This document shows, piece after piece, positions 1 to 64,000 of a stretch of 64,000 bases of DNA. Each line of letters opens with the position of its first letter. Position 1 is the stretch's first letter. The position numbers and the translations under genes are program-made. Under the pieces are notes generated by a model that had not been told where the DNA came from, did no database searches, and saw nothing but the letters and a program-made list of their open reading frames with translations. This DNA is from an uncultured Paraprevotella sp. (GTDB taxonomy: Bacteria; Bacteroidota; Bacteroidia; Bacteroidales; Bacteroidaceae): the NCBI GenBank assembly GCA_944321365.1, contig CALULA010000006.1, positions 62,001 to 126,000 of the forward strand, read 5' to 3'.

Positions 1-2
1 AA

Positions 3-2213
3 GCCTCGGTGAGTGCGGACTGGTGGTCTTACCTGCGCGACAAACAACAGCCCTTGTATAACGTGGTGGACAACGGGAATGTGCCGATGGTGCATTTCAT
101 CTGGCAACACATGTCGAGCCAAGGGATTACCAAAAGCGATTTTTCTTACCTCTTCAACGGAACGGAGTTCCAGGAGGACGATGTATATATAAATAATGTA
201 AGGGTGCGGGAAGGGAACGTCACCTGCCAGAATGGTTATATTCATATCATGGACGGAGTGCCTGCCCCGCTTCCCAATATGGCGGAATATCTGCGGACGA
301 ATGGGAGCACGAAACTGTTCAGCAAGCTTGTCGACCGTTTCTCCGCACCGTTTTCGGCTCCGTCGATGAGTGCGAGCTATGCCTATCTGCGTGACTATTA
401 TGCCGGGCAGAACCTTTATCCGGCACTGGCCGGAGGCGATTCCATCTACGAACGCCGCTATTTCTATTCCTCTGCCGACGGCAGTTCCCTGACGAGTTAC
501 CGTGGAAAGCAGGTGGATGCCTACCTGAAATATGACCCCAGTATGAACAACTACGCGGAAAGCGAGAATCTGCAGGGCGACATGGGGGCCATCTTCGCCC
601 CGACAGATGCCGCTCTGACGGATTACTGGAACAGTGACGACGGCCTATTCCTGCGCGAACGCTATCCGAGCGAGGAGCCGTTTGAAAATGTGCCGAACGA
701 CGTGCTGTCGGAGTTCCTGAACAACCACATGCAGTATTCTTTCCTCTCGTCACTGCCCAGCCGCTTCAATCTGGTGCTCGATGATGCGAAAGACCCTATC
801 GGCATGCAGCCTTCGGACATCGTGCTGGGCAAGACGGCGGTATGCGACAATGGTGCTGTCTATGTGATGAGCAAGGTCTATGCACCGGCATCGTTCCGCT
901 CCGTCATCGCGCCTACGCTGGTCAATGAGAACATGAAGATTATGTCGTGGGCCATCAACAGCCTGGAGTTCAAGCCCTACCTACTTTCCATGGTGAGCCA
1001 TTATGACTTCCTGATTCTGACGGACGACGCCCTGTCGCGTTACGTAGATCCGGTGTCGTACAGCACGAACAACCCACGGTGGTTCCGCTTCTATTTCGAT
1101 GAGGCTACCCAGACGGTGCAGGCTTACTCTTACAGTTACGACAAGACGGTGGGCGGACTGGAAGGCTGTGTGGAGAACGACCTGCAACTGCTGAACAGCA
1201 CTTACAATGCGGAGACAGACGCCTACGTGGTGAATCCGGTGGTGGAAAACCGTCTGGAAGAACTGCTGAACACCTGCATCATCCCGCGTGACATCAACGG
1301 CGGAAACTATGTGGGAAACGGCTCCGAATATTATCTGAACAAGGATGACGGCATCATGCGCATCGTGAAATCAGGCAATGACGTGAGTGTGGAGGACCAG
1401 TTCAGCGGCAATCTCGTGAAGGCAGAGGATGTGGTGGAAATGGACAACGGTGTGTACTATGTGTTGAATCAGATGGTGGAACCTACTTTCCGTTCCCTGA
1501 TGGAGGAATTGAACGCACATGAGGAGTACAGCGAGTTCCGTGAGCTGCTGCTGGGTAATCAAGAGTGGACGTCGAACGAAGAAAACCTGTATGCCCTGAT
1601 CCGGCAAAGCGGCAGCTATTTCAGCATGAACGAGGACAATACGACCGTGAGAAGCTTCAACTCATACCAGTACACGGTGTATGTTCCTGATAACGAAGCC
1701 ATGCAGAAAGCTTATGCATTAGGATTGCCGAGTTGGGACGATATCAACGACTTGGATAATGTTTATGCCGGAACCGACGTGGATGTGGACAGCATCAAGA
1801 CGGTATGGACGCAACGGCTGGTGAACTTCCTGAAGTATCATTTCCAGGACAACTCTATCTATATCGGCGGAGATCCCCGCAGCGGAAACTATGAGACGGC
1901 GGCTCTGGAGCTGGACGGCGTGCGCGAGGGTCTGAGCTATACCCTGCAGGTGAACTCGTCGTCTTCAGGTATTATCCTGAATGATAATTCCGACAAGACT
2001 TCGGAAATCAGGATTCTGCCAAATGATGACCAGTTCTATAACCGGAAGATCCGTGAATATTCTTTTTCTCCGGGTACCGATGAGACCAACTTGTCAGGTA
2101 CGGGAACCATCGCCACTTCTTCTTATGCCGTGGTACACCGCATCAGCGAGCCGCTGATTTACGATGATGAATGCTTCTGCATGGACCGCAGTAACGAAAG
2201 CACAGGTAACTGA
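3..2213 (+). CDS. Fasciclin (FAS1) domain protein, 5' end outside window
   Basis: The reading frame is open to the left edge, so the N-terminus and any signal peptide are missing; a GTG at position 9 is unlikely to be the true start. About 735 residues are visible. The sequence has several degenerate FAS1-like segments, with phrases such as 'AIFAPTDAAL' (about residue 197) and 'YTVYVPDNEAMQ' (about 555), which resemble the conserved first box of FAS1 domains. Two shorter FAS1 proteins follow in the same transcription unit beside SusC/SusD pairs. FAS1 domains are extracellular adhesion or binding modules; by position this is probably a surface lipoprotein that works with the SusCD transporter. 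The substrate cannot be inferred. Confidence 0.75.
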   Translation, partial: ASVSADWWSYLRDKQQPLYNVVDNGNVPMVHFIWQHMSSQGITKSDFSYLFNGTEFQEDDVYINNVRVREGNVTCQNGYIHIMDGVPAPLPNMAEYLRTNGSTKLFSKLVDRFSAPFSAPSMSASYAYLRDYYAGQNLYPALAGGDSIYERRYFYSSADGSSLTSYRGKQVDAYLKYDPSMNNYAESENLQGDMGAIFAPTDAALTDYWNSDDGLFLRERYPSEEPFENVPNDVLSEFLNNHMQYSFLSSLPSRFNLVLDDAKDPIGMQPSDIVLGKTAVCDNGAVYVMSKVYAPASFRSVIAPTLVNENMKIMSWAINSLEFKPYLLSMVSHYDFLILTDDALSRYVDPVSYSTNNPRWFRFYFDEATQTVQAYSYSYDKTVGGLEGCVENDLQLLNSTYNAETDAYVVNPVVENRLEELLNTCIIPRDINGGNYVGNGSEYYLNKDDGIMRIVKSGNDVSVEDQFSGNLVKAEDVVEMDNGVYYVLNQMVEPTFRSLMEELNAHEEYSEFRELLLGNQEWTSNEENLYALIRQSGSYFSMNEDNTTVRSFNSYQYTVYVPDNEAMQKAYALGLPSWDDINDLDNVYAGTDVDVDSIKTVWTQRLVNFLKYHFQDNSIYIGGDPRSGNYETAALELDGVREGLSYTLQVNSSSSGIILNDNSDKTSEIRILPNDDQFYNRKIREYSFSPGTDETNLSGTGTIATSSYAVVHRISEPLIYDDECFCMDRSNESTGN

Positions 2214-2258
2214 GATAACCTGAAGAACTGATTAAGACCATGAATTAAAACCATAAAC

Positions 2259-5200
2259 ATGAATAAGATAAGATATTTCATAGTGCTTGTATGCCTGCTC
2301 TGCCCGTTATTGGCCAAAGCGCAAGGGCACGTGGTCAGCGGAACCGTTTCGGACGACTTGGGACCGTTGATGGGTGTGTATGCTGTGGAGATAGACGGTT
2401 CCAACCGTATCATTGAAGCCACTGTGACGGATATGAACGGACATTTCTCTTTGAAAGTGAGAAATCCGCAGGACCGTCTGCGCTTTACCTATATGGGTTA
2501 CAAGACAGAGATTTTTGAAATCGGCAAGCGTGCGGTGTTCAATGTCACGATGGTGGAGAACAGCCGGGTGCTGAAAGAAGTTGTAGTCAAGGGACAACAG
2601 ACTAAGGTGGCCACCGGTGGTCTGGACATTCCGGAGCGTGAGCAGTCGTTTGCTCAGCAGACCATCAAGATGGAAGAGTTCGAGGGTTTGTCCATTACTT
2701 CCGCCGATGAGGCTCTGCAAGGGCGTATCGCCGGTCTGGACATCATCACCAACTCCGGAAACCTGGGGTCAGGTACGACGATGCGTCTGCGTGGTGTGTC
2801 TACCATCTTCGGCAATGCCGAGCCATTGATCGTCATGGACGGCAACATCTTCGAGACGAATGCCAATGAGGATATTGACTACAGCAGCATGACCGACGAG
2901 CGTTTCGCGGAACTGTTGAGCATCAATCCGGAGGATATTGAGAGCATCTCTGTGCTGAAAGACGCTGCGGCCACCGCTTTGTGGGGCTCTAAAGGATCAA
3001 ACGGTGTGATCAGTATCGTCACCAAACGCGGTAAGCGTGGAAAACCGCAGTTCACTTACTCTCTGAAACTGAAAGGAACTTATCAGCCGGAAGGCTATAA
3101 GCTGTTGAACGGTGACCAGTACACGATGATGATGAAAGAGGAACTGTTCAACACGAACCAGAATCCGGAAAGTCTGCCTGAGCTGAATTACGACCGTACT
3201 TATGCTGAGTATGAGCAGTTCAACAACAACACGGACTGGCGTGATGCCGTGAAGCAGTTCGGTCTGTTCCAGACTCATTATGTTTCTCTGTCCGGAGGTG
3301 GTGAGAAGGCGAACTACCGAATTTCGGCCGGTTACGACCACCAGATCGGTTCTATTATCGGACAGCAACTGGACCGTTTCACAACACGTATGGCATTGGA
3401 CTACTTCGTCAGTGACCGTATCCGCATCTCCAGCAACTTCTCACTGACTTATACCGACAACCAGCAGAACAGCGACGACCTGTTGAGTGTCGCATACCGG
3501 AAGATGCCTAACGTGGCCATCTATGATGAGGATGCTTACGGCAACAGCCTGGGTACGTATTACCGCATTCCCCGCTTCCGCGCAAGCTATAGTGGCGATC
3601 AGGATGAATTGGGCGGGCAGCGCGATCTGGTCAATCCGGTGGCATCGGCCTATCTGGCACAGAAAGAGGACCGCACCTACAATATCGTCCCGCAGTTCGA
3701 TATTCAGTACCGTCTGCTGGGCATTGACCAGAGCTCGCATCAGTTGAACTACAACGGAACGGTTTATCTGAGTATCTACAATAAATATGCCGATACGTAT
3801 TATCCTTGGGAGTTGCGTTCCAGAGACTGGACGCAGGAGGTGACCGATGTGAACACAGCCTCGTCGGCTTTTGACAAGAGCTTTGCCTTTACGACCCGGC
3901 ATCAATTGACGTTCATTCCTCATATCCTGAACGAAGACCATTCCGTGAGTCTGTTCTTCAAGGGCGAGATGACGTCCGGAACGTCCAGCGGGCAGTCGGT
4001 GTCATCTTATTCCATTCCGAGCGGTACCATTACATCGGCAGCTTCAGGAGGACATCTCAATTCTACGACGACTTCTGCCGGACACTGGCGGAACGCCAAC
4101 TGGGTATTCCAAGGACATTATGCCTACAAGGGCCGTTATATGCTGGATGCCGCTGTCCGTGGTGACGGCAGCACGAAGTTCGGACCCAATTACCGTTGGG
4201 GTATTTTCTATTCCGCTTCCGGACGCTGGAACATCTCAGACGAGAAATGGATGGACTTCTCCAAAAAATGGCTGAGCATGTTTGCCATGCGTTTCAGTTA
4301 TGGAGCAACAGGACGTGAGCCGAACAGCAGCGACACGTATTACAGCGTATACAATGCGGGCGGAGCATACATAGGCGACATCAGCATGCGGCCGGGCAAC
4401 GTGCAGCTGACAGACTTGCGTTGGGAGAAGAACACCCAGTGGAACCTGGGCTGGAATATCGGTTTGTTCAATGATTTGGTTACGGCAGATATCAACCTGT
4501 ACCGCAATATGGCTACCGACATTCTGATGAAGAATACGAGTATTCCGACTTCAACGGGCTTTTCTTCATTGGCATGGGAGAACGGCGGTGACATGCTGAA
4601 CCAAGGTTATGAGATCAATTTCCAGTTGAACAGAGTGAAGCTGGTAGGCGATTTGTCCGCTACGTTTAACTTTACGTTCGCCAACAACCGCAATACGATT
4701 ACGAAGATGGACCCGATCCGTCTGGCGTCTATCAACGGCACGGGCATCAACATTCCGGATAACGGCGAATACATGACCCGCGTGCAGATAGACAATCCGT
4801 TCGGTGCCATCTACGGCTTGCGCTACAAGGGCGTGTATGCCTACAGTTACGACAATTACGAGAAGGCTACGGCTGCAGGGGCGACTTGTCCGGTGGCGCG
4901 CGATGCGGGCGGCAATGTGATTTACGGTGCGAAGGGAGAGCCGCTGCAGATGTATTATGACTACAATGGCGCGCGTTATGCTTTCCAGGGCGGTGATGCC
5001 ATTTATGAGGATATCAACCACGACGGGTCCATCGACCAGTATGACATCGTCTATCTGGGCAGCTCACTGCCCAAGCTGACGGGTGGTTTCGGATTCCGGC
5101 TCCACTACAAGGGATGGAGCTTGAACGCACAGTTCAACTACCGTTACGGCAACAAGATTATCAACAAGGCCCGTATGAATGCAGAGAACATGTACGGCTC

Positions 5201-5570
5201 AAACAACCAGAGCACGGCTGTGAATTACCGCTGGCGTAAGGAAGGCGACGGTGCGGACGGTGCCATGGTGCTGCCCCGTGCCCTGTATAATATGGGCTAT
5301 AACTGGCTGGGTAGCGACCGCTTTGTGGAAGACGGCTCTTTCCTGCGGTTGAACTATCTGCAGATATCCTATAATATGGATGCGCGGTGGATAAAGCGTA
5401 TCGGCCTGTCGCGCCTGAGCTTCTATGTGAGCGGCGAGAACCTGTTCTGTCTGACGAAGTATTCCGGTGTGGACCCTGAGGTGAGCTATGGTGGTTATGG
5501 CGTGACGGCGGACGAGGCCATCACACCGAGAGCCAAGTCGTACACGTTCGGTCTGACGGCTACATTCTAA
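2259..5570 (+). CDS. SusC/RagA-family TonB-linked outer membrane transporter
   Basis: This protein of 1103 residues has the usual SusC order: a signal peptide (residues 1-22, ending near 'LLAKAQG'), a carboxypeptidase-regulatory-like beta-sandwich (about 25-95), a linker with the 'EVVVKG' phrase, the TonB plug (about 120-250, including 'LIVMDG' and 'DIESISVLKDAAATALWGSKG') and a beta-barrel ending in an aromatic residue ('TATF'). SusC proteins import oligosaccharides or peptides across the outer membrane using TonB energy, with SusD as the lid. The cognate SusD starts 20 bp downstream. The barrel begins and ends normally, so the gene looks intact. The transported substrate is unknown; no degradative enzyme sits in this cluster to suggest one. 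Confidence 0.95.
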   Translation: MNKIRYFIVLVCLLCPLLAKAQGHVVSGTVSDDLGPLMGVYAVEIDGSNRIIEATVTDMNGHFSLKVRNPQDRLRFTYMGYKTEIFEIGKRAVFNVTMVENSRVLKEVVVKGQQTKVATGGLDIPEREQSFAQQTIKMEEFEGLSITSADEALQGRIAGLDIITNSGNLGSGTTMRLRGVSTIFGNAEPLIVMDGNIFETNANEDIDYSSMTDERFAELLSINPEDIESISVLKDAAATALWGSKGSNGVISIVTKRGKRGKPQFTYSLKLKGTYQPEGYKLLNGDQYTMMMKEELFNTNQNPESLPELNYDRTYAEYEQFNNNTDWRDAVKQFGLFQTHYVSLSGGGEKANYRISAGYDHQIGSIIGQQLDRFTTRMALDYFVSDRIRISSNFSLTYTDNQQNSDDLLSVAYRKMPNVAIYDEDAYGNSLGTYYRIPRFRASYSGDQDELGGQRDLVNPVASAYLAQKEDRTYNIVPQFDIQYRLLGIDQSSHQLNYNGTVYLSIYNKYADTYYPWELRSRDWTQEVTDVNTASSAFDKSFAFTTRHQLTFIPHILNEDHSVSLFFKGEMTSGTSSGQSVSSYSIPSGTITSAASGGHLNSTTTSAGHWRNANWVFQGHYAYKGRYMLDAAVRGDGSTKFGPNYRWGIFYSASGRWNISDEKWMDFSKKWLSMFAMRFSYGATGREPNSSDTYYSVYNAGGAYIGDISMRPGNVQLTDLRWEKNTQWNLGWNIGLFNDLVTADINLYRNMATDILMKNTSIPTSTGFSSLAWENGGDMLNQGYEINFQLNRVKLVGDLSATFNFTFANNRNTITKMDPIRLASINGTGINIPDNGEYMTRVQIDNPFGAIYGLRYKGVYAYSYDNYEKATAAGATCPVARDAGGNVIYGAKGEPLQMYYDYNGARYAFQGGDAIYEDINHDGSIDQYDIVYLGSSLPKLTGGFGFRLHYKGWSLNAQFNYRYGNKIINKARMNAENMYGSNNQSTAVNYRWRKEGDGADGAMVLPRALYNMGYNWLGSDRFVEDGSFLRLNYLQISYNMDARWIKRIGLSRLSFYVSGENLFCLTKYSGVDPEVSYGGYGVTADEAITPRAKSYTFGLTATF

Positions 5571-5590
5571 CCATTAAAAAGAAGAGCGAT

Positions 5591-7246
5591 ATGAAAAAGA
5601 CAATCATAAAAGGTGTGCTGGCCCTGACATTCGCGGGGGCCGCGCTGTCCTCTTGCGGCGATTTCCTGACCATCACTCCGCTCAACGGAGTGGTAGCCGA
5701 GAACTATTGGGAAAAGAAGAGCGAGGTGGAGAGCGTCATTACGTCCTGCTACTATGAGATGCAGAATGCAGACTTCATCCGGCGGGTGATTCTTTGGGGC
5801 GAGCTGCGGGGCGACAATGTGACGGACAACGCCGAGCTGCAGAAGGACAACGACCTGACATATTTCTATACCAACAACATCACGCCCAGCAATCCCTGGA
5901 CCTCGTGGGCTCCGTTCTATAATGTCATCAACCTGTGCAACACCGTCCTGCACTATGCGCCGCAGGCACAGGCGAAGGACGGCAACTACTCCATGGGAGA
6001 ACTGCAGACGCATCAGGCCGAGGCAAGGGCCATACGTGCGCTGTGTTATTTCTACCTCGTGCGTTCGTTCGAACGGCTGCCGCTGGTGACGCAGGCCACT
6101 ATCGGCGATGATGTGGACTTCAAGGTGGACGCCTCCGGCGAGGATGCCGTGCTCAATCTCATTGTCGAGGACCTGGAGTGGGCTGAGAAGCATATCTGGG
6201 ACCGCAAATATTTCGAGGAGCGTGCGGAGCAGAAGGGGCGGCTGAACAAGCAGTCCGTGCGTGCACTGTTGGCCGATGTGCATCTGTGGCGCGGCGACTA
6301 CGCGCAGTGTGCGGAATATTGCCGCCAGATCATGGACGAGAAGATGGCGGACTATAATGAGCTGCAGGAGCAGATAGCCGCCGGCGACTTCTCGGACTAC
6401 AGCTACGAGGGCGATTTGCGGCTTTATAATGGCTATCCGCTGCTGAACTCCTCCTACAATCCGACAATGTATTATGATTATCCTTACGAGATGATCTTTT
6501 ATACGGGCAATTCGTTCGAGAGCATCTTCGAGATGCAGTACAATCTGGAGTACCGGTCTAATGGCAATGAGGGCGTGACCTTTTTCTATGGTGCGCACGA
6601 CAATAATAACGGGCGGCTCGATGTGGCCACTTACATGACGACACGCACCAACGGGAGTCTGTTTGACAACATGGCGGACAAACGCCTGATGACGAACACC
6701 TCGTATGACGGAATGAACACCAGTTCTGCATACGTGGTGTACAAATTCCGCGGCATTCCGATGATTTCGAACGGTACGGTGACCCATGGATTGCGGTCCA
6801 CTGCCGAGAACTGGATTGTCTACCGCCTGACCGATGTGATGCTCATGCGTGCCGAGGCCCTGGCTTATATGGGCGGCGAGGAGAATTGCCGGGAGGCGTT
6901 CGACCTGGTGACGGCGGTCAATGCCAGAGCCTGCGGCGGAGCAAGCGAGCTGCAGTATGACGAGAGTCAGATCAAGACGCTCGTGCTCGACGAGCGTCAG
7001 CGCGAGCTGATGTTCGAGGGCAAGCGGTGGTACGACCTGGTGCGCATGGTGCGCCATTCGGATAATCCGACGCAGACCATGTCTGTCTTGCGCAACACTT
7101 ATCTGCTGCGTCGCTACAAGTCGAACGGCAACGACGCCGTGGCGCGTCTCGGCTCGCTGGACAATCTGTTCCTGCCGATTTATCAGAACGAGATCGATGT
7201 GAACCCGATGCTGGCGGACGACCAGAATCAGGCTTATGTATATTAA
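5591..7246 (+). CDS. RagB/SusD-family nutrient-binding lipoprotein
   Basis: This is a 551-residue protein with a lipoprotein signal peptide and a lipobox at 'LSSC' (cysteine about residue 21). It has the typical SusD start ('DFLTITPLNGVVAENYWEKKSEVES'-like region, quoted only as positions 24-48) and the conserved C-terminal phrase 'DERQRELMFEGKRWYDLVRM' (about 475-494). SusD proteins are surface lipoproteins that form the lid over the SusC barrel and bind the substrate. The gene follows its SusC by 20 bp and is followed at 30 bp by a FAS1 lipoprotein, consistent with one transcript. Confidence 0.95.
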   Translation: MKKTIIKGVLALTFAGAALSSCGDFLTITPLNGVVAENYWEKKSEVESVITSCYYEMQNADFIRRVILWGELRGDNVTDNAELQKDNDLTYFYTNNITPSNPWTSWAPFYNVINLCNTVLHYAPQAQAKDGNYSMGELQTHQAEARAIRALCYFYLVRSFERLPLVTQATIGDDVDFKVDASGEDAVLNLIVEDLEWAEKHIWDRKYFEERAEQKGRLNKQSVRALLADVHLWRGDYAQCAEYCRQIMDEKMADYNELQEQIAAGDFSDYSYEGDLRLYNGYPLLNSSYNPTMYYDYPYEMIFYTGNSFESIFEMQYNLEYRSNGNEGVTFFYGAHDNNNGRLDVATYMTTRTNGSLFDNMADKRLMTNTSYDGMNTSSAYVVYKFRGIPMISNGTVTHGLRSTAENWIVYRLTDVMLMRAEALAYMGGEENCREAFDLVTAVNARACGGASELQYDESQIKTLVLDERQRELMFEGKRWYDLVRMVRHSDNPTQTMSVLRNTYLLRRYKSNGNDAVARLGSLDNLFLPIYQNEIDVNPMLADDQNQAYVY

Positions 7247-7276
7247 TGTGTATTTTTTGAAATCAAGACAAGATAT

Positions 7277-9376
7277 ATGAAACGCAGAATCATGAATAAG
7301 GCTGCCTTATGGCGCAGGGCTGCGGCCCGCCTGCTGACGGGATGGAGCGTGGCATGTATGGCTATGGCTTCCGTGCTGCTCTCAGGATGTTATGACGACG
7401 GGGTCGAGGGCGACAGTTATTATGTGTTCGTCGGACAGACCATCGGCGACTTCCTTGACGCCGACAGCCGCTACAGCGATTTTTCCGCACTGCTGCAGCG
7501 GGCCGGTGTGAAAGGACTGATGTATGCCTATGGCGAGTACACCTGTCTGGCTCCTACCAACGAGGCCGTGGAGCAGTATATCAGTGAGAACTATCCTGAC
7601 TATACCCTGGAGACGCTTCCGGACTCGGTGGTGGAGGCCCTGGCCAAGAGTCATCTCATCGGAGAGGAATATCTTACGTCGGACCTCGCTACGGGCTATC
7701 TGGCTGAGCCGAACATGTACGACCGTCGTGTGCAGGTCAACATCGAGAAAGAGTATGACGCGTCGCTGAACGACAGCATGACCGTATATGTGTTCAACAA
7801 TTCATCGAGAATCATACAGGGGAACGATACGGTGAGCAACGGCGTGGTGCATACGATAGACCACGTGCTGGAGCAGTCCAGCTATCTGTTGCCCGATTTC
7901 ATGGCCAACCGCTGCGAGGCCGAGGGGTTCACGCTCTTCATGGAGGCCTTGCGGCGTACGGGCCTGACCGAGGCCATCCTGCCGGAGAAAGACGAGGACC
8001 CGGAGATGGAGGCGAAGCTGGCCCAGTATGCGGCCAACTATACGGGAAAGGGGCAGAAGGTGCCTTCGGCCAGAAGGTATGGCTTCACGGTCTTTGTGGA
8101 GAAGGACGAGGTCTATGCCAGGCTTTATGACCCCCGCAACATGGCCAAGCCGGTCTATACCGGCGACCTGGAGGCCGACCTGCAGTCGCTGGCCAACTAT
8201 GCGAAGGAAATCTATGACGAGGTGTATCCGGAGGATGCCGGACTGTATGACGATGATTATACGAACCCGCGCAATCCGCTGCACCGCTTCATGGCTTACC
8301 ATATCCTGCCCCGCAACGTAGGTTATTCCGACCTCGTGCTGGCTACGGCGGACTGGTCTGTGCCCGAAGGCGGTGACTATGTGGAATACTATGAGACCAT
8401 GGCCGGACCGCTGCTGCGCCTGCAGATGGTGTCGCTGCAGGGCAATAACATCTATCTGGACCGCTGCGAGCGCGACAACAACCGTATGGACGGCGTTCAG
8501 GTGCTGCGGTCGGGGAGTGCCTCCACGGTGAACGGCAACTATCAGTTCATCAATAACGTGCTGGCATACACCACCGGCGTGAAGAACATGTTCCTCACTG
8601 AGCGTATACGTATCGACACGGGAAGTCTGCTGGCCGAGCTGACCAACAACAATGTGCGCAACGATGCGGATGTGGAGATGCTGGGGTGGTATTTCCCCTC
8701 CGGCTACTTCGAGAGCGTGACTTACGACGACCAGTGTGAGTGCTACTACAACCGCTGGCCCATACCGCAATCGGAAGTGTCGGACGGATGGAGTCATGAG
8801 GACCTGATGGCCTATAAACTGGATAACATGAATTTCGGCGGGGAGTTCGACGTCACGTTCCGTCTGCCGGAAGTGCCGCCCGGACAGTATGAGATACGCA
8901 TCGGCTATGTGGCCAACGGCTTCATGGCCATCTCGCAGATCTACTTCGGTTACGACACGGAGCGGATGGAGCCTACGGGCATTCCTCTGGACCTGAGTCT
9001 GGGCGGCGGATTCCCCAAAGTCGGGATGATAGGCGATGCCGACCTCTTTGACGACCGGATCTATGACATATCCATGAACGTCAACGGACTGGTCACCATC
9101 ACGGAAAACGACAAGACCATGCGCAACCACGGCTACATGAAAGGCCCGGATGCCATGTATCGTGTGAATACCGACCGTGTGACCAAGGGACAGCATTGTA
9201 CGGACGACTGGTGGTATCTGCGTCATATCGTGACCACCCAGCAGCTGGACGGCAGACCGTTCTACCTGCGCTTCCGCAAGGTGGACGAGCGCACGGCCCG
9301 TATCCTGAATGTCGACTTCATCGAGATATGTCCGCGTAGCGTCTATAACGGCGCGGTGCTGGAAGACCGTAATTAA
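7277..9376 (+). CDS. Fasciclin-domain surface lipoprotein
   Basis: This 699-residue protein has a long N-terminal signal region with a lipobox 'LLSGC' (cysteine about residue 38). A FAS1 domain follows at about 50-200, shown by 'YTCLAPTNEAVEQY' (box 1) and 'NGVVHTIDHVL' (box 2). A second, more degenerate FAS1-like stretch and a beta-rich C-terminal region (about 490-690) follow. FAS1 modules mediate adhesion or ligand binding outside the cell. Placed between two SusC/SusD pairs, it is probably a surface-exposed accessory protein of the transporter, in the position that SusE/F-type proteins occupy in glycan systems. This role is inferred from context only. Confidence 0.85.
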   Translation: MKRRIMNKAALWRRAAARLLTGWSVACMAMASVLLSGCYDDGVEGDSYYVFVGQTIGDFLDADSRYSDFSALLQRAGVKGLMYAYGEYTCLAPTNEAVEQYISENYPDYTLETLPDSVVEALAKSHLIGEEYLTSDLATGYLAEPNMYDRRVQVNIEKEYDASLNDSMTVYVFNNSSRIIQGNDTVSNGVVHTIDHVLEQSSYLLPDFMANRCEAEGFTLFMEALRRTGLTEAILPEKDEDPEMEAKLAQYAANYTGKGQKVPSARRYGFTVFVEKDEVYARLYDPRNMAKPVYTGDLEADLQSLANYAKEIYDEVYPEDAGLYDDDYTNPRNPLHRFMAYHILPRNVGYSDLVLATADWSVPEGGDYVEYYETMAGPLLRLQMVSLQGNNIYLDRCERDNNRMDGVQVLRSGSASTVNGNYQFINNVLAYTTGVKNMFLTERIRIDTGSLLAELTNNNVRNDADVEMLGWYFPSGYFESVTYDDQCECYYNRWPIPQSEVSDGWSHEDLMAYKLDNMNFGGEFDVTFRLPEVPPGQYEIRIGYVANGFMAISQIYFGYDTERMEPTGIPLDLSLGGGFPKVGMIGDADLFDDRIYDISMNVNGLVTITENDKTMRNHGYMKGPDAMYRVNTDRVTKGQHCTDDWWYLRHIVTTQQLDGRPFYLRFRKVDERTARILNVDFIEICPRSVYNGAVLEDRN

Positions 9377-9402
9377 TCGTAAACTGAATAATTTAGCACA
9401 CA

Positions 9403-10989
9403 ATGAAGAACATCAATAAATATATAGGAAGTGTGACGCTGTGTGTCACCGTCTGTGCCGCCGGTGCGCTGGTGGCGTCCTGCGCCGATGACTGGGACGA
9501 CCACTACACGGGCGTGGCCAGACCGTCGCAGACGATTTGGCAAACTATCCAGAGCCGCCCGGATCTGGCAGACTTCGCACGCCTGCTGCAGGCAAAAGGC
9601 TATGACAAGTATCTGAATTCGGATCAGAGCTATACGGTGTGGGCTCCGGTGGGTAGTATCGATACGACCTTGGTGACCGGAGAGGATATGAGTGAGGAAG
9701 AGATTCTGTCGCAGGTTGTGGAGAACCACATCGCCCACGGCGTGATTGCCGCTTCTACGGTGGTGAACGACACGGTGCTCGTACTCAACGGAAAGCGCAT
9801 GCCGTTCGTCGCCGAGGACGGAGTGCCCGGTTTCAACGGTACGCCCGTGAGTGAATACAACATAGAGTGCAGCAACGGCGAGCTGCACATACTGTCCGGG
9901 CAAGCACCGTACAACAACAACATCTGGACCTATCTGCGTCAGGATGCAGGCTTCTCCGACATCGCCGACTATCTGTACAGTTTCAACGAATGGGTGTTCG
10001 ACCCCGAAAACAGTGTGGTGAGCGGAGTGGTGGACGGCGAGCGTGTCTATTCCGATTCGGTGTTTGTCCTGGAAAACCAGCTTTGGGAACAGATAGGCGA
10101 TCTGAATGATGAGAGCCGCATCTATACCATGCTTGTACCTACTAATGCGGCGTGGCAGAAAATGCTGGCAGACTACAAGAAGTTCTTTAATTATGAGGAG
10201 GGCAACGACTCGCTGGCCGAGGCCTATGCCAGCCGTGCCATTGTGGACAATCTCATATTCGAGCAGAACTCCCAGACGTATCTGCCCGACTGGATCTCCA
10301 CAGGCGGCAACATCTTTACCCGCCCGTATGAGGACGGCGGCATCTTCTCGCATGTCGATGACTCGGTCGGCTGCAGCAACGGTGTGGTCTACAAGTCATC
10401 GGACATTTACATGGACCCGTATGAGACGATGGTCGAGGAAATCATCATCGAGGCAGAGGATGAAGAGCGCTATCTGGTCGGGGAAGGAAGGCAGACGAGT
10501 GGCACGCGTGTGTTTGTGGCTGCGGCCAACACCGGTGTTTCGGGCAGTTACTACATGCAGTACACCACGACTTCTGTCCTCAGCACACAGCCGAACATGA
10601 CTTTCGCTTTGCCGGACGTGTACTCCTGTGCCTATGACATCGGTGTCGTGTTCATTCCGCAGAACCTGACAGGCCGCGGTTGGGTTACCTCCATTGACCA
10701 GAAACCCAATCTGGTAGAGTTCACGCTGGAGGATGACAACACCGGCGAGGAACTTGAGAGCGGTGAGGTTGAGGTGCCGGGAACGGCTGTCGACACGATA
10801 TGGGTGGCGCGTGGATATGAGTTTACTTATTGCGACTATTTCCCCGACCGCACCGATCTTAGCGATGCTCCGGTACGACTGACCATCAGCAATGCCGCAT
10901 CGAGGAGCGACAGCAAGTACACGCGCACGCTGAATATTGATTGTATTATTTTGAAACCATCTAATGAAAATGCGGGCAATGAAGAATAA
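9403..10989 (+). CDS. Fasciclin-domain surface lipoprotein
   Basis: This 528-residue protein has a lipoprotein signal peptide with the lipobox 'VASC' (cysteine about residue 27). FAS1 features are visible at about 45-170: a 'YTVWAPVGS' box 1, an 'NHIAHG' segment and 'NGELHILSG' as box 2. A second FAS1-like copy follows ('TMLVPTNAAW', about 240). It is the third FAS1 gene of this cluster and starts 26 bp after the previous one. The 3' end overlaps the start of the second susC-like gene, which suggests translational coupling. Function beyond surface binding is not shown by the sequence. Confidence 0.85.
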   Translation: MKNINKYIGSVTLCVTVCAAGALVASCADDWDDHYTGVARPSQTIWQTIQSRPDLADFARLLQAKGYDKYLNSDQSYTVWAPVGSIDTTLVTGEDMSEEEILSQVVENHIAHGVIAASTVVNDTVLVLNGKRMPFVAEDGVPGFNGTPVSEYNIECSNGELHILSGQAPYNNNIWTYLRQDAGFSDIADYLYSFNEWVFDPENSVVSGVVDGERVYSDSVFVLENQLWEQIGDLNDESRIYTMLVPTNAAWQKMLADYKKFFNYEEGNDSLAEAYASRAIVDNLIFEQNSQTYLPDWISTGGNIFTRPYEDGGIFSHVDDSVGCSNGVVYKSSDIYMDPYETMVEEIIIEAEDEERYLVGEGRQTSGTRVFVAAANTGVSGSYYMQYTTTSVLSTQPNMTFALPDVYSCAYDIGVVFIPQNLTGRGWVTSIDQKPNLVEFTLEDDNTGEELESGEVEVPGTAVDTIWVARGYEFTYCDYFPDRTDLSDAPVRLTISNAASRSDSKYTRTLNIDCIILKPSNENAGNEE

Positions 10990-13900
10990 GAATCTATATT
11001 ATTGTATATGTGTGGGCATGGTCTTGTGCGGCACTCCCTGTGCCTACGGACAAGAGCTGCCGGCAGAGGGAGCGGATTCCGTACGGACGGCAGTGGAGAA
11101 AACGAAGCCCCAGGTGCCCACAGTGTCTTTCAAGGGGCAGGTGACGGATGCGGCTACCGGCAGTCCCGTGCAGGGTGCCATTCTGCAAGTGGCAGGCGAC
11201 GGGCGTTACAGCGCGCTGACAGGCGAGGACGGCTCTTTTGAGATTGCCGTACCGATGTATGCCAGCCAGCTGCAGGTGGAGGCACCGGGCTACGCATCCG
11301 TGCGTACGCACCTCGTGCCGGACGGCGATGAGCTGGACATCCGGCTCTATTCCGGAAACTTTACGGCGGACTTTGCAGGCGATGTGCGGGTGTCTGACCG
11401 CAGTTCCGCCGACGACTTCTCTCTCACTTCGGCTTTGACCGTAGAGGACGAGATGGCCAAACATCTGGGAGCGGATGTGCGCGTACTGCTGCATTCCGCC
11501 AATCCGGCCCAGGGCGCATCCTTGTTTGTGGGCGGTTTCAATTCGCTCAACGCCAACGCGCAGCCGCTGGTGGTGCTGGACGGTATGATTCTGGACACGC
11601 AGTCCGACCGCTCGCTGATGCACAGCGGCTACCTCAACAATGTACTGTCGGCCATCAGCGTGAACGACATCGAGAAAGTCACGGTGCTGAAAAACGCCAC
11701 GGCTCTCTATGGAGCCAAGGGCGCCAACGGTGTGGTCGTCATCGAAACCAAGCGTTCCAAGAGCATGGCCACGCGCATCGATGTGGACATCTACGGGCAG
11801 ATCGAGCTGATGCCCAAGTTGCCCGACATGCTGAATGCCACACAGTTCCGTTCGTATGCGACGGATCTGAACGGCAATGTCACTTCCATACCGGACTATC
11901 TGAACGACTACACTGCCGACAAGCAGCAGTATGCCACCTACCATAACAATACGGACTGGAAGGATTACGTCTACCGCGAGGCGTTCACCCAGAACTACGG
12001 TGTGAACGTGCAGGGAGGCGACGATGTGGCCAGCTACAACCTCTCGGTGGGTTATGCCAATGCGCAGAGCACGCTGAAGAACAATGATTTCACGCGGCTG
12101 AACATGCGTTTCAACGCCGATGTGAATATCGTCAGGGATGTGACCTGCCGCATCGATGTGGGCTATTCCAATACTACGCGCAACTTGCGCGATGATGGCT
12201 TCACAACTTCGGGAAGCATGCTCTCGCCGGGTGCGCTGGCACTGGTGAAAGCTCCCATATTGAGTGTATACACAGCCGATACGGACGGAAACATCACCGG
12301 CACGCTGGCCGACTACGACACGTTCGGATTGTCCAACCCCGTGTCCATTCTGGAAAACGGTGATGCAAGTAACAAAAACAGGCTGGAGTACAACCTGTTC
12401 ACGCTGAACGTGATGCCGCGCTGGCAGATCACGCCCCGGCTGGCTGTCTCACAGCAGGCAAGCTATATCCTGAACAACGTGTCGGAGCATTATTTCATAC
12501 CGGACGAGGGCGTTCCCACCTTCTCCACCGGAACGGATGAGCCTACCGACAACCAGGCCAAGGCTTATTCCGCCAAGCAGACAACGGTGCAGACCGACAC
12601 CCGTATCGACTGGAACAACCGTTATGGCGGTCACAGCATCAACGTGTTCGGCGGATTCCGCTACCTGAGCGACGCCTTCAATTCCGACGGCATACAGGCC
12701 GACAACAGTGTGGGCGACAAACTGCCCAACATCACGGACGACATGGACAACCGCAAAGTGCAGGGTATCGTCGAGGCCTGGAAGTCCACCTCGGTCTACG
12801 TGAGTGCGGACTACAACTTCGCCGACAAATATTTCCTGCAAGGGACGGTCACAGCCGAGACTTCCACCCGTTTCGGACGCAACGCCGACGGCGGTGTGAA
12901 GCTGGGCGACTACGTGTGGGGCGTGTTCCCCTCGCTGCAGGCTGCCTGGGTGGTGTCGGCCGAGCCGTTCTTCCGCAAGGTGGGGTTCATCGACTACCTG
13001 AAGCTGAACGTGGGTGTCGACCAGACCGGAAACGACAATATCGACTGTTTTGCCTCACGTAGCTACTTCGCTTCCACGCCGTTCCTGAACCAGTCGGCCG
13101 GTCTGGTGCTGGCCAACATCGGCAACGACCGCCTGAAGTGGGAGAGAGTGACCCGCATCTCGGCCGGACTTGATATGGGCCTGCTGGACCACCGGCTGAG
13201 CCTCGGCTTCAACTTCTATAAGTCATACGTTGACGACATGCTGACGGTGAAGTCCATCGGCGGCGTGAGCGGACTTGATTCCTACTGGAGCAACGACGGC
13301 AAGATGGAGAACATGGGCTTCGACATCTCGGCGCATGCCAGAGTCATGGCACTGAAGGATTTCTCGTGGGAGATCTCGGCCAGCATGGGACACTATAAGA
13401 ATGAAGTGACGGCCCTGCCCGACAATAACCGGTCGGTTTACACGCAGATCGCAGGCGGAACGGTGGTGACGCAGGTGGGTAGTCCGGTGGGCCTGTTCTA
13501 TGGCTATAAGACCGAGGGCGTATTCGCCACGTCGGAGGAGGCGCAGCAGGCCGGACTGTATAACGGCAGCCTGCGCGGCGAGCAGTTCCGTGGCGGCGAC
13601 ATGCACTTCGCCGACCTGAAGCAAGACGGCATCATCAATGAGGACGACCGGACGGTCATCGGTGACCCTAATCCGGACATTTACGGAAACTTCGGTACGA
13701 CATTGAACTACAAGAACTGGACGCTCAGCGCGCTGTTCAGCTATTCGCTGGGCGGCGACATCTACAACTATCAGCGTTCCGTACTGGAAAGCGGCTCCTC
13801 GCTGGTCAATCAGACCTCGGCCATGCTCAACCGCTGGACCTCGGAAGGCCAGCAGACCGACATACCGCGCGTGGGACGGGGCGACCCGATGGGCAACAGC

Positions 13901-14161
13901 CGCTTCTCCGACCGTTGGATTGAGGACGGCTCCTACCTGAAGCTCAAGTCGCTCACACTGAGCTACCGCTTCCCATTCAACTACACGTTCCTGCAGGGCA
14001 TCACCGTATGGGGAGCAGCCAACAACCTGTTCACCTGTACGAAATATCTGGGCAGCGATCCCGAACTCTCCATGTCGGGCAGTCCCCTCTATCAGGGCAT
14101 CGACACCGGTCTGCTGGGCCGTGGCCGCAGTTTTGTGCTCGGCGTGAAAATAAACCTTTAA
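10964..14161 (+). CDS. SusC/RagA-family TonB-linked outer membrane transporter
   Basis: This 1065-residue protein is the second SusC-like transporter of the cluster. It has a signal peptide, a carboxypeptidase-regulatory-like domain (about 50-130), a plug with 'LVVLDGMILDTQ' and 'DIEKVTVLKNATALYGAKGANGV' (about 200-260, quoted in parts) and a barrel ending 'LGVKINL'. Three in-frame ATGs lie at 10964, 10970 and 10979. The first overlaps the upstream FAS1 gene by 26 nt; the third gives a more ordinary signal peptide. The plug is more divergent than in the first SusC of the window, so the two pairs probably carry different ligands. The SusD partner starts 10 bp downstream. Confidence 0.93.
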   Translation: MKMRAMKNKNLYYCICVGMVLCGTPCAYGQELPAEGADSVRTAVEKTKPQVPTVSFKGQVTDAATGSPVQGAILQVAGDGRYSALTGEDGSFEIAVPMYASQLQVEAPGYASVRTHLVPDGDELDIRLYSGNFTADFAGDVRVSDRSSADDFSLTSALTVEDEMAKHLGADVRVLLHSANPAQGASLFVGGFNSLNANAQPLVVLDGMILDTQSDRSLMHSGYLNNVLSAISVNDIEKVTVLKNATALYGAKGANGVVVIETKRSKSMATRIDVDIYGQIELMPKLPDMLNATQFRSYATDLNGNVTSIPDYLNDYTADKQQYATYHNNTDWKDYVYREAFTQNYGVNVQGGDDVASYNLSVGYANAQSTLKNNDFTRLNMRFNADVNIVRDVTCRIDVGYSNTTRNLRDDGFTTSGSMLSPGALALVKAPILSVYTADTDGNITGTLADYDTFGLSNPVSILENGDASNKNRLEYNLFTLNVMPRWQITPRLAVSQQASYILNNVSEHYFIPDEGVPTFSTGTDEPTDNQAKAYSAKQTTVQTDTRIDWNNRYGGHSINVFGGFRYLSDAFNSDGIQADNSVGDKLPNITDDMDNRKVQGIVEAWKSTSVYVSADYNFADKYFLQGTVTAETSTRFGRNADGGVKLGDYVWGVFPSLQAAWVVSAEPFFRKVGFIDYLKLNVGVDQTGNDNIDCFASRSYFASTPFLNQSAGLVLANIGNDRLKWERVTRISAGLDMGLLDHRLSLGFNFYKSYVDDMLTVKSIGGVSGLDSYWSNDGKMENMGFDISAHARVMALKDFSWEISASMGHYKNEVTALPDNNRSVYTQIAGGTVVTQVGSPVGLFYGYKTEGVFATSEEAQQAGLYNGSLRGEQFRGGDMHFADLKQDGIINEDDRTVIGDPNPDIYGNFGTTLNYKNWTLSALFSYSLGGDIYNYQRSVLESGSSLVNQTSAMLNRWTSEGQQTDIPRVGRGDPMGNSRFSDRWIEDGSYLKLKSLTLSYRFPFNYTFLQGITVWGAANNLFTCTKYLGSDPELSMSGSPLYQGIDTGLLGRGRSFVLGVKINL

Positions 14162-14171
14162 AATACGACTG

Positions 14172-15941
14172 ATGAAGAAGATGAGTTTTAAAAAATCCAT
14201 ATTCCGTCCGGCAGCCGCCATTTGCGGAGCTGCCATGATGGCTCTCGCCTCGTGCGAGGTGGACACCACGACCGTGATGTTCGAAGAAGACCACCGGTTC
14301 TCACAGGCCGGCGATACCGTGTTCTCCATGTTGGGCATTATCTCACTGGCGCAGGAAGTGGCCGAGCGCAACGTGATTCTGGGTGAGGTCAGGGGCGACC
14401 TTGTGGCTCTGAATCCTCTGGTGACAGATGAGACGTTGTCCGGTCTGGCCGATTTCGAGGACCTGACCGACACCACCTACAACCGCTACCGTGACTATTA
14501 TGCCATCATCAACAACTGCAACTTCTATCTGAGCCGGGCCGACTCCGCCATGGAACGCCGTGGCGAGCGGGTGTTCATGAAAGAGTATGCGGCGGTGAGC
14601 GCCTACCGTGCCTGGGCCTATCTCTGTCTGGCCCGTCTTTACGGGACGGTGCCGTTCTATACAGAGCCGCTGCTGTCCTATTCCGACGTGGAGCGGGTAA
14701 TGAACGATCCCTCATGCCGCAAGGATATGGAGGGCATCTGTTCTTATTTCATATCAGACCTGCAGCCTTATCTCGATACCCCTTATCCTGACTACGGCGA
14801 CTTCAACTATGCAGAGAACAGCACGATAGACAGCCAGAATTTTTTCCTGCCCGTACGTCTGCTCCTGGCCGACCTCTATTTGTGGCGGGGATCGCTGACG
14901 GGCAGCCGTCCGGACTTCGCCCAGGCCGCCCAGCTCTATCACGATTACCTCTATGCCAACGGACCCGTGTTCGGCTCGTCCGATGCCAACCAGTACACGG
15001 CTTCTACGATGACAGAAGAGGACGTGTCTTACGGATGGGGCAACGGCGGTTTCACTTCGCTCGGCAGCGGGCTGATCAGTGTGATTCCGATGGCTGTGTC
15101 AGACTACTACGGCCGGGTGGGCACCCTGTCGCAGACCATGATGGGATACCTGCAGGGGTCGGAGTATCTGAAACATCTGGTGGATGGCACCTATTATTGT
15201 TATGTGGCTTATACGCAGGAGAACAGCGAGGAGTTCATCTCCCGTTACACCACACTGATAGATACGGAGTTCTATGGTACGCCGGAGAATCCGTGGATTC
15301 TTAACTACATCTCGGTGGCCGGCGAGCCGCAGTACGGGCTGGGCGACTTGCGTCTGTACCAGTTCCCCACCACGCTCACCTATGACATGCCCATAAGCAA
15401 GTACAGCCTGAACTGGCCTCATGTGGGTACGTATCACGCGGGCACCGTTTGGCTGCGTCTGGCCGAGGCCATCAACCGCGCCGGTTATCCGCAGACGGCC
15501 TTCTGCGTGCTCAAGTATGGCCTGAGCCGGGGCAACATGGTAGCCTACAACAAGGATGAGCTGCGCGAGCTGATGCAGACGGGCTACACTTTCTATGACT
15601 TTGAAGACAACACTGCCGCAGTGGGCATTCATGCTCTGGGCAGCGGAAATGCCGAGATGGACACGCTCCACTATTCCTTGCCGCCGCTGCCCACGGAGGA
15701 CGACAGCATCCGCGCGGTGGAGGACTATCTGATCGACGAGCTGGCCTTGCAGACGTCGTTCGACGGCAACCGTTTCTACGACCTGATGCGCTTCGCGTTC
15801 CGCCGGGGCGAGGACTTCCTGGCATCGCGTGTGGCCCGCCGCTCCCGTCCGGAGCTGACGGACGAGGAGCTGCGCTCCGATCCGCTTTTCGTGCGGCTGA
15901 CCGACCGCAGCAACTGGTATCTGCCGATGGTGGAGAACTGA
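14172..15941 (+). CDS. SusD-family lipoprotein
   Basis: This 589-residue lipoprotein (lipobox 'LASC', cysteine about residue 28) has the SusD pattern of an early TPR-like helical region ('AVSAYRAWAYLCLARLYG', about 140-157) and the late phrase 'TSFDGNRFYDLMRFAFRR' (about 530-547). It pairs with the SusC-like gene 10 bp upstream. It is more divergent from canonical SusD than the first SusD in the window: the N-terminal 'D.L...P' signature is replaced. It is the last gene of the FAS1/SusCD unit; a strong terminator follows. Confidence 0.9.
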   Translation: MKKMSFKKSIFRPAAAICGAAMMALASCEVDTTTVMFEEDHRFSQAGDTVFSMLGIISLAQEVAERNVILGEVRGDLVALNPLVTDETLSGLADFEDLTDTTYNRYRDYYAIINNCNFYLSRADSAMERRGERVFMKEYAAVSAYRAWAYLCLARLYGTVPFYTEPLLSYSDVERVMNDPSCRKDMEGICSYFISDLQPYLDTPYPDYGDFNYAENSTIDSQNFFLPVRLLLADLYLWRGSLTGSRPDFAQAAQLYHDYLYANGPVFGSSDANQYTASTMTEEDVSYGWGNGGFTSLGSGLISVIPMAVSDYYGRVGTLSQTMMGYLQGSEYLKHLVDGTYYCYVAYTQENSEEFISRYTTLIDTEFYGTPENPWILNYISVAGEPQYGLGDLRLYQFPTTLTYDMPISKYSLNWPHVGTYHAGTVWLRLAEAINRAGYPQTAFCVLKYGLSRGNMVAYNKDELRELMQTGYTFYDFEDNTAAVGIHALGSGNAEMDTLHYSLPPLPTEDDSIRAVEDYLIDELALQTSFDGNRFYDLMRFAFRRGEDFLASRVARRSRPELTDEELRSDPLFVRLTDRSNWYLPMVEN

Positions 15942-15946
15942 CGCCG

Positions 15947-15974
15947 GTTTCCGGCTTCTGCGTAAGCCGGAAAC
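15947..15974 (+). other. Perfect 11-bp inverted repeat after the SusCD unit
   Basis: GTTTCCGGCTT (15947-15957) and AAGCCGGAAAC (15964-15974) form a perfect hairpin with a 6-nt loop, starting 6 bp after the SusD stop codon. There is no T-run directly after it. It may protect the transcript end or act with the terminator that follows. Confidence 0.7.
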
Positions 15975-15987
15975 GGAATGCATACAT

Positions 15988-16025
15988 GCACGGGCGGGCT
16001 GATGCGGCCTGCCTGTGCTTTTTTT
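15988..16025 (+). terminator. Rho-independent terminator of the FAS1/SusCD unit
   Basis: A 12-bp stem (15988-15999 with 16007-16018, two G-U pairs) with a 7-nt loop is followed by seven T residues (16019-16025). It separates the SusCD unit from the ECF sigma gene. Confidence 0.85.
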
Positions 16026-16105
16026 GTGCGCCGATGCGGCTGAAATGGTTGTTTTTGACGTATATCTTGTGCTTTATCGCCCCATGGTTTCCCTGAAAGA
16101 TGCGT

Positions 16106-16113
16106 TAATTTTG
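16106..16113 (+). promoter_or_regulatory. Bacteroidetes -7 element for the ECF sigma gene
   Basis: TAATTTTG matches TAnnTTTG, 48 bp upstream of the ATG at 16162. No clear -33 TTTG is seen at the usual spacing. Confidence 0.6.
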
Positions 16114-16161
16114 CCTGTGTGAAAGGAGACAGAAACATTAACGGATACATAAACAGATATC

Positions 16162-16698
16162 ATGGAAACATTCACAGAAGAACATTTTTCAGCCTGCTAC
16201 CTGCGCTACCGTCCCGTGGTGCGCCGTTATATGGCGTTGCGTTTGCCCGACGCTTCGTTTGCCGACGACCTGACACAGGATGTCTTTGAGCATCTGTGGC
16301 GCAGCCGCGGCGTGATCCGGCTGGATGGCGACGGGAGTGTGTGGGGACTGGTGTGGTCCGTTGCGCGCAATATCCTGACCGACCATCTGCGCCGTCATGG
16401 CCGGCGGAGCGGTGTGATGAGCGCGTGGACGGAGGCCGTTGAGGGGACGGGTGCGGACGGTGCGGCTGCCGAGCATTGCCTAGCGGGTGAGCTTCGCCTC
16501 TGGCACCGTCGTGTGGTGGCCGGTCTGCCTGCACGCCGCCGCCGGATTTACCGTCTTTATTTTCTGGGCGGCATGTCGTATGCGGCCATTGCGCGTGAGT
16601 GTTCCGTCTCCGAGCGCACGGTGGGCACACAGCTCTGTCTGGCCTCACGTTTCATCCGTGCGTCACTGCAGGACATCTACAGCTATAAGGCGGGATGA
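16162..16698 (+). CDS. ECF-type RNA polymerase sigma factor
   Basis: This 178-residue protein has sigma region 2 at about 10-80 ('DDLTQDVFEHLWR' is the region 2.2-like core) and region 4 at about 115-170, with the helix-turn-helix 'SYAAIARECSVSERTVGTQL'. It belongs to the Bacteroidetes ECF group usually paired with a FecR-like anti-sigma factor and a SusC/D transporter. Here no fecR-like gene follows; the next gene is on the other strand. It has its own promoter and is separated from the SusCD unit by a terminator. It probably directs polymerase to a transporter locus, perhaps its neighbour, but that link is an inference from position. Confidence 0.92.
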   Translation: METFTEEHFSACYLRYRPVVRRYMALRLPDASFADDLTQDVFEHLWRSRGVIRLDGDGSVWGLVWSVARNILTDHLRRHGRRSGVMSAWTEAVEGTGADGAAAEHCLAGELRLWHRRVVAGLPARRRRIYRLYFLGGMSYAAIARECSVSERTVGTQLCLASRFIRASLQDIYSYKAG

Positions 16699-16789
16699 GG
16701 AGAAGGGGGAGTCTTGCCGGAACACCGGTTGTGGGGAGACGGGCTGGCAGGATGGAGAATGAGAAGACTTCAGATGACGGGCCGGTGCT

Positions 16790-16855
16790 TTCCGCAAAGA
16801 TACGACCGGTCTTGCGCAAAGTCGGTCGGAGTCTTGCGCAAGACTGAAGTCCGCA
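16790..16855. repeat. TTGCGCAA array, 3 units, 22-bp period
   Basis: The core is at 16790 (TTCCGCAA, one mismatch), 16812 (exact) and 16834 (exact), spaced exactly 22 bp. The 14-nt spacers are unlike each other. The same arrangement occurs at 31515, 43067 and 61563. Confidence 0.85.
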
Positions 16856-16873
16856 CAGCCGGGTGCAAAAGTC

Positions 16874-16948
16874 TGCATGGCCCGATGCCATGAACTTGCA
16901 TGGCGGCATGCAGGATTCCGCACGGCTTCATGCAGGGGCCTGATGGCC
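16874..16948. repeat. Degenerate 22-23 bp repeats with CATG cores
   Basis: TGCATGG occurs at 16874 and 16897, with related CGCACGG at 16919 and TGATGG at 16941 (steps 23, 22, 22). CATGCAGG occurs at 16907 and 16929 (step 22). The period matches the adjacent TTGCGCAA array but the core differs. Confidence 0.55.
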
Positions 16949-17008
16949 TGATACGGCATTCCTTACGTAAGAATGTAAGGGTGCAGTGCCGTGCAAGGGG
17001 GCGGGCGG

Positions 17009-20000
17009 TCATCCTTCCGGTTGCAGGGGAGTCAGATACTCCAGCAGCTCACGATAGGCGTCGGCTTGCCGTAGCAGAGGGGCGTTTCCCACGAGGAAGA
17101 ATTGTTTGCGGGCGCGGGTCAGGGCCACATTCAGTTTGCGGTCTATCCGGATGCCGTCGGTACTGACGGGGTCTGACAGGGTGGAGAGCTGATAGTAACG
17201 GCTGACGGTGGTGCTGAAGATGATGACGTCGCGCTGACTGCCCTGATAGCGTTCCACGGTGTCGATGGTGAGGTCTGCCGCTCCCGGCAGTCCGGTCTGC
17301 AGCAGTTTTTTGCGTATCATGGAGATTTGGGCGCGGAAAGGCACGATGATGCCGATGCGTTTGCCAATGTTTTCTTCTTCATCGTTCAGATGGAACAGGG
17401 CGTGCAGCGTCCTGATGAGCCGCACTGTGGCCTCGGCTTCCCGGATGTTGCTTCGCGGATGGGTCTCCTCTGGCGAAGGAGCGACAGAGAGCAGTCCCAT
17501 GCGCGTGCAGGCTATTGCGGCAGTCCACGGATCTGAAGGGTATCGGTCGAAAATCTGTTCCTCCTGTTGATGTCGCAGCGGTATGGTGTCCAGTTGGCCG
17601 TTGTAGAATTTCCGGCTGACGTATCGGCTGATGAGCGGATGCATGCGTCCTTGCCGGTGGAGCAGGGCCACGATGCCTTCTTTTTGTTGTATGCGGTTCA
17701 GGGCGTGCAGCCGTTCAAACAGCGAGTTGCGGCAGTCTGTCAGTCCGATGGCGTTCAGCGCGGCATGGGCCACGCGTGATTGTTCCGTGCGTTGCATCAC
17801 TACGGCCGGCAATTGCTTGTGGTCGCCGATAAGGATGAATTTGCGGATGGCGCATGTCGTTGTTGTCGCGTTTCCTTCCCGTTGTTTTCTGACGGCACAC
17901 AGCAATGGGAGCAGCTGAGGCTCCAGCACCTGTGAGGCTTCGTCGATGATGGCTACATCGAAACGTTTCAGGCAGAACAGCTCGCTGTGTGTGCACAGAC
18001 TGCTCACCGTGCCTGTAAAAAGTCTGATGGGGGTTATTGTCTCGCAGATCTGCCTGCGGGATTGTGCCTGGCTGATGACGTTCTTCAGCAGTCTGTGGCG
18101 GAACTCCGGGGCGCAGCTCAAGTCCTGTCCTATGCGGATATATTCGGGTGCAGGGTGCAGGGTGGAGAGCATGTTGCAGATTTCATCGACGGCCCGGTTT
18201 GTGTAAGCCATGAGCAACAGTTGTTTTTCCGGCCGGTCGGACAACAGTTCTTCTACGATGGACTTCAGGGCGACAGAGGTTTTTCCCGTTCCCGGCGGAC
18301 CTATCAGCAGGAAGTAGTCTTTGGCCTGTTTGGCTTGCAGCACGATTTTTGCCATGTCCGGGTCGGGATGGGGCAGGTTCAGCCGTATGCCGGTGTCGGT
18401 TTCCGGTTCACGGATTCCCAGCAACAGCGACTTGCGTTCCGGCGGGGCCGTGATGAAACTGAACAGTCCGGCGTAGGCCTGGCTGAACGAGGTGTCGGTG
18501 TAGCCCGGCTCTACGGCATAGAGGCTGCCGCAGTGGAATACGCTGGCGTTGCGTTGTTTGTAGGACAGTTTCAGCAACATCCGGTCGGGTTGTATGTCTT
18601 CTACCACGCAACGGAAGAACTGTTTGCTTATGACGTTGTCCTGTTCGCTGTTTCTTTCGTAGAGCATCACCATGTCGCCTTGCCTGAAATTGGGCAGGAA
18701 ATCCTCCTCGTATTCCGGAAAGTCCAGACGTACATGCGTGACGGTGCCTTGTTCATCTTTCAGCGGATGCAGGTGCAGGTCGGTCAGTATGTTGCCGTTT
18801 TGTTGTTTGGTAGGCGTGTCCTGGCACCAGGTTTCCGAGAATCCGCCGGTGGAGTCCGGGCGTCCGTCGCCCACTTTGGCCAGAAACTGTTCACGTTCCA
18901 TGAACGTCAGGAAGCGGTGAAAGTAGGCGGCTTCCAGCGGTTCCATGTGTCGGAGCGGGGCAAGTACGTGCTGTATGCGGGGCTGCAGATACCGCAGATA
19001 GAACGCATCGTGGCGTCCGGATGTGTTGATGCGCTCTTCTGTCATTTCCTGTAGCAGAGTGACCGATGCGCCGTTGCGCAGACGGTGTTCCATGTGGACC
19101 AGTTCGTTGCGTAAGGCGATGAGGCGTCGGATGTCCGACCGCGGTACGTCTATGGCATAGAGTTGCGGGTAGCGGGAGTAGAACAGGAACGACTGGACTT
19201 GTTCGCGTGCTTTGTCCATGTTGTAGTATAGAATCTCTTTGTAAAGAGCTATCTGCAGTTTGTGTTCCTCTTTGGGATGACGTTCCGGATATTCCTCGGC
19301 CTTTCCGCTTTTCAGTTCCACCAGCTTGTCGGCACTGCAGGTAAGCAGGTCCATTCGTCCTTGCAGTCCGAGGGCTTCGCAAAGGAACGAAGGTTCCAGC
19401 TGTACGTCCGTCTTGCGGATGTTGATGGCGGCGGTACTGAAACTTCCCCGTACGGTCTGGCGGATGTTGTGGAACTGTTTGCGGCATTGGTCGAAGAAGC
19501 TGCGGTCGATGTCCTGCAGGGTGGAGTAGACCAACGGATCCTGCCGGAAGCTTTTCAGCATGGAGCACAGGTAAAGTCCGTCTTCTGTCTGTTCCGCTGC
19601 GGCATCGTTCTCGTTTACGCAGTCGTCCAGAAACTGGTTGGCGGCATTTCCGGCCTGCAGCACGGCACTGCGCTCTGCCGGAGCGAATTTGAGCAGCAGG
19701 TGGGTATAGGGCGACCAGCCGTAGGGCCTGATGCAGCCTGCAACGGCAGTAATGTCCATCAGAAAATCCGGGTCGAGGACCAGCATTTCCGGTTGCAGTA
19801 CGTAGGGATGTTCCTTGCTGTCGTCAGCGTTGTTGACTGTCCACTTGACGGATAGCAGGTTGAGCTGTGCTCCTTCATACAGTTGGTTGCCCAGCTGTGC
19901 GAAAATGGTATTCCCCGCCGTGACGTAACTTATTTTCAGCAGTCGTTCTCTGGGTGCGTCGTTTTCCCGCCCGTAAATGAAGCGGTTGTTCCAGTGGTGT

Positions 20001-20425
20001 ACCGTGACACGCATGCGTTTGGTCTGTTTCCGCACATCGTCCGGCATGGCGATGCTTTTCCAATGTTGCGGCAACCGTTCGGCGAGTTGCTGTGGCAAGG
20101 GGGTGTGACAGAAGGCTGCCAGGCCTTCGCAGACGGCTTTCAGGTCGTAAGGGTAGTCCGGTCCGTTGGGTTGTAACGTCTGTTTCCGGATTTGGTATGC
20201 TCTTGCACGGAACACTTCCAGCGGATAAGCCTTATGGCCGGTTTGCTTGCAGAGCCAGTGCAGGCGGGCGGCCATGTTGGTGAAATCTACGGGACAGTCG
20301 CGGGTCAGCGTCTTCAGGCATCTGTTCAGTATTTGTTCCAGTGTCCGGTAACGCTCGGCAAGAGGAGCGTTCTTCCGTTCTGTCCGTAAGATTTCGTCAA
20401 AGGCATCCTGAAGTTCTTTCACCAT
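17009..20425 (-). CDS. Dna2-like protein: PD-(D/E)XK nuclease fused to a superfamily 1 helicase
   Basis: This 1138-residue protein combines two parts. At about residues 355-395 it has a RecB/Cas4-type nuclease signature: 'GRMD', then 'ELKSGK', then 'QIALYKE'. From about 705 it has an Upf1/Dna2-type SF1 helicase: Walker A 'GPPGTGKTS' (about 711), 'IIDEAS' (about 828), 'GDHKQLP' (about 865), 'ERYQGSQRD' (about 1060) and 'VALTRAR' (about 1103). The cysteines that hold the iron-sulphur cluster of Dna2 and Cas4 are not visible after the nuclease motif. It starts 2 bp after mltF and is the last gene of a udk-mltF-helicase unit. DNA repair or replication-fork processing is the family expectation. 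Confidence 0.88.
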   Translation of the reverse strand: MVKELQDAFDEILRTERKNAPLAERYRTLEQILNRCLKTLTRDCPVDFTNMAARLHWLCKQTGHKAYPLEVFRARAYQIRKQTLQPNGPDYPYDLKAVCEGLAAFCHTPLPQQLAERLPQHWKSIAMPDDVRKQTKRMRVTVHHWNNRFIYGRENDAPRERLLKISYVTAGNTIFAQLGNQLYEGAQLNLLSVKWTVNNADDSKEHPYVLQPEMLVLDPDFLMDITAVAGCIRPYGWSPYTHLLLKFAPAERSAVLQAGNAANQFLDDCVNENDAAAEQTEDGLYLCSMLKSFRQDPLVYSTLQDIDRSFFDQCRKQFHNIRQTVRGSFSTAAINIRKTDVQLEPSFLCEALGLQGRMDLLTCSADKLVELKSGKAEEYPERHPKEEHKLQIALYKEILYYNMDKAREQVQSFLFYSRYPQLYAIDVPRSDIRRLIALRNELVHMEHRLRNGASVTLLQEMTEERINTSGRHDAFYLRYLQPRIQHVLAPLRHMEPLEAAYFHRFLTFMEREQFLAKVGDGRPDSTGGFSETWCQDTPTKQQNGNILTDLHLHPLKDEQGTVTHVRLDFPEYEEDFLPNFRQGDMVMLYERNSEQDNVISKQFFRCVVEDIQPDRMLLKLSYKQRNASVFHCGSLYAVEPGYTDTSFSQAYAGLFSFITAPPERKSLLLGIREPETDTGIRLNLPHPDPDMAKIVLQAKQAKDYFLLIGPPGTGKTSVALKSIVEELLSDRPEKQLLLMAYTNRAVDEICNMLSTLHPAPEYIRIGQDLSCAPEFRHRLLKNVISQAQSRRQICETITPIRLFTGTVSSLCTHSELFCLKRFDVAIIDEASQVLEPQLLPLLCAVRKQREGNATTTTCAIRKFILIGDHKQLPAVVMQRTEQSRVAHAALNAIGLTDCRNSLFERLHALNRIQQKEGIVALLHRQGRMHPLISRYVSRKFYNGQLDTIPLRHQQEEQIFDRYPSDPWTAAIACTRMGLLSVAPSPEETHPRSNIREAEATVRLIRTLHALFHLNDEEENIGKRIGIIVPFRAQISMIRKKLLQTGLPGAADLTIDTVERYQGSQRDVIIFSTTVSRYYQLSTLSDPVSTDGIRIDRKLNVALTRARKQFFLVGNAPLLRQADAYRELLEYLTPLQPEG

Positions 20426-20427
20426 GT

Positions 20428-21681
20428 TTATTCCTGTTTGTATTTAGTTTCCAGTTCGTCTGCGCTGAGCACTTTGCTTTTGAATCCGCCCCGCGAGTTG
20501 CGTCGGGCCGGTGCCGGGAGCGTGCCTCCGCTTCCGCCGGGTGCGGATGAGCGGTATTGCCGCCACCGTTCTTGTATGGAATGGACATAGCCGTAGGTCT
20601 CTTCTCCTCGCAGATAACCGTATTTCACGACCGGATCATTGTAGAACTGCGGTTGGCTCAGGCGCAGGATGAAGGGCGAGACCTCGCTCCATCTGTAGGG
20701 CGATTTCCCATGTTTGCGTGCCAGTGCCATGGCATCGCGTACGTGTCCGGCCCCGCCGTTGTAGGCTGCCAGTACGAAGTTGATGCGTTCGGCCCGTCCG
20801 GGCACATCGCTGAACTTCCTGTCCAGTTCTTTCAGATAGCGTGCGGCGGCTCCGATGTTCGCTCCCGGCAGGTGAATCTGATGGCGCGGCAGTCCGAGAT
20901 GGTCTGCGGTTTCAGGCATGATTTGCATCAGTCCCCGTGCGCCGGTCCAGGAAACGGCCCCAGGGTCGAAGCCCGATTCCTGATAACATTGTGCGGCCAT
21001 GAGCCGCCAGTCCCAACCGATGGCACGGCTGTGACGTATGAAGTCTGCGTCGTAGGGCGAGATGATGCCTTTCGCCCGGTTCTGCATCGGTGCGCGCATG
21101 CGGCGTCTCACTCCTCCGCCCGGTGTGAAACGCCTTCGGTCGCGGTTCTGCAACCCCGTCCGGATATCCGGACGATACCAGTCGTCGAGGGCCTGAGCCA
21201 GCAGCGGTGAGCTTTTCCGCACCATCCATTGTCTCTTTGCTGTCCCGGTGCTGTCTTTGACGTCCGACTTGCAGCCCGCAAACAACAGGTCTGGCGATGC
21301 CGTATAATGTTCGGGGAGTTCCAATGCTATGAGATCCGCTTCGCTGTTCTGCAGCTTGCGCATGAGTTCTGCCGTGTCGCGGGCGGTCTCCATTCTCAGT
21401 CTGGTTCCGATGGAGTTGGCGAAGTGTTCTGCCAGTTCAAATTGCAGCCCTACGCCTTTTCCTTTATATTCATAGTACGTGTCAGGGCCGGACAGCGTGA
21501 TGGCTATCAGTTCTCCGGCTTCCTGAATCTGGGGCAGGTCGTAGCCGTCTGTGTATTCGGCCGGGGAAGTGATTCCCAAGGGTGATACTTTTTTCTCCTT
21601 CTTGTTCCCGCAGGCTGTCATATAACAGACGCTTGTGATGATGAGCAGAAAGAGCCATGCTTTTTTCATGTCCGTGGTCAT
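20428..21681 (-). CDS. MltF-like membrane-bound lytic murein transglycosylase
   Basis: This lipoprotein has its lipobox at 'MTAC' and a C-terminal SLT domain (about 215-370) with the catalytic glutamate in 'QESGFDP' (about 235) and the 'GARGLMQIMP' motif. The N-terminal half resembles a family 3 solute-binding domain, as in MltF, but is only about 150 residues, so the second lobe looks shortened. The enzyme cleaves peptidoglycan glycan strands to 1,6-anhydro ends at the membrane. The ATG at 21681 overlaps the udk stop codon (ATGA); a second in-frame ATG at 21669 gives a more standard signal peptide. The overlap favours translational coupling with udk. Confidence 0.88.
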   Translation of the reverse strand: MTTDMKKAWLFLLIITSVCYMTACGNKKEKKVSPLGITSPAEYTDGYDLPQIQEAGELIAITLSGPDTYYEYKGKGVGLQFELAEHFANSIGTRLRMETARDTAELMRKLQNSEADLIALELPEHYTASPDLLFAGCKSDVKDSTGTAKRQWMVRKSSPLLAQALDDWYRPDIRTGLQNRDRRRFTPGGGVRRRMRAPMQNRAKGIISPYDADFIRHSRAIGWDWRLMAAQCYQESGFDPGAVSWTGARGLMQIMPETADHLGLPRHQIHLPGANIGAAARYLKELDRKFSDVPGRAERINFVLAAYNGGAGHVRDAMALARKHGKSPYRWSEVSPFILRLSQPQFYNDPVVKYGYLRGEETYGYVHSIQERWRQYRSSAPGGSGGTLPAPARRNSRGGFKSKVLSADELETKYKQE

Positions 21682-22316
21682 AAGCGGTAGGAAACGGCAC
21701 CGGTCTGTCCGCTGATGTGGTGCAGAATGTAGGTCCTCATGATTTCAATGGCCTTTTCGTTCTCACCGCCTTGCGGAATGATCAGGTCGGCATAACGCTT
21801 TGTCGGTTCTATGAATTCCAGATGCATGGGTTTCAGTATGTTCCGATAGCGGTCCATGACCATTTTTACTGTCCGCCCGCGTTCAATGATGTCTCGTTCG
21901 ATCACGCGGATAAGCCGCTCGTCAGGGTCGGCATCTACGAAGATTTTCAGGTCCATCAGCTCGCGCAGCTCTTTGTTGGCCAAGGCCATGATTCCCTCTA
22001 TGAGGGTGACTTTCTGCGGTTCTATGTGTAGGGTTTCCTTCAGCCTGTTGCATTCCAGATAGGAGTATGTGGGTTGCTCTATGGCTTTTCCGGCCTTCAG
22101 GGCTTTCACTTGTCCGATGAGCAGCGGCCAGTCGAATGCCGACGGGTGGTCGAAGTTTATCTTCCGTCTCTCTTCCAACGTCATTTCCGTGGCGTCTATA
22201 TAGTATGAATCTTGCGGGATAAGCGTAACCTCATTTACAGGCAGGCTGTCTATGATTTTTTTAGCTACCGTTGTTTTTCCGGAGCCTGTTCCTCCGGCAA
22301 TTCCGATGACATACAT
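21678..22316 (-). CDS. udk: Uridine kinase
   Basis: Uridine-cytidine kinase phosphorylates uridine and cytidine with GTP or ATP in pyrimidine salvage. The start is placed at 22316 (MYVIGIAGG...) because the P-loop 'GGTGSGKTT' must lie near the N-terminus and a promoter element sits at 22364-22371; a longer frame from 22397 would start upstream of that promoter. The protein is 212 residues, normal for the family, with 'DHPSAFDWPLL' and 'RDIIERGR' motifs. It is the first gene of a unit with mltF and the nuclease-helicase. Confidence 0.95.
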   Translation of the reverse strand: MYVIGIAGGTGSGKTTVAKKIIDSLPVNEVTLIPQDSYYIDATEMTLEERRKINFDHPSAFDWPLLIGQVKALKAGKAIEQPTYSYLECNRLKETLHIEPQKVTLIEGIMALANKELRELMDLKIFVDADPDERLIRVIERDIIERGRTVKMVMDRYRNILKPMHLEFIEPTKRYADLIIPQGGENEKAIEIMRTYILHHISGQTGAVSYRL

Positions 22317-22363
22317 AAGCTTTCGTTTTAAGTGGGACGTGGTGATTGCACTTTCGTCAAATA

Positions 22364-22371
22364 CAAAGTTA
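22364..22371 (-). promoter_or_regulatory. -7 element for udk
   Basis: The minus strand reads TAACTTTG (TAnnTTTG), 48 bp upstream of the udk ATG. It diverges from the element at 22438. Confidence 0.65.
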
Positions 22372-22437
22372 GCGGATTTGCAACATATTGTTGTCACTTC
22401 AGTTTGTTTATTTCACGTGACTTCGCTTTTTTTTCGC

Positions 22438-22445
22438 TATCTTTG
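22438..22445 (+). promoter_or_regulatory. -7 element for the Dabb/thioesterase pair
   Basis: TATCTTTG matches TAnnTTTG, about 95 bp upstream of the ATG at 22541. Confidence 0.65.
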
Positions 22446-22540
22446 GACAGAAAAAACGGCTCGCGGGCATTGTGGAATACGGATTCCCTTTTTTCCGGTG
22501 TGCCTGTGCGGATAATGATAACAGAAAAAGAAGACAGATT

Positions 22541-22840
22541 ATGGTGAAACACATTGTATTGTTCCAGTTGAATCCGGAAATGGATGTCCGGCGCAAAGCA
22601 GAAGTGATGGATGCGTTCAAGGCGGGGATTGAGGCCTTGCCTGAGAAAATACCTTTTATCCGTAAGATAGAGGTGGGGCTGAACGGCAATCCGGAAGAGC
22701 AGTTTGATATTGCCCTTTACAGTGAGTTTGACACAATGGACGACGTGAAGGCCTATGCCGTTCATCCTGCCCATCAGGCGGTGGCGGCGTTGTTGAGAGA
22801 CTGCAAGAAAAACCGTTCGTGTGTAGATTATGAGGTGTAG
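22541..22840 (+). CDS. Dabb (stress-responsive A/B barrel) domain protein
   Basis: This 99-residue protein has the ferredoxin-like Dabb pattern: 'MVKHIVLFQL' at the start, a middle helix and 'VHPAHQAV' near the end. Dabb proteins are small dimeric barrels; few have known activities. The start at 22541 follows an A-rich stretch (AAAAAGAAGACAG) and begins directly with the conserved first strand. A thioesterase gene follows at 24 bp, probably in the same transcript. Confidence 0.9.
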   Translation: MVKHIVLFQLNPEMDVRRKAEVMDAFKAGIEALPEKIPFIRKIEVGLNGNPEEQFDIALYSEFDTMDDVKAYAVHPAHQAVAALLRDCKKNRSCVDYEV

Positions 22841-22864
22841 GTAAAAGAGGGAGAGTCGGCGGCT

Positions 22865-23383
22865 ATGCGTAAGATAAAGAATCCGTGGAGACACAGAGAA
22901 GGGTATTTTTGTTTCGGTTGTTGCCGGGACAATGAGGCAGGAGTGAAGATGGATTTTTATGCCGATGCTGAGAAAGTGGTGAGCTACTGGCGTCCGCAAG
23001 CGCGTTATCAGGGCTGGATTGATACGTTGCATGGTGGGATACAGGCTGTGATGCTTGACGAGATTTGTGCATGGGCTGTGCTTTATCGGTTGAATACCAC
23101 AGGCGTTACCTCTAAGATGGAAACTCGTTACCGCCGTCCGGTTTCCACCTGCGACCGTTATCTGAAATTGGAAGCCCATGTCGTGGCGGTGCGAAGAAAT
23201 CTGGTGACCATCGAGGCTACATTGTTCAACAGTGCGGGAGAGTGCTGCACGCAAGCCGTCTGCACCTATTTCGTCTTTTCAGAAGAAAAGGCGGCGGAGA
23301 TGGGATACTGCGGGCTGGAGCTGGAGCCGGAAGAGATGGATGAAGCTGCTGTCATCAAGGATTTAATGGGAGCGGTAGACTGA
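22865..23383 (+). CDS. PaaI-family hotdog-fold thioesterase
   Basis: This 172-residue protein has the 4HBT hotdog pattern: 'CFGC' near residue 18, 'GWIDTLHGGIQAVMLDE' (about 56-72) with the conserved His-Gly-Gly, and a mixed strand region with 'RYRRPV'. Such enzymes hydrolyse acyl-CoA or related thioesters. The substrate is not known. It forms a two-gene unit with the Dabb gene and is followed by a terminator. Confidence 0.88.
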   Translation: MRKIKNPWRHREGYFCFGCCRDNEAGVKMDFYADAEKVVSYWRPQARYQGWIDTLHGGIQAVMLDEICAWAVLYRLNTTGVTSKMETRYRRPVSTCDRYLKLEAHVVAVRRNLVTIEATLFNSAGECCTQAVCTYFVFSEEKAAEMGYCGLELEPEEMDEAAVIKDLMGAVD

Positions 23384-23391
23384 AATGTGAG

Positions 23392-23426
23392 GGAAGTGGA
23401 CGGCATGTTTGCACTTCCTTTTTTTT
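23392..23426 (+). terminator. Rho-independent terminator after the thioesterase gene
   Basis: A 7-bp stem GGAAGTG (23392-23398) / CACTTCC (23412-23418) is followed by eight T residues. Confidence 0.75.
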
Positions 23427-23687
23427 GATACTCTGCTGTTTTTTGAGCATTTTGCAGGACGAATATTTGGCGGGTTGCTTAAAAAACATTACATTAGTCG
23501 GATAGAATCAAGAATACCATGCGGGGTGGAGTCGTCGGCAGCGTGTCAGGCCTATGACGTGACTGCCGTTTATCTGAATCAGACGAAAGGTGCCTCGATA
23601 TAAAATAGGTGCAATGGCCTTCGGGAAAAACGGGTTGCGCTTTGTCTTTTTTGCGATTATTGTTAAATCATTAACCATAGAGTGTAC
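23427..23687. other. Intergenic region and probable leader of the GH43 gene
   Basis: No credible gene is seen here. A hairpin with outer arms CGGCAG (23536-23541) and CTGCCG (23563-23568) lies about 120 bp upstream of the GH43 start; it may be part of a 5' leader. I found no exact TAnnTTTG element. Confidence 0.45.
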
Positions 23688-26591
23688 ATGAAAAAGAATC
23701 TTCATTTATTTTTTAGAAAAGGCCTGCTGTCATTCCTTTCGCTCTTGTTGTTCGTTCCTGTGCAGGGACAGGACGGTTCATTGCCTGTCCGAATGACAAC
23801 GGATGAGGCGGAAGCTATGTATTCCACCTTCACCATGCAGCGTACCAGTGTGCATGACCCCTCCATTGTCTATGATGAGACGAGTGGACTCTACTATGTG
23901 TTCGGGTCGCACATAGCGACGGCGCGGACGGCCAATCTGCAGGACTGGACGTGGGTGACATTGCCGTGGGGCACAGTAGACCCCGATGGCACCGTTACAT
24001 CTGGTGTACCGTCCTCCGAGGCTTTCTGTGTGAACCAGATCAAGGAAATCACGGTCAGGGGGCAACGTGTGACGTTTGGAAACTTTAATGCCGCCGACTG
24101 GAACTGTGCGCTTCCCGGAACTGGAACCAATGGTGAAGCGGTGAATTGGACGGTGGACGGTAATATGTGGGCTCCGGACGTGATATACAATCCGGTGATG
24201 AAGAAGTGGTGTCAGTATCTCAGCCTGAACGGGCCGACGTGGAACTCCTGCATCATCCTGCTGACGGCGGACCATATAGAAGGCCCTTACGTTTATCAGG
24301 GACCGGTGGTGTACACCGGATTCCGCAACGATACGGATGAGCGCATATCGTTCCATAAGACCGACCTGGAACTGGTGCTGGGTGAGCAGGAACATCTCCC
24401 GGCCCGTTATAATAAGGAGAACTGGGGAGATTTCTGGCCACACGCCATCGATCCGTGTGTGTTCTATGACGAAGACGGTCTTTTGTGGATGTCATACGGG
24501 TCGTGGTCGGGCGGCATTTATATGTTGCGCCTGGACGAGACGACAGGGTTGCGCGATTATGACGTGGAATACGGCAGCGATTTCGACAGCCGTCAACAGG
24601 ACGTGACCGTCGATCCTTACTTCGGAAAGAAGATAGCCGGCGGCTGGTATGTGTCGGGCGAAGGCAGCTACATTGAGCATATCGGCGACTGTTATTACTT
24701 GTTCATGAGCTATGGCGGGTTGGAACCCAATGGCGGTTATGAGATGCGCGTATTCCGTTCGGAGCGACCGGACGGGCCATATAAGGATATGAATGGGACA
24801 GACGCCATTTTCACTTCCGGCTGGCGGCTGAACTTCGGCCCGAACGCCGATAACCGCGGCGCGAGAGTGATGGGAGCTTACAACGGCTGGGGACTGATGA
24901 CGGTGGGCGAATGTGCACAAGGACACAACTCTGTTCTTGCAGCGGCAGACGGCAATACCTATCTGGTCTATCATACCAAATTCAACGACGGTACGGCAGG
25001 ACACCAGGTCCGTGTCCACCAGTTGTATCTGAATGAAGAGGGATGGCCGGTGGCGGCTCCTTTTGAATATAACGGTGAGACGGTGGGCGACAGTCAGATT
25101 TCGTCAGTACAGCTTTTCAAGGCTGCCGAGGTGACCGGACCGTATAAGGTGTTGCTCCATCGCTACAATCTGGACCATGCCAATATGGAAGAGGTGACAC
25201 CGGTTGATGTGACGCTCAATGCCGACGGAACGGTGACCGGTGCCTGTGCCGGAAGCTGGGAGATCTACGACGATAATTCCTATATCACGTTGACGCTGGA
25301 CGGCGTAAGATACCAGGGCGTGGTTGTGGAACAGCAGATGGAGCCTACGACGGTGAAAGCCATCTGTTTCACGGCCTGCGGCAGCAATGGCGTAGCCTTG
25401 TGGGGCTATCGGATGGAAGACCGCTACGCATTGGCTTATACGCTCAATACTTCGGACTTCCCTGTGCGCGACGGTCTGAATGTGAACCGTAATGTAGACT
25501 TATATGGTATGACGCTGGAGCGGCCTGTCTGTTTGGAATGGACGTCCGACCGTCCCGAAGTCCTTTCGTCTACGGGACGTTATAATCCGGTGGGGCTGAC
25601 AGAGAATGTGGATGTCTGTCTGACTGCGAGGCTGTCTGCCGGGAATTACTACTGGACAGATGAATACGACGTGACGGCCTTGGCTGAACAATTGCCAAGC
25701 GGAGACTGGCAGACGGGCATGAAGGCTTATTATGGTTTCGACGGGGAGCCTTTTGTTAATGCTTATGACAAAAGTCAGGAAGCCCGGTTGTTGTCGCAGG
25801 GCGGCACGCCGGAGCCGTCTTTGGAACGGGACAGCTTGCGTACGGGTAACGTTCTTCATCAATATTTCGGTGCGAACGGTTTTTGCAGTTATGCGCAAAT
25901 GCCCAACCCGTTGTCGGGCGAGGAACAGTTGGACGGGGTAACAGTGTCGCTTTGGGTGAAGCGCACCGATGACGTGCCTTGGGATGCCGTCTGGTCGTTC
26001 TACAATCCGTCGGCCAACGTCCGCCTCTATCTGACCGGCAATAGTTATATCGGCTTTAATGACGGGACTGGCAATTGGTTCGACATCAACCACCCCAACA
26101 CCGTGATTCCTGATAATATCCCGGTAGGGAAATGGTATCTGGTGACGTTGGTCCTGTCGCGTGAGAACGGTTGTACGCTGTATGTCAACGGTCACCGTGT
26201 ACGTACGATGATTTATACGGGCGAATGTAAGGGGCAGGCTGTTGCCGCAGCCGATGATTTTGATTATGGTCTTGTGCTGGATTTCATCAGGTCCTGTCCT
26301 GATTTCTATCTGGGCTATGGTTCATTCTGGGGGTCAGTGGATGTCAGGTTGGACGACCTTATCATTTATTCGCGTGCCTTGACATCTAAGGATGTTAATG
26401 CATTGAACACGATGAGTAACCGCGTGACAGATTTCACCCAAGTGGATACGGAGGGTGGCTCGTCCGTTCAAGACGTAAAAGGCATTGAGGTACATGGAGA
26501 CAGCCTGATATATGATTTGTCCGGTCGTCGTGTACAACAGATGCAGAAGGGCATCTACATCGTGAACGGCAAGAAAGTGCTTTGTCGGTGA
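23688..26591 (+). CDS. Secreted GH43-family glycoside hydrolase with LamG-like domain
   Basis: This protein of about 967 residues has a signal peptide and a five-bladed GH43 domain. Candidate catalytic residues are the base Asp in 'VHDPS' (about 55), the pKa-modulating Asp in 'AIDPC' (about 254) and the acid Glu in 'GEGSY' (about 323). A beta-sandwich region follows (about 480-590), then a LamG/concanavalin-like domain (about 690-900) and a C-terminal 'YDLSGRRV...KGIYIVNG' sorting-type domain. GH43 enzymes act on alpha-L-arabinofuranosides or beta-xylosides; the domain order resembles endo-arabinanases. The ATG at 23688 is preferred over GTG at 23682 because it starts the signal peptide. A near-perfect hairpin follows the stop. 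Confidence 0.88.
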   Translation: MKKNLHLFFRKGLLSFLSLLLFVPVQGQDGSLPVRMTTDEAEAMYSTFTMQRTSVHDPSIVYDETSGLYYVFGSHIATARTANLQDWTWVTLPWGTVDPDGTVTSGVPSSEAFCVNQIKEITVRGQRVTFGNFNAADWNCALPGTGTNGEAVNWTVDGNMWAPDVIYNPVMKKWCQYLSLNGPTWNSCIILLTADHIEGPYVYQGPVVYTGFRNDTDERISFHKTDLELVLGEQEHLPARYNKENWGDFWPHAIDPCVFYDEDGLLWMSYGSWSGGIYMLRLDETTGLRDYDVEYGSDFDSRQQDVTVDPYFGKKIAGGWYVSGEGSYIEHIGDCYYLFMSYGGLEPNGGYEMRVFRSERPDGPYKDMNGTDAIFTSGWRLNFGPNADNRGARVMGAYNGWGLMTVGECAQGHNSVLAAADGNTYLVYHTKFNDGTAGHQVRVHQLYLNEEGWPVAAPFEYNGETVGDSQISSVQLFKAAEVTGPYKVLLHRYNLDHANMEEVTPVDVTLNADGTVTGACAGSWEIYDDNSYITLTLDGVRYQGVVVEQQMEPTTVKAICFTACGSNGVALWGYRMEDRYALAYTLNTSDFPVRDGLNVNRNVDLYGMTLERPVCLEWTSDRPEVLSSTGRYNPVGLTENVDVCLTARLSAGNYYWTDEYDVTALAEQLPSGDWQTGMKAYYGFDGEPFVNAYDKSQEARLLSQGGTPEPSLERDSLRTGNVLHQYFGANGFCSYAQMPNPLSGEEQLDGVTVSLWVKRTDDVPWDAVWSFYNPSANVRLYLTGNSYIGFNDGTGNWFDINHPNTVIPDNIPVGKWYLVTLVLSRENGCTLYVNGHRVRTMIYTGECKGQAVAAADDFDYGLVLDFIRSCPDFYLGYGSFWGSVDVRLDDLIIYSRALTSKDVNALNTMSNRVTDFTQVDTEGGSSVQDVKGIEVHGDSLIYDLSGRRVQQMQKGIYIVNGKKVLCR

Positions 26592-26609
26592 TAAAGTATG
26601 ACATAATGC

Positions 26610-26641
26610 AGGAGAATGTGCTCGAATAAGTACATTCTCCT
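26610..26641. terminator. Hairpin after the GH43 gene
   Basis: A perfect 10-bp stem AGGAGAATGT (26610-26619) / ACATTCTCCT (26632-26641) lies 18 bp after the stop and is followed by GTTTGTTTG. It is a probable terminator with a weak T-tract. Confidence 0.65.
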
Positions 26642-26910
26642 GTTTGTTTGAACCGGACGTTAACCTTTGTGCGGGTCGGTTTTGCTGTATTTTGAGAAGG
26701 GCGCAGCCTGTTGTTTCAGCCGTAGGAGGGCAATACCTTTCCCTAATCTTCAGAATCAAGCCAGTGACTCTTTGTCCGTTCCGGTTTGTCCGACGGCTGC
26801 TGACGAAATCATTTTCAGCGCATTTCTTTTAGCTGCTACTATGCCTGGAGAAACGCCTTGCGGCAACAGCCTTGCCTGAATTTGCTTCATTTTTCTTTTT
26901 TCTTTGTTTT
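26642..26910. other. Intergenic region between GH43 and the his leader
   Basis: I see nothing firm here. A short frame on the minus strand (from 26890, 44 codons) has an A-rich upstream stretch but no promoter element or recognisable family. Confidence 0.4.
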
Positions 26911-26945
26911 TTTGTTGGTGGTCTCCGCAGAAAAGTTTATCTTTG
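26911..26945 (+). promoter_or_regulatory. Promoter of the his operon
   Basis: TATCTTTG at 26938-26945 is a perfect -7 element. TTTGTTG at 26911-26917 is a reasonable -33 element with a gap of about 20 bp. The leader peptide begins 19 bp downstream of the -7 element, so the leader transcript would have a very short untranslated start. Confidence 0.75.
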
Positions 26946-26963
26946 TCTGTGAAATAGAAAAAT

Positions 26964-27011
26964 ATGAAGAATATTGTTGCCATACATCACCATCATCCTA
27001 ACGGTTTGTAA
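26964..27011 (+). CDS. hisL: his operon leader peptide (15 residues, four consecutive His)
   Basis: The ATG at 26964 opens a 15-codon frame, M-K-N-I-V-A-I-H-H-H-H-P-N-G-L, ending in TAA at 27009-27011. The run of four histidine codons directly upstream of hisG is the hallmark of a ribosome-sensing attenuator. When charged histidyl-tRNA is scarce, a ribosome stalls at the His codons and favours the antiterminator (27011-27068); when histidine is plentiful it reads on and the terminator (27058-27087) forms. The sequence resembles the enterobacterial hisL in logic, not in residues. Confidence 0.9.
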   Translation: MKNIVAIHHHHPNGL

Positions 27012-27068
27012 TCGGTAGGCGGTGCTGTGTGTCAGCAGAGAAAGGAAATAGAGAGAGGGCTTGCCGAT
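27011..27068 (+). promoter_or_regulatory. Antiterminator of the his attenuator
   Basis: ATCGGTAGGC (27011-27020), which begins at the last base of the leader stop codon, can pair with GCTTGCCGAT (27059-27068) over 10 bp with two G-U pairs. This uses the left arm of the terminator, so the two structures exclude each other. A small hairpin (27023-27027 / 27033-27037) lies within the loop. Confidence 0.8.
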
Positions 27069-27087
27069 GAACGGTGAGCCTTTTTTT
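27058..27087 (+). terminator. Attenuator terminator upstream of hisG
   Basis: GGCTTGCCG (27058-27066) pairs with CGGTGAGCC (27072-27080), 9 bp with two G-U pairs and a 5-nt loop, followed by seven T residues (27081-27087). It ends 35 bp before the hisG start. Confidence 0.85.
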
Positions 27088-27122
27088 ATTGTCGGAAACA
27101 TCAACCAAACAAATAAAAAGAT

Positions 27123-27974
27123 ATGCTTAGAATTGCAGTACAGTCCAAAGGACGACTTTATGATGACACGATGGCGCTTCTGGCTGAAGCCGACATCAAA
27201 GTGAATTCTTCCAAACGAACGTTATTGGTGCAAGCCTCTAACTTTCCTATTGAAGTGCTTTACCTGCGCGATGATGACATACCGGAGTCGGTGGCCGCAG
27301 GGGTGGCCGATCTGGGCATCGTCGGAGAAAACGAATTTGTGGAGAAGGGAGAAGATGCCGTTATTGTACGGCGGCTGGGATTCAGCAAATGCCGCTTGTC
27401 GCTGGCTGTGCCCAAGACTGCAGATTATACAGGCCTGTCATGGTTTGAAGGACGGAAAATAGCCACATCCTATCCTAATATCTTGCGCAAGTTTATGCGG
27501 ACGAATGGTGTGGAAACGGATATTCATGTGATTACCGGTTCGGTGGAGATCGCTCCGGGCATAGGGCTTGCCGACGGCATTTTTGATATTGTCAGCTCCG
27601 GCTCCACGCTGGTGAGCAACAATCTGCAAGAAGTGGCTGTGGTGATGAAGAGCGAGGCACTGCTCATCGGCCGCCGCGATATGGATGCTGCCAAGCAGGC
27701 GGTTCTGGATGAATTGCTCTTCCGGATAGAAGCCGTGAAGAGCGCGGAGGACAAGAAGTATGTGCTGATGAACGTGCCTACAGACAAGGTGCAGGACGTG
27801 GTGGCCGTTTTGCCGGGGGCCAAAAGTCCGACGGTGATGCCGTTGGCTCAGGAAGGATGGAGCAGCGTTCACACGGTGATTGATGAGGGACGCTTCTGGG
27901 AGATCATCTCCAAGCTGAAAGAACTGGGAGCGCAAGGCATACTGGTGGTGCCGGTGGAGAAGATGATCCTTTGA
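27123..27974 (+). CDS. hisG: ATP phosphoribosyltransferase, long form
   Basis: This enzyme joins ATP and PRPP to give phosphoribosyl-ATP, the first step of histidine synthesis. The 283-residue length indicates the long form, with a catalytic periplasmic-binding-like fold (about 1-210, 'ESVAAGVADLGIVGEN' at 57-72, 'SGSTLVSNNL' at about 159) and a C-terminal ACT-like domain (about 211-283) for histidine feedback. No hisZ is needed. It is the first structural gene after the attenuator; hisD follows at 57 bp. Confidence 0.96.
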   Translation: MLRIAVQSKGRLYDDTMALLAEADIKVNSSKRTLLVQASNFPIEVLYLRDDDIPESVAAGVADLGIVGENEFVEKGEDAVIVRRLGFSKCRLSLAVPKTADYTGLSWFEGRKIATSYPNILRKFMRTNGVETDIHVITGSVEIAPGIGLADGIFDIVSSGSTLVSNNLQEVAVVMKSEALLIGRRDMDAAKQAVLDELLFRIEAVKSAEDKKYVLMNVPTDKVQDVVAVLPGAKSPTVMPLAQEGWSSVHTVIDEGRFWEIISKLKELGAQGILVVPVEKMIL

Positions 27975-28031
27975 GCGGAGGACCACCGGCGGTTGGCTTA
28001 CATTATATAATAAGGAAAGGAGAAGAAGAAA

Positions 28032-29327
28032 ATGAATGTGATTAAATATCCCGAAAGGGAAGACTGGGACAGGTTGTTGAAACGTCCGGTGATGGACGTG
28101 GAAACCCTGCGTGAGACCGTGCGCCGCGTGTTGGACGATGTGCGGCAGAACGGCGATCAGGCAGTGAAGGCCTATGAGAAGCAATTCGACAAGGTGGATT
28201 TGGACGAATTGGCCGTGACTGAGAGCGAGATGGCGGAAGCTGAAAAACTGGTGTCGACTGAACTGAAAGCTGCATTAGAGCTGGCTCATGACAATATCCA
28301 TACGTTCCATGCGGCCCAGCGTTTTGAGTCGCGTAGAGTGGAGGTACGTCCCGGCGTCACTTGCTGGCAGAAATCCGTACCCATTGAAAAGGTCGGTTTA
28401 TACATACCCGGTGGAACAGCCCCCCTGTTCTCTACCGTTCTTATGCTGGCCACGCCCGCACGGATTGCGGGATGCCGCGAGATTGTGCTCTGCACTCCTC
28501 CCAACCGTGAGGGACGTGTACATCCGGCCATACTCTACGCTGCCCGTGTAGCCGGAGTCAGCCGTATCTTCAAGGCCGGTGGCGTGCAGGCTATCGGGGC
28601 TATGGCCTACGGAACGGAGAGCATCCCCAAGGTTTATAAGATTTTCGGTCCGGGAAACCAGTATGTTATGGCGGCCAAACAACAAGTCTCACTTTCCGAC
28701 GTGGCCATCGATATGCCTGCCGGACCATCGGAAGTGGCGGTTCTGGCCGACGCGACGTCACGGCCGGACTTCGTGGCAGCCGACCTCTTGTCGCAGGCAG
28801 AGCACGGCGTAGACAGCCAGGTACTGCTCGTGACTACAGACGAGGCGATGATAGCCAAGGTGCAGGATGAAGTGAACCGTCAGCTGGAGCAGTTGCCACG
28901 TAAGGATATTGCCGCAAGGTCATTGGCCAACAGTAAGCTGATTCTGGTGCATGACATGGATGAGGCCATGGAACTGACCAATCGTTATGCACCTGAACAT
29001 CTGATCGTGGAAACTGCCGATTATCTTCAGGTGGCCGAGAAAGTGGTCAATGCCGGCAGTGTCTTTCTGGGTCCTTATACGCCGGAGAGTGCCGGTGATT
29101 ATGCTTCCGGTACGAATCACACGTTGCCTACAAACGGTTATGCCGTGGCCTACAGCGGCGTGAATCTGGACAGCTACAACCGGAAGGTGACTTTCCAGGA
29201 ACTGACACCGCAGGGCGTGAGGGCTATCGGACCGGCGGTAGAGGCCATGGCGGCGGGCGAGCAACTGGACGCGCATCGCAACGCCATGGCGTTGAGGTTG
29301 AATCAACTTAAAGCGGAGGAAGCATGA
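28032..29327 (+). CDS. hisD: Histidinol dehydrogenase
   Basis: This 431-residue enzyme catalyses the last two steps of histidine synthesis, oxidising histidinol to histidine with two NAD+ and a catalytic zinc. Family motifs are '[17 protein letters not shown]' (about 122-138), '[11 protein letters not shown]' (about 205), 'PAGPSEV' (about 224) and 'SQAEHG' (about 254). A strong AGGAGAAGAAG ribosome-binding stretch precedes the ATG. The stop overlaps the hisC start (ATGA). Confidence 0.97.
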
Positions 29328-30379
29328 CCATGAGACCATTGCAACAGCTGGTGCGACCGAACATTTGGGCGTTGCATCCTTACAGTTCCGCCCGCGATGA
29401 GTATAGCGGTCATGAAGCGTCTGTCTTTCTGGACGCTAATGAGAATCCTTACAATTCGCCTTATAACCGTTATCCTGACCCTTTGCAAAAGGAGTTGAAG
29501 GCACAGTTGGCCGAAATCAAGGGCGTGAAGGCTGGCCAGATCTTCCTGGGTAACGGCAGTGACGAAGCCATCGATTTGGTGTATCGCGTTTTTTGCGAAC
29601 CCAGACAGGACAACGTCGTGGCCATAGCGCCCACTTACGGCATGTATAAAGTATGTGCCGACATCAATGATGTGGCTTACCGTTCCGTATTGTTGGACAA
29701 GGATTTCAAGTTGAATGCCGACAAGCTGCTGGCGGCTGTGGACGAACATACGAAGCTCATCTTCTTGTGTACACCGAATAATCCGTCGGGTAACTGTCTG
29801 GACCGCAATGAGGTCATACGGGTGATTGAGAATTTCTCCGGTCTGGTGGTGGTAGATGAGGCCTATTCCGACTTTTCCGCACAAAAGCCTTTCCGGGAAG
29901 AGTTGAAACGCTATCCGAATATCATTGTGCTGAATACGTTTTCCAAGGCCTGGGGGTGTGCGGCCATCCGTCTGGGCATGGCCTTTGCCCGCGAGGAGAT
30001 CATCGCATTGTTCAACAAAGTGAAGTACCCGTATAACGTGAATCTGCTGACACAGACGCAGGCTGTCGAGATGCTGAAGCGCCGTTACGACGTGGAGCGT
30101 TGGGTGAATCAGCTCTTGCGCGAGCGCAGTCAGGTAATGGTTGCTTTTGCAGAACTGGACATTTGCGAGAAGGTATATCCCACGGATGCCAACTTCTTTC
30201 TGGCCAAGGTGCATGGGGCAAACGACATATACGATTATCTGGTGCAGAAAGGCATTATCGTGCGCAACCGTTCCAAGGTGGAGCTGTGCGGCGACTGTCT
30301 GCGCATCACGGTGGGTACGCCGCAGGAGAACGACCGTCTGCTGGCCGTCTTGCGTACATATAAGAAGGAGGAAAGATGA
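29324..30379 (+). CDS. hisC: Histidinol-phosphate aminotransferase
   Basis: This 351-residue class I/II PLP aminotransferase makes histidinol phosphate from imidazole-acetol phosphate and glutamate. The N-terminal 'LDANENPY' and '[10 protein letters not shown]' motifs, 'CTPNNPSG' (about 148) and the PLP lysine in 'TFSKAWG' (about 207) are visible. It overlaps hisD and hisB by 4 nt each, so the three genes are translationally coupled. Confidence 0.97.
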
Positions 30380-31479
30380 AAAGGGCTTTGTTTATAGACC
30401 GTGACGGGACGCTGATCAAGGAGCCGGCAGACGAGCAGATTGACGCTTTTGAAAAGCTGGAGTTCGTTCCGGGCGTGATGCGCAACCTGAGTTTCATCCG
30501 CCATCGGTTGGATTATGAATTTGTCATGGTGAGCAATCAGGACGGATTGGGTACGGATGCTTTTCCGGAAAACACCTTCTGGCCTGTGCACAATCTGATG
30601 ATGCGCACGTTGGAAGGCGAAGGAGTCGTGTTTGATGATGTGCTCATCGACCGCAGTTTTCCTGCCGACGGCCTGCCTACCCGCAAACCGGGGACAGGCA
30701 TGTTGGGGCATTATATGTCGGGCGATTACGACATGGATTCCTGTTGGGTCATCGGCGACCGTGAGACTGATGCACAGCTGGCGTTGAATCTGGGCTGCCG
30801 TGCTTTGATATTGAAGCAGCGCGACAGTCAGTCTTCCGACGATGAACACATCCGTTACGTGGACAGTTGGGACCGCATTGCCGAGTTCCTCTTTGCAGGT
30901 GAACGTAAGGCCAGAGTGTGTCGCAAGACCAAAGAGACAGACATCGAAGTGCATGTGGATCTGGATGGCAGCGGCCGGTGTGACATCCGCACGGGGTTGG
31001 GCTTTTTCGACCATATGCTGGAGCAGATAGGCAAGCATGGCGGTCTGGATCTGTACGTGCGGACTGTCGGCGACTTGCAGGTAGACGAACATCATACGAT
31101 AGAGGACACCGCACTGGCTCTGGGTGAATGCCTGGCGCGTGCGTTGGGAGACAAGCGGGGCATTGAGCGTTATGGTTACTGTCTGCCCATGGACGATTGT
31201 CTGTGCAGTGTGGCCCTCGACTTCGGCGGACGGCCGTGGCTGGTGTGGCAGGCTGATTTCTGTCGCGAGAAGATCGGCGATGTGCCTACGGAGATGTTCC
31301 TCCATTTCTTCAAGAGCCTGAGCGATGCGGCACGGATGAATTTGAACGTCAAGGCAGAGGGAACGAATGAACACCATAAGATAGAAGGCATTTTCAAGGC
31401 CTTTGCCCGCAGCCTGAAGATGGCCGTACGGCGCGACATACACCATTTTGAGTTGCCGTCGAGCAAAGGGGTGCTTTGA
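30376..31479 (+). CDS. hisB: Bifunctional histidinol-phosphatase / imidazoleglycerol-phosphate dehydratase
   Basis: This 367-residue fusion has an N-terminal HAD phosphatase (about 1-165, nucleophile Asp in 'DRDGTL') and a C-terminal IGP dehydratase (about 175-367, with '[15 protein letters not shown]' and '[15 protein letters not shown]' metal-binding boxes). It carries out steps 6 and 8 of the pathway. The zinc loop of the E. coli phosphatase (Cys-x-His...Cys-x-Cys before 'RKP') is absent: here the segment before 'RKPGTG' (about 95-107) has no cysteine or histidine. The remaining his genes (hisH, A, F, I/E) are not in this window. Confidence 0.96.
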
Positions 31480-31514
31480 CTCCTTCGGTCACTTGCCGGA
31501 AAGTGAGCAGCGTC

Positions 31515-31588
31515 TTGCGCAAGAATCAATCTGTTCTTGCGCAAGACGCTGCCCTTTTTTGCGCAAGGATGCTTCCGCTTTTGCGCAC
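31515..31588. repeat. TTGCGCAA array, 4 units, 22-bp period
   Basis: The core is exact at 31515, 31537 and 31559 and TTGCGCAC at 31581, each step exactly 22 bp. It starts 35 bp after the hisB stop. The spacers differ between units. Confidence 0.9.
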
Positions 31589-31638
31589 AGATTTTCAGGA
31601 CATTCCATCAGGCTGATTCTTAGGATGCTGTGAAAACA

Positions 31639-31682
31639 GTTGGGCGGAGCTTTTTTCTCTGTTGGGTGGAGCTTGATTATAC
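31639..31682. repeat. Two 22-bp direct repeats (GTTGGGyGGAGCTT)
   Basis: GTTGGGCGGAGCTT at 31639 and GTTGGGTGGAGCTT at 31661 are 22 bp apart and share 13 of 14 bases. The period equals that of the neighbouring array; the core does not. Confidence 0.7.
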
Positions 31683-31745
31683 AAACTTTAACGCAGGAAT
31701 GGAGAAAAAATCTTGTAATAATTACAATAGTGGAAAAAATATCCT

Positions 31746-31753
31746 TATCTTTG
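31746..31753 (+). promoter_or_regulatory. -7 element for rubrerythrin
   Basis: TATCTTTG matches TAnnTTTG, 55 bp upstream of the ATG at 31809. Confidence 0.7.
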
Positions 31754-31808
31754 TATTGTCCGACGGGACGAGATTTTTAAGTTCAAAACCATTTAAAAGA
31801 GAGAGATT

Positions 31809-32387
31809 ATGGAAAAGAGCATTAAGGGAACAAGAACGGAGAAGAACCTCATGGTGTCTTTCGCCGGTGAGTCGCAGGCGCGTATGAGATATACTTATTT
31901 TGCCAGTGTGGCGAAGAAAGAGGGTTACGAACAGGTGGCCGCCATCTTCACGGAGACGGCCGACCAGGAGAAGGAGCACGCCAAGCGCATGTTCAAGTGG
32001 CTGGAAGGCGGTATGGTGGAAATCACGGCAACCTATCCCGCAGGCGTCATCGGCACAACGCTTGAAAACCTGCAGGCGGCTGCCGCAGGCGAGCATGAGG
32101 AATGGTCTTTGGACTATCCTAAGTTTGCCGACATTGCCGACGAGGAAGGTTTTCCGGCCATAGCCGCCATGTACCGCATGATTGCCGTGGCCGAGAAAGG
32201 ACACGAGGAAAGGTATCTGGCCCTGTGGAACAATCTGAAGGACTACAAGGTGTTCGTCAAGGACGGCGAGACGGTGTGGCAGTGCCGCAACTGCGGTTAC
32301 ATCCATGTGGGCAAGGAAGCCCCTCAGGTATGTCCCGCCTGCCTGCATCCTCAGGCTTACTTCGAGGTGAAGAAGGAGAACTATTGA
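31809..32387 (+). CDS. rbr: Rubrerythrin
   Basis: This 192-residue cytoplasmic protein reduces hydrogen peroxide in anaerobes. The N-terminal ferritin-like di-iron domain (about 1-145) shows the ExxH pattern in 'DQEKEHAKR' (about 52) and 'EKGHEERY' (about 127). The C-terminal rubredoxin-like domain has 'CRNCGY' (about 158) and 'CPAC' (about 176) as iron ligands. It is monocistronic, with its own promoter and two hairpins downstream. Confidence 0.97.
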   Translation: MEKSIKGTRTEKNLMVSFAGESQARMRYTYFASVAKKEGYEQVAAIFTETADQEKEHAKRMFKWLEGGMVEITATYPAGVIGTTLENLQAAAAGEHEEWSLDYPKFADIADEEGFPAIAAMYRMIAVAEKGHEERYLALWNNLKDYKVFVKDGETVWQCRNCGYIHVGKEAPQVCPACLHPQAYFEVKKENY

Positions 32388-32400
32388 TAGAAAGATGCAG

Positions 32401-32435
32401 AAGTACGGTTGGGGTGGTCCGGACCGTACTTTTGT
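32401..32435 (+). terminator. Hairpin after rubrerythrin
   Basis: AAGTACGGT (32401-32409) pairs with ACCGTACTT (32423-32431), 9 bp, followed by TTG. It begins 14 bp after the stop. Confidence 0.65.
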
Positions 32436-32443
32436 CGCCGGTT

Positions 32444-32487
32444 CACGGGAAAAGTGCATGGACATGCTTTTCCCGTGTTGTTTTTTT
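32444..32487 (+). terminator. Terminator after rubrerythrin
   Basis: CACGGGAAAAG (32444-32454) pairs with CTTTTCCCGTG (32467-32477) over 11 bp, followed by TTG and seven T residues. It also separates rubrerythrin from the convergent AraC-type gene. Confidence 0.8.
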
Positions 32488-32511
32488 CATGCTGTGAGGA
32501 GTGGACGAGAC

Positions 32512-33411
32512 TCAGGCGTCCGGGTGTTGCAGTTGGGCCTCGCGGTATTTACGGGGTGACATGCCGGTGTGCTTCTTGACGAACTTTCCGAAAAAGGACA
32601 GATTCGGAAAGTCCAGCTCATAGGCAATGCTTTTGATGCTCTTGTCCGGTTGACGCAACAGGTATTGTATGTCTTTGACTACATATTGGTTGATCAGATC
32701 GGAGGCTGTTTTTCCACAGGCCGCCTTGCAGATGGCGGACAGGTATTGGGGCGTGATGCAAAGTTTTCTGGCGTATTCCTGCACTTGGCGCGGCTTGGGA
32801 TAAGTGTTGATGAGCAGGTCATTGAATTTCAAGAAGATATTTTCGTTGGATGTATAGGTATACGGTCGTATGTTGGTGAAACGTTCCAGAATGTTGTGCA
32901 GTTCATAGAGGAACGTCAGGAGCAGGGAGCCGAGGATTTCTTTCTTGAAAGAGAGGCGCATGCCGCTGTTGAGTCTGAACTTCAGCAGGTCGTAATATTT
33001 GCAGAGCACCTCGGTTTCGTATTCTTCCAGACTGAGAACGGGCGATTTGTCCAGCAAAAGTTTGAGGTTCCACGGGTTGTTATGGGTGAAGGCTCTCAGT
33101 TTGCTGAAGTATTTGGGCGAAAGCATGATGGCGAAGAAGCGGAAGTCGTGGCTGAGCGTGTCGCATTTCAGGCTGGTGTTGGGCAGATTGATGGCGATGT
33201 CGTGGGCTTTGATTCGGTGGAGGTTTCCGTTGAGATACAGTTCGCCTTCTCCTTGCCGACATAGAAGGACGGTGTAGGCTTTTGCCATCAGGGGCAGTGT
33301 ATGTTCCAGCCGTCCGGCCTGATCTGTCAGGATGATGTGCCTGTCCTGATAGTCCGGACCGTTCTGTATGCCGATGTTTTTCCGTCCGTCTTGTTGTGTA
33401 TGTCCTTTCAT
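32512..33411 (-). CDS. AraC-family transcriptional regulator
   Basis: This protein of about 299 residues has an N-terminal cupin-like sensor region (about 20-110, 'GEGELYLNGNLHRIKAHD') and a C-terminal double helix-turn-helix AraC domain (about 195-295, 'LCITPQYLSAICKAACGKTASD' region and 'IAYELDFPNLSFFGKFVKKHTGMSPRKYR' region, cited in part). The start at 33411 is chosen because the sequence upstream is low in family character. The effector and target are unknown; rubrerythrin is convergent and not an obvious target. Confidence 0.88.
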   Translation of the reverse strand: MKGHTQQDGRKNIGIQNGPDYQDRHIILTDQAGRLEHTLPLMAKAYTVLLCRQGEGELYLNGNLHRIKAHDIAINLPNTSLKCDTLSHDFRFFAIMLSPKYFSKLRAFTHNNPWNLKLLLDKSPVLSLEEYETEVLCKYYDLLKFRLNSGMRLSFKKEILGSLLLTFLYELHNILERFTNIRPYTYTSNENIFLKFNDLLINTYPKPRQVQEYARKLCITPQYLSAICKAACGKTASDLINQYVVKDIQYLLRQPDKSIKSIAYELDFPNLSFFGKFVKKHTGMSPRKYREAQLQHPDA

Positions 33412-33696
33412 GAATGTTTTTGTTTTTACTTTCCGGGTGCAAAGAAAAGGAATATTCTTGTTTCTTCGTTGGTTTATGTCGCTGAATAAGTGTCCCGTTT
33501 TTGGTGTCTGTGGCCTATGAACAGCTTGAGCGATGCTTGCGGGAACTCGGTGACCCGCTGTCGGGTTTCGCTTGCAGGGAGCAAAGAGCACCGTTTTTTG
33601 CTGAAAAAAGGGTAAAAAAGAGGTAGGTTTTGTGAAACAGTGGAACGCAGTCTGGATTATATTCGTTTAATTTGTGATGAACAAAAAAAGAATATT

Positions 33697-33906
33697 ATGT
33701 TACCAGACAAGAGCGTTATCCAATCCTGCAGTATGAGAGTCTACAAAGCTATTTCCTGTGCGTTGCGGTGCACATTCATGGAGTTGCAGGCTCAATGCAA
33801 GGTGACCAGTACAGAACTTTGCCTGAGCATCATCCAATTGTTGCAGGAGAAGAAAATCAGACAGGAGCGTAATGCCGATGGAGTGTACTATAGTTTGTCA
33901 GTTTGA
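33697..33906 (+). CDS. Small conserved-looking protein, possible winged-helix
   Basis: I do not recognise this 69-residue protein. It begins after an A-rich stretch with a possible weak ribosome site; a longer frame could start at 33640. Residues about 25-69 read like a small winged helix-turn-helix: a helix with 'FMELQAQCKVTSTELCLSII', then 'LLQEKKIRQERNADGVYYSL', which resembles a wing. Five cysteines are present in 69 residues. It ends 33 bp before a strong bidirectional terminator, which supports it as a real transcribed gene. Confidence 0.6.
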   Translation: MLPDKSVIQSCSMRVYKAISCALRCTFMELQAQCKVTSTELCLSIIQLLQEKKIRQERNADGVYYSLSV

Positions 33907-33939
33907 CAGTACATCACAGCTCCTTTTTTGCTGAATATG

Positions 33940-33971
33940 AAGCCGGCCTTTTCTCATGGCCGGCTTTTTTT
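33940..33971. terminator. Bidirectional terminator between the small gene and the peptidase gene
   Basis: AAGCCGGCC (33940-33948) pairs with GGCCGGCTT (33958-33966), followed by a T-run to 33971 on the plus strand. The right arm overlaps the last codons of the convergent peptidase gene. Confidence 0.8.
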
Positions 33972-36248
33972 AAGGTCATCCCATGCGGGCGGTTCCGTCT
34001 TCATGAGGTTCCTGACGAAGAAGTCGAAACGTTTGTGTTCCCCATAGCGTTCGCCCATGGTGTGGCGCACGCCCGGAAGTACAACCAGTTCAAAGTCCTT
34101 GTCGGCGCGGATCAGCGCATCGGCCACCTGCAGGGTGGAGGCCGGGTCCACGTTGTCGTCCATTTCGCCTACCACAAGCATCAGGGGGCGTGCCAGGCGG
34201 TAGGCATTTTCCACATTGGACGATGCGATGTAACTGCTGTCTACAGGATAGCCCATCCACTGCTCGTTCCACCAGATTTTGTCCATACGGTTGTCGTGAC
34301 AACCGCAGCTGGAATAGGCAGCCTTGTAGAATTCCGGGTGGAACAGCACGGCGGCCAGTGCTTCCTGTCCTCCGGCAGATGCTCCGAAAATGCCCACGCG
34401 TGTGCTGTCCATATAGGGATAGCGTTCGGCGGCAGCCTTGATCCAGGCGATGCGGTCGGGGAATCCGGCGTCTTTCAGGTTCTTGTAGCACACGTCCTCG
34501 AACGCCTTGCCGCGATAGGACGTGCCCATGGCGTCCAGCTGCACGACGATGAAACCCAGTTCGGCCAGCGGCGTCATGTTCCAGTTGTAGGGGATGAAGC
34601 TCTTGGGGGTATAGGCATCGCCCGGACCGGCATAGATGTATTCGATGACGGGGTATGTCTTCTTCGGGTCGAAGTTGGTCGGACGTTGGATAATGCCCCA
34701 CATGAGCGTTTGTCCGTCCCGTCCCGGTGCGGCGAAGATTTCCGGTGCAGTCCATCCGGCGGTTTTGAGACGGCTCAGGTCGGCACGGGCCAGCACTTGG
34801 CTGTCGGCCTCGCGGCCGGACGTGCTGCGTACGACGGTCACCGGTGCCTGGTCCGGCTTGGAGTACTTGTCAATCATCAGGGTGTAGTCTTCATTGAACA
34901 CCGCCGAGTGGTGTCCGTCTTCCGGGGTGAGGCAGACCAGATGCCGTCCGTCGAAGCCGATTTTGTAGTAATGCACCTGATAAGGGTCCTCATTCCGGTT
35001 CATGCCGCTGGCCGTAAAGAAGATAGTCTGCCGCTCCTCGTCCACCCGCAGTACGCGCCGCACCACCCATTCGCCTTTCGTTATCTGGCGTTCAACCGCT
35101 CCTTTCTCCAGGTCTATCATGTACAGGTGTGCCCAGTTGTCGCGTTCGCTCATCCAGATCATTCTTTTACCGTCCTTCAGCTTGTGGCGGAACGTGCGGT
35201 TGTAGTTGACAAACGTGGGGCTGCTTTCCTCCACCAGCGTGCGCACCTGGCCCGTTTCCGCATTCAGTTCCAGCATGCGGTAGATCTGGTGTCCGCGTTG
35301 GTTGTATTCAAATGTCAGAGTCTTGCTGTCTGCATTCCACTCCGGCCCGTACAGGTCGTACTGTTGTGCGAACAGTTCTGTGGAAGGTATGGCCGTTTGT
35401 CCGGTTTCCACGTTGAATGCGCAGGGCACCTTGAACCGCAGTTCATCGCCCGGTTTGGCGTATTCCTGCTGGTGCAGGATGGGTTGCAGCTGGGTTTTGG
35501 GCGAGCTTTCCACATAGTAGACGTAGCGTTTCTGCGCCGGACGGATTCTGTTGGTGCTCACCCACTTGCCGTCCGGACTCCATCTGAGCCAGCTGGAGTA
35601 GTAATTTCCGGCGGTCCCGTCGCAGCTGAGAGCCCGTTCGTTGCTGCCGTCGCGGTTGCTGACGTATACGTTGTCGTTCTTGATGTAGGCCTGCAGCCGT
35701 CCGTCCGGCGAGGGAACGGGGGCGGTTCCTTTCTCATCATCTACTTCCATCCAGTGGCGTTGCGGTGCTTTCGGACCGGACGGAGGAAGCTGTTGTTTTG
35801 ATGTGAGGTGCGGTGACGGGCTGCATGCACTGTCCACTTGCCATTTGAATCCTCCGTAGTTGAACGAGATGGATTGCGGCTGTCGGGCATCAGTTGTGAA
35901 GTGTGCCAGTTGCAGGGTGTTCCGTTTAATGGTGTCGCCGGTCTCTTGTTCCAGTATCCGGACCAGTGCGTTCATGTTTACGGGGCTTACCGTTGTTGCG
36001 AAACGAGTGCCGTTGAGTGTACCGATGTGGTAGGTGATGCCCTCCGGTGTGTAAGTCCGGTAATGAAACGTGCTGTCGTTTGCCCATTGGATATCGGTCG
36101 GGTCGTCGTAGACTTGTGTGGCGTTGAACTTATTGTATAGGGAATATGCCCGCAGGTAGTCCTCCAGTGTGCCTTGGGCCGTTCCGTTCAGACAGGCCGT
36201 GAGCAGCAGGAATGATAGTGACAGCCTGCCGATGTTGAGGTGTTTCAT
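33954..36248 (-). CDS. S9 prolyl oligopeptidase family, dipeptidyl-peptidase IV-like
   Basis: This 764-residue secreted protein has a signal peptide (about 1-24), an eight-bladed DPP-IV-type beta-propeller (about 60-490) and a C-terminal alpha/beta-hydrolase. The catalytic triad candidates are Ser in 'GASAGG' (about 622), Asp in 'GEMDDNVDP' (about 697) and His in 'VRHTMG' (about 728). DPP-IV enzymes remove dipeptides after proline or alanine. It is the third gene of a unit that starts with a large membrane protein, 18 bp after the CxxCH lipoprotein gene. Confidence 0.93.
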   Translation of the reverse strand: MKHLNIGRLSLSFLLLTACLNGTAQGTLEDYLRAYSLYNKFNATQVYDDPTDIQWANDSTFHYRTYTPEGITYHIGTLNGTRFATTVSPVNMNALVRILEQETGDTIKRNTLQLAHFTTDARQPQSISFNYGGFKWQVDSACSPSPHLTSKQQLPPSGPKAPQRHWMEVDDEKGTAPVPSPDGRLQAYIKNDNVYVSNRDGSNERALSCDGTAGNYYSSWLRWSPDGKWVSTNRIRPAQKRYVYYVESSPKTQLQPILHQQEYAKPGDELRFKVPCAFNVETGQTAIPSTELFAQQYDLYGPEWNADSKTLTFEYNQRGHQIYRMLELNAETGQVRTLVEESSPTFVNYNRTFRHKLKDGKRMIWMSERDNWAHLYMIDLEKGAVERQITKGEWVVRRVLRVDEERQTIFFTASGMNRNEDPYQVHYYKIGFDGRHLVCLTPEDGHHSAVFNEDYTLMIDKYSKPDQAPVTVVRSTSGREADSQVLARADLSRLKTAGWTAPEIFAAPGRDGQTLMWGIIQRPTNFDPKKTYPVIEYIYAGPGDAYTPKSFIPYNWNMTPLAELGFIVVQLDAMGTSYRGKAFEDVCYKNLKDAGFPDRIAWIKAAAERYPYMDSTRVGIFGASAGGQEALAAVLFHPEFYKAAYSSCGCHDNRMDKIWWNEQWMGYPVDSSYIASSNVENAYRLARPLMLVVGEMDDNVDPASTLQVADALIRADKDFELVVLPGVRHTMGERYGEHKRFDFFVRNLMKTEPPAWDDLKKSRP

Positions 36249-36266
36249 TATGAAATGTCTTGTAGG

Positions 36267-37766
36267 TTAATTACTCTGTTTGGCGGGAATAGCCTGGGTG
36301 TTTTTGATTAGGGCGGCGAATGTCTGCGGAGAGATCTCCACCGGACCATGCATGAACTCCGGAATGTTGTAGCTTTTCATGAAATTCCTGTGCTTGTCGG
36401 GCACTTCCTGAGGCAGTTCAAAAGGTTTGCTTCCCTTTCCGTTCCGGTCGATATGTGCTATGAAAGGCCGGGTATAGTTGCCGTCATTGCGGCGGCTGCT
36501 GAAGATGACCCAGCGTCCGTTGCTGCTCCACGAATGGTAGCTTTCCACATCGTTTGAATTGATTTCGCTCATGGGGCGCACTTTTCCTGTGCCCAAATCC
36601 ATCAGATAAAGGTCGGCATCTTTGTGCCAGATGTGGAACACACCGAACTCGCCCAAGGTGAACATCAGGAAACGTCCGTCGGGAGAGATGCGCGGCAGGG
36701 TGGCGCTTTTGCCGATGGCGGAGGCATCGAACACCAGTTCCGGAGCACTTACTTCACGGCGTTCCGCATCATATTTTCTTCTGTACAGGTTATACTTTAT
36801 TTCCTTGTACCGCAGGATGGTTTCCCGGTCCTTGTTGCTGCTTGTGTCTTTGCGCTCGAAGTGTGCCGATGCATAGTAAAGGTATTTTCCGTCCGGACTC
36901 CAGTAAGGGAACACTTCCAGCTCGTCATCATCGCCTTTTATGCGGATCACTTCGTTGCGTTCCACATCATAGAGTATCAGGTCGCTGGCCATGTCTTGCA
37001 CTTCCACTTTCTGCAGGTCGCGGGTATGGAATGTCTGGCCCGTCTGGTTGACGGAATAGGCGATGAGAGGTAAGGTCGGGTGCCATGCCGGATATACACC
37101 GCCCGAAATCAGAGAGTCCGTCTTGAGGTTCACTTTTGTGAGTTTGCCGTCGTAGGCGATTACGGTGCCGGCCAGATTCTCGCGCACATGGAACTGCATG
37201 CGGGCCGGATTATAGTTCTGATAAGAGTGACAGTTGATGCAGTGGGCGTCTTTGACCCCCATGTTGATCATGTTGCTGTACATGATTTTTTCTTCAAAGT
37301 CCGTCAGATTACGCTGGTTGATGGTCAGATCCTTGTAGGTGACGTAGGAGGGGCTGATGAGACGGTATGATATATACGGGTCGATTTCTTCCTGTGCCAC
37401 CTGGATGCTGAAAGGCTTGTGGCGGGTCCATTTCCCTTCTTTCTGTACGAACACTTCCACATGGAGGGCTTTGCCGGAAGCATTTCTCAGCATGTCATGC
37501 CAGCGGTCTGTGCCCGGTGTCACGTCCTTTTCGTCCGTGGTCCATTCTCCGCCGGGGTAGATGATGCGTGTGACATAGGCATCGGCCGTCTCGTCCACCG
37601 TGAAATGCAGCGGGGCGATGTTGGGCGGAACGGTGACGTCACGGTAGTCCGGATAGATGTCAGGCTGCCGGACACTTTCCGTATAGGTGTCGGGCACGTG
37701 CGGCGTGCAGCAGAAACAGCAGCAGGCCAGCAGAGCACAGCTTATGAGATTCAGAGTCTTTTTCAG
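36267..37766 (-). CDS. TolB-like beta-propeller lipoprotein with a CxxCH motif
   Basis: This protein of about 500 residues has WD40/PD40-like propeller repeats ('PYWSPDGKYLYYAS', 'PRISPDGRFLMF', 'SYHSWSSNGRWVIFSS') and one haem-type motif 'CINCH' (about residue 177). No ATG lies near the signal peptide. The frame has a CTG at 37764-37766 that overlaps the TGA stop of the upstream gene (CTGA), and reading from it gives a clean lipoprotein signal, Met-KKTLNLISCALLAC. The only in-frame ATG upstream (37868) would add 34 residues inside the neighbour. I therefore place the start at the CTG; this is an inference. Role unknown; related genes are often labelled as cytochrome c-like or TolB-like. Confidence 0.8.
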   Translation of the reverse strand: MKKTLNLISCALLACCCFCCTPHVPDTYTESVRQPDIYPDYRDVTVPPNIAPLHFTVDETADAYVTRIIYPGGEWTTDEKDVTPGTDRWHDMLRNASGKALHVEVFVQKEGKWTRHKPFSIQVAQEEIDPYISYRLISPSYVTYKDLTINQRNLTDFEEKIMYSNMINMGVKDAHCINCHSYQNYNPARMQFHVRENLAGTVIAYDGKLTKVNLKTDSLISGGVYPAWHPTLPLIAYSVNQTGQTFHTRDLQKVEVQDMASDLILYDVERNEVIRIKGDDDELEVFPYWSPDGKYLYYASAHFERKDTSSNKDRETILRYKEIKYNLYRRKYDAERREVSAPELVFDASAIGKSATLPRISPDGRFLMFTLGEFGVFHIWHKDADLYLMDLGTGKVRPMSEINSNDVESYHSWSSNGRWVIFSSRRNDGNYTRPFIAHIDRNGKGSKPFELPQEVPDKHRNFMKSYNIPEFMHGPVEISPQTFAALIKNTQAIPAKQSN

Positions 37767-39658
37767 TAGGTTTGCAGTCCGTTGACCAGAAAATAGAAAT
37801 AATAGAACGTGTTGCCGAATTGCGGCCGGAAGGCTTCTGCCATTTGTTCTTCCGTCATGCCGGAACATTGTTGCGTGAACTCCATGAAGCGGCGGTAGCT
37901 CTCCTTCACTTCCTCATCAAAGGGCATGTGGCTGATGTCTACCTGATGTTCCAGATGTCCGTACAGATAGGCTGCCTCCTGATAGTGACGCGGCATGTGT
38001 ATGTCAGGGTGCAGGGTGGCGTATTTGAAGAAACGCGGCCAGAACAGTCCGATGTCTTTCATCTGCAGAGCCGCAATCAGGCACTGTTCCTGCCTGTAGG
38101 GATTGTCGCTGTTGCTGTAGGCAAAGGTCTTGAGCAGAAACATTTCGATGACGTTCAAGTCCGTGTTCAGACTGTTTTCTTCAGGCAGCATGGCAAGGAT
38201 AGGCTGAAATTCCGGATGAGCAGGGATGGTTTCCGGATGATTGAGCAAGGCTTCGTATTTCGTGGCCCACGCCTTGTGGAACAGTGTCTGTTTGAGCAGG
38301 TTGAGATATTTCCTTGCCACTTGGTAGTCTCCGTTGACAATGGAAGTCTTGGCCATGTACTTCAGGTATTCAACCCGCCAGCCGAACACGACCCCGTCTT
38401 CCATACACCAGCGGTAGCAATAGTTCTCTTGGCCGTAGTGGTAGTACAAGGCTTTGCCGCCCACATGTGAGAGCCTGACCAGAAAAGGAGCATTGGGCCT
38501 TGCGCCTCCCTCACGGTATTGGTACATCTCGTTGCCCGCACGTCCCAGACGGAACAGTGCCAGATTTTTGTTCATCACCATCAGCCGGGTAGGTTCTGCC
38601 GTGTCGCTTACGAAGATGGCCGGAATCTTGTCCCATTCCTCGTTCTCTATGGCGCGGGCCATGAGCAATTCTTTGCGGAAGTTTCCGTCGGTGTACCATG
38701 TCTTTTGAAGCCAGACGGCCACGGCGGCCAGCAGGAGCAGATGAGTCGCAGGCAATACCCCTTTCCGTAACGGAGGCGACCAGTTGTAGCATACCGCTCC
38801 GATCAGTGGAGTGGCGAACAATATATAATAAGGTATGCGGTATTGCGGATATGATTCGACATCTACGTTGAAGCTCGGCAGCGCGGCGGTATAGATGTCG
38901 CTTATGGAAGTCTGTGCATAGATATGGTAAGCCAGCAGGGGGACACCCAGCACAAACAGCAGTCCGATGGCTGTCGGTATGATACGGTTGACGTATAAGT
39001 GACCGTGCATTCGCCAGCACAGTATGAGCATATAACCCGTTCCGGCCAGTGCGTAGGCACCGAACAGCGGGTAGCCGACGGCTGTCCAGATGGCGATCCA
39101 GCCATATCCGGCATAGGGTTGCCAGGTCATGACCCGCCGGAACGCCCATACGGCGGAGAGAGCGGCCAGCATGCCCAGAGAGGCTGTGAAGAAATAGCCC
39201 TGCAGCCTGATATAGTAGATGAAATAGCCCATCTGCACGATGCCGCCCAGCAAGGCTGCAGGCAGCAGCATGGTCAGGGTACAGCACAAAGGCGACAGGC
39301 GGAAAGCCGAGCGCATGACGAGACAGTTTGCAATCCAGAGTGCGGTCAGCATGGCTGTGCCGAGAGCCGGATAGTAGAAAAATTGGGTCAGGAAGCATGC
39401 CGCCCATTGCAGTGTGCCGCCGGGATAACCGGCAAAGTCGTGGTAGAAAAGGCCGCCGGGCAGAAACAGATTCAGTTCCTGTATGCGGAACAATGTCTCT
39501 TTTTCATAAGTGTAAAGGCATATCCCCATAATGATCGGCACGATGATGCAATAGAGCATCGGCAACAGTTTTTTTGCGCCTTGTGCCATGTCGCAGTGTT
39601 TCGGTTGTCGTGTCGTCTTGTTTTCGCTGGCGGTGGAAGGTGAAAAGTCTGTATTCAT
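37763..39658 (-). CDS. Large polytopic membrane protein (DUF6057-like)
   Basis: This protein of about 631 residues has roughly ten to eleven transmembrane segments in its first 340 residues and a soluble helical C-terminal half. I recognise the general pattern of the Bacteroidetes DUF6057 family but can assign no activity. The start at 39658 follows AAGGA by about 10 nt; a longer frame from 39703 would overlap the -7 promoter at 39701-39708 and is rejected. It is the first gene of a unit with the CxxCH lipoprotein and the DPP-IV-like peptidase, so the three probably act together at the envelope. Confidence 0.82.
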   Translation of the reverse strand: MNTDFSPSTASENKTTRQPKHCDMAQGAKKLLPMLYCIIVPIIMGICLYTYEKETLFRIQELNLFLPGGLFYHDFAGYPGGTLQWAACFLTQFFYYPALGTAMLTALWIANCLVMRSAFRLSPLCCTLTMLLPAALLGGIVQMGYFIYYIRLQGYFFTASLGMLAALSAVWAFRRVMTWQPYAGYGWIAIWTAVGYPLFGAYALAGTGYMLILCWRMHGHLYVNRIIPTAIGLLFVLGVPLLAYHIYAQTSISDIYTAALPSFNVDVESYPQYRIPYYILFATPLIGAVCYNWSPPLRKGVLPATHLLLLAAVAVWLQKTWYTDGNFRKELLMARAIENEEWDKIPAIFVSDTAEPTRLMVMNKNLALFRLGRAGNEMYQYREGGARPNAPFLVRLSHVGGKALYYHYGQENYCYRWCMEDGVVFGWRVEYLKYMAKTSIVNGDYQVARKYLNLLKQTLFHKAWATKYEALLNHPETIPAHPEFQPILAMLPEENSLNTDLNVIEMFLLKTFAYSNSDNPYRQEQCLIAALQMKDIGLFWPRFFKYATLHPDIHMPRHYQEAAYLYGHLEHQVDISHMPFDEEVKESYRRFMEFTQQCSGMTEEQMAEAFRPQFGNTFYYFYFLVNGLQTY

Positions 39659-39700
39659 TTCAATCGTATCCTTGAAATTAAGCCTGTTGTATTTCTCTTT

Positions 39701-39708
39701 CAAAGTTA
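39701..39708 (-). promoter_or_regulatory. -7 element for the membrane protein unit
   Basis: The minus strand reads TAACTTTG, 42 bp upstream of the ATG at 39658. It is divergent from the element at 39781. Confidence 0.7.
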
Positions 39709-39780
39709 ATGAATCTTATGACTAATTCATAATAAAATGTAGAAAACTTTAGTTTATGGCGGGAAAACGAAGAAAAGTTG

Positions 39781-39788
39781 TATTTTTG
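39781..39788 (+). promoter_or_regulatory. -7 element for the beta-galactosidase gene
   Basis: TATTTTTG matches TAnnTTTG, 59 bp upstream of the ATG at 39848. Confidence 0.65.
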
Positions 39789-39814
39789 TAAACGGTGTGA
39801 ATTTCATTATTTAA

Positions 39815-42967
<3,153 letters not shown>

Positions 42968-42992
42968 CGGTTTGATCCGTGAGGATTTTGTG

Positions 42993-43025
42993 AGCGGCTT
43001 CCTTTCGATAGGGAAGCCGCTTTTT
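42993..43025 (+). terminator. Rho-independent terminator after the beta-galactosidase gene
   Basis: AGCGGCTTCC (42993-43002) pairs with GGAAGCCGCT (43012-43021), 10 bp, followed by a T-run. Confidence 0.88.
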
Positions 43026-43066
43026 CTTTGTGTCTGCCGGAAGGCAGACGGAGGCGTCCGGATGTT

Positions 43067-43140
43067 GTGCGGAATGTCGCTAAGAGTCTTGCGCAAAAGC
43101 GTGACCTTCCTTGCGCAAGACACAGACTGTTTTTGCTCAT
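43067..43140. repeat. TTGCGCAA array, 4 units, 22-bp period
   Basis: The core is at 43067 (GTGCGGAA), 43089 (exact), 43111 (exact) and 43133 (TTGCTCAT), all steps exactly 22 bp. The end units are more diverged than the central ones. Confidence 0.85.
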
Positions 43141-43230
43141 GATTTCCGGACATGCCCGGTGTCCGGTGTAGGAGACAGACGCGGAAGAAGGGAAACAGAC
43201 CGTGACAGACCGTCGGTGAGGCGGGGAAAG

Positions 43231-43284
43231 ACGGCATCGGTCCCGGTGCATCTCACGGAGAGCGTGCACCGGGACCGATGTCGT
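43231..43284. terminator. 20-bp hairpin downstream of the GH128-like gene
   Basis: 43231-43250 pairs with 43265-43284 over 20 bp with one G-U pair (inner 16 bp perfect: CATCGGTCCCGGTGCA and its complement). It lies 22 bp after the stop of the minus-strand gene. There is no T-run on the minus side, so it may stabilise the 3' end or terminate weakly. Confidence 0.65.
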
Positions 43285-43306
43285 ATAGAGCGAGAGTGGC
43301 TGAGCT

Positions 43307-46063
43307 TTACGGCACGAGCACTTTCACTGTTCTGTTGCCTGCTTTCACAATATAAAGACCTTGAGGCAGCGGCGTGTCGGCAGGCATTTGCGTGCCGTTG
43401 AGACCATAGACGGCATAACGGTCTGTTCCTTTCACGATGATGCGTCCGCCGGAAACTTCCACCTGCAGCGGGCTGTCAGTCTTTACGTCGGCAATGTCTA
43501 CGCTGTTGGGGTCATCGCTGATGATGATCCAGCCCATATAGTCGCCGTTGTTGATACTTTCCAGTCCGGCGGTGGTGTTGGTCTCGTCTTTCTGGCGGAT
43601 GAGTCTCAGGCCGGTGACAGCTTCGCCGTTGTCGCTGTTCTGGGTATAAAGGGCGGAAATACGGTAAACTGAGGCCGCATCGAAGTTATTGGTCTGCGGG
43701 CCGCACAGGATATACGGATTGAGCAGGCTCAACGTCTGTCCTTCGCTGTCCGTGAAATTCATCAGACGCACGCGGCGTCCGTACACATAGTCGTCCATGT
43801 TCCGTCCCACTGTCAGCAGCTTGTTGTTGTCGGTTTCCGCCTGTCCGGGCGTAGCGGCCACGTAGAAGATGTTCTGGCTTAGGAACGTGCTTGAAGCGTT
43901 GTCCGCTGCCTCTTGCCGCACCAGCCTGACGGCGAAGCCTTCGTTTGTGACATCCAGCAGTTTGACCATATACGGATAGACTCTGTTGCGTGAGAAGACT
44001 GTGGTAAGTACAACGGGAGTCACGCCTTCAGCAAACGGTGTGTCGAAAGCGATCCACGTGCTGTCATTGCCGATTGCCGACGGGCTTTCGCCTGCCTGGA
44101 GCGTGATGTCGCCAATCTCGTGCGTGCCTTTGCTGAACACCATGAAGTCTGCGGTTTCCGGTGTCTCGTAGGTTTCAGTAAAGTCTCCCTGGTTCCAGGG
44201 GAATCCCCAACTGGTGAAGCGGTCTGCATAGACGGAAGCGACTGTGGCTACAGGCACTGTGACCGTATTGTTGTAGGTGGGCAGACCGATGATGACGGCG
44301 GGTGAGTCATCGTCCGATGCGTCGAAATAAGTGGTGAACTGTTCGGCATCGTTGTACGTCAGTGTGCCGTATTGGAAACCGGGAGTGCCTTGTGCGCCGA
44401 TGAGCGAGAGCGTGAACTCTCCGCTCATGCGTTCCCGTCCGTCGAGGTCGTAGTTATGGATGCGGTAGGTGTAGATGCCTTTCTGATAGTCTGCGGGGAA
44501 TGTCTCCTCGTAGGTGTATGCCGACCGTTCGGAGGATTCGTACTTCTGCACGGTGGTCCATTCTCCGTCGTCGATGCGCAGTTCCAGCAGAGTGGAGTCC
44601 GTCAGCTCCATGTTCTTGTTGGTCCAGGAGATTTCCAGCTTGCGGGTGCGTTCCGTATAGGTGCCGGTGAACTTGCTGGGTGCTTTATAGACCACGAGAG
44701 GCACGAACTCATATTCCTTGTTGTAGCCGATGCCGGACTTCATCTCGGCGTAGAATTCGCCCAGAATGGACAGCCCGCCGTCCTTGTATATTTTGGAGCA
44801 GTCGGCCTCACTGTTCCAGTAGGCGTAGCGTTCCACGTAGGGGAAGCCGTTCCATTGGGTGAGCACGTTGCTCATCACGTCGTAGTTCCGTTGCTGGTTC
44901 TCGATGGAATAGGTGCGGTCGCTGTCGAAGATGCCGTTGTTGTTCCATGAGGCTCCCCAGACGAACTCGGAGATCCACAGCGGACGTTTGTATCTGTCGT
45001 ACCATCCCTGCAGCTGGTTGAGCAGGTTCCATTCGGGCCAGTAGCAGTGCAGGTCCACAATGTCGCACCGCCAGCCGCGGGCGTCGATGGAGTCCATGAA
45101 CGCATACATCCAGTTGAGGCTGCCGTCGTGCGAGGAGGGCGAGCACAGGCGTTTCCCTGTGGCCATAAGATCCTCCCAGGTGGCTAATACGTCATCAAGG
45201 TCTTCGGTGCCGTGGTCCGACGGGTTGCCTGGCTCGTTGTTGGTCTTCAGATGCGGGGAATATTCCAGACTTCCCAAGGAACTTACTGTAGGCCAGCCAC
45301 AGTCAATCTTGTGCGGCACGCACTCACAGTCGATTCCCCGGTCCTCTCCCGGCCCGAAACTGTAGCACCACGACACGTTTAGTGCGTCGGTTATCTCGGC
45401 TCCCGTATCGTTGGCTATACCTTTCTTCTCGGCGTCGTTCCACTTGAAGATGCGGTAGGAGGAGATGTGCTGGTCGAGTACGGCGGGGAGGGTGGCCATT
45501 TCGAGGTCTTCGGTGTCGGCGATGAAGCAGCGGCTGTAACCCCGTCCGCCGCTGCTGATGGAGAAGGTGACCATGTAGCCTCTTTTGAGCTTGAAGCTGC
45601 GTATGCGGTTGTTGAGCTTGGCGGTACTCAGCGTGTTCATGTAACCGCCGGAGTTTTCCAGTCCGAAGTCATTGACCGACTCGCCGCCGAAGTTCTGTTC
45701 TGAGTAGACGGTGAGCGGTTTGATGTCTTTGCTGTAGGGCATGATGATGGCTCCTGAGGCATACATCTTCACCTGGCAGTTCTCATCGTTCACGGCAGGT
45801 TCGCCGTTGATGGTGATGAAGGACAGGTAGGAGAGGGCTTGGCTTGGCCGGAGCTGCTCCATGATGACTACGGCATGTTCCGTGTTGGTGATGTTGATGC
45901 TTCCGGCTGCTCCGAAAGGTGTGTCACCAGAAATAGTGTAGTCCACATCACTGTCGAGCGTGACGGGTTCGGTAACTTGAGTGATGCGTGTGACTGTGTT
46001 TTTGGCCAGGGCAGTGCAACTGAGTGCTGCGGCTAATGCGAGCGTAAAGATTTTGCTTTTCAT
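43307..46063 (-). CDS. Secreted GH128-like glycoside hydrolase (Asl1-like) with sorting domain
   Basis: This 918-residue protein has a signal peptide (about 1-20), an N-terminal beta-rich region (about 25-215) and a TIM-barrel-like domain (about 220-460). The barrel matches the Asl1/GH128 pattern: 'VSWCYSFGPG', acid/base Glu in 'NNEPGNP' (about 276) and nucleophile Glu in 'WISEFVWG' (about 366). GH128 enzymes are endo-beta-1,3-glucanases. Beta-sandwich domains and a T9SS-like C-terminal domain ('RYAVYGLNG...LPQGLYIVKAG') follow. The catalytic assignment rests on motifs read by eye. A GH43 gene lies upstream, 73 bp away. Confidence 0.75.
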   Translation of the reverse strand: MKSKIFTLALAAALSCTALAKNTVTRITQVTEPVTLDSDVDYTISGDTPFGAAGSINITNTEHAVVIMEQLRPSQALSYLSFITINGEPAVNDENCQVKMYASGAIIMPYSKDIKPLTVYSEQNFGGESVNDFGLENSGGYMNTLSTAKLNNRIRSFKLKRGYMVTFSISSGGRGYSRCFIADTEDLEMATLPAVLDQHISSYRIFKWNDAEKKGIANDTGAEITDALNVSWCYSFGPGEDRGIDCECVPHKIDCGWPTVSSLGSLEYSPHLKTNNEPGNPSDHGTEDLDDVLATWEDLMATGKRLCSPSSHDGSLNWMYAFMDSIDARGWRCDIVDLHCYWPEWNLLNQLQGWYDRYKRPLWISEFVWGASWNNNGIFDSDRTYSIENQQRNYDVMSNVLTQWNGFPYVERYAYWNSEADCSKIYKDGGLSILGEFYAEMKSGIGYNKEYEFVPLVVYKAPSKFTGTYTERTRKLEISWTNKNMELTDSTLLELRIDDGEWTTVQKYESSERSAYTYEETFPADYQKGIYTYRIHNYDLDGRERMSGEFTLSLIGAQGTPGFQYGTLTYNDAEQFTTYFDASDDDSPAVIIGLPTYNNTVTVPVATVASVYADRFTSWGFPWNQGDFTETYETPETADFMVFSKGTHEIGDITLQAGESPSAIGNDSTWIAFDTPFAEGVTPVVLTTVFSRNRVYPYMVKLLDVTNEGFAVRLVRQEAADNASSTFLSQNIFYVAATPGQAETDNNKLLTVGRNMDDYVYGRRVRLMNFTDSEGQTLSLLNPYILCGPQTNNFDAASVYRISALYTQNSDNGEAVTGLRLIRQKDETNTTAGLESINNGDYMGWIIISDDPNSVDIADVKTDSPLQVEVSGGRIIVKGTDRYAVYGLNGTQMPADTPLPQGLYIVKAGNRTVKVLVP

Positions 46064-46102
46064 GTCTTGAAGTTAAGTTATGATGCAGTGTGAAGAGGAA
46101 AC

Positions 46103-46131
46103 ATCCGTCTCCCGTATTGTGGGAGACGGAT
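46103..46131 (-). terminator. Hairpin between the GH43 and GH128-like genes
   Basis: ATCCGTCTCCC (46103-46113) and GGGAGACGGAT (46121-46131) form a perfect 11-bp stem with a 7-nt loop, 6 bp after the GH43 stop. On the minus strand a modest T/C-rich tail follows. It may reduce read-through into the GH128-like gene. Confidence 0.7.
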
Positions 46132-46136
46132 AAGAG

Positions 46137-47135
46137 TTATTTGGTGTTGGGAAATGCTTTTTCCAACCGTTTCAGTTCTTTTCTGGTGATGGTGATGACA
46201 GTTCCATGGCGTGGGGTAAAGGCACCATGCGTGGCGGTGTCTTGCACACGTTTGAAAGATTTCAGGTCTTTGCTCGTGCAGAACTGATAGAATCCGTCGA
46301 TGTAGCAGTCGTACATCAGTACCCAGTCGCCTTCTATGCGCCGGAACACGCCGGAGCCTTCTACGGCCTTGTCTGTGTCTTCAAATGTTCCGGGCAGCAG
46401 TTCCCACGTGGAGAAGTCCAGCAGGTCTCTGGTCAGGTATTGGCGGATGCCTTTTTTCTTTTCGCCCTCGGTCTTGAAGAAAATGTGGAATACGCCGTCC
46501 TCGTCCTGTACTATGTCGGTATCAATGGCCGATTTCCTGTAGTCGAAAAGCACTTGCGGCTCTCCCTCCAGGTCGCTGAAGTCTTCATTGGCATAAGCCC
46601 AGTACACTTTGTCGTACGGACACTGGCCATCGTCGGTCAGTATGGAGAAATATACGATGTATTTTCCGCTTTGCGGGTCGTAGATGGTCTGAGGAGCCCA
46701 TACGCGGGTGACGTTGGCGAACATCGTCCCGGCATATTTATCGGGGAAGTTCACGGTGTGGTGGCTCCAGTTTATCAGGTCCTTGCTGCGCATGAGCACG
46801 ATGCCGCGGTTGGAGGCCCATCCCTGGCTGGAGCGCATGTCGGTGGCTACCATATAGAAGCTGCCGTCCTGACCTCGCAGGATATGCGGGTCGCGCACGC
46901 CTTTCTTCAAGGAAATGGTGTCGGCGGCTATCACTGGTTTTCCGTCATTGAGCGGAGTGTAGTTGTAACCGTCCTTGCTCACTGCATAACAGATTTGCTC
47001 TTGTTCCGGTGCATTCCCGGTGAAATAGGTGAAAAGATAGGCTTTATGCTTCTGTGCCTGTACGTTAATAGAGCTTGCAAGCATGCTCATACACATGAAG
47101 CCTGTGCCTATTGCAGCCTTTATGTTTTTTCTCAT
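46137..47135 (-). CDS. Secreted GH43-family glycoside hydrolase
   Basis: This 332-residue single-domain enzyme has a signal peptide (about 1-27) and a five-bladed propeller. Candidate catalytic residues are Asp in 'GVRDPHI' (about 80), Asp in 'AIDTDIV' (about 205) and Glu in 'VEGSGVF' (about 262), the three acidic residues expected of GH43. The substrate may be alpha-L-arabinofuranosyl or beta-galactosyl linkages. It has its own promoter and precedes the GH128-like gene, so the two may act on the same glycan. Confidence 0.88.
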   Translation of the reverse strand: MRKNIKAAIGTGFMCMSMLASSINVQAQKHKAYLFTYFTGNAPEQEQICYAVSKDGYNYTPLNDGKPVIAADTISLKKGVRDPHILRGQDGSFYMVATDMRSSQGWASNRGIVLMRSKDLINWSHHTVNFPDKYAGTMFANVTRVWAPQTIYDPQSGKYIVYFSILTDDGQCPYDKVYWAYANEDFSDLEGEPQVLFDYRKSAIDTDIVQDEDGVFHIFFKTEGEKKKGIRQYLTRDLLDFSTWELLPGTFEDTDKAVEGSGVFRRIEGDWVLMYDCYIDGFYQFCTSKDLKSFKRVQDTATHGAFTPRHGTVITITRKELKRLEKAFPNTK

Positions 47136-47164
47136 AATGATAATGGAATAGGTTAATATTGTTC

Positions 47165-47172
47165 CAAAGGTA
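47165..47172 (-). promoter_or_regulatory. -7 element for the GH43 gene
   Basis: The minus strand reads TACCTTTG, about 30 bp upstream of the ATG at 47135. Confidence 0.65.
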
Positions 47173-47220
47173 CAAAAAAATGGATGCCTTTTATCTGAAT
47201 GAAATAAATTTTACATAATG

Positions 47221-49251
47221 TTAACTTTTCCGGCGTTTCTCCCTAAGAGCTTCCGCTATGGCCCATTGTATGGCGGCTTCTTCTTCTTTTCCGGAGCGCG
47301 ATAAGGCGTCGCCGAAGAGTTCGTGTGCTTTGGCATGATCGGGTTTCAGGGAGACAGCTTTGTCCAGATCGGACACAGCCTGTTCCATTCGTCCGCAGAG
47401 CAGATGGTTTTTCCCCCGGTTATAGTGCACTTTGAAGTTGGCAGTGGAGAGTCTTGCGGCCTGGTTGAAGCATTGCAGTGCGCCATCGAAATCGTTTCCA
47501 TTCTGCAGAGTGATACCTTTCCGTATGTAGGCGTCTACGTATTGAGGGTTGAGCGACAGGGCTTTGTCGTAATTGGCAATGGCAGCCCGCGAATTGTGGG
47601 CTTGCAGTATGGAGGCATTCCCCAGCTCATAATATTCTTCGGCATATTGGTTCATGAGCTTTTGTTGAATGGCTATTTGGTTGCGTAGCTCTTCGTTTTG
47701 CTGCCGCAGACGGTTGATGATGTGAAGTTTGTGTGAGATGAAGCGTTTGACTGTCGGTTTCTCTATGTCATATCGGCTGTGAATGGCTGCAAGGAAATGG
47801 TCCATGCACTGCCGGAACTCCCCGCGGTCGAAGGCTTGTACTGCGGCTTGATACTCTACATCTGCCTTGGCTTCTTTCATGGCCTGTTCTACGGCTCTGC
47901 CGTCATTGAAATGCCGGGCGAAGTCTATGATCTCCGGCTTGACGAAGATGTCGGACCGTGTGATGGCTCTTTTCAGTGTGATACCCTCAAGGGATGTGCA
48001 GCGGCTCAGTGCCACGTAAGCTTGTCCGCCCGCAAACACTCCGCCGCTAAAGTCTATTGTCACTTTTCTGAACGTCAGTCCCTGGCTTTTGTGTACCGTT
48101 ATGGCCCAGGCCAGGCGCAAAGGGAATTGGCGGAATACGCCCAGTTCCTCCTCTTCTATCTTTTTTTCTTGTTCATTGTAGGTGTAACGCATGTTGCTCC
48201 ACGTTTCTCGCGTGACATCCATTTCCTGTCCGTTCTCTGTTACGACATAGATATGTCCGTTCTCTGAGTCTATGCCGGAGACGGTGCCGAGCGTTCCGTT
48301 AACCCAACGCTTGTCCTGATCGTTTTTCACAAAAATAACTTGTGCTCCGGGTTTAAGCTCCAGCTCCATCAGTGTGGGGAGAGAGCTTTCGGGAAATTCT
48401 CCTTGTATTTCGCCTTTGAATACGATACTCTCCGTGTCGATTTCCTGCAGTCTTTTCCGGTTGATGAAGTCTACATTGTCGCGTCGTGTGGCTAATGTGA
48501 TGTTCAGTTCGTGGCTGAGCTTTCCGTTTCCTTGTTGAGCATGGCGCGTGTTGAGCAGTTGCAGATCGCCCGGTCCGGCCTGGTTGGTGCGGATGTGGTC
48601 GAGTACGGCGATAAAGGCGGCGTCTTGCTGGCGGTAAACTTTGCGCAGTTCGACAGATATAAGGCGCATTTCCCGGAATACGGAGGCCGAAAAGAAATAG
48701 GGCGTGGGGTAGTAGCGGGCCAAGAGTTCGCGCTCGTCGCTTTTCACCACCGGCTCTAATTGAAAGATATCGCCGACGAACAGCAGTTGTTTGCCGCCAA
48801 ACGGTTCTTTAATGTTTCGTCCGTAGACACGTAATATCTTGTCGATGAAGTCGATGGTGTCGGCCCGTACCATCGAAATTTCGTCTATAATCACCAGCTC
48901 GACTTCGCGGATGATTTTCTGTAAGGCAGAGTTGTATTTCAGAAAATCGCGGATCTTGCTGAAACTGCAGCGTGGATCGTCGGGAAGCATGGGGTAAAAG
49001 GGGAGCTTGAAAAAGCTATGCAGTGTACTTCCGCCGGCATTGATGGCGGCAATTCCCGTAGGAGCCAGTATGATGTGCTTCTTGCGCGTGTGCGAACAGA
49101 TGTATTTCAGTAATGTAGATTTACCCGTACCGGCTTTCCCTGTGAGGAAAACCGAGTTACGGGTAAACCGAATAAGTTTCAGGGCGGTCTGGAATTCCGG
49201 ATTCTGTTCGTCTATCGTGATGTCTGTATTCTTTGAATGCCGCTCTTTCAT
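47221..49251 (-). CDS. PIF1/RecD2-type helicase with C-terminal TPR repeats
   Basis: This 676-residue protein has a PIF1-like SF1B helicase (about 1-440): Walker A 'GKAGTGKST' (about 37), 'APTGIAAINAGG', 'IIDEISMV' (about 110), 'FVGDIFQLEPV' and 'VHKSQGLTF' with 'YVALSRCTSLEG' at the C-end of the motor. The last 150 residues form TPR repeats ('AIANYDKALSLNPQYVDAYIRKG'-type units, from about 560). The helicase part unwinds 5'-3' DNA, including G-quadruplexes, in known relatives. The TPR tail probably binds a partner. It starts 3 bp after the PBP gene. Confidence 0.9.
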   Translation of the reverse strand: MKERHSKNTDITIDEQNPEFQTALKLIRFTRNSVFLTGKAGTGKSTLLKYICSHTRKKHIILAPTGIAAINAGGSTLHSFFKLPFYPMLPDDPRCSFSKIRDFLKYNSALQKIIREVELVIIDEISMVRADTIDFIDKILRVYGRNIKEPFGGKQLLFVGDIFQLEPVVKSDERELLARYYPTPYFFSASVFREMRLISVELRKVYRQQDAAFIAVLDHIRTNQAGPGDLQLLNTRHAQQGNGKLSHELNITLATRRDNVDFINRKRLQEIDTESIVFKGEIQGEFPESSLPTLMELELKPGAQVIFVKNDQDKRWVNGTLGTVSGIDSENGHIYVVTENGQEMDVTRETWSNMRYTYNEQEKKIEEEELGVFRQFPLRLAWAITVHKSQGLTFRKVTIDFSGGVFAGGQAYVALSRCTSLEGITLKRAITRSDIFVKPEIIDFARHFNDGRAVEQAMKEAKADVEYQAAVQAFDRGEFRQCMDHFLAAIHSRYDIEKPTVKRFISHKLHIINRLRQQNEELRNQIAIQQKLMNQYAEEYYELGNASILQAHNSRAAIANYDKALSLNPQYVDAYIRKGITLQNGNDFDGALQCFNQAARLSTANFKVHYNRGKNHLLCGRMEQAVSDLDKAVSLKPDHAKAHELFGDALSRSGKEEEAAIQWAIAEALREKRRKS

Positions 49252-49254
49252 GTA

Positions 49255-51747
49255 CTATGATGTCGTGGAATCTGCCGGGACGGTCTGTTCCGGGTTGGGT
49301 GATGTATCGGAGCTGTTGGCCGGTTTTCCCTCTTCGGTGGTCTCAGGTCGGGCTATATCTGTCGGCAACAGTACGCCTAAGGAGTCTGTGTTTTCGAGAG
49401 AGTCCGGCTCTTCCGGTTGATAATAGCCGCTGCAGGTATAGCACGACGGGTCAATGTTCTCTTTAGGGGCTTTGGGGAACTTCTCCCGGTATTTGCTGAA
49501 ACGGTCGTCTAACAATACTTTTTGTATGAAGTTTCCGAATATCGGAAGAGCGGTGCGGCTGCCTTGTCCCAAAGCTCCGGTGCGGAAATGTATGCTGCGG
49601 TATTCGCCCCCTACCCATCCGCCGGCTACCAGTTTCGGGGTAACTCCGACGAACCATGCGTCTGAATGGTTGTTGGAAGTTCCGGTTTTTCCTCCGAACT
49701 CGGAATAGTTCAGTACGGGATAGATATAGCTCCATAGGGCTGCAGTTGTTCCGCCGCGTTCTGTCAGTCCGGCTCGTAACAGCTTTTGCATAAAGAATGC
49801 CGAGCGGTATGGTATGGCTTGTTGCTCTTCGTTCTGTGCGGTATAGATGGTGTTGCCGTCGCGGTCGAGTATGCGGGTAATCAGAATAGGCATGCTGGCC
49901 CGTCCGTCGTTGATGACAGTGCAATAGGCATTGACTAATTCCAGCAGGTTGACGTCAGAAGAACCCAGACTCAACGAGGGCGTCTCGTGCAACGGCGACC
50001 TGATGCCCATGGCGTGTGCTGTCTTGGCCACGTTGTGGATGCCCAGTTCGTAACCCAGTTTCACGGCGATGCTGTTGATGCTTTGTGCAAAAGCTGATTT
50101 CAAGGGTATATCGGCACCGGAGAATGTTCCGTTGGCATTATGGGGCGTCCATTTGGTCGGCACGCCTTTGACGGTATCGGGATATTGTTTCCATTCGTCC
50201 ACACGCGTGTCGCATGGTGTAAGTCCTTGATTCATGGCTTCGGCATAGACAAAAAGCTTGAAGGTGGAGCCGGGCTGTCGCATGGCCGTCACTTTGTCAT
50301 ATTTCCAGGAGTTGAAGTCGATGTCTCCCACCCATGCTTTTACTTCGCGTGTGTCCGGTTCTATGGCGACAAAGCCACAGTGCATGAACTTGACCATGTA
50401 GCGGATGGAGTCCATGGTGCTCATTTCCATCTTTACGGGCCCGTTGTAGCTGAAAACTTCTACTTCGTGAGGTTGATTCAGATAATAAAAGATGGAGTCT
50501 GTTTGAGAACCATACCGTTTTTCCAGTTGCTTGTAGGCTGTTGTCTTCTTGGCCAGGTCTTCTATAAAGTTAGGGATTTCCTGGTGTCTTTCATCTTGCC
50601 AGGGAGGCGTGTTGCCCCAATGATTATAGAAGCGTTCCTGAATGATTTCCATTTGTTTCAGGGCAGCCTCCTCTGCATAGCGTTGCATGCGGGTGTCGAG
50701 TGTCGTATAAATCTTTAAGCCGTCGGCATACAGGTCCAATTTGTTCTCGGCATCCGTGCCGCTTATGAGGCCTTGTTCGCAGAGCATGTCTATGTATTCG
50801 GGCAATACTTCGCGGAAATAGGGTGCGATGCCGTCGTAGCTGCTTTCATCTTTGCGGGGTTGCACCACTATGGGCAGTGATTTCAGTGAATCCAGTTGTG
50901 CGACCGTGGCTTTTTTGCCGTTCAGAACAAGATGTCCATGGTTATATAAGTTGGTGAGTACGACGTTGCGCCGTTTTTTGCTGTTTTCCGGATGCAGTCT
51001 GGGGTTGTAGCTTGATGTCGCTTTTAGTAGTCCGACCAGTGTGGCAGCCTGTTCGTATGTCAGCTGGTCGGGCGTCGTGTTGAAATAAGTACGGCAGGCC
51101 GTTTTTATGCCGAATGAGTTGCTCCCGAAGTCTACTGTATTGAAATACATGGTGAGGATTTCCTCTTTAGAGAATGTCATTTCAAGCTTTACGGCTACGA
51201 TCCATTCCTTTGCTTTCATGACGAGAATCTTGACGCCCGGAATCTTTCCCAGCAGTCCGGTGGAATATTGCGTACGTACACGGAAAAGATTTTTGGCCAG
51301 TTGTTGGGTGATGGTGCTGGCTCCGCGTGCATTTCCGCTTATGATGTCTTTGGCTGCGGCAAATAAGCCCTGAAAGTCTATCCCGTGATGGCGGTAGAAT
51401 CGTTCGTCTTCTGTGTCGATGAGAGTCTGAATGATGATGGGAGAGATGTCCTCAAAATTCACCGGAGTCCGGTTTTCGCTGAAAAAGCGTCCTATGAGTA
51501 TGCTGTCTGCACTGTAGATTTCAGATGCTTCGCTGTTGACAGGATTCTCTATGTCTTTAAAACCGGGCGACTTGCCGAAGAGGTTCAGAAAGTTGATGTC
51601 TACAGCCACGAGTAGCAGAATGAATGCAATGATGCAAGTGAACAACCAGGTTATAGCTTTTTTATACCACGGTCCGTGATACAGGCTGACGAATTTCCTT
51701 CCGGCTTTTTTCAGTCCATCGGTTATGTTACGTGTGATGTTGTTCAT
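49255..51747 (-). CDS. Class A penicillin-binding protein (PBP1A-like)
   Basis: This 830-residue bifunctional peptidoglycan synthase has one N-terminal transmembrane helix (about 32-52), a GT51 glycosyltransferase (about 90-260, 'EDERFYRHHGID' and 'GASTITQQLAKN') and a transpeptidase with 'STFK' (about 495), 'SIN' (about 552) and 'KTGT' (about 686). The C-terminal tail is rich in Pro, Glu and Ser and low in complexity. A -7 element lies just upstream, so it can be expressed apart from the lpx-miaA genes. Confidence 0.95.
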   Translation of the reverse strand: MNNITRNITDGLKKAGRKFVSLYHGPWYKKAITWLFTCIIAFILLLVAVDINFLNLFGKSPGFKDIENPVNSEASEIYSADSILIGRFFSENRTPVNFEDISPIIIQTLIDTEDERFYRHHGIDFQGLFAAAKDIISGNARGASTITQQLAKNLFRVRTQYSTGLLGKIPGVKILVMKAKEWIVAVKLEMTFSKEEILTMYFNTVDFGSNSFGIKTACRTYFNTTPDQLTYEQAATLVGLLKATSSYNPRLHPENSKKRRNVVLTNLYNHGHLVLNGKKATVAQLDSLKSLPIVVQPRKDESSYDGIAPYFREVLPEYIDMLCEQGLISGTDAENKLDLYADGLKIYTTLDTRMQRYAEEAALKQMEIIQERFYNHWGNTPPWQDERHQEIPNFIEDLAKKTTAYKQLEKRYGSQTDSIFYYLNQPHEVEVFSYNGPVKMEMSTMDSIRYMVKFMHCGFVAIEPDTREVKAWVGDIDFNSWKYDKVTAMRQPGSTFKLFVYAEAMNQGLTPCDTRVDEWKQYPDTVKGVPTKWTPHNANGTFSGADIPLKSAFAQSINSIAVKLGYELGIHNVAKTAHAMGIRSPLHETPSLSLGSSDVNLLELVNAYCTVINDGRASMPILITRILDRDGNTIYTAQNEEQQAIPYRSAFFMQKLLRAGLTERGGTTAALWSYIYPVLNYSEFGGKTGTSNNHSDAWFVGVTPKLVAGGWVGGEYRSIHFRTGALGQGSRTALPIFGNFIQKVLLDDRFSKYREKFPKAPKENIDPSCYTCSGYYQPEEPDSLENTDSLGVLLPTDIARPETTEEGKPANSSDTSPNPEQTVPADSTTS

Positions 51748-51779
51748 GTTTGTTGGGACTAATACTGGTGTTTTGGCAG

Positions 51780-51787
51780 CAAATTTA
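51780..51787 (-). promoter_or_regulatory. -7 element for the PBP gene
   Basis: The minus strand reads TAAATTTG, 32 bp upstream of the ATG, within the 48-bp gap after miaA. Confidence 0.6.
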
Positions 51788-51795
51788 GAAAAAGT

Positions 51796-52701
51796 TTATC
51801 GGATTGTCACTTCTTCTATCAGTTTTTTTATCTCATCCTGTTGCTCAGGATGAAACCAGTGTATGCTCTTGTCTTTGCGGAACCATGTCATTTGCTTGCG
51901 TGAGTAAATGCGTGTGTTTTGCTTGATCTTTTCGATGGCGAAGTCCAATGTCCAGGTTCCGTCCATATATTTGAACAGTTCTTTATATCCGACGGTGTTG
52001 AGGGCATTGGTGTTGCGGTAGGCGGCCACTCTCTGTGCTTCTTCCAGCAGACCTTGATCCATCATCGTTTCCACTCGGTTGTTAATACGTGCATAAAGCT
52101 CTTCGCGCTCGCGATACAGTCCGATTTTGAGGATCTCGAAAGGACGCGGTTTAGGCTGGCGGAGTCGGAACGCGGAATAGGGCTTTCCTGTCATGTAACA
52201 GATTTCCAATGCATGGATAATCCGTTTGGGATTTTTCAGGTCTGCAATGGCATAATATTCCGGGTCAAGGAGTCTCAGTTCGCTGACAAGCGGTGAAAGT
52301 CCCTCTTTTTCATATTTTTCAAGTATGACGCTTCTTGTTTCCTGGTCTACGGTGGGGATATCGTCGATACCTTTGCATACGGCATCGATATACATCATGC
52401 TGCCACCGCTGAGTAAGGCACAATGTCTCTGTGTATATAGTTCGGGCAATAGCCGTAAAACGTCTGTTTCGTATTGTGCCGCGCTGTAATAGTCAGTCAG
52501 ATTGAGTATACCGACAAAATAGTGTTTCACCCTGAGCAGCTGTTCTTGGGTAGGTGCTGCCGTACCGATAGGCAGGTCACGGAACAGTTGCCGCGAGTCT
52601 GCGTTCAGAATAGGGGAATGAAGAAACTCAGCCAGAGAAAGGCTGAGTTCCGTCTTGCCCACACCAGTGGGTCCTAATAATACAATCAGTTGGGGCTTCA
52701 T
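51796..52701 (-). CDS. miaA: tRNA dimethylallyltransferase
   Basis: This 301-residue enzyme transfers a dimethylallyl group to A37 of tRNAs that read UNN codons. The P-loop '[10 protein letters not shown]' (about 8-17), '[19 protein letters not shown]' (about 34-52), 'GGSMMYIDA' and the C-terminal '[12 protein letters not shown]' are the family motifs. It starts 15 bp after the pRiA4b-like gene and is part of the lpxD-led unit. Confidence 0.96.
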
Positions 52702-52716
52702 GTGTTATTCATAAGG

Positions 52717-53253
52717 TTATCTTTCACTGATTTCAAAGCCTTCAGTGTCGAATTCCTCATCATTAAAGCCTTCGCTGCCATAGAATTCTTCGTTAAGCTC
52801 TTCATTCGGCAGGGAGGCGTCCTTGCCGAATAGTTCTTCAATATTCTGTGTCTGTTGCGGAGCCTCGCCGTGTTTACGGCAGCAGACCGGTTGTTCTTGC
52901 GGCTGTCCGAAGCTGATTTCCGTAAGTTCGATGAAGAGCATGCGGTTGCCTACGGGGTCAAATACATAAACAAGGTGCTGTTTTTCCTCTTCCAGCAGTT
53001 CATCAAGCTTTGTTTTTTTCATCAGATAGATGTCTTCATCTGCCCGGCTTGTACCCATATCTTCCAAAAGAACCTCTTGCTTCTGTTCCCAGTTCTCATT
53101 GCAGATGAAGAAACTTGTAAGTTGGTCGTCTGCATAGTGGCACGATGACAGAATCATCTTGTGCAAATCGTAGAATGTGGCTTCTGCATCTATTTTGATT
53201 TCTCTCACGAAATCTTCCACTTCGTTGGAGATGACGGTGAAACGATATACCAT
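52717..53253 (-). CDS. pRiA4b ORF-3-like protein
   Basis: This 178-residue protein resembles the plasmid pRiA4b ORF-3 / MM3350-like family: 'YRFTVISNEVEDFVREIKIDAEATFYDLHKMI' opening (cited by positions 3-34), a central 'YVFDPVGNR' and an acidic C-terminal tail (about 150-178). The biochemical role is unknown. It lies between lpxA and miaA with gaps of 14 and 15 bp, so it is very likely co-transcribed. Confidence 0.8.
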   Translation of the reverse strand: MVYRFTVISNEVEDFVREIKIDAEATFYDLHKMILSSCHYADDQLTSFFICNENWEQKQEVLLEDMGTSRADEDIYLMKKTKLDELLEEEKQHLVYVFDPVGNRMLFIELTEISFGQPQEQPVCCRKHGEAPQQTQNIEELFGKDASLPNEELNEEFYGSEGFNDEEFDTEGFEISER

Positions 53254-53267
53254 AGACCTTGTGCTGT

Positions 53268-54041
53268 TTAGTGGACAAATCCGCGCTTTGATTCCTCTAT
53301 AAATTTGATGATATAGTCAATTTCCGGGCTGGCGGGTACTTCATCGCGCACTTTTTGCAGGGCATCGTTCAGTGCCAGTCCGCTTTGATAGATGATGCGA
53401 TAAGCATTGTGGATGTTTTCAATGAGTTCATTGCTGAATCCCCTGCGCCGCAGTCCCACGAGGTTGAGGCCGCAGTAGGCAGCCGGCTCGCGCGCGCATA
53501 TAATATAAGGTGGGATGTCCTGGCTGAACCGTGTGCCGCCTCCCACCATGGTATAGCCTCCGACCCGGCAAAATTGGTGCATGAGGACATTGGCACTTAT
53601 GATGGCATTATCGTCGATGACTATCTCGCCGGCCAGTTTTGTGCTGTTTCCGATAATGCAACCGTTACCTACTGTTGCGTCATGTGCCACGTGTACGCCC
53701 TCCATCAGCAGGTTGCCGCTGCCCACTTGCGTGCGGCCTTTGGCGGCTGTTCCGCGGTTGATGGTCACGTTTTCACGAATCTTATTGTTGTCCCCCACGA
53801 TGGCCGTTGTCTCCTCTCCCCTGAATTTGAGGTCCTGGGGCACGGCACTGATGACGGCTCCAGGGAAGATGACGTTCCCGTTGCCGATGCGGGCACCGTA
53901 CAGGACGGTCACGCTATTCATCAGGACGTTGTTGTCACCGATTTCTACGTTCTTATCAATGAAACAAAATGGGCCTATTTCGCAATTTTCTCCTATCTTC
54001 GCTTCCGGATCTATATAGGCCAAAGGGCTGATTTTACTCAT
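53268..54041 (-). CDS. lpxA: UDP-N-acetylglucosamine acyltransferase
   Basis: This 257-residue enzyme adds the first hydroxyacyl chain to UDP-GlcNAc in lipid A synthesis. A left-handed beta-helix of hexapeptide repeats (about 1-180) carries the catalytic His ('GVHVAHDATVGN', about 122), and a helical C-terminal region follows. It starts 4 bp after lpxC-fabZ. Confidence 0.97.
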   Translation of the reverse strand: MSKISPLAYIDPEAKIGENCEIGPFCFIDKNVEIGDNNVLMNSVTVLYGARIGNGNVIFPGAVISAVPQDLKFRGEETTAIVGDNNKIRENVTINRGTAAKGRTQVGSGNLLMEGVHVAHDATVGNGCIIGNSTKLAGEIVIDDNAIISANVLMHQFCRVGGYTMVGGGTRFSQDIPPYIICAREPAAYCGLNLVGLRRRGFSNELIENIHNAYRIIYQSGLALNDALQKVRDEVPASPEIDYIIKFIEESKRGFVH

Positions 54042-54045
54042 ATGT

Positions 54046-55431
54046 TTATTTGTTTTTTACGATTTGTGCGGTAAAGGTAGCTTCTGTAACGACACTCTCG
54101 CCCACGAAAACGTATCCTCTCATCGAGGAGATGCCGTGGCGTAAGGGAGCCAATAGTTCTACTTTGAAGATGAGTGTATCGCCCGGAACGACTTTCTGTC
54201 GGAATTTTACTTGGTCTATACGTAGGAAATAAGTGCTCCAGCGTTCAGGCTCGTCTACGGAATTCAGCACCAATAATCCGCCTGCCTGGGCCATGGCTTC
54301 TATCTGTAGTACGCCCGGCATGACTGGTTCCTGCGGGAAGTGTCCTACAAAGAACGGTTCGTTGCTCGTGACGTTCTTTACCGCAACTATCGTATTCGGT
54401 CCCAGCTCGATGACCTTGTCCACCAGTTGCATGGGGTAGCGGTGTGGGAGCAGTTCGCGGATGCGGTTCACATCCATTACAGGAGGCTCGTTGCAGTCGT
54501 AGCCCGGAGCCTGAATCTCGTGTGCCCGTATTTCCTTGCGTATCAGTCGGGCGAATTTGTTGTTGATTGTGTGTCCGGGGCGTGTGGCGATGATGCGTCC
54601 CTTGATGGGCTTGCCAATCAGAGCCATGTCGCCGATGATGTCCAGCAGTTTGTGCCGGGCCGGTTCGTTTTCCCACACCAGCGGTTTGTGATTCAGGTAA
54701 CCTTTTTCCTTGGCATCGTGGTGGGGCACGCCGATGCTGTCGGCCAGACGGTCCAGTTTTTCCTGTGACATCTCATTTTCGTAGATGACCACGGCATTGT
54801 CCAAATCTCCACCTTTGATGAGTCCGGCTGCCAGAAGCTGTTCTATTTCGCGCACGAAGACGAATGTACGGCTGGGAGCAATCTCCGTTTCAAAGTTTTC
54901 CATGTTGTCCAGTGTTGCAAACTGGCTGGAGAGCACCTTGGAGTTGAAAGAGATCATTGCCGTGATGCTGAACTGTTCGTCTGGAAGAATCGTGATGCAC
55001 GACCCCGTTTCTTCATCCTTCACCTCCAGCTTCTTGCGGATGATGTAGTAGTCCTTGACGGCGTTCTGCTCGGCGATGCCCACGCGTTTGATGTTTTCCA
55101 CGTAGATTTCCGCGCTGCCGTCCAAGATGGGAAGCTCCGGTCCGTTGACTTGCAACAGGCAGTTGTCCACTCCCATGGCGTAAAGAGCGGCCAGTGCGTG
55201 TTCCACGGTGCTGCAACGCGCATCGCCGCGTCCCAGAACAGTTCCGCGTGTGGTTTCCACCACGTTCTCGGCTATTCCTTCAATGATGGGGCGTCCCTCC
55301 AAATCTATACGCTGGATTTTATATCCGTGATTTTCGGGAGCAGGATTGAATGTCACGGTCAGGTTCAGACCGGTATGCAGTCCTTTGCCGCACAAGGAGA
55401 AGCTTCCCTGCAATGTTTTCTGTTTCAGCAT
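54046..55431 (-). CDS. lpxC-fabZ: Bifunctional LpxC deacetylase / FabZ dehydratase
   Basis: This 461-residue fusion has an N-terminal LpxC zinc deacetylase (about 1-300; 'STVEHALAALYAMG' with a zinc His, and 'HKLLDIIGDMAL' with a second) and a C-terminal FabZ hotdog dehydratase (about 315-461; 'LPHRYPMQLVDK' and 'GHFPQEPVMPGVLQIEAMAQ' with the catalytic His and Glu). It joins the committed step of lipid A synthesis to fatty-acid elongation. The fusion is known in Bacteroidetes. Confidence 0.97.
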   Translation of the reverse strand: MLKQKTLQGSFSLCGKGLHTGLNLTVTFNPAPENHGYKIQRIDLEGRPIIEGIAENVVETTRGTVLGRGDARCSTVEHALAALYAMGVDNCLLQVNGPELPILDGSAEIYVENIKRVGIAEQNAVKDYYIIRKKLEVKDEETGSCITILPDEQFSITAMISFNSKVLSSQFATLDNMENFETEIAPSRTFVFVREIEQLLAAGLIKGGDLDNAVVIYENEMSQEKLDRLADSIGVPHHDAKEKGYLNHKPLVWENEPARHKLLDIIGDMALIGKPIKGRIIATRPGHTINNKFARLIRKEIRAHEIQAPGYDCNEPPVMDVNRIRELLPHRYPMQLVDKVIELGPNTIVAVKNVTSNEPFFVGHFPQEPVMPGVLQIEAMAQAGGLLVLNSVDEPERWSTYFLRIDQVKFRQKVVPGDTLIFKVELLAPLRHGISSMRGYVFVGESVVTEATFTAQIVKNK

Positions 55432-55438
55432 AGCTCTT

Positions 55439-56497
55439 TTATTTCTTCTCTTGTTTCAACAATTCTTTTAATTCCTCGATTTCCTTTTTCATCCGGTTCA
55501 CGTCAACGAACATTTCGGGCAGATTCTTGAAGACAATGCTCGACCGTGCAAAGTTCTTGGCGTCTATGGCCGGGGAGCCTTGCACCGTGACATGCCCTTT
55601 GCGGATGCTGCCCGCGATGCCGGCCTGAGCGCCGGAGCGTACTTCATCACCGATGACGGCGTGTCCGGCGATGCCCACTTGCCCGCCGAACATGCACCAT
55701 TGTCCGATTTTTGTAGAACCGGCCACGCCTACCTGGGCCGACATGACTGTGTTGGCACCTACGTCCACGTTGTGGGCCACCTGTACCAGATTGTCTATTT
55801 TCACGCCCTTGCGTACATAAGTAGAGCCCATGGTGGAGCGGTCCACACACGTGTTGGCCCCGATTTCCACATTATCTTCTATGGTTACGATGCCGATTTG
55901 GGGAATCTTGTCATATCCCTCTGCCGTAGGGGCAAATCCGAATCCGTCGGCACCGATGACACATCCCGAATGCAAGATGACATTGTTTCCGATTTTGCAG
56001 TCATGATAGACGGACACATTAGGATAAAGCAGGCAGTTTTCTCCGATCGTCGCATTGTCATATACGGTTGTGTGGGGATAGATTTGCGTTCCTTTTCCTA
56101 CATGTACATGGTCACCGATGTAGGCAAAGGGAGCAATATAGCAATCCTCTTCAATCGTTGCACTGGGAGAAATGTAAGCCATTGAATCTATGCCTTTCTT
56201 TTTGGGCTTGCTCATCTCATAGAGTGTCAGCAGTTTGGCTACGGCGTCATAAGCATTGTCCACGCGGATGAGCGTGACGTCCGGATTCTTCTCTGACGAT
56301 AAAGTCAGCCCTTTGTCTACCAGTACGATGCTGGAACGGGTTTCATAGATATAATGTATGTATTTGGGATTGGCCAAGAATGAAAGCGCACCGGGCACTC
56401 CTTCTTCGATTTTGGCAAAGGTATTCACCGTTGCATTTTCATTCCCTTCTACTGTTCCTTGGATAAAATCAGCTATCTGCTTAGCAGTAAATTCCAT
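55439..56497 (-). CDS. lpxD: UDP-3-O-acylglucosamine N-acyltransferase
   Basis: This 352-residue enzyme adds the second acyl chain in lipid A synthesis. It has an N-terminal uridine-binding domain (about 1-100) and a long hexapeptide-repeat helix (about 105-320) with the catalytic His in 'QVAHNVDVG' (about 240), and a charged C-terminal coiled tail. It is the first gene of a unit with lpxC-fabZ, lpxA, the pRiA4b-like gene and miaA. Confidence 0.97.
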
Positions 56498-56628
56498 GGT
56501 CTATCTTTATTGTCATTACTAATTTTGCAAATTTCGCAAAAAAAATCGAAATACGCCATACTTTACGGAAAGAAATTGTACTGTCAGCGGTTATGGAGGT
56601 GTTCCGTTTTTCCGTAGTGCGGTCGGAA

Positions 56629-57693
56629 TCATTTGCTTTTGTCAGGTGGCAGTTGTCCGGTTTCCGTATGATTTTGCCCTCGTTTTATTGTACTGCAGAT
56701 GGTGTTCCACGCCGCAAGGCGTATCCGGTCGGTCAGGAGGCAGAACAGACCGAGCACCGCGAGGCAGGTGCCGATGACAGGCAGACACAGAGGGCCATGG
56801 AATGTATCGTAGAGGTATCTGACGAGCGAGTGATAGTATGGTCTGGCAAGGGGGTGCTCGTGTATCAGATAAATGGCCAGACAGGAGGCCGCCAGGCGGT
56901 TGACCGTGCGGTTCCTGAAGTTCAGCCGGGTGAATCCCACAAGCAGACAGGCCGCACAGAAGATGACATTGGGGGACAGATAGAATATCAGGCCGAGCGA
57001 AGTCTGAAAGCCGAGGCACTGACAGATGAAGATGAGTGCGGAGCAGAGCAGGCTGACAACGAGAAAGGACAGGAAATAGACCGTGGGACGGAAGCCGGTC
57101 AGGAAACCGCCGTGCAGGCGCAGATAGCGTGCGAACACATACAGGCCAATGAAGGACAGGGCGGAGTAGCCCCTTGAGAATCCGCCCGAATTGCTGAACA
57201 TGCCGTACAGCAGTTCCAGTGTGAAGTAGCAGAGGCAGAACGTCAGCAGTTCCTTGGCTGTCGCCGATGTCACGAAGGCATTCAGCGGCTTGGACAGGAC
57301 GTACAGGATGAGGTAGGCCGGAATGAACCAATAGCAGTCGCCCGGATACAGACATTCAAAGGCCACGGACAGGGAGATGCTTTCTCCCGTTGCAATCAGC
57401 CAGATTGCGGTGACGGCGACAGAATAGAAGCAGGTCTGGAACAGGATGTTGGCCATTCCTTTCAGCGTGGCTCTGATGCCGAACCAGCCGGAAATCATGA
57501 CGAACACGTTTACGGCCACAACGCAGATTTGCTCAATCAGTATCCGTGTGAAAGCGGTAAGCGGAGTCTGACAGGCTTCTTCCGGTGTAGGGACTCCGAT
57601 GGCACCGTAGTTGGCATGGACGGCCATAATCAAGAACATGGACAGCAGGCGCAGAGCCTCTATGTTGCTGTCTCTTTCCGTTACCCTTGTCAT
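56629..57693 (-). CDS. Acyltransferase 3 family membrane protein
   Basis: This 354-residue protein has about ten transmembrane segments and opens with 'NIEALRLLSMFLIMAVHANYG', the typical start of OafA-type acyltransferases including the catalytic His (about 23). Such enzymes O-acetylate or succinylate surface polysaccharides. No glycan-synthesis genes are close, so the acceptor is unknown. It lies between lpxD and the pyrF terminator as a single gene. Confidence 0.85.
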   Translation of the reverse strand: MTRVTERDSNIEALRLLSMFLIMAVHANYGAIGVPTPEEACQTPLTAFTRILIEQICVVAVNVFVMISGWFGIRATLKGMANILFQTCFYSVAVTAIWLIATGESISLSVAFECLYPGDCYWFIPAYLILYVLSKPLNAFVTSATAKELLTFCLCYFTLELLYGMFSNSGGFSRGYSALSFIGLYVFARYLRLHGGFLTGFRPTVYFLSFLVVSLLCSALIFICQCLGFQTSLGLIFYLSPNVIFCAACLLVGFTRLNFRNRTVNRLAASCLAIYLIHEHPLARPYYHSLVRYLYDTFHGPLCLPVIGTCLAVLGLFCLLTDRIRLAAWNTICSTIKRGQNHTETGQLPPDKSK

Positions 57694-57720
57694 ATCTTAG
57701 GCGTTTAAAAACAAATAGGA

Positions 57721-57765
57721 CAGCCGGCATTCCCCGCTTGTGCCGTGTCAGGGGAATACCGGCTG
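57721..57765 (-). terminator. Long terminator after pyrF
   Basis: 57721-57735 pairs with 57751-57765 over 15 bp with one C-A mismatch. On the minus strand it is followed by TCCTATTTGTTTTT. Confidence 0.8.
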
Positions 57766-57777
57766 CAGGATGTTGGA

Positions 57778-58599
57778 TTACAGTCTGTTCAGCTGTTCGG
57801 CCATCTGTTGCTGCACCTCGCGGGCTTTCTCGGCCGCGGTGGCGGCGAAGTTTTCCGATGCGTCGGCGTAGATGATGGCGCGGCTGCTGTTGACAATCAG
57901 TCCGCAGGTGCTGTTCATGCCGTAGCGGCACACCTCTTCGAGCGAACCGCCCTGTGCGCCGATGCCCGGCACGAGCAGGAAGTGGTCGGGCACAATCTTG
58001 CGGATGTCCTCAAACATGCGGCCTTGTGTGGCCCCCACCACGTACATCATGTTGTCCGCATTGCCCCATTCCTGGCTCTTGCGCAGTACTTTCTCAAACA
58101 GACGTTCGCCGTTCCGGTCCTCGGTCAGCTGGAAGTCGTGCGAACCCTTGTTGCTCGTCAGGGCCAGCAGGATGACCCATTTCCCGTCGTAGCCCAGGAA
58201 CGGCGTCACGCTGTCCTCGCCCATATAGGGAGCCACGGTCAGGGCGTCCAGCTGCATCTCCTCGAAGAACGTGCGGGCGTACATGGCCGATGTGTTGCCG
58301 ATGTCGCCGCGTTTGGCATCTGCGATGATGAACTGGTCGGGATAGTGGCTGTTCAGGTAGCTCACGGTCTTCTCGAAGGCCGTCCAGCCCTTCACGCCCA
58401 TGCTCTCGTAGAAAGCCAGATTGGGCTTGTAGGCGATGCAGTAGGGGGCGGTGGCGTCGATGATGGCCTTGTTGAAGGCGAATATCGGGTCTTCTTCCGC
58501 CAGCAGGTGTTGTGGAATCTTCTTGATGTCCGTGTCGAGTCCCACACAGAGGAAAGACTGTTTCCGCTGGATGTTCTCAAAAAGTTGTTGTCTGTTCAT
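57778..58599 (-). CDS. pyrF: Orotidine 5'-phosphate decarboxylase, long type
   Basis: This 273-residue enzyme makes UMP from OMP. The length and the motif '[12 protein letters not shown]' (about 86-97) place it in the type 2 OMP decarboxylase group. The start at 58599 ([10 protein letters not shown]) is preferred to 58629, which would overlap the DUF4153 gene. It is the last gene of a prfA-DUF4153-pyrF unit. Confidence 0.95.
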
Positions 58600-58625
58600 G
58601 CTGTTATGTTTTGATGTGGTTGTAA

Positions 58626-60380
58626 TCATTTCATGAGATAAAAGCCCCAGAGGTTGAAGTGTCGGACGCTGTCTGCCGGATTGTGGTACAGGCTGAATCC
58701 GGTCATGACGAAGCGGTTGTTCTTGTTACGGGCGGGCAGTTCGCGGGGTGTGAACTCATCGCCGGACCCCCATTTGTGCAGGTCGTCCATCCGTACGTAT
58801 AACGTGTCGTCGGGCATGACACTGTCGCGGAGGCTGATGGCCCACCATTCGCCGTCCTTTCCGCAGGGACGGATGTCGCATTCCTGGTTTTCATACACCC
58901 TCATGGCCTTGTAGCCCTCTTCCAGCGGCAGGGTGAACGGCGGGATGGAGGACGTGGAATAGTTGCGCACTTCCTTGCCCACGACTTGTATCCGTCCGTC
59001 TTTATTTTTGATATAGGTATATTTCTCCGGATCGCTGATGAGTCTGCCGATGCCCCAGAAGTAGACGTCCGGATCGATGTACCGGGCGACGCCAGGCTCG
59101 TCCATCTCGTTCAGCAGGTAGCGCAGACGGTCGTTCGTGTTGAGGGCTTCCTGACGGGGCAGGGTGGTCAGCCAGTTCACATACTCCTCTTCGCTGAGCG
59201 GCAGGGGCTTGTCGCACGATGTGCGGAACACTTCGTCCACCGACCGCAGCAGGTAACGGCGCGAGAAGCTTGTCAGGTTCCACGGCAGTACGGACGTGAG
59301 CAGGAACACGGCGGCGAACGATACCGGAATCCACCGGATGCGTTTCCGCGACAGGAACAGTCCGCCGCACACCAGATAGAACCACAGGTTGAGCACCAGC
59401 AGGTAGAGCCGGTTGGGCGTGTAGCCGTAGTCACCGATGCGGCGGACGATGCCCACCGTCATCAGCATCAGCAGCGGCACGATGGCCACGGGCAGCCAGC
59501 GGGCCACGCGGCGTTCAAAGGCCGGAGCACTTTGGCGCAGCAGGGGGTAGAGACAGAACTCCACGGCGATGCAGCCGCCCATGAGGACCGTCACCAGCCA
59601 CGCGACCCACCCGTTGGGCAGTTCCCATTGTGCGATGATTTTGACCAGATAGGCATAGAGCACCAGCAGGTAGCACCCTATCAGCGGAAGGAACAGCCAG
59701 CGGATGACTTTCTGTACGAAAGCCGGCGTGTAGTCCGCGCGGACGTGTTTGCCGTCTCCTTCCGGGGTTCGCCCCAGGAACAGCAGGGCCGGAAGCCACA
59801 GGCAGCACGCGACGGCCCATGTGCTGTACCAGGCCGGGCTGACCTCCCATCCGAACAGTCCGGACAGCGAGGCCGTCAGCAGACAAAGCCCGCCGCACAG
59901 GAGCCAGCCCACCGCGCTGGCAATGATAAGGTTGCGGAGCAGCTGCAGCGCGAAGTACCACGTGGCGGTGTCGTCCCCGTCGCGCAGGAAAGGCAGGAGG
60001 GGCACACTCAGCACCAGAGCCGTGATAAGAGAGGCGTGGGCCAGCCAGTCCTCCGGTGTGAGCGTATTGCCCGGCAGCAGGTACAGGTAAGCCGCGTCGG
60101 CAATGAGGGCCGCATGGCACAGCGTGTTCACGATAAGCCGTCGGCGACAGCTTTTCACCTCTTCGCCCCAGAGCCGCAGGGTGAGCGTCAGCACGCTGCC
60201 TGCGGAGAGATAGTAGATGAGCGTGTACATCAGCCGTTCACTGAGCCTCCCTTCCGTATCCCAGCACAGGTACAGCAGCCACACGGCCAGTGCGCTGACG
60301 AAGGCCGTGGCGGCGGGGAAGCGTTGCAGGCAAGGCCGGAACGCTTCCGAGAGAATCTGCCGGGGGAAAAGTTGTCTCAT
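58626..60380 (-). CDS. DUF4153-family membrane protein
   Basis: This 584-residue protein has about eleven to twelve transmembrane segments in its first 370 residues and a soluble C-terminal part. The overall pattern matches DUF4153; the function is unknown. It lies 12 bp after prfA and 26 bp before pyrF, so it is probably co-transcribed with them. Confidence 0.82.
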
Positions 60381-60392
60381 CTTATGTAGTCC

Positions 60393-61511
60393 TTACAGTT
60401 CGCTTTCTTTCATCCGCTCGGCGTTCTCGGCCACGGTGAGCTGGTCGATGCAGTCCTGGATGTTGCCGTCCATGAACGACGGCAGGTTCTGCATGTTGTA
60501 GCCGATGCGGTGGTCGGTGATGCGGCTCTGCGGGTAGTTGTAGGTGCGTATCTTGGCTGAGCGGTCGCCGGTGGACACCATGGTCTTGCGGCGGCTGGCG
60601 ATGTCGTCGATATACTTCTGGTGTTCCTTGTCGTAGATGAACGTGCGCAGCCGGGCCAGTGCGCGCTCCTTGTTCTTGGGCTGGTCGCGCGTCTCCGTAC
60701 ATTCGATGAGGATTTCCTCCGTCTCGCCCGTGTTGGGATTCTTCCACATGTAGCGGGCCCGTACGCCGGACTCCACCTTGTTCACGTTCTGTCCGCCCGC
60801 ACCGCTGGAGCGGAAGGTGTCCCACTTGATTTCGCCCTCGTTGATTTCCACGTCGAACTCCTGCGCTTCGGGCAGCACGGCTACCGTTGCCGCTGACGTG
60901 TGCACCCGTCCCTGCGTCTCGGTGGCGGGCACGCGCTGCACGCGGTGTACGCCCGACTCATATTTCAGTGTCCCGTAAACCTTCTCGCCCGTCACGCTGA
61001 AGATGATTTCCTTGAAGCCGCCCGCCGCGCCTTCCGTATAACTGGACACGGCGATTTTCCAGCCTTTCATCTCGCAGTATTTGGTGTACATGCGGAACAG
61101 GTCACCGGCAAAGAGCGCGGCCTCGTCGCCTCCCGTTCCGCCCCGTATCTCCATGATGACGTTCTTGTCGTCCTCAGGGTCGGCGGGCACGAGCAGCAGC
61201 TTGATGTGCTCCTCTATCTCCGGGATGCGCCGTTCGGCGGCGGTCATTTCCTCGCGGGCCATGTCCTTCATCTCCGGGTCGTCTTCCGCAGCCAGCATTT
61301 CCTTGGCGTCCTGTATGGTCTGCAGGCAGTTCAGGTAGTCCTGCCGGGCTTTCATGATGTCGCTCAGGTCTTTGTATTCCTTGGTCAGTTTCACGTAGCG
61401 TTTCTGGTCGCTGATGACGCTGGGGTCGGTGATGAGCGTGCCCACTTCCTCGTAGCGGCTCACCAGGCCGTCCAGTTTGTCCAGTATAGAATTGTTTTCT
61501 GCCATAATCAT
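60393..61511 (-). CDS. prfA: Peptide chain release factor 1
   Basis: This 372-residue factor ends translation at UAA and UAG. The anticodon-like tripeptide is in 'VPATE' (about 195) and the catalytic 'GGQ' is in 'SGAGGQNVNK' (about 239). The N-terminal coiled region is normal in length. A -7 element lies at 61525-61532 and the TTGCGCAA array begins just upstream of it. Confidence 0.97.
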   Translation of the reverse strand: MIMAENNSILDKLDGLVSRYEEVGTLITDPSVISDQKRYVKLTKEYKDLSDIMKARQDYLNCLQTIQDAKEMLAAEDDPEMKDMAREEMTAAERRIPEIEEHIKLLLVPADPEDDKNVIMEIRGGTGGDEAALFAGDLFRMYTKYCEMKGWKIAVSSYTEGAAGGFKEIIFSVTGEKVYGTLKYESGVHRVQRVPATETQGRVHTSAATVAVLPEAQEFDVEINEGEIKWDTFRSSGAGGQNVNKVESGVRARYMWKNPNTGETEEILIECTETRDQPKNKERALARLRTFIYDKEHQKYIDDIASRRKTMVSTGDRSAKIRTYNYPQSRITDHRIGYNMQNLPSFMDGNIQDCIDQLTVAENAERMKESEL

Positions 61512-61524
61512 TATTTTCCGTCTG

Positions 61525-61532
61525 CAAAGATA
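61525..61532 (-). promoter_or_regulatory. -7 element for the prfA unit
   Basis: The minus strand reads TATCTTTG, 13 bp upstream of the prfA ATG, within the common GCAAAGATACGA context. Confidence 0.7.
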
Positions 61533-61562
61533 CGAATAAAAAACGGAAAGCCGCTATCGGTG

Positions 61563-61614
61563 TTGCGGAAAGTCGTTGCAGGTTTTGCGCAAGAGTCCGT
61601 CCGGTTTTGCGCAA
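61563..61614. repeat. TTGCGCAA array, 3 units, 22-bp period
   Basis: The core is at 61563 (TTGCGGAA), 61585 (exact) and 61607 (exact), steps exactly 22 bp. It starts about 30 bp upstream of the prfA -7 element. Confidence 0.9.
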
Positions 61615-61720
61615 CGCGCCGCAGGACCGTCAGACGGGGAAAGAGAACGGTGGCGGAAGATAACTGTTGTTCTCCGGTGGAACAAGTTTCCGGATGCCGC
61701 CATCATACTCTGTCTCTAAC

Positions 61721-61971
61721 CTGAGGATATATATCTTTAGCTTAGAGATACACATCTTTAGGCTGAGGATATATATCTTTAACCTGAAGATATAGTTTTG
61801 TTCCGGCTTTTCCGCAGTTTGTCTTGCGGGCAGACCGGCTTTTCTTCCCGTACGGTCCGGCTTTTTCTACCTCATAGTGCGGGTTTTTCCTTCTCATGGC
61901 GTGGATTTTTCCCCCTTTATGGTGCGGTTCTTGTCCGCTCGTGCCCCGCATTCCGTTCCTTCTGTCGGTCT
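61721..61971. repeat. Twelve-unit degenerate array, 21-22 bp period
   Basis: Four AT-rich units start at 61721, 61742, 61763 and 61784 (CTGAGGATATA-like, step 21, with ATCTTTA at 61733, 61754, 61775). The register then continues at 22-bp steps with T-rich starts at 61796, 61818, 61840, 61862, 61884, 61906 and 61928, and a weaker one at 61950; these units mostly end in a G-rich tail (such as GTGCGG or GTCCGGC). The best-conserved adjacent units are those at 61884 and 61906. Confidence 0.75.
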
Positions 61972-62019
61972 GTGTGTCCGGCTGGATTCCGCGTCCGGCC
62001 CGCACCGGGGCTTTACGGC

Positions 62020-62064
62020 AAAAAAAGCGGGGGCATGCGCCGCATATTGGCGGGCATGCCCCCG
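62020..62064 (-). terminator. Rho-independent terminator of the right-edge surface protein gene
   Basis: CGGGGGCATGC (62028-62038) pairs with GCATGCCCCCG (62054-62064), 11 bp perfect. On the minus strand it is followed by a run of seven T residues (plus 62020-62026). It lies 23 bp after the stop. Confidence 0.9.
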
Positions 62065-62086
62065 TTCCCCTTGAAGTATGGTTTTT

Positions 62087-64000
62087 TTAGGGGATGAGAA
62101 GCTTCTTTGTGGTGCGTCCGACTTGCAGAATGTAGATGCCTTTCAGTCCGCCTGTCGGGATATGAAGGTCGACGTCGGTTTCTTTCTGTAGGACGGTTAT
62201 GCCCTGCAGGTTGAACAGCCGTACGGTCGTGGTCTTGCTGATGCCCTCGATGTGGAGGGTGCCTGCGGCGATGCGGACGTTCACTTCAGCGTCGGCGGCT
62301 GTCGGGGCTATGTCGGTGTAGGCCGCTGCCGTGAGCGTCACGGTCTCGCTGATGCCGGAGCCGTCGGTGGCCGCTGCTTCCACTGTCACGTTGCCGCCCG
62401 TGGTGTTGTCGAGCAGTGTCACCGTTCCGTCCTGCGACACGTCGGCCAGTGCTTCGCCTTCGATGACAGACCATTGTACGCGTTTGAGCGTGGTGCCCAG
62501 CGGCAGCAGGGTGGCGTGCAGGTGCACTTGCGGCTGTCTGCTGTCCAGTGTCAGCTCCGTCTCGTCGGACGTGATGACCAAGCTTTGGGCCATGGTGACG
62601 TCAAAGGCGTCGGTGGAGCAGACCACGTTGGAGCGGTCGGCGTTGCCACCGTCACCGGTGGCCCGTTTCTGCGGCGCGTCGAAGCGTACGGACAGGGCGT
62701 AGTAGGTGGCTGCGTCCGAACTGCGTGCGTGGGTGTAGCTCAGCGTATGGCCGGAAACGGCGGTCAGTTCCGTGAGCCGGTCGGGTGACGGACCGCTCAG
62801 GATGACGTATTGTGCCACGTCGCGGCCTTCGTAGGGTGTCCAGCTCAGGTTGATGTTGTGTCCTGCCGCGCGGTTCACCATCAGGTGGCTGCCCGCATGC
62901 ACCGCGCTGCTCTGGCTTTCAAAGCCACCGTCCGCTGCCAGTGTTATCCTGTAACGTTGGGCCTGCAGGGCGGGGGTCGACGTGGCATCGACGTAGCTGC
63001 CGTCGGCATACGGCACTTCGGCCAGCAGCTCGTAGCGGTCGCTCACGTTGGTCTCGCGGTAGACGCGCACCGTTCCGGGCTGCAGCGGGGCGGGCAGCAG
63101 GGCGGTGTTGTCCCATGCGATGCGGTTGAGTCCGGTAGCCGGGTCCGTGCCTATCTGTGTGAGGGCGGGACGGTAGCCGCTGCCTGTCACTTCCACGCGG
63201 GTGCTCTGGTACAAGGTGCCGAACACATCGTTGGTCGCTTTCACGTTCAGGTCATACGTGCCGTCTTTTTCCGGGAATATGAACGTGGCTTCTGCCCGGC
63301 CCGGCTCGTGGATGAACTGCACGCCCTCGTCGCGCAGGATGTCGAATGTCACGTCGGATTGCAGGAGATAGGCGGGCAGTGTAGCTGTCACCGGTACGCC
63401 GGGCAGTACCTGCTGCGGCAGGCTGATGCCCATGCCCGGCAGGTCCAGAATCTCAATCTGCGCGCGGCTCACTATGCCGTCCACGGTCAGTGTGACGGTT
63501 TTCAGTCCGGACGTGCTCCATCGGATGGTGTTCCCGTCTGTCACGCCGCCGTCGGTGTCCAGTTGCGGACTGCCCACGATGGTGGTCTCGAACGGGATGG
63601 GCCAGCTTACGCGTCCCTTGCCGGGCAGGCTGAGCACGGACATGGCCTGTGCGGTGAACTCACAGACGGGCGAGAAGTCGGAGTGCGCGTTCCACGGGTC
63701 GACGGCCTGCACCTGAATCTCGTAGGTCTGTCCGGCCACCAATGCCGTGGTCGGGATGGTGAGTCGCGTGGCCGTGCGGTAGTGCATGTAGCCCGTTTCG
63801 CCCGTCTGAGCGCGGTTGTCGGTGGCGTTCAGCGGCGAGATGAGGTAGGCCCCTTCGCCCGTTGCGCCTTTCTTCTTCACGCTCACGTTGTAGCGCAGGC
63901 TGTGCGAGGGCGTCTCCTGATCGGTCGCTCCGTCCCAGTAGATGGTCAGGCCGTCCGCAGTCTGGCTGGCATAGACGTTTTGCGGCACGGTGGGTGCGGT
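62087..64000 (-). CDS. Large secreted surface protein, C-terminal part (FN3-like domains, sorting domain)
   Basis: The frame stays open to the right edge of the window, so the N-terminus is missing; about 637 residues are visible. A fibronectin-type segment near the visible start ('VPQNVYASQTADGLTIYWDGATD') and the phrase 'GQTYEIQVQAVDPWNAHSDFSP' resemble the domain that follows FG-GAP repeats in Bacteroidetes surface proteins. Further Ig/PKD-like and FN3-like domains follow, then a C-terminal T9SS-like domain ('VRLFNLQGITVLQ...GGLKGIYILQVG'). The enzymatic or binding role is not visible in this part. Confidence 0.8.
   Translation of the reverse strand, partial: TAPTVPQNVYASQTADGLTIYWDGATDQETPSHSLRYNVSVKKKGATGEGAYLISPLNATDNRAQTGETGYMHYRTATRLTIPTTALVAGQTYEIQVQAVDPWNAHSDFSPVCEFTAQAMSVLSLPGKGRVSWPIPFETTIVGSPQLDTDGGVTDGNTIRWSTSGLKTVTLTVDGIVSRAQIEILDLPGMGISLPQQVLPGVPVTATLPAYLLQSDVTFDILRDEGVQFIHEPGRAEATFIFPEKDGTYDLNVKATNDVFGTLYQSTRVEVTGSGYRPALTQIGTDPATGLNRIAWDNTALLPAPLQPGTVRVYRETNVSDRYELLAEVPYADGSYVDATSTPALQAQRYRITLAADGGFESQSSAVHAGSHLMVNRAAGHNINLSWTPYEGRDVAQYVILSGPSPDRLTELTAVSGHTLSYTHARSSDAATYYALSVRFDAPQKRATGDGGNADRSNVVCSTDAFDVTMAQSLVITSDETELTLDSRQPQVHLHATLLPLGTTLKRVQWSVIEGEALADVSQDGTVTLLDNTTGGNVTVEAAATDGSGISETVTLTAAAYTDIAPTAADAEVNVRIAAGTLHIEGISKTTTVRLFNLQGITVLQKETDVDLHIPTGGLKGIYILQVGRTTKKLLIP

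Follow-up and report, generated by a model that had tools for sequence, protein, structure and literature searches.

What role does an eight-base palindrome play when it recurs at exactly 22 bp in several intergenic regions of an uncultured Paraprevotella sp.? The window, that is the whole 64,000-bp stretch of DNA analysed, corresponds to positions 62001-126000 of contig C6 in an assembly of 2,735,526 bp and 28 contigs (hereafter the source genome). It contains 11 exact copies of the core TTGCGCAA, compared to a mean of 1.40 and a largest value of 4 in 100 shuffles, and nine of the 11 fall into four arrays at exact 22-bp steps, all of them intergenic and all extended by near copies in the same register. 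The remaining two are lone copies within open reading frames, at 7088 and 27483. The arrays and their neighbours are given below, where a core without a sequence in brackets is an exact TTGCGCAA.

Array A, 16790..16841, no strand assigned: cores at 16790 (TTCCGCAA), 16812 and 16834
Array A neighbours, convergent: ECF sigma factor gene, 16162-16698, + strand; helicase-like AAA gene, 17009-20425, - strand
Array B, 31515..31588, no strand assigned: cores at 31515, 31537, 31559 and 31581 (TTGCGCAC)
Array B neighbours: hisB, 30376-31479, + strand, ending 35 bp before the array; rubrerythrin gene, 31809-32387, + strand, beyond it
Array C, 43067..43140, no strand assigned: cores at 43067 (GTGCGGAA), 43089, 43111 and 43133 (TTGCTCAT)
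Array C neighbours, convergent: beta-galactosidase gene, 39848-42967, + strand; glycosyl hydrolase gene, 43307-46063, - strand
Array D, 61563..61614, no strand assigned: cores at 61563 (TTGCGGAA), 61585 and 61607
Array D neighbour: prfA (release factor 1), 60393-61511, - strand, with the array upstream of it

The initial annotation had described nine exact and five near copies in four intergenic arrays at exactly 22 bp, separated by 14-nt spacers unlike each other, and every part of this description was recovered in the window. It had also singled out the array upstream of prfA as the key locus; the neighbouring gene is indeed release factor 1 according to every named homologue among the matches listed (the best named being one Clostridium sp. 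bin at 89% identity and Paraprevotella sp. bins at 88%), but array D proved to be an ordinary member of the 67 arrays found in 864 kb. Array B continues at 31505-31560 as an extended inverted repeat with CCTTTTTT after it, and may thereby also terminate the his operon. An AT-rich TGAGGATATATATCTTTAGC-type repeat with a 21-bp step was observed at 61721-61795, some 100 bp past array D (30/40 positions match at lag 21), and may constitute a second phased family. An Rfam scan of the window yielded no match above gathering scores.

Phased cores across the genome

Genome-wide, TTGCGCAA was present in 388 copies compared to 12 of its reversed control word. In the genome-wide spacing scan that the initial annotation had proposed, a sharp peak emerged, with 140 of the 142 pairs at steps of 12-42 bp lying at exactly 22 bp; 44- and 66-bp steps also occur and represent arrays with a worn middle core. 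Detailed anatomy was obtained from 864 kb, made up of the window and a further 800 kb of stretches, with genes called by a home-made ORF caller. When one exact core was required, 45 arrays were identified in these 864 kb, 38 of which had three or four cores. Arrays accounted for 99 of the 118 exact cores (94 intergenic, 5 in called genes), and all 19 lone copies were located within called genes, with no lone copy in intergenic DNA. Neither a flat spacing distribution nor an equal density in coding sequence was therefore seen. A 22-bp weight matrix detected 67 arrays in the same 864 kb, 9 of them centred in called genes, while the same matrix at steps of 19, 20, 21, 23, 24 and 25 bp detected 0-2. 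With respect to gap class, there were 31 arrays in the 61 convergent gaps, 25 in the 164 tandem gaps and 4 in the 69 divergent gaps, with seven outside called gaps, showing that they favour convergent and 3' gaps over divergent ones.

Mismatches at the eight core positions numbered 30, 0, 10, 3, 5, 14, 6 and 19 among 168 cores, the second base being unchanged, and by these position-specific mismatches the core KTGCGCAM resembles a protein site. Among 56 of the 14-nt spacers, a weak and symmetric consensus emerged, GRMYGNNNNCRKYC, whose middle is open; the contrast between core and spacer is partly ascertainment, because the arrays were located via their cores. Spacer identity between arrays (5.32/14) equalled the expectation from column composition (5.33), which argues that the source-genome arrays are not recent copies of one element, and neighbouring spacers inside one array were slightly more alike (5.81/14). 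The best between-array matches in the source genome fell inside the arrays, with no common sequence beyond the motif. Pairing covariation was below chance across the spacer (z = -2.67, 103 spacers) and not significant around the core (z = 1.10, 150 units). A replication-strand orientation was tried and set aside; the left/right asymmetry of source-genome spacers tracks contig GC skew.

Past the last good core of an array, the motif decays in phase. At successive outward 22-bp steps, core GC was found at 34, 26, 20, 16, 12 and 9 of 90 ends (6.7 expected), compared to 1-10 of 90 when the same six steps were sampled 4, 6 or 11 bp out of phase. The decay was clear for the first four steps, and the fifth (12/90, P = 0.034) was not above some unphased positions (≤16/90). 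For the congener G048, 14 elements (28 ends), some of which share a copied origin, were aligned on their own palindrome; TGCGG appeared at -7, -29 and -51, and no column from -46 to -30 exceeded 0.6 bits. In both genomes the phased motif fades without a sharp end, a pattern suggestive of a protein that loads cooperatively, first at a strong centre and then two helical turns at a time towards the flanks.

The arrays are also evenly placed along the chromosome. In the source genome (67 arrays, 864 kb), the mean spacing was 12.4 kb and the minimum 3.3 kb, with a CV of 0.434 compared to 0.924 ± 0.111 for a null of random gaps with matching class preferences, and 0 of 5000 nulls were equally regular; for exact-core arrays alone the CV was 0.598 versus 0.945 (P = 0.0004). 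Even spacing was likewise observed, among the matches listed, in G048 (47 arrays on 5 contigs, CV 0.616 versus 0.913, P = 0.00095, minimum 4.6 kb) and in a second congener, G022 (41 arrays on 9 contigs, CV 0.515 versus 0.820, P = 0.0005, minimum 12.9 kb). Both lists consist of exact matches; the null draws array positions uniformly, with the first and last of every contig kept fixed. The last, incomplete G048 contig was left out, as were those G022 contigs on which fewer than three arrays were listed. Within 140 kb of contig C1 of G048, 14 elements with at most 2 mismatches were 9.9 kb apart (CV 0.298; null 0.785, P = 0.0002). A looser G048 detector (at most 4 mismatches) gave 35 hits, 19 of them outside gaps, with a CV of 0.880 versus a null of 0.747, and was discarded as noise.

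The 22-bp step in relatives

Besides the even placement along the chromosome, the initial annotation had not foreseen that the word is not conserved across relatives. Pairs of TTGCGCAA at 22 bp were detected in 3 of 301 family genomes (140 in the source genome, 4 in G152 and 1 in G226), and in 0 of 17 other genomes of the genus. The reversed control word, AACGCGTT, itself formed 22-bp pairs: 72, 17, 17 and 16 in four members of genus g30, and a single one in each of five other genomes. Three genomes were read, and the g30 spacers look copied. G048 uses AGTACTCGAGTACT (26 pairs by degenerate pattern, 227 copies of the 12-mer) and G022 uses CTTGCCGCAAAG (61 forward, 60 reverse). In a scan of named genomes, which near relatives may lie outside, four exact TTGCGCAA in a row occurred in the Bacteroidaceae MAG RUI569 (four contigs), in Reichenbachiella agariperforans and in an Oscillospiraceae MAG, where the instance is a perfect tandem satellite. 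The four copies in Reichenbachiella agariperforans, a distant member of the Bacteroidota, lie at 22-bp steps in L018 (7055-7128). One of the G152 pairs is situated within GAACAATTGCGCAATTCTTTGT (L061, 8757-8786), and the three further pairs of that genome have another spacer in common.

A word-free scan of intergenic DNA yielded 37 arrays at lag 22 in the source genome, compared to 0-4 at lags 15-30. Among congeners, the lag-22 counts were 9 in G048, 8 in G022, 3 in G188, 2 each in G118 and G103, and 1 each in G069 and G146, those of 1-3 being weak singly; the count was 0 in G087 (40 kb) and G132 (20 kb). Across 20 genomes from 19 other genera (at most 20 kb each), lag 22 scored 17, in 11 of the genomes, some of these cases being AT-rich and unconvincing singly. 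In the same 20 genomes, lags that are not multiples of 3 scored at most 4, lag 44 scored 6, and multiples of 3, which accompany coding repeats, scored up to 18. A single lag-22 hit was obtained in 200 kb of E. coli K-12. Of the arrays from the word-free scan, palindromy was significant in 23 of 37 in the source genome, 18 of 26 in congeners and 9 of 25 in other genera, and is thus not universal. G010 carried 10 lag-22 arrays with several words in 80 kb, and G008 carried 3 in 60 kb. At four G010 loci (L172 and L186-L188), the short palindromic arms vary between arrays and stay complementary around AGTG or CGTG, as might be expected if structure is constrained in this genus.

Signs of copying and of turnover were found in some of these genomes. 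In G022, the five array copies examined are each embedded in a dispersed repeat, intergenic and about 500 bp long:

G022 copies of the ~500-bp repeat: contig C1 near 13390, 36053, 65252 and 100895; contig C2 near 11483

Some G048 elements share long matches and look copied. Flank-matched arrays of the close genomes G148 and G089 (L062 and L076) differ by one 22-bp unit, indicating that unit number changes. Genome-wide, orthologous 3' ends shared arrays in 5 of 132 cases compared to 4.0 expected, with two of the five in one gap, and orthologous 5' ends in 2 of 146, both within one gap; conserved array positions between species were therefore rejected, there being no excess over chance. At the 3' flank of hisB, a locus picked for its array in the source genome, 6 of 16 genomes (the source genome, G048, G069, G188, G229 and G202) displayed a lag-22 array and 10 had none, with five words used across the six genomes and one shared by G069 and G188. 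We take this recurrence to reflect the general 3' preference, a recurrent site being possible.

Candidate explanations

Step, word, location and spacing being observed, we infer from them a protein and a function. With slightly more doubt than conviction, we propose that the arrays are evenly spaced platforms bound by a dimeric protein that recognises specific DNA sequences. This protein would load on the strongest palindromes, would extend outward from them in 22-bp (two helical turn) steps, and, sitting at evenly spaced intergenic sites, would organise or partition the chromosome. The protein reading the cores would probably be cooperative as well as dimeric and would change its specificity quickly between species, and its chromosome-scale role may be of the domain-boundary, nucleoid-organisation or nucleoid-occlusion type. 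The initial annotation had likewise suggested sites for a dimeric protein with a core under selection; position-specific core mismatches, variable spacers, the lack of hairpin covariation and the outward phased decay fit this suggestion, but a reader protein was not found. The several words within 80 kb of G010 make a one-protein reading harder. A wider idea, possible in our view and leaning towards doubtful, is that of a family-wide chromosome-organising code in Bacteroidales, in which the geometry would be fixed and the word would be rewritten per lineage by a fast-evolving DNA-polymerising partner protein. Its geometry, proposed with the same reserve, would comprise 22-bp palindromes graded from a nucleation core, in arrays placed every 10-30 kb and mostly at gene ends.

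The hard minimum distances between arrays could also arise if these were non-autonomous mobile elements that carry 22-bp transposase sites of their own and stay at a distance from each other through target immunity, an account we judge rather unlikely; we are equally sceptical that the source-genome arrays are old copies of such elements eroded to their cores. Tn7- and Mu-type transposases have sites of about 22 bp, and the ~500-bp dispersed repeat around the G022 arrays examined, the copy-like spacers of g30, the long matches among some G048 elements and the different words carried by close species all favour mobility. However, spacers of the source genome show no common ancestry between arrays and its core mismatches are strongly position-specific, the phased motif decays outward without a sharp end there and in G048, and RAYT is absent from the source genome. 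A search for a Mu-type transposase found no match, the control genomes being likewise silent, and a search of viral_contigs with two array words also found none. The two main readings would be united if the arrays had arisen as mobile elements and later come to serve as binding sites.

The 3' and convergent placement would also suit bidirectional transcription terminators or 3'-end RNA hairpins, which we regard as improbable. Array B, with its long inverted repeat followed by CCTTTTTT, conforms to this, and among 21 convergent source-genome arrays, 9 overlap a hairpin and T run of terminator type on one strand or both and 10 have no separate terminator on either side; but 11 of the 21 are already preceded by a terminator-like site on at least one side, pairing across spacers is below chance, T is not enriched outward of array ends, and the even spacing and exact 22-bp step are left unexplained. 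Given no covariation and no overall T enrichment, an RNA hairpin was rejected as the general reading, although some arrays (9/21) may still terminate. The same placement is compatible with strong DNA gyrase (or other topoisomerase) sites relieving supercoils at gene ends, a very improbable explanation by our estimate; gyrase is conserved between species, and the words nevertheless differ between close ones. The part of PMC6379681 cited here describes an enrichment of E. coli gyrase cleavage downstream of operons with high transcription, which agrees with gyrase sites, yet the E. coli motif has a period of 10.75 bp and the arrays have one of 22 bp, with no enrichment at an 11-bp shift.

Under the binding-platform proposal, the feature would point to a new factor acting in the nucleoid or in cell division, in one of the major groups of gut bacteria. 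With the geometry kept while the sequence is replaced between close species, selection would act on phase and spacing, not on the word. It would become directly testable, across species, which DNA-binding protein goes with which genome-wide set of sites, and the even spacing would give access to the question of how cells distribute such sites over the whole chromosome. In the literature searched, which took in few subscription journals, no description of 22-bp-step arrays in this group was found.

Comparison with known systems

CRISPR units are far longer than an 8-bp core with 14-nt spacers. Porphyromonas gingivalis possesses a 22-bp direct repeat, DR22, which was not found in the literature searched. 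The BrickBuilt MITE of the same species is described, in the sections of PMC4596501 used here, as an intergenic element with a 23-nt tandem unit (19 copies), with no spacers in that description and with a leader and a tail that have inverted-repeat ends. To the extent of that description, it resembles the arrays as a short tandem unit in intergenic elements of Bacteroidales; membership was rejected because the arrays combine a 22-bp step with variable 14-nt spacers, versus a spacerless 23-nt unit. For MITEs in general, which would have inverted-repeat ends, a target-site duplication and a sequence shared by all copies, the observations point both ways: source-genome arrays share nothing outside the motif and G048 elements fade in phase, whereas the G022 arrays examined belong to the ~500-bp repeat.

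REP/BIME elements, as portrayed in the relevant part of PMC2817692, are dispersed extragenic palindromes in phased clusters with alternating orientation. On that partial account, REP/BIME with RAYT are like the arrays as dispersed extragenic palindromes in phased clusters, whereas the arrays have a short phased core with free spacers versus a copied hairpin, and differ further in their even genome spacing and in a word that varies between close species. Y1_Tnp (RAYT) had 0 matches in the source genome and was matched in 1 of 18 genus genomes and 5 of 14 control genomes; RAYT-driven REPs were rejected given its absence from the source genome and the lack of hairpin covariation or between-array ancestry. 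The E. coli gyrase motif extends over about 130 bp with a 10.75-bp GC period, according to the excerpted part of PMC6379681, and is there, like the arrays, a long phased GC pattern downstream of transcription units. Its sequence is described in that part as degenerate, in contrast to the fixed palindrome and 22-bp period of the arrays, and membership was rejected because enrichment occurred at 22-bp steps only, with none at an 11-bp shift.

A Noc/ParB-type network was rejected in the strict sense, since a ParB paralogue was not found in the source genome, which has exactly one ParB_N match. For Noc and SlmA, the passages drawn from PMC4331003 and PMC4117426 describe a dimeric protein that spreads from palindromic sites scattered over the chromosome. 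Within what those passages cover, such networks share with the proposed platforms both scattered palindromes and nucleation followed by spreading. The arrays are unlike Noc and SlmA sites in being grouped at a 22-bp step, and would be about three times as many as the ~70 Noc sites if 67 per 864 kb holds genome-wide. By analogy, nucleation and spreading of the Noc and SlmA kind is the closest working analogue of the binding platforms proposed here.
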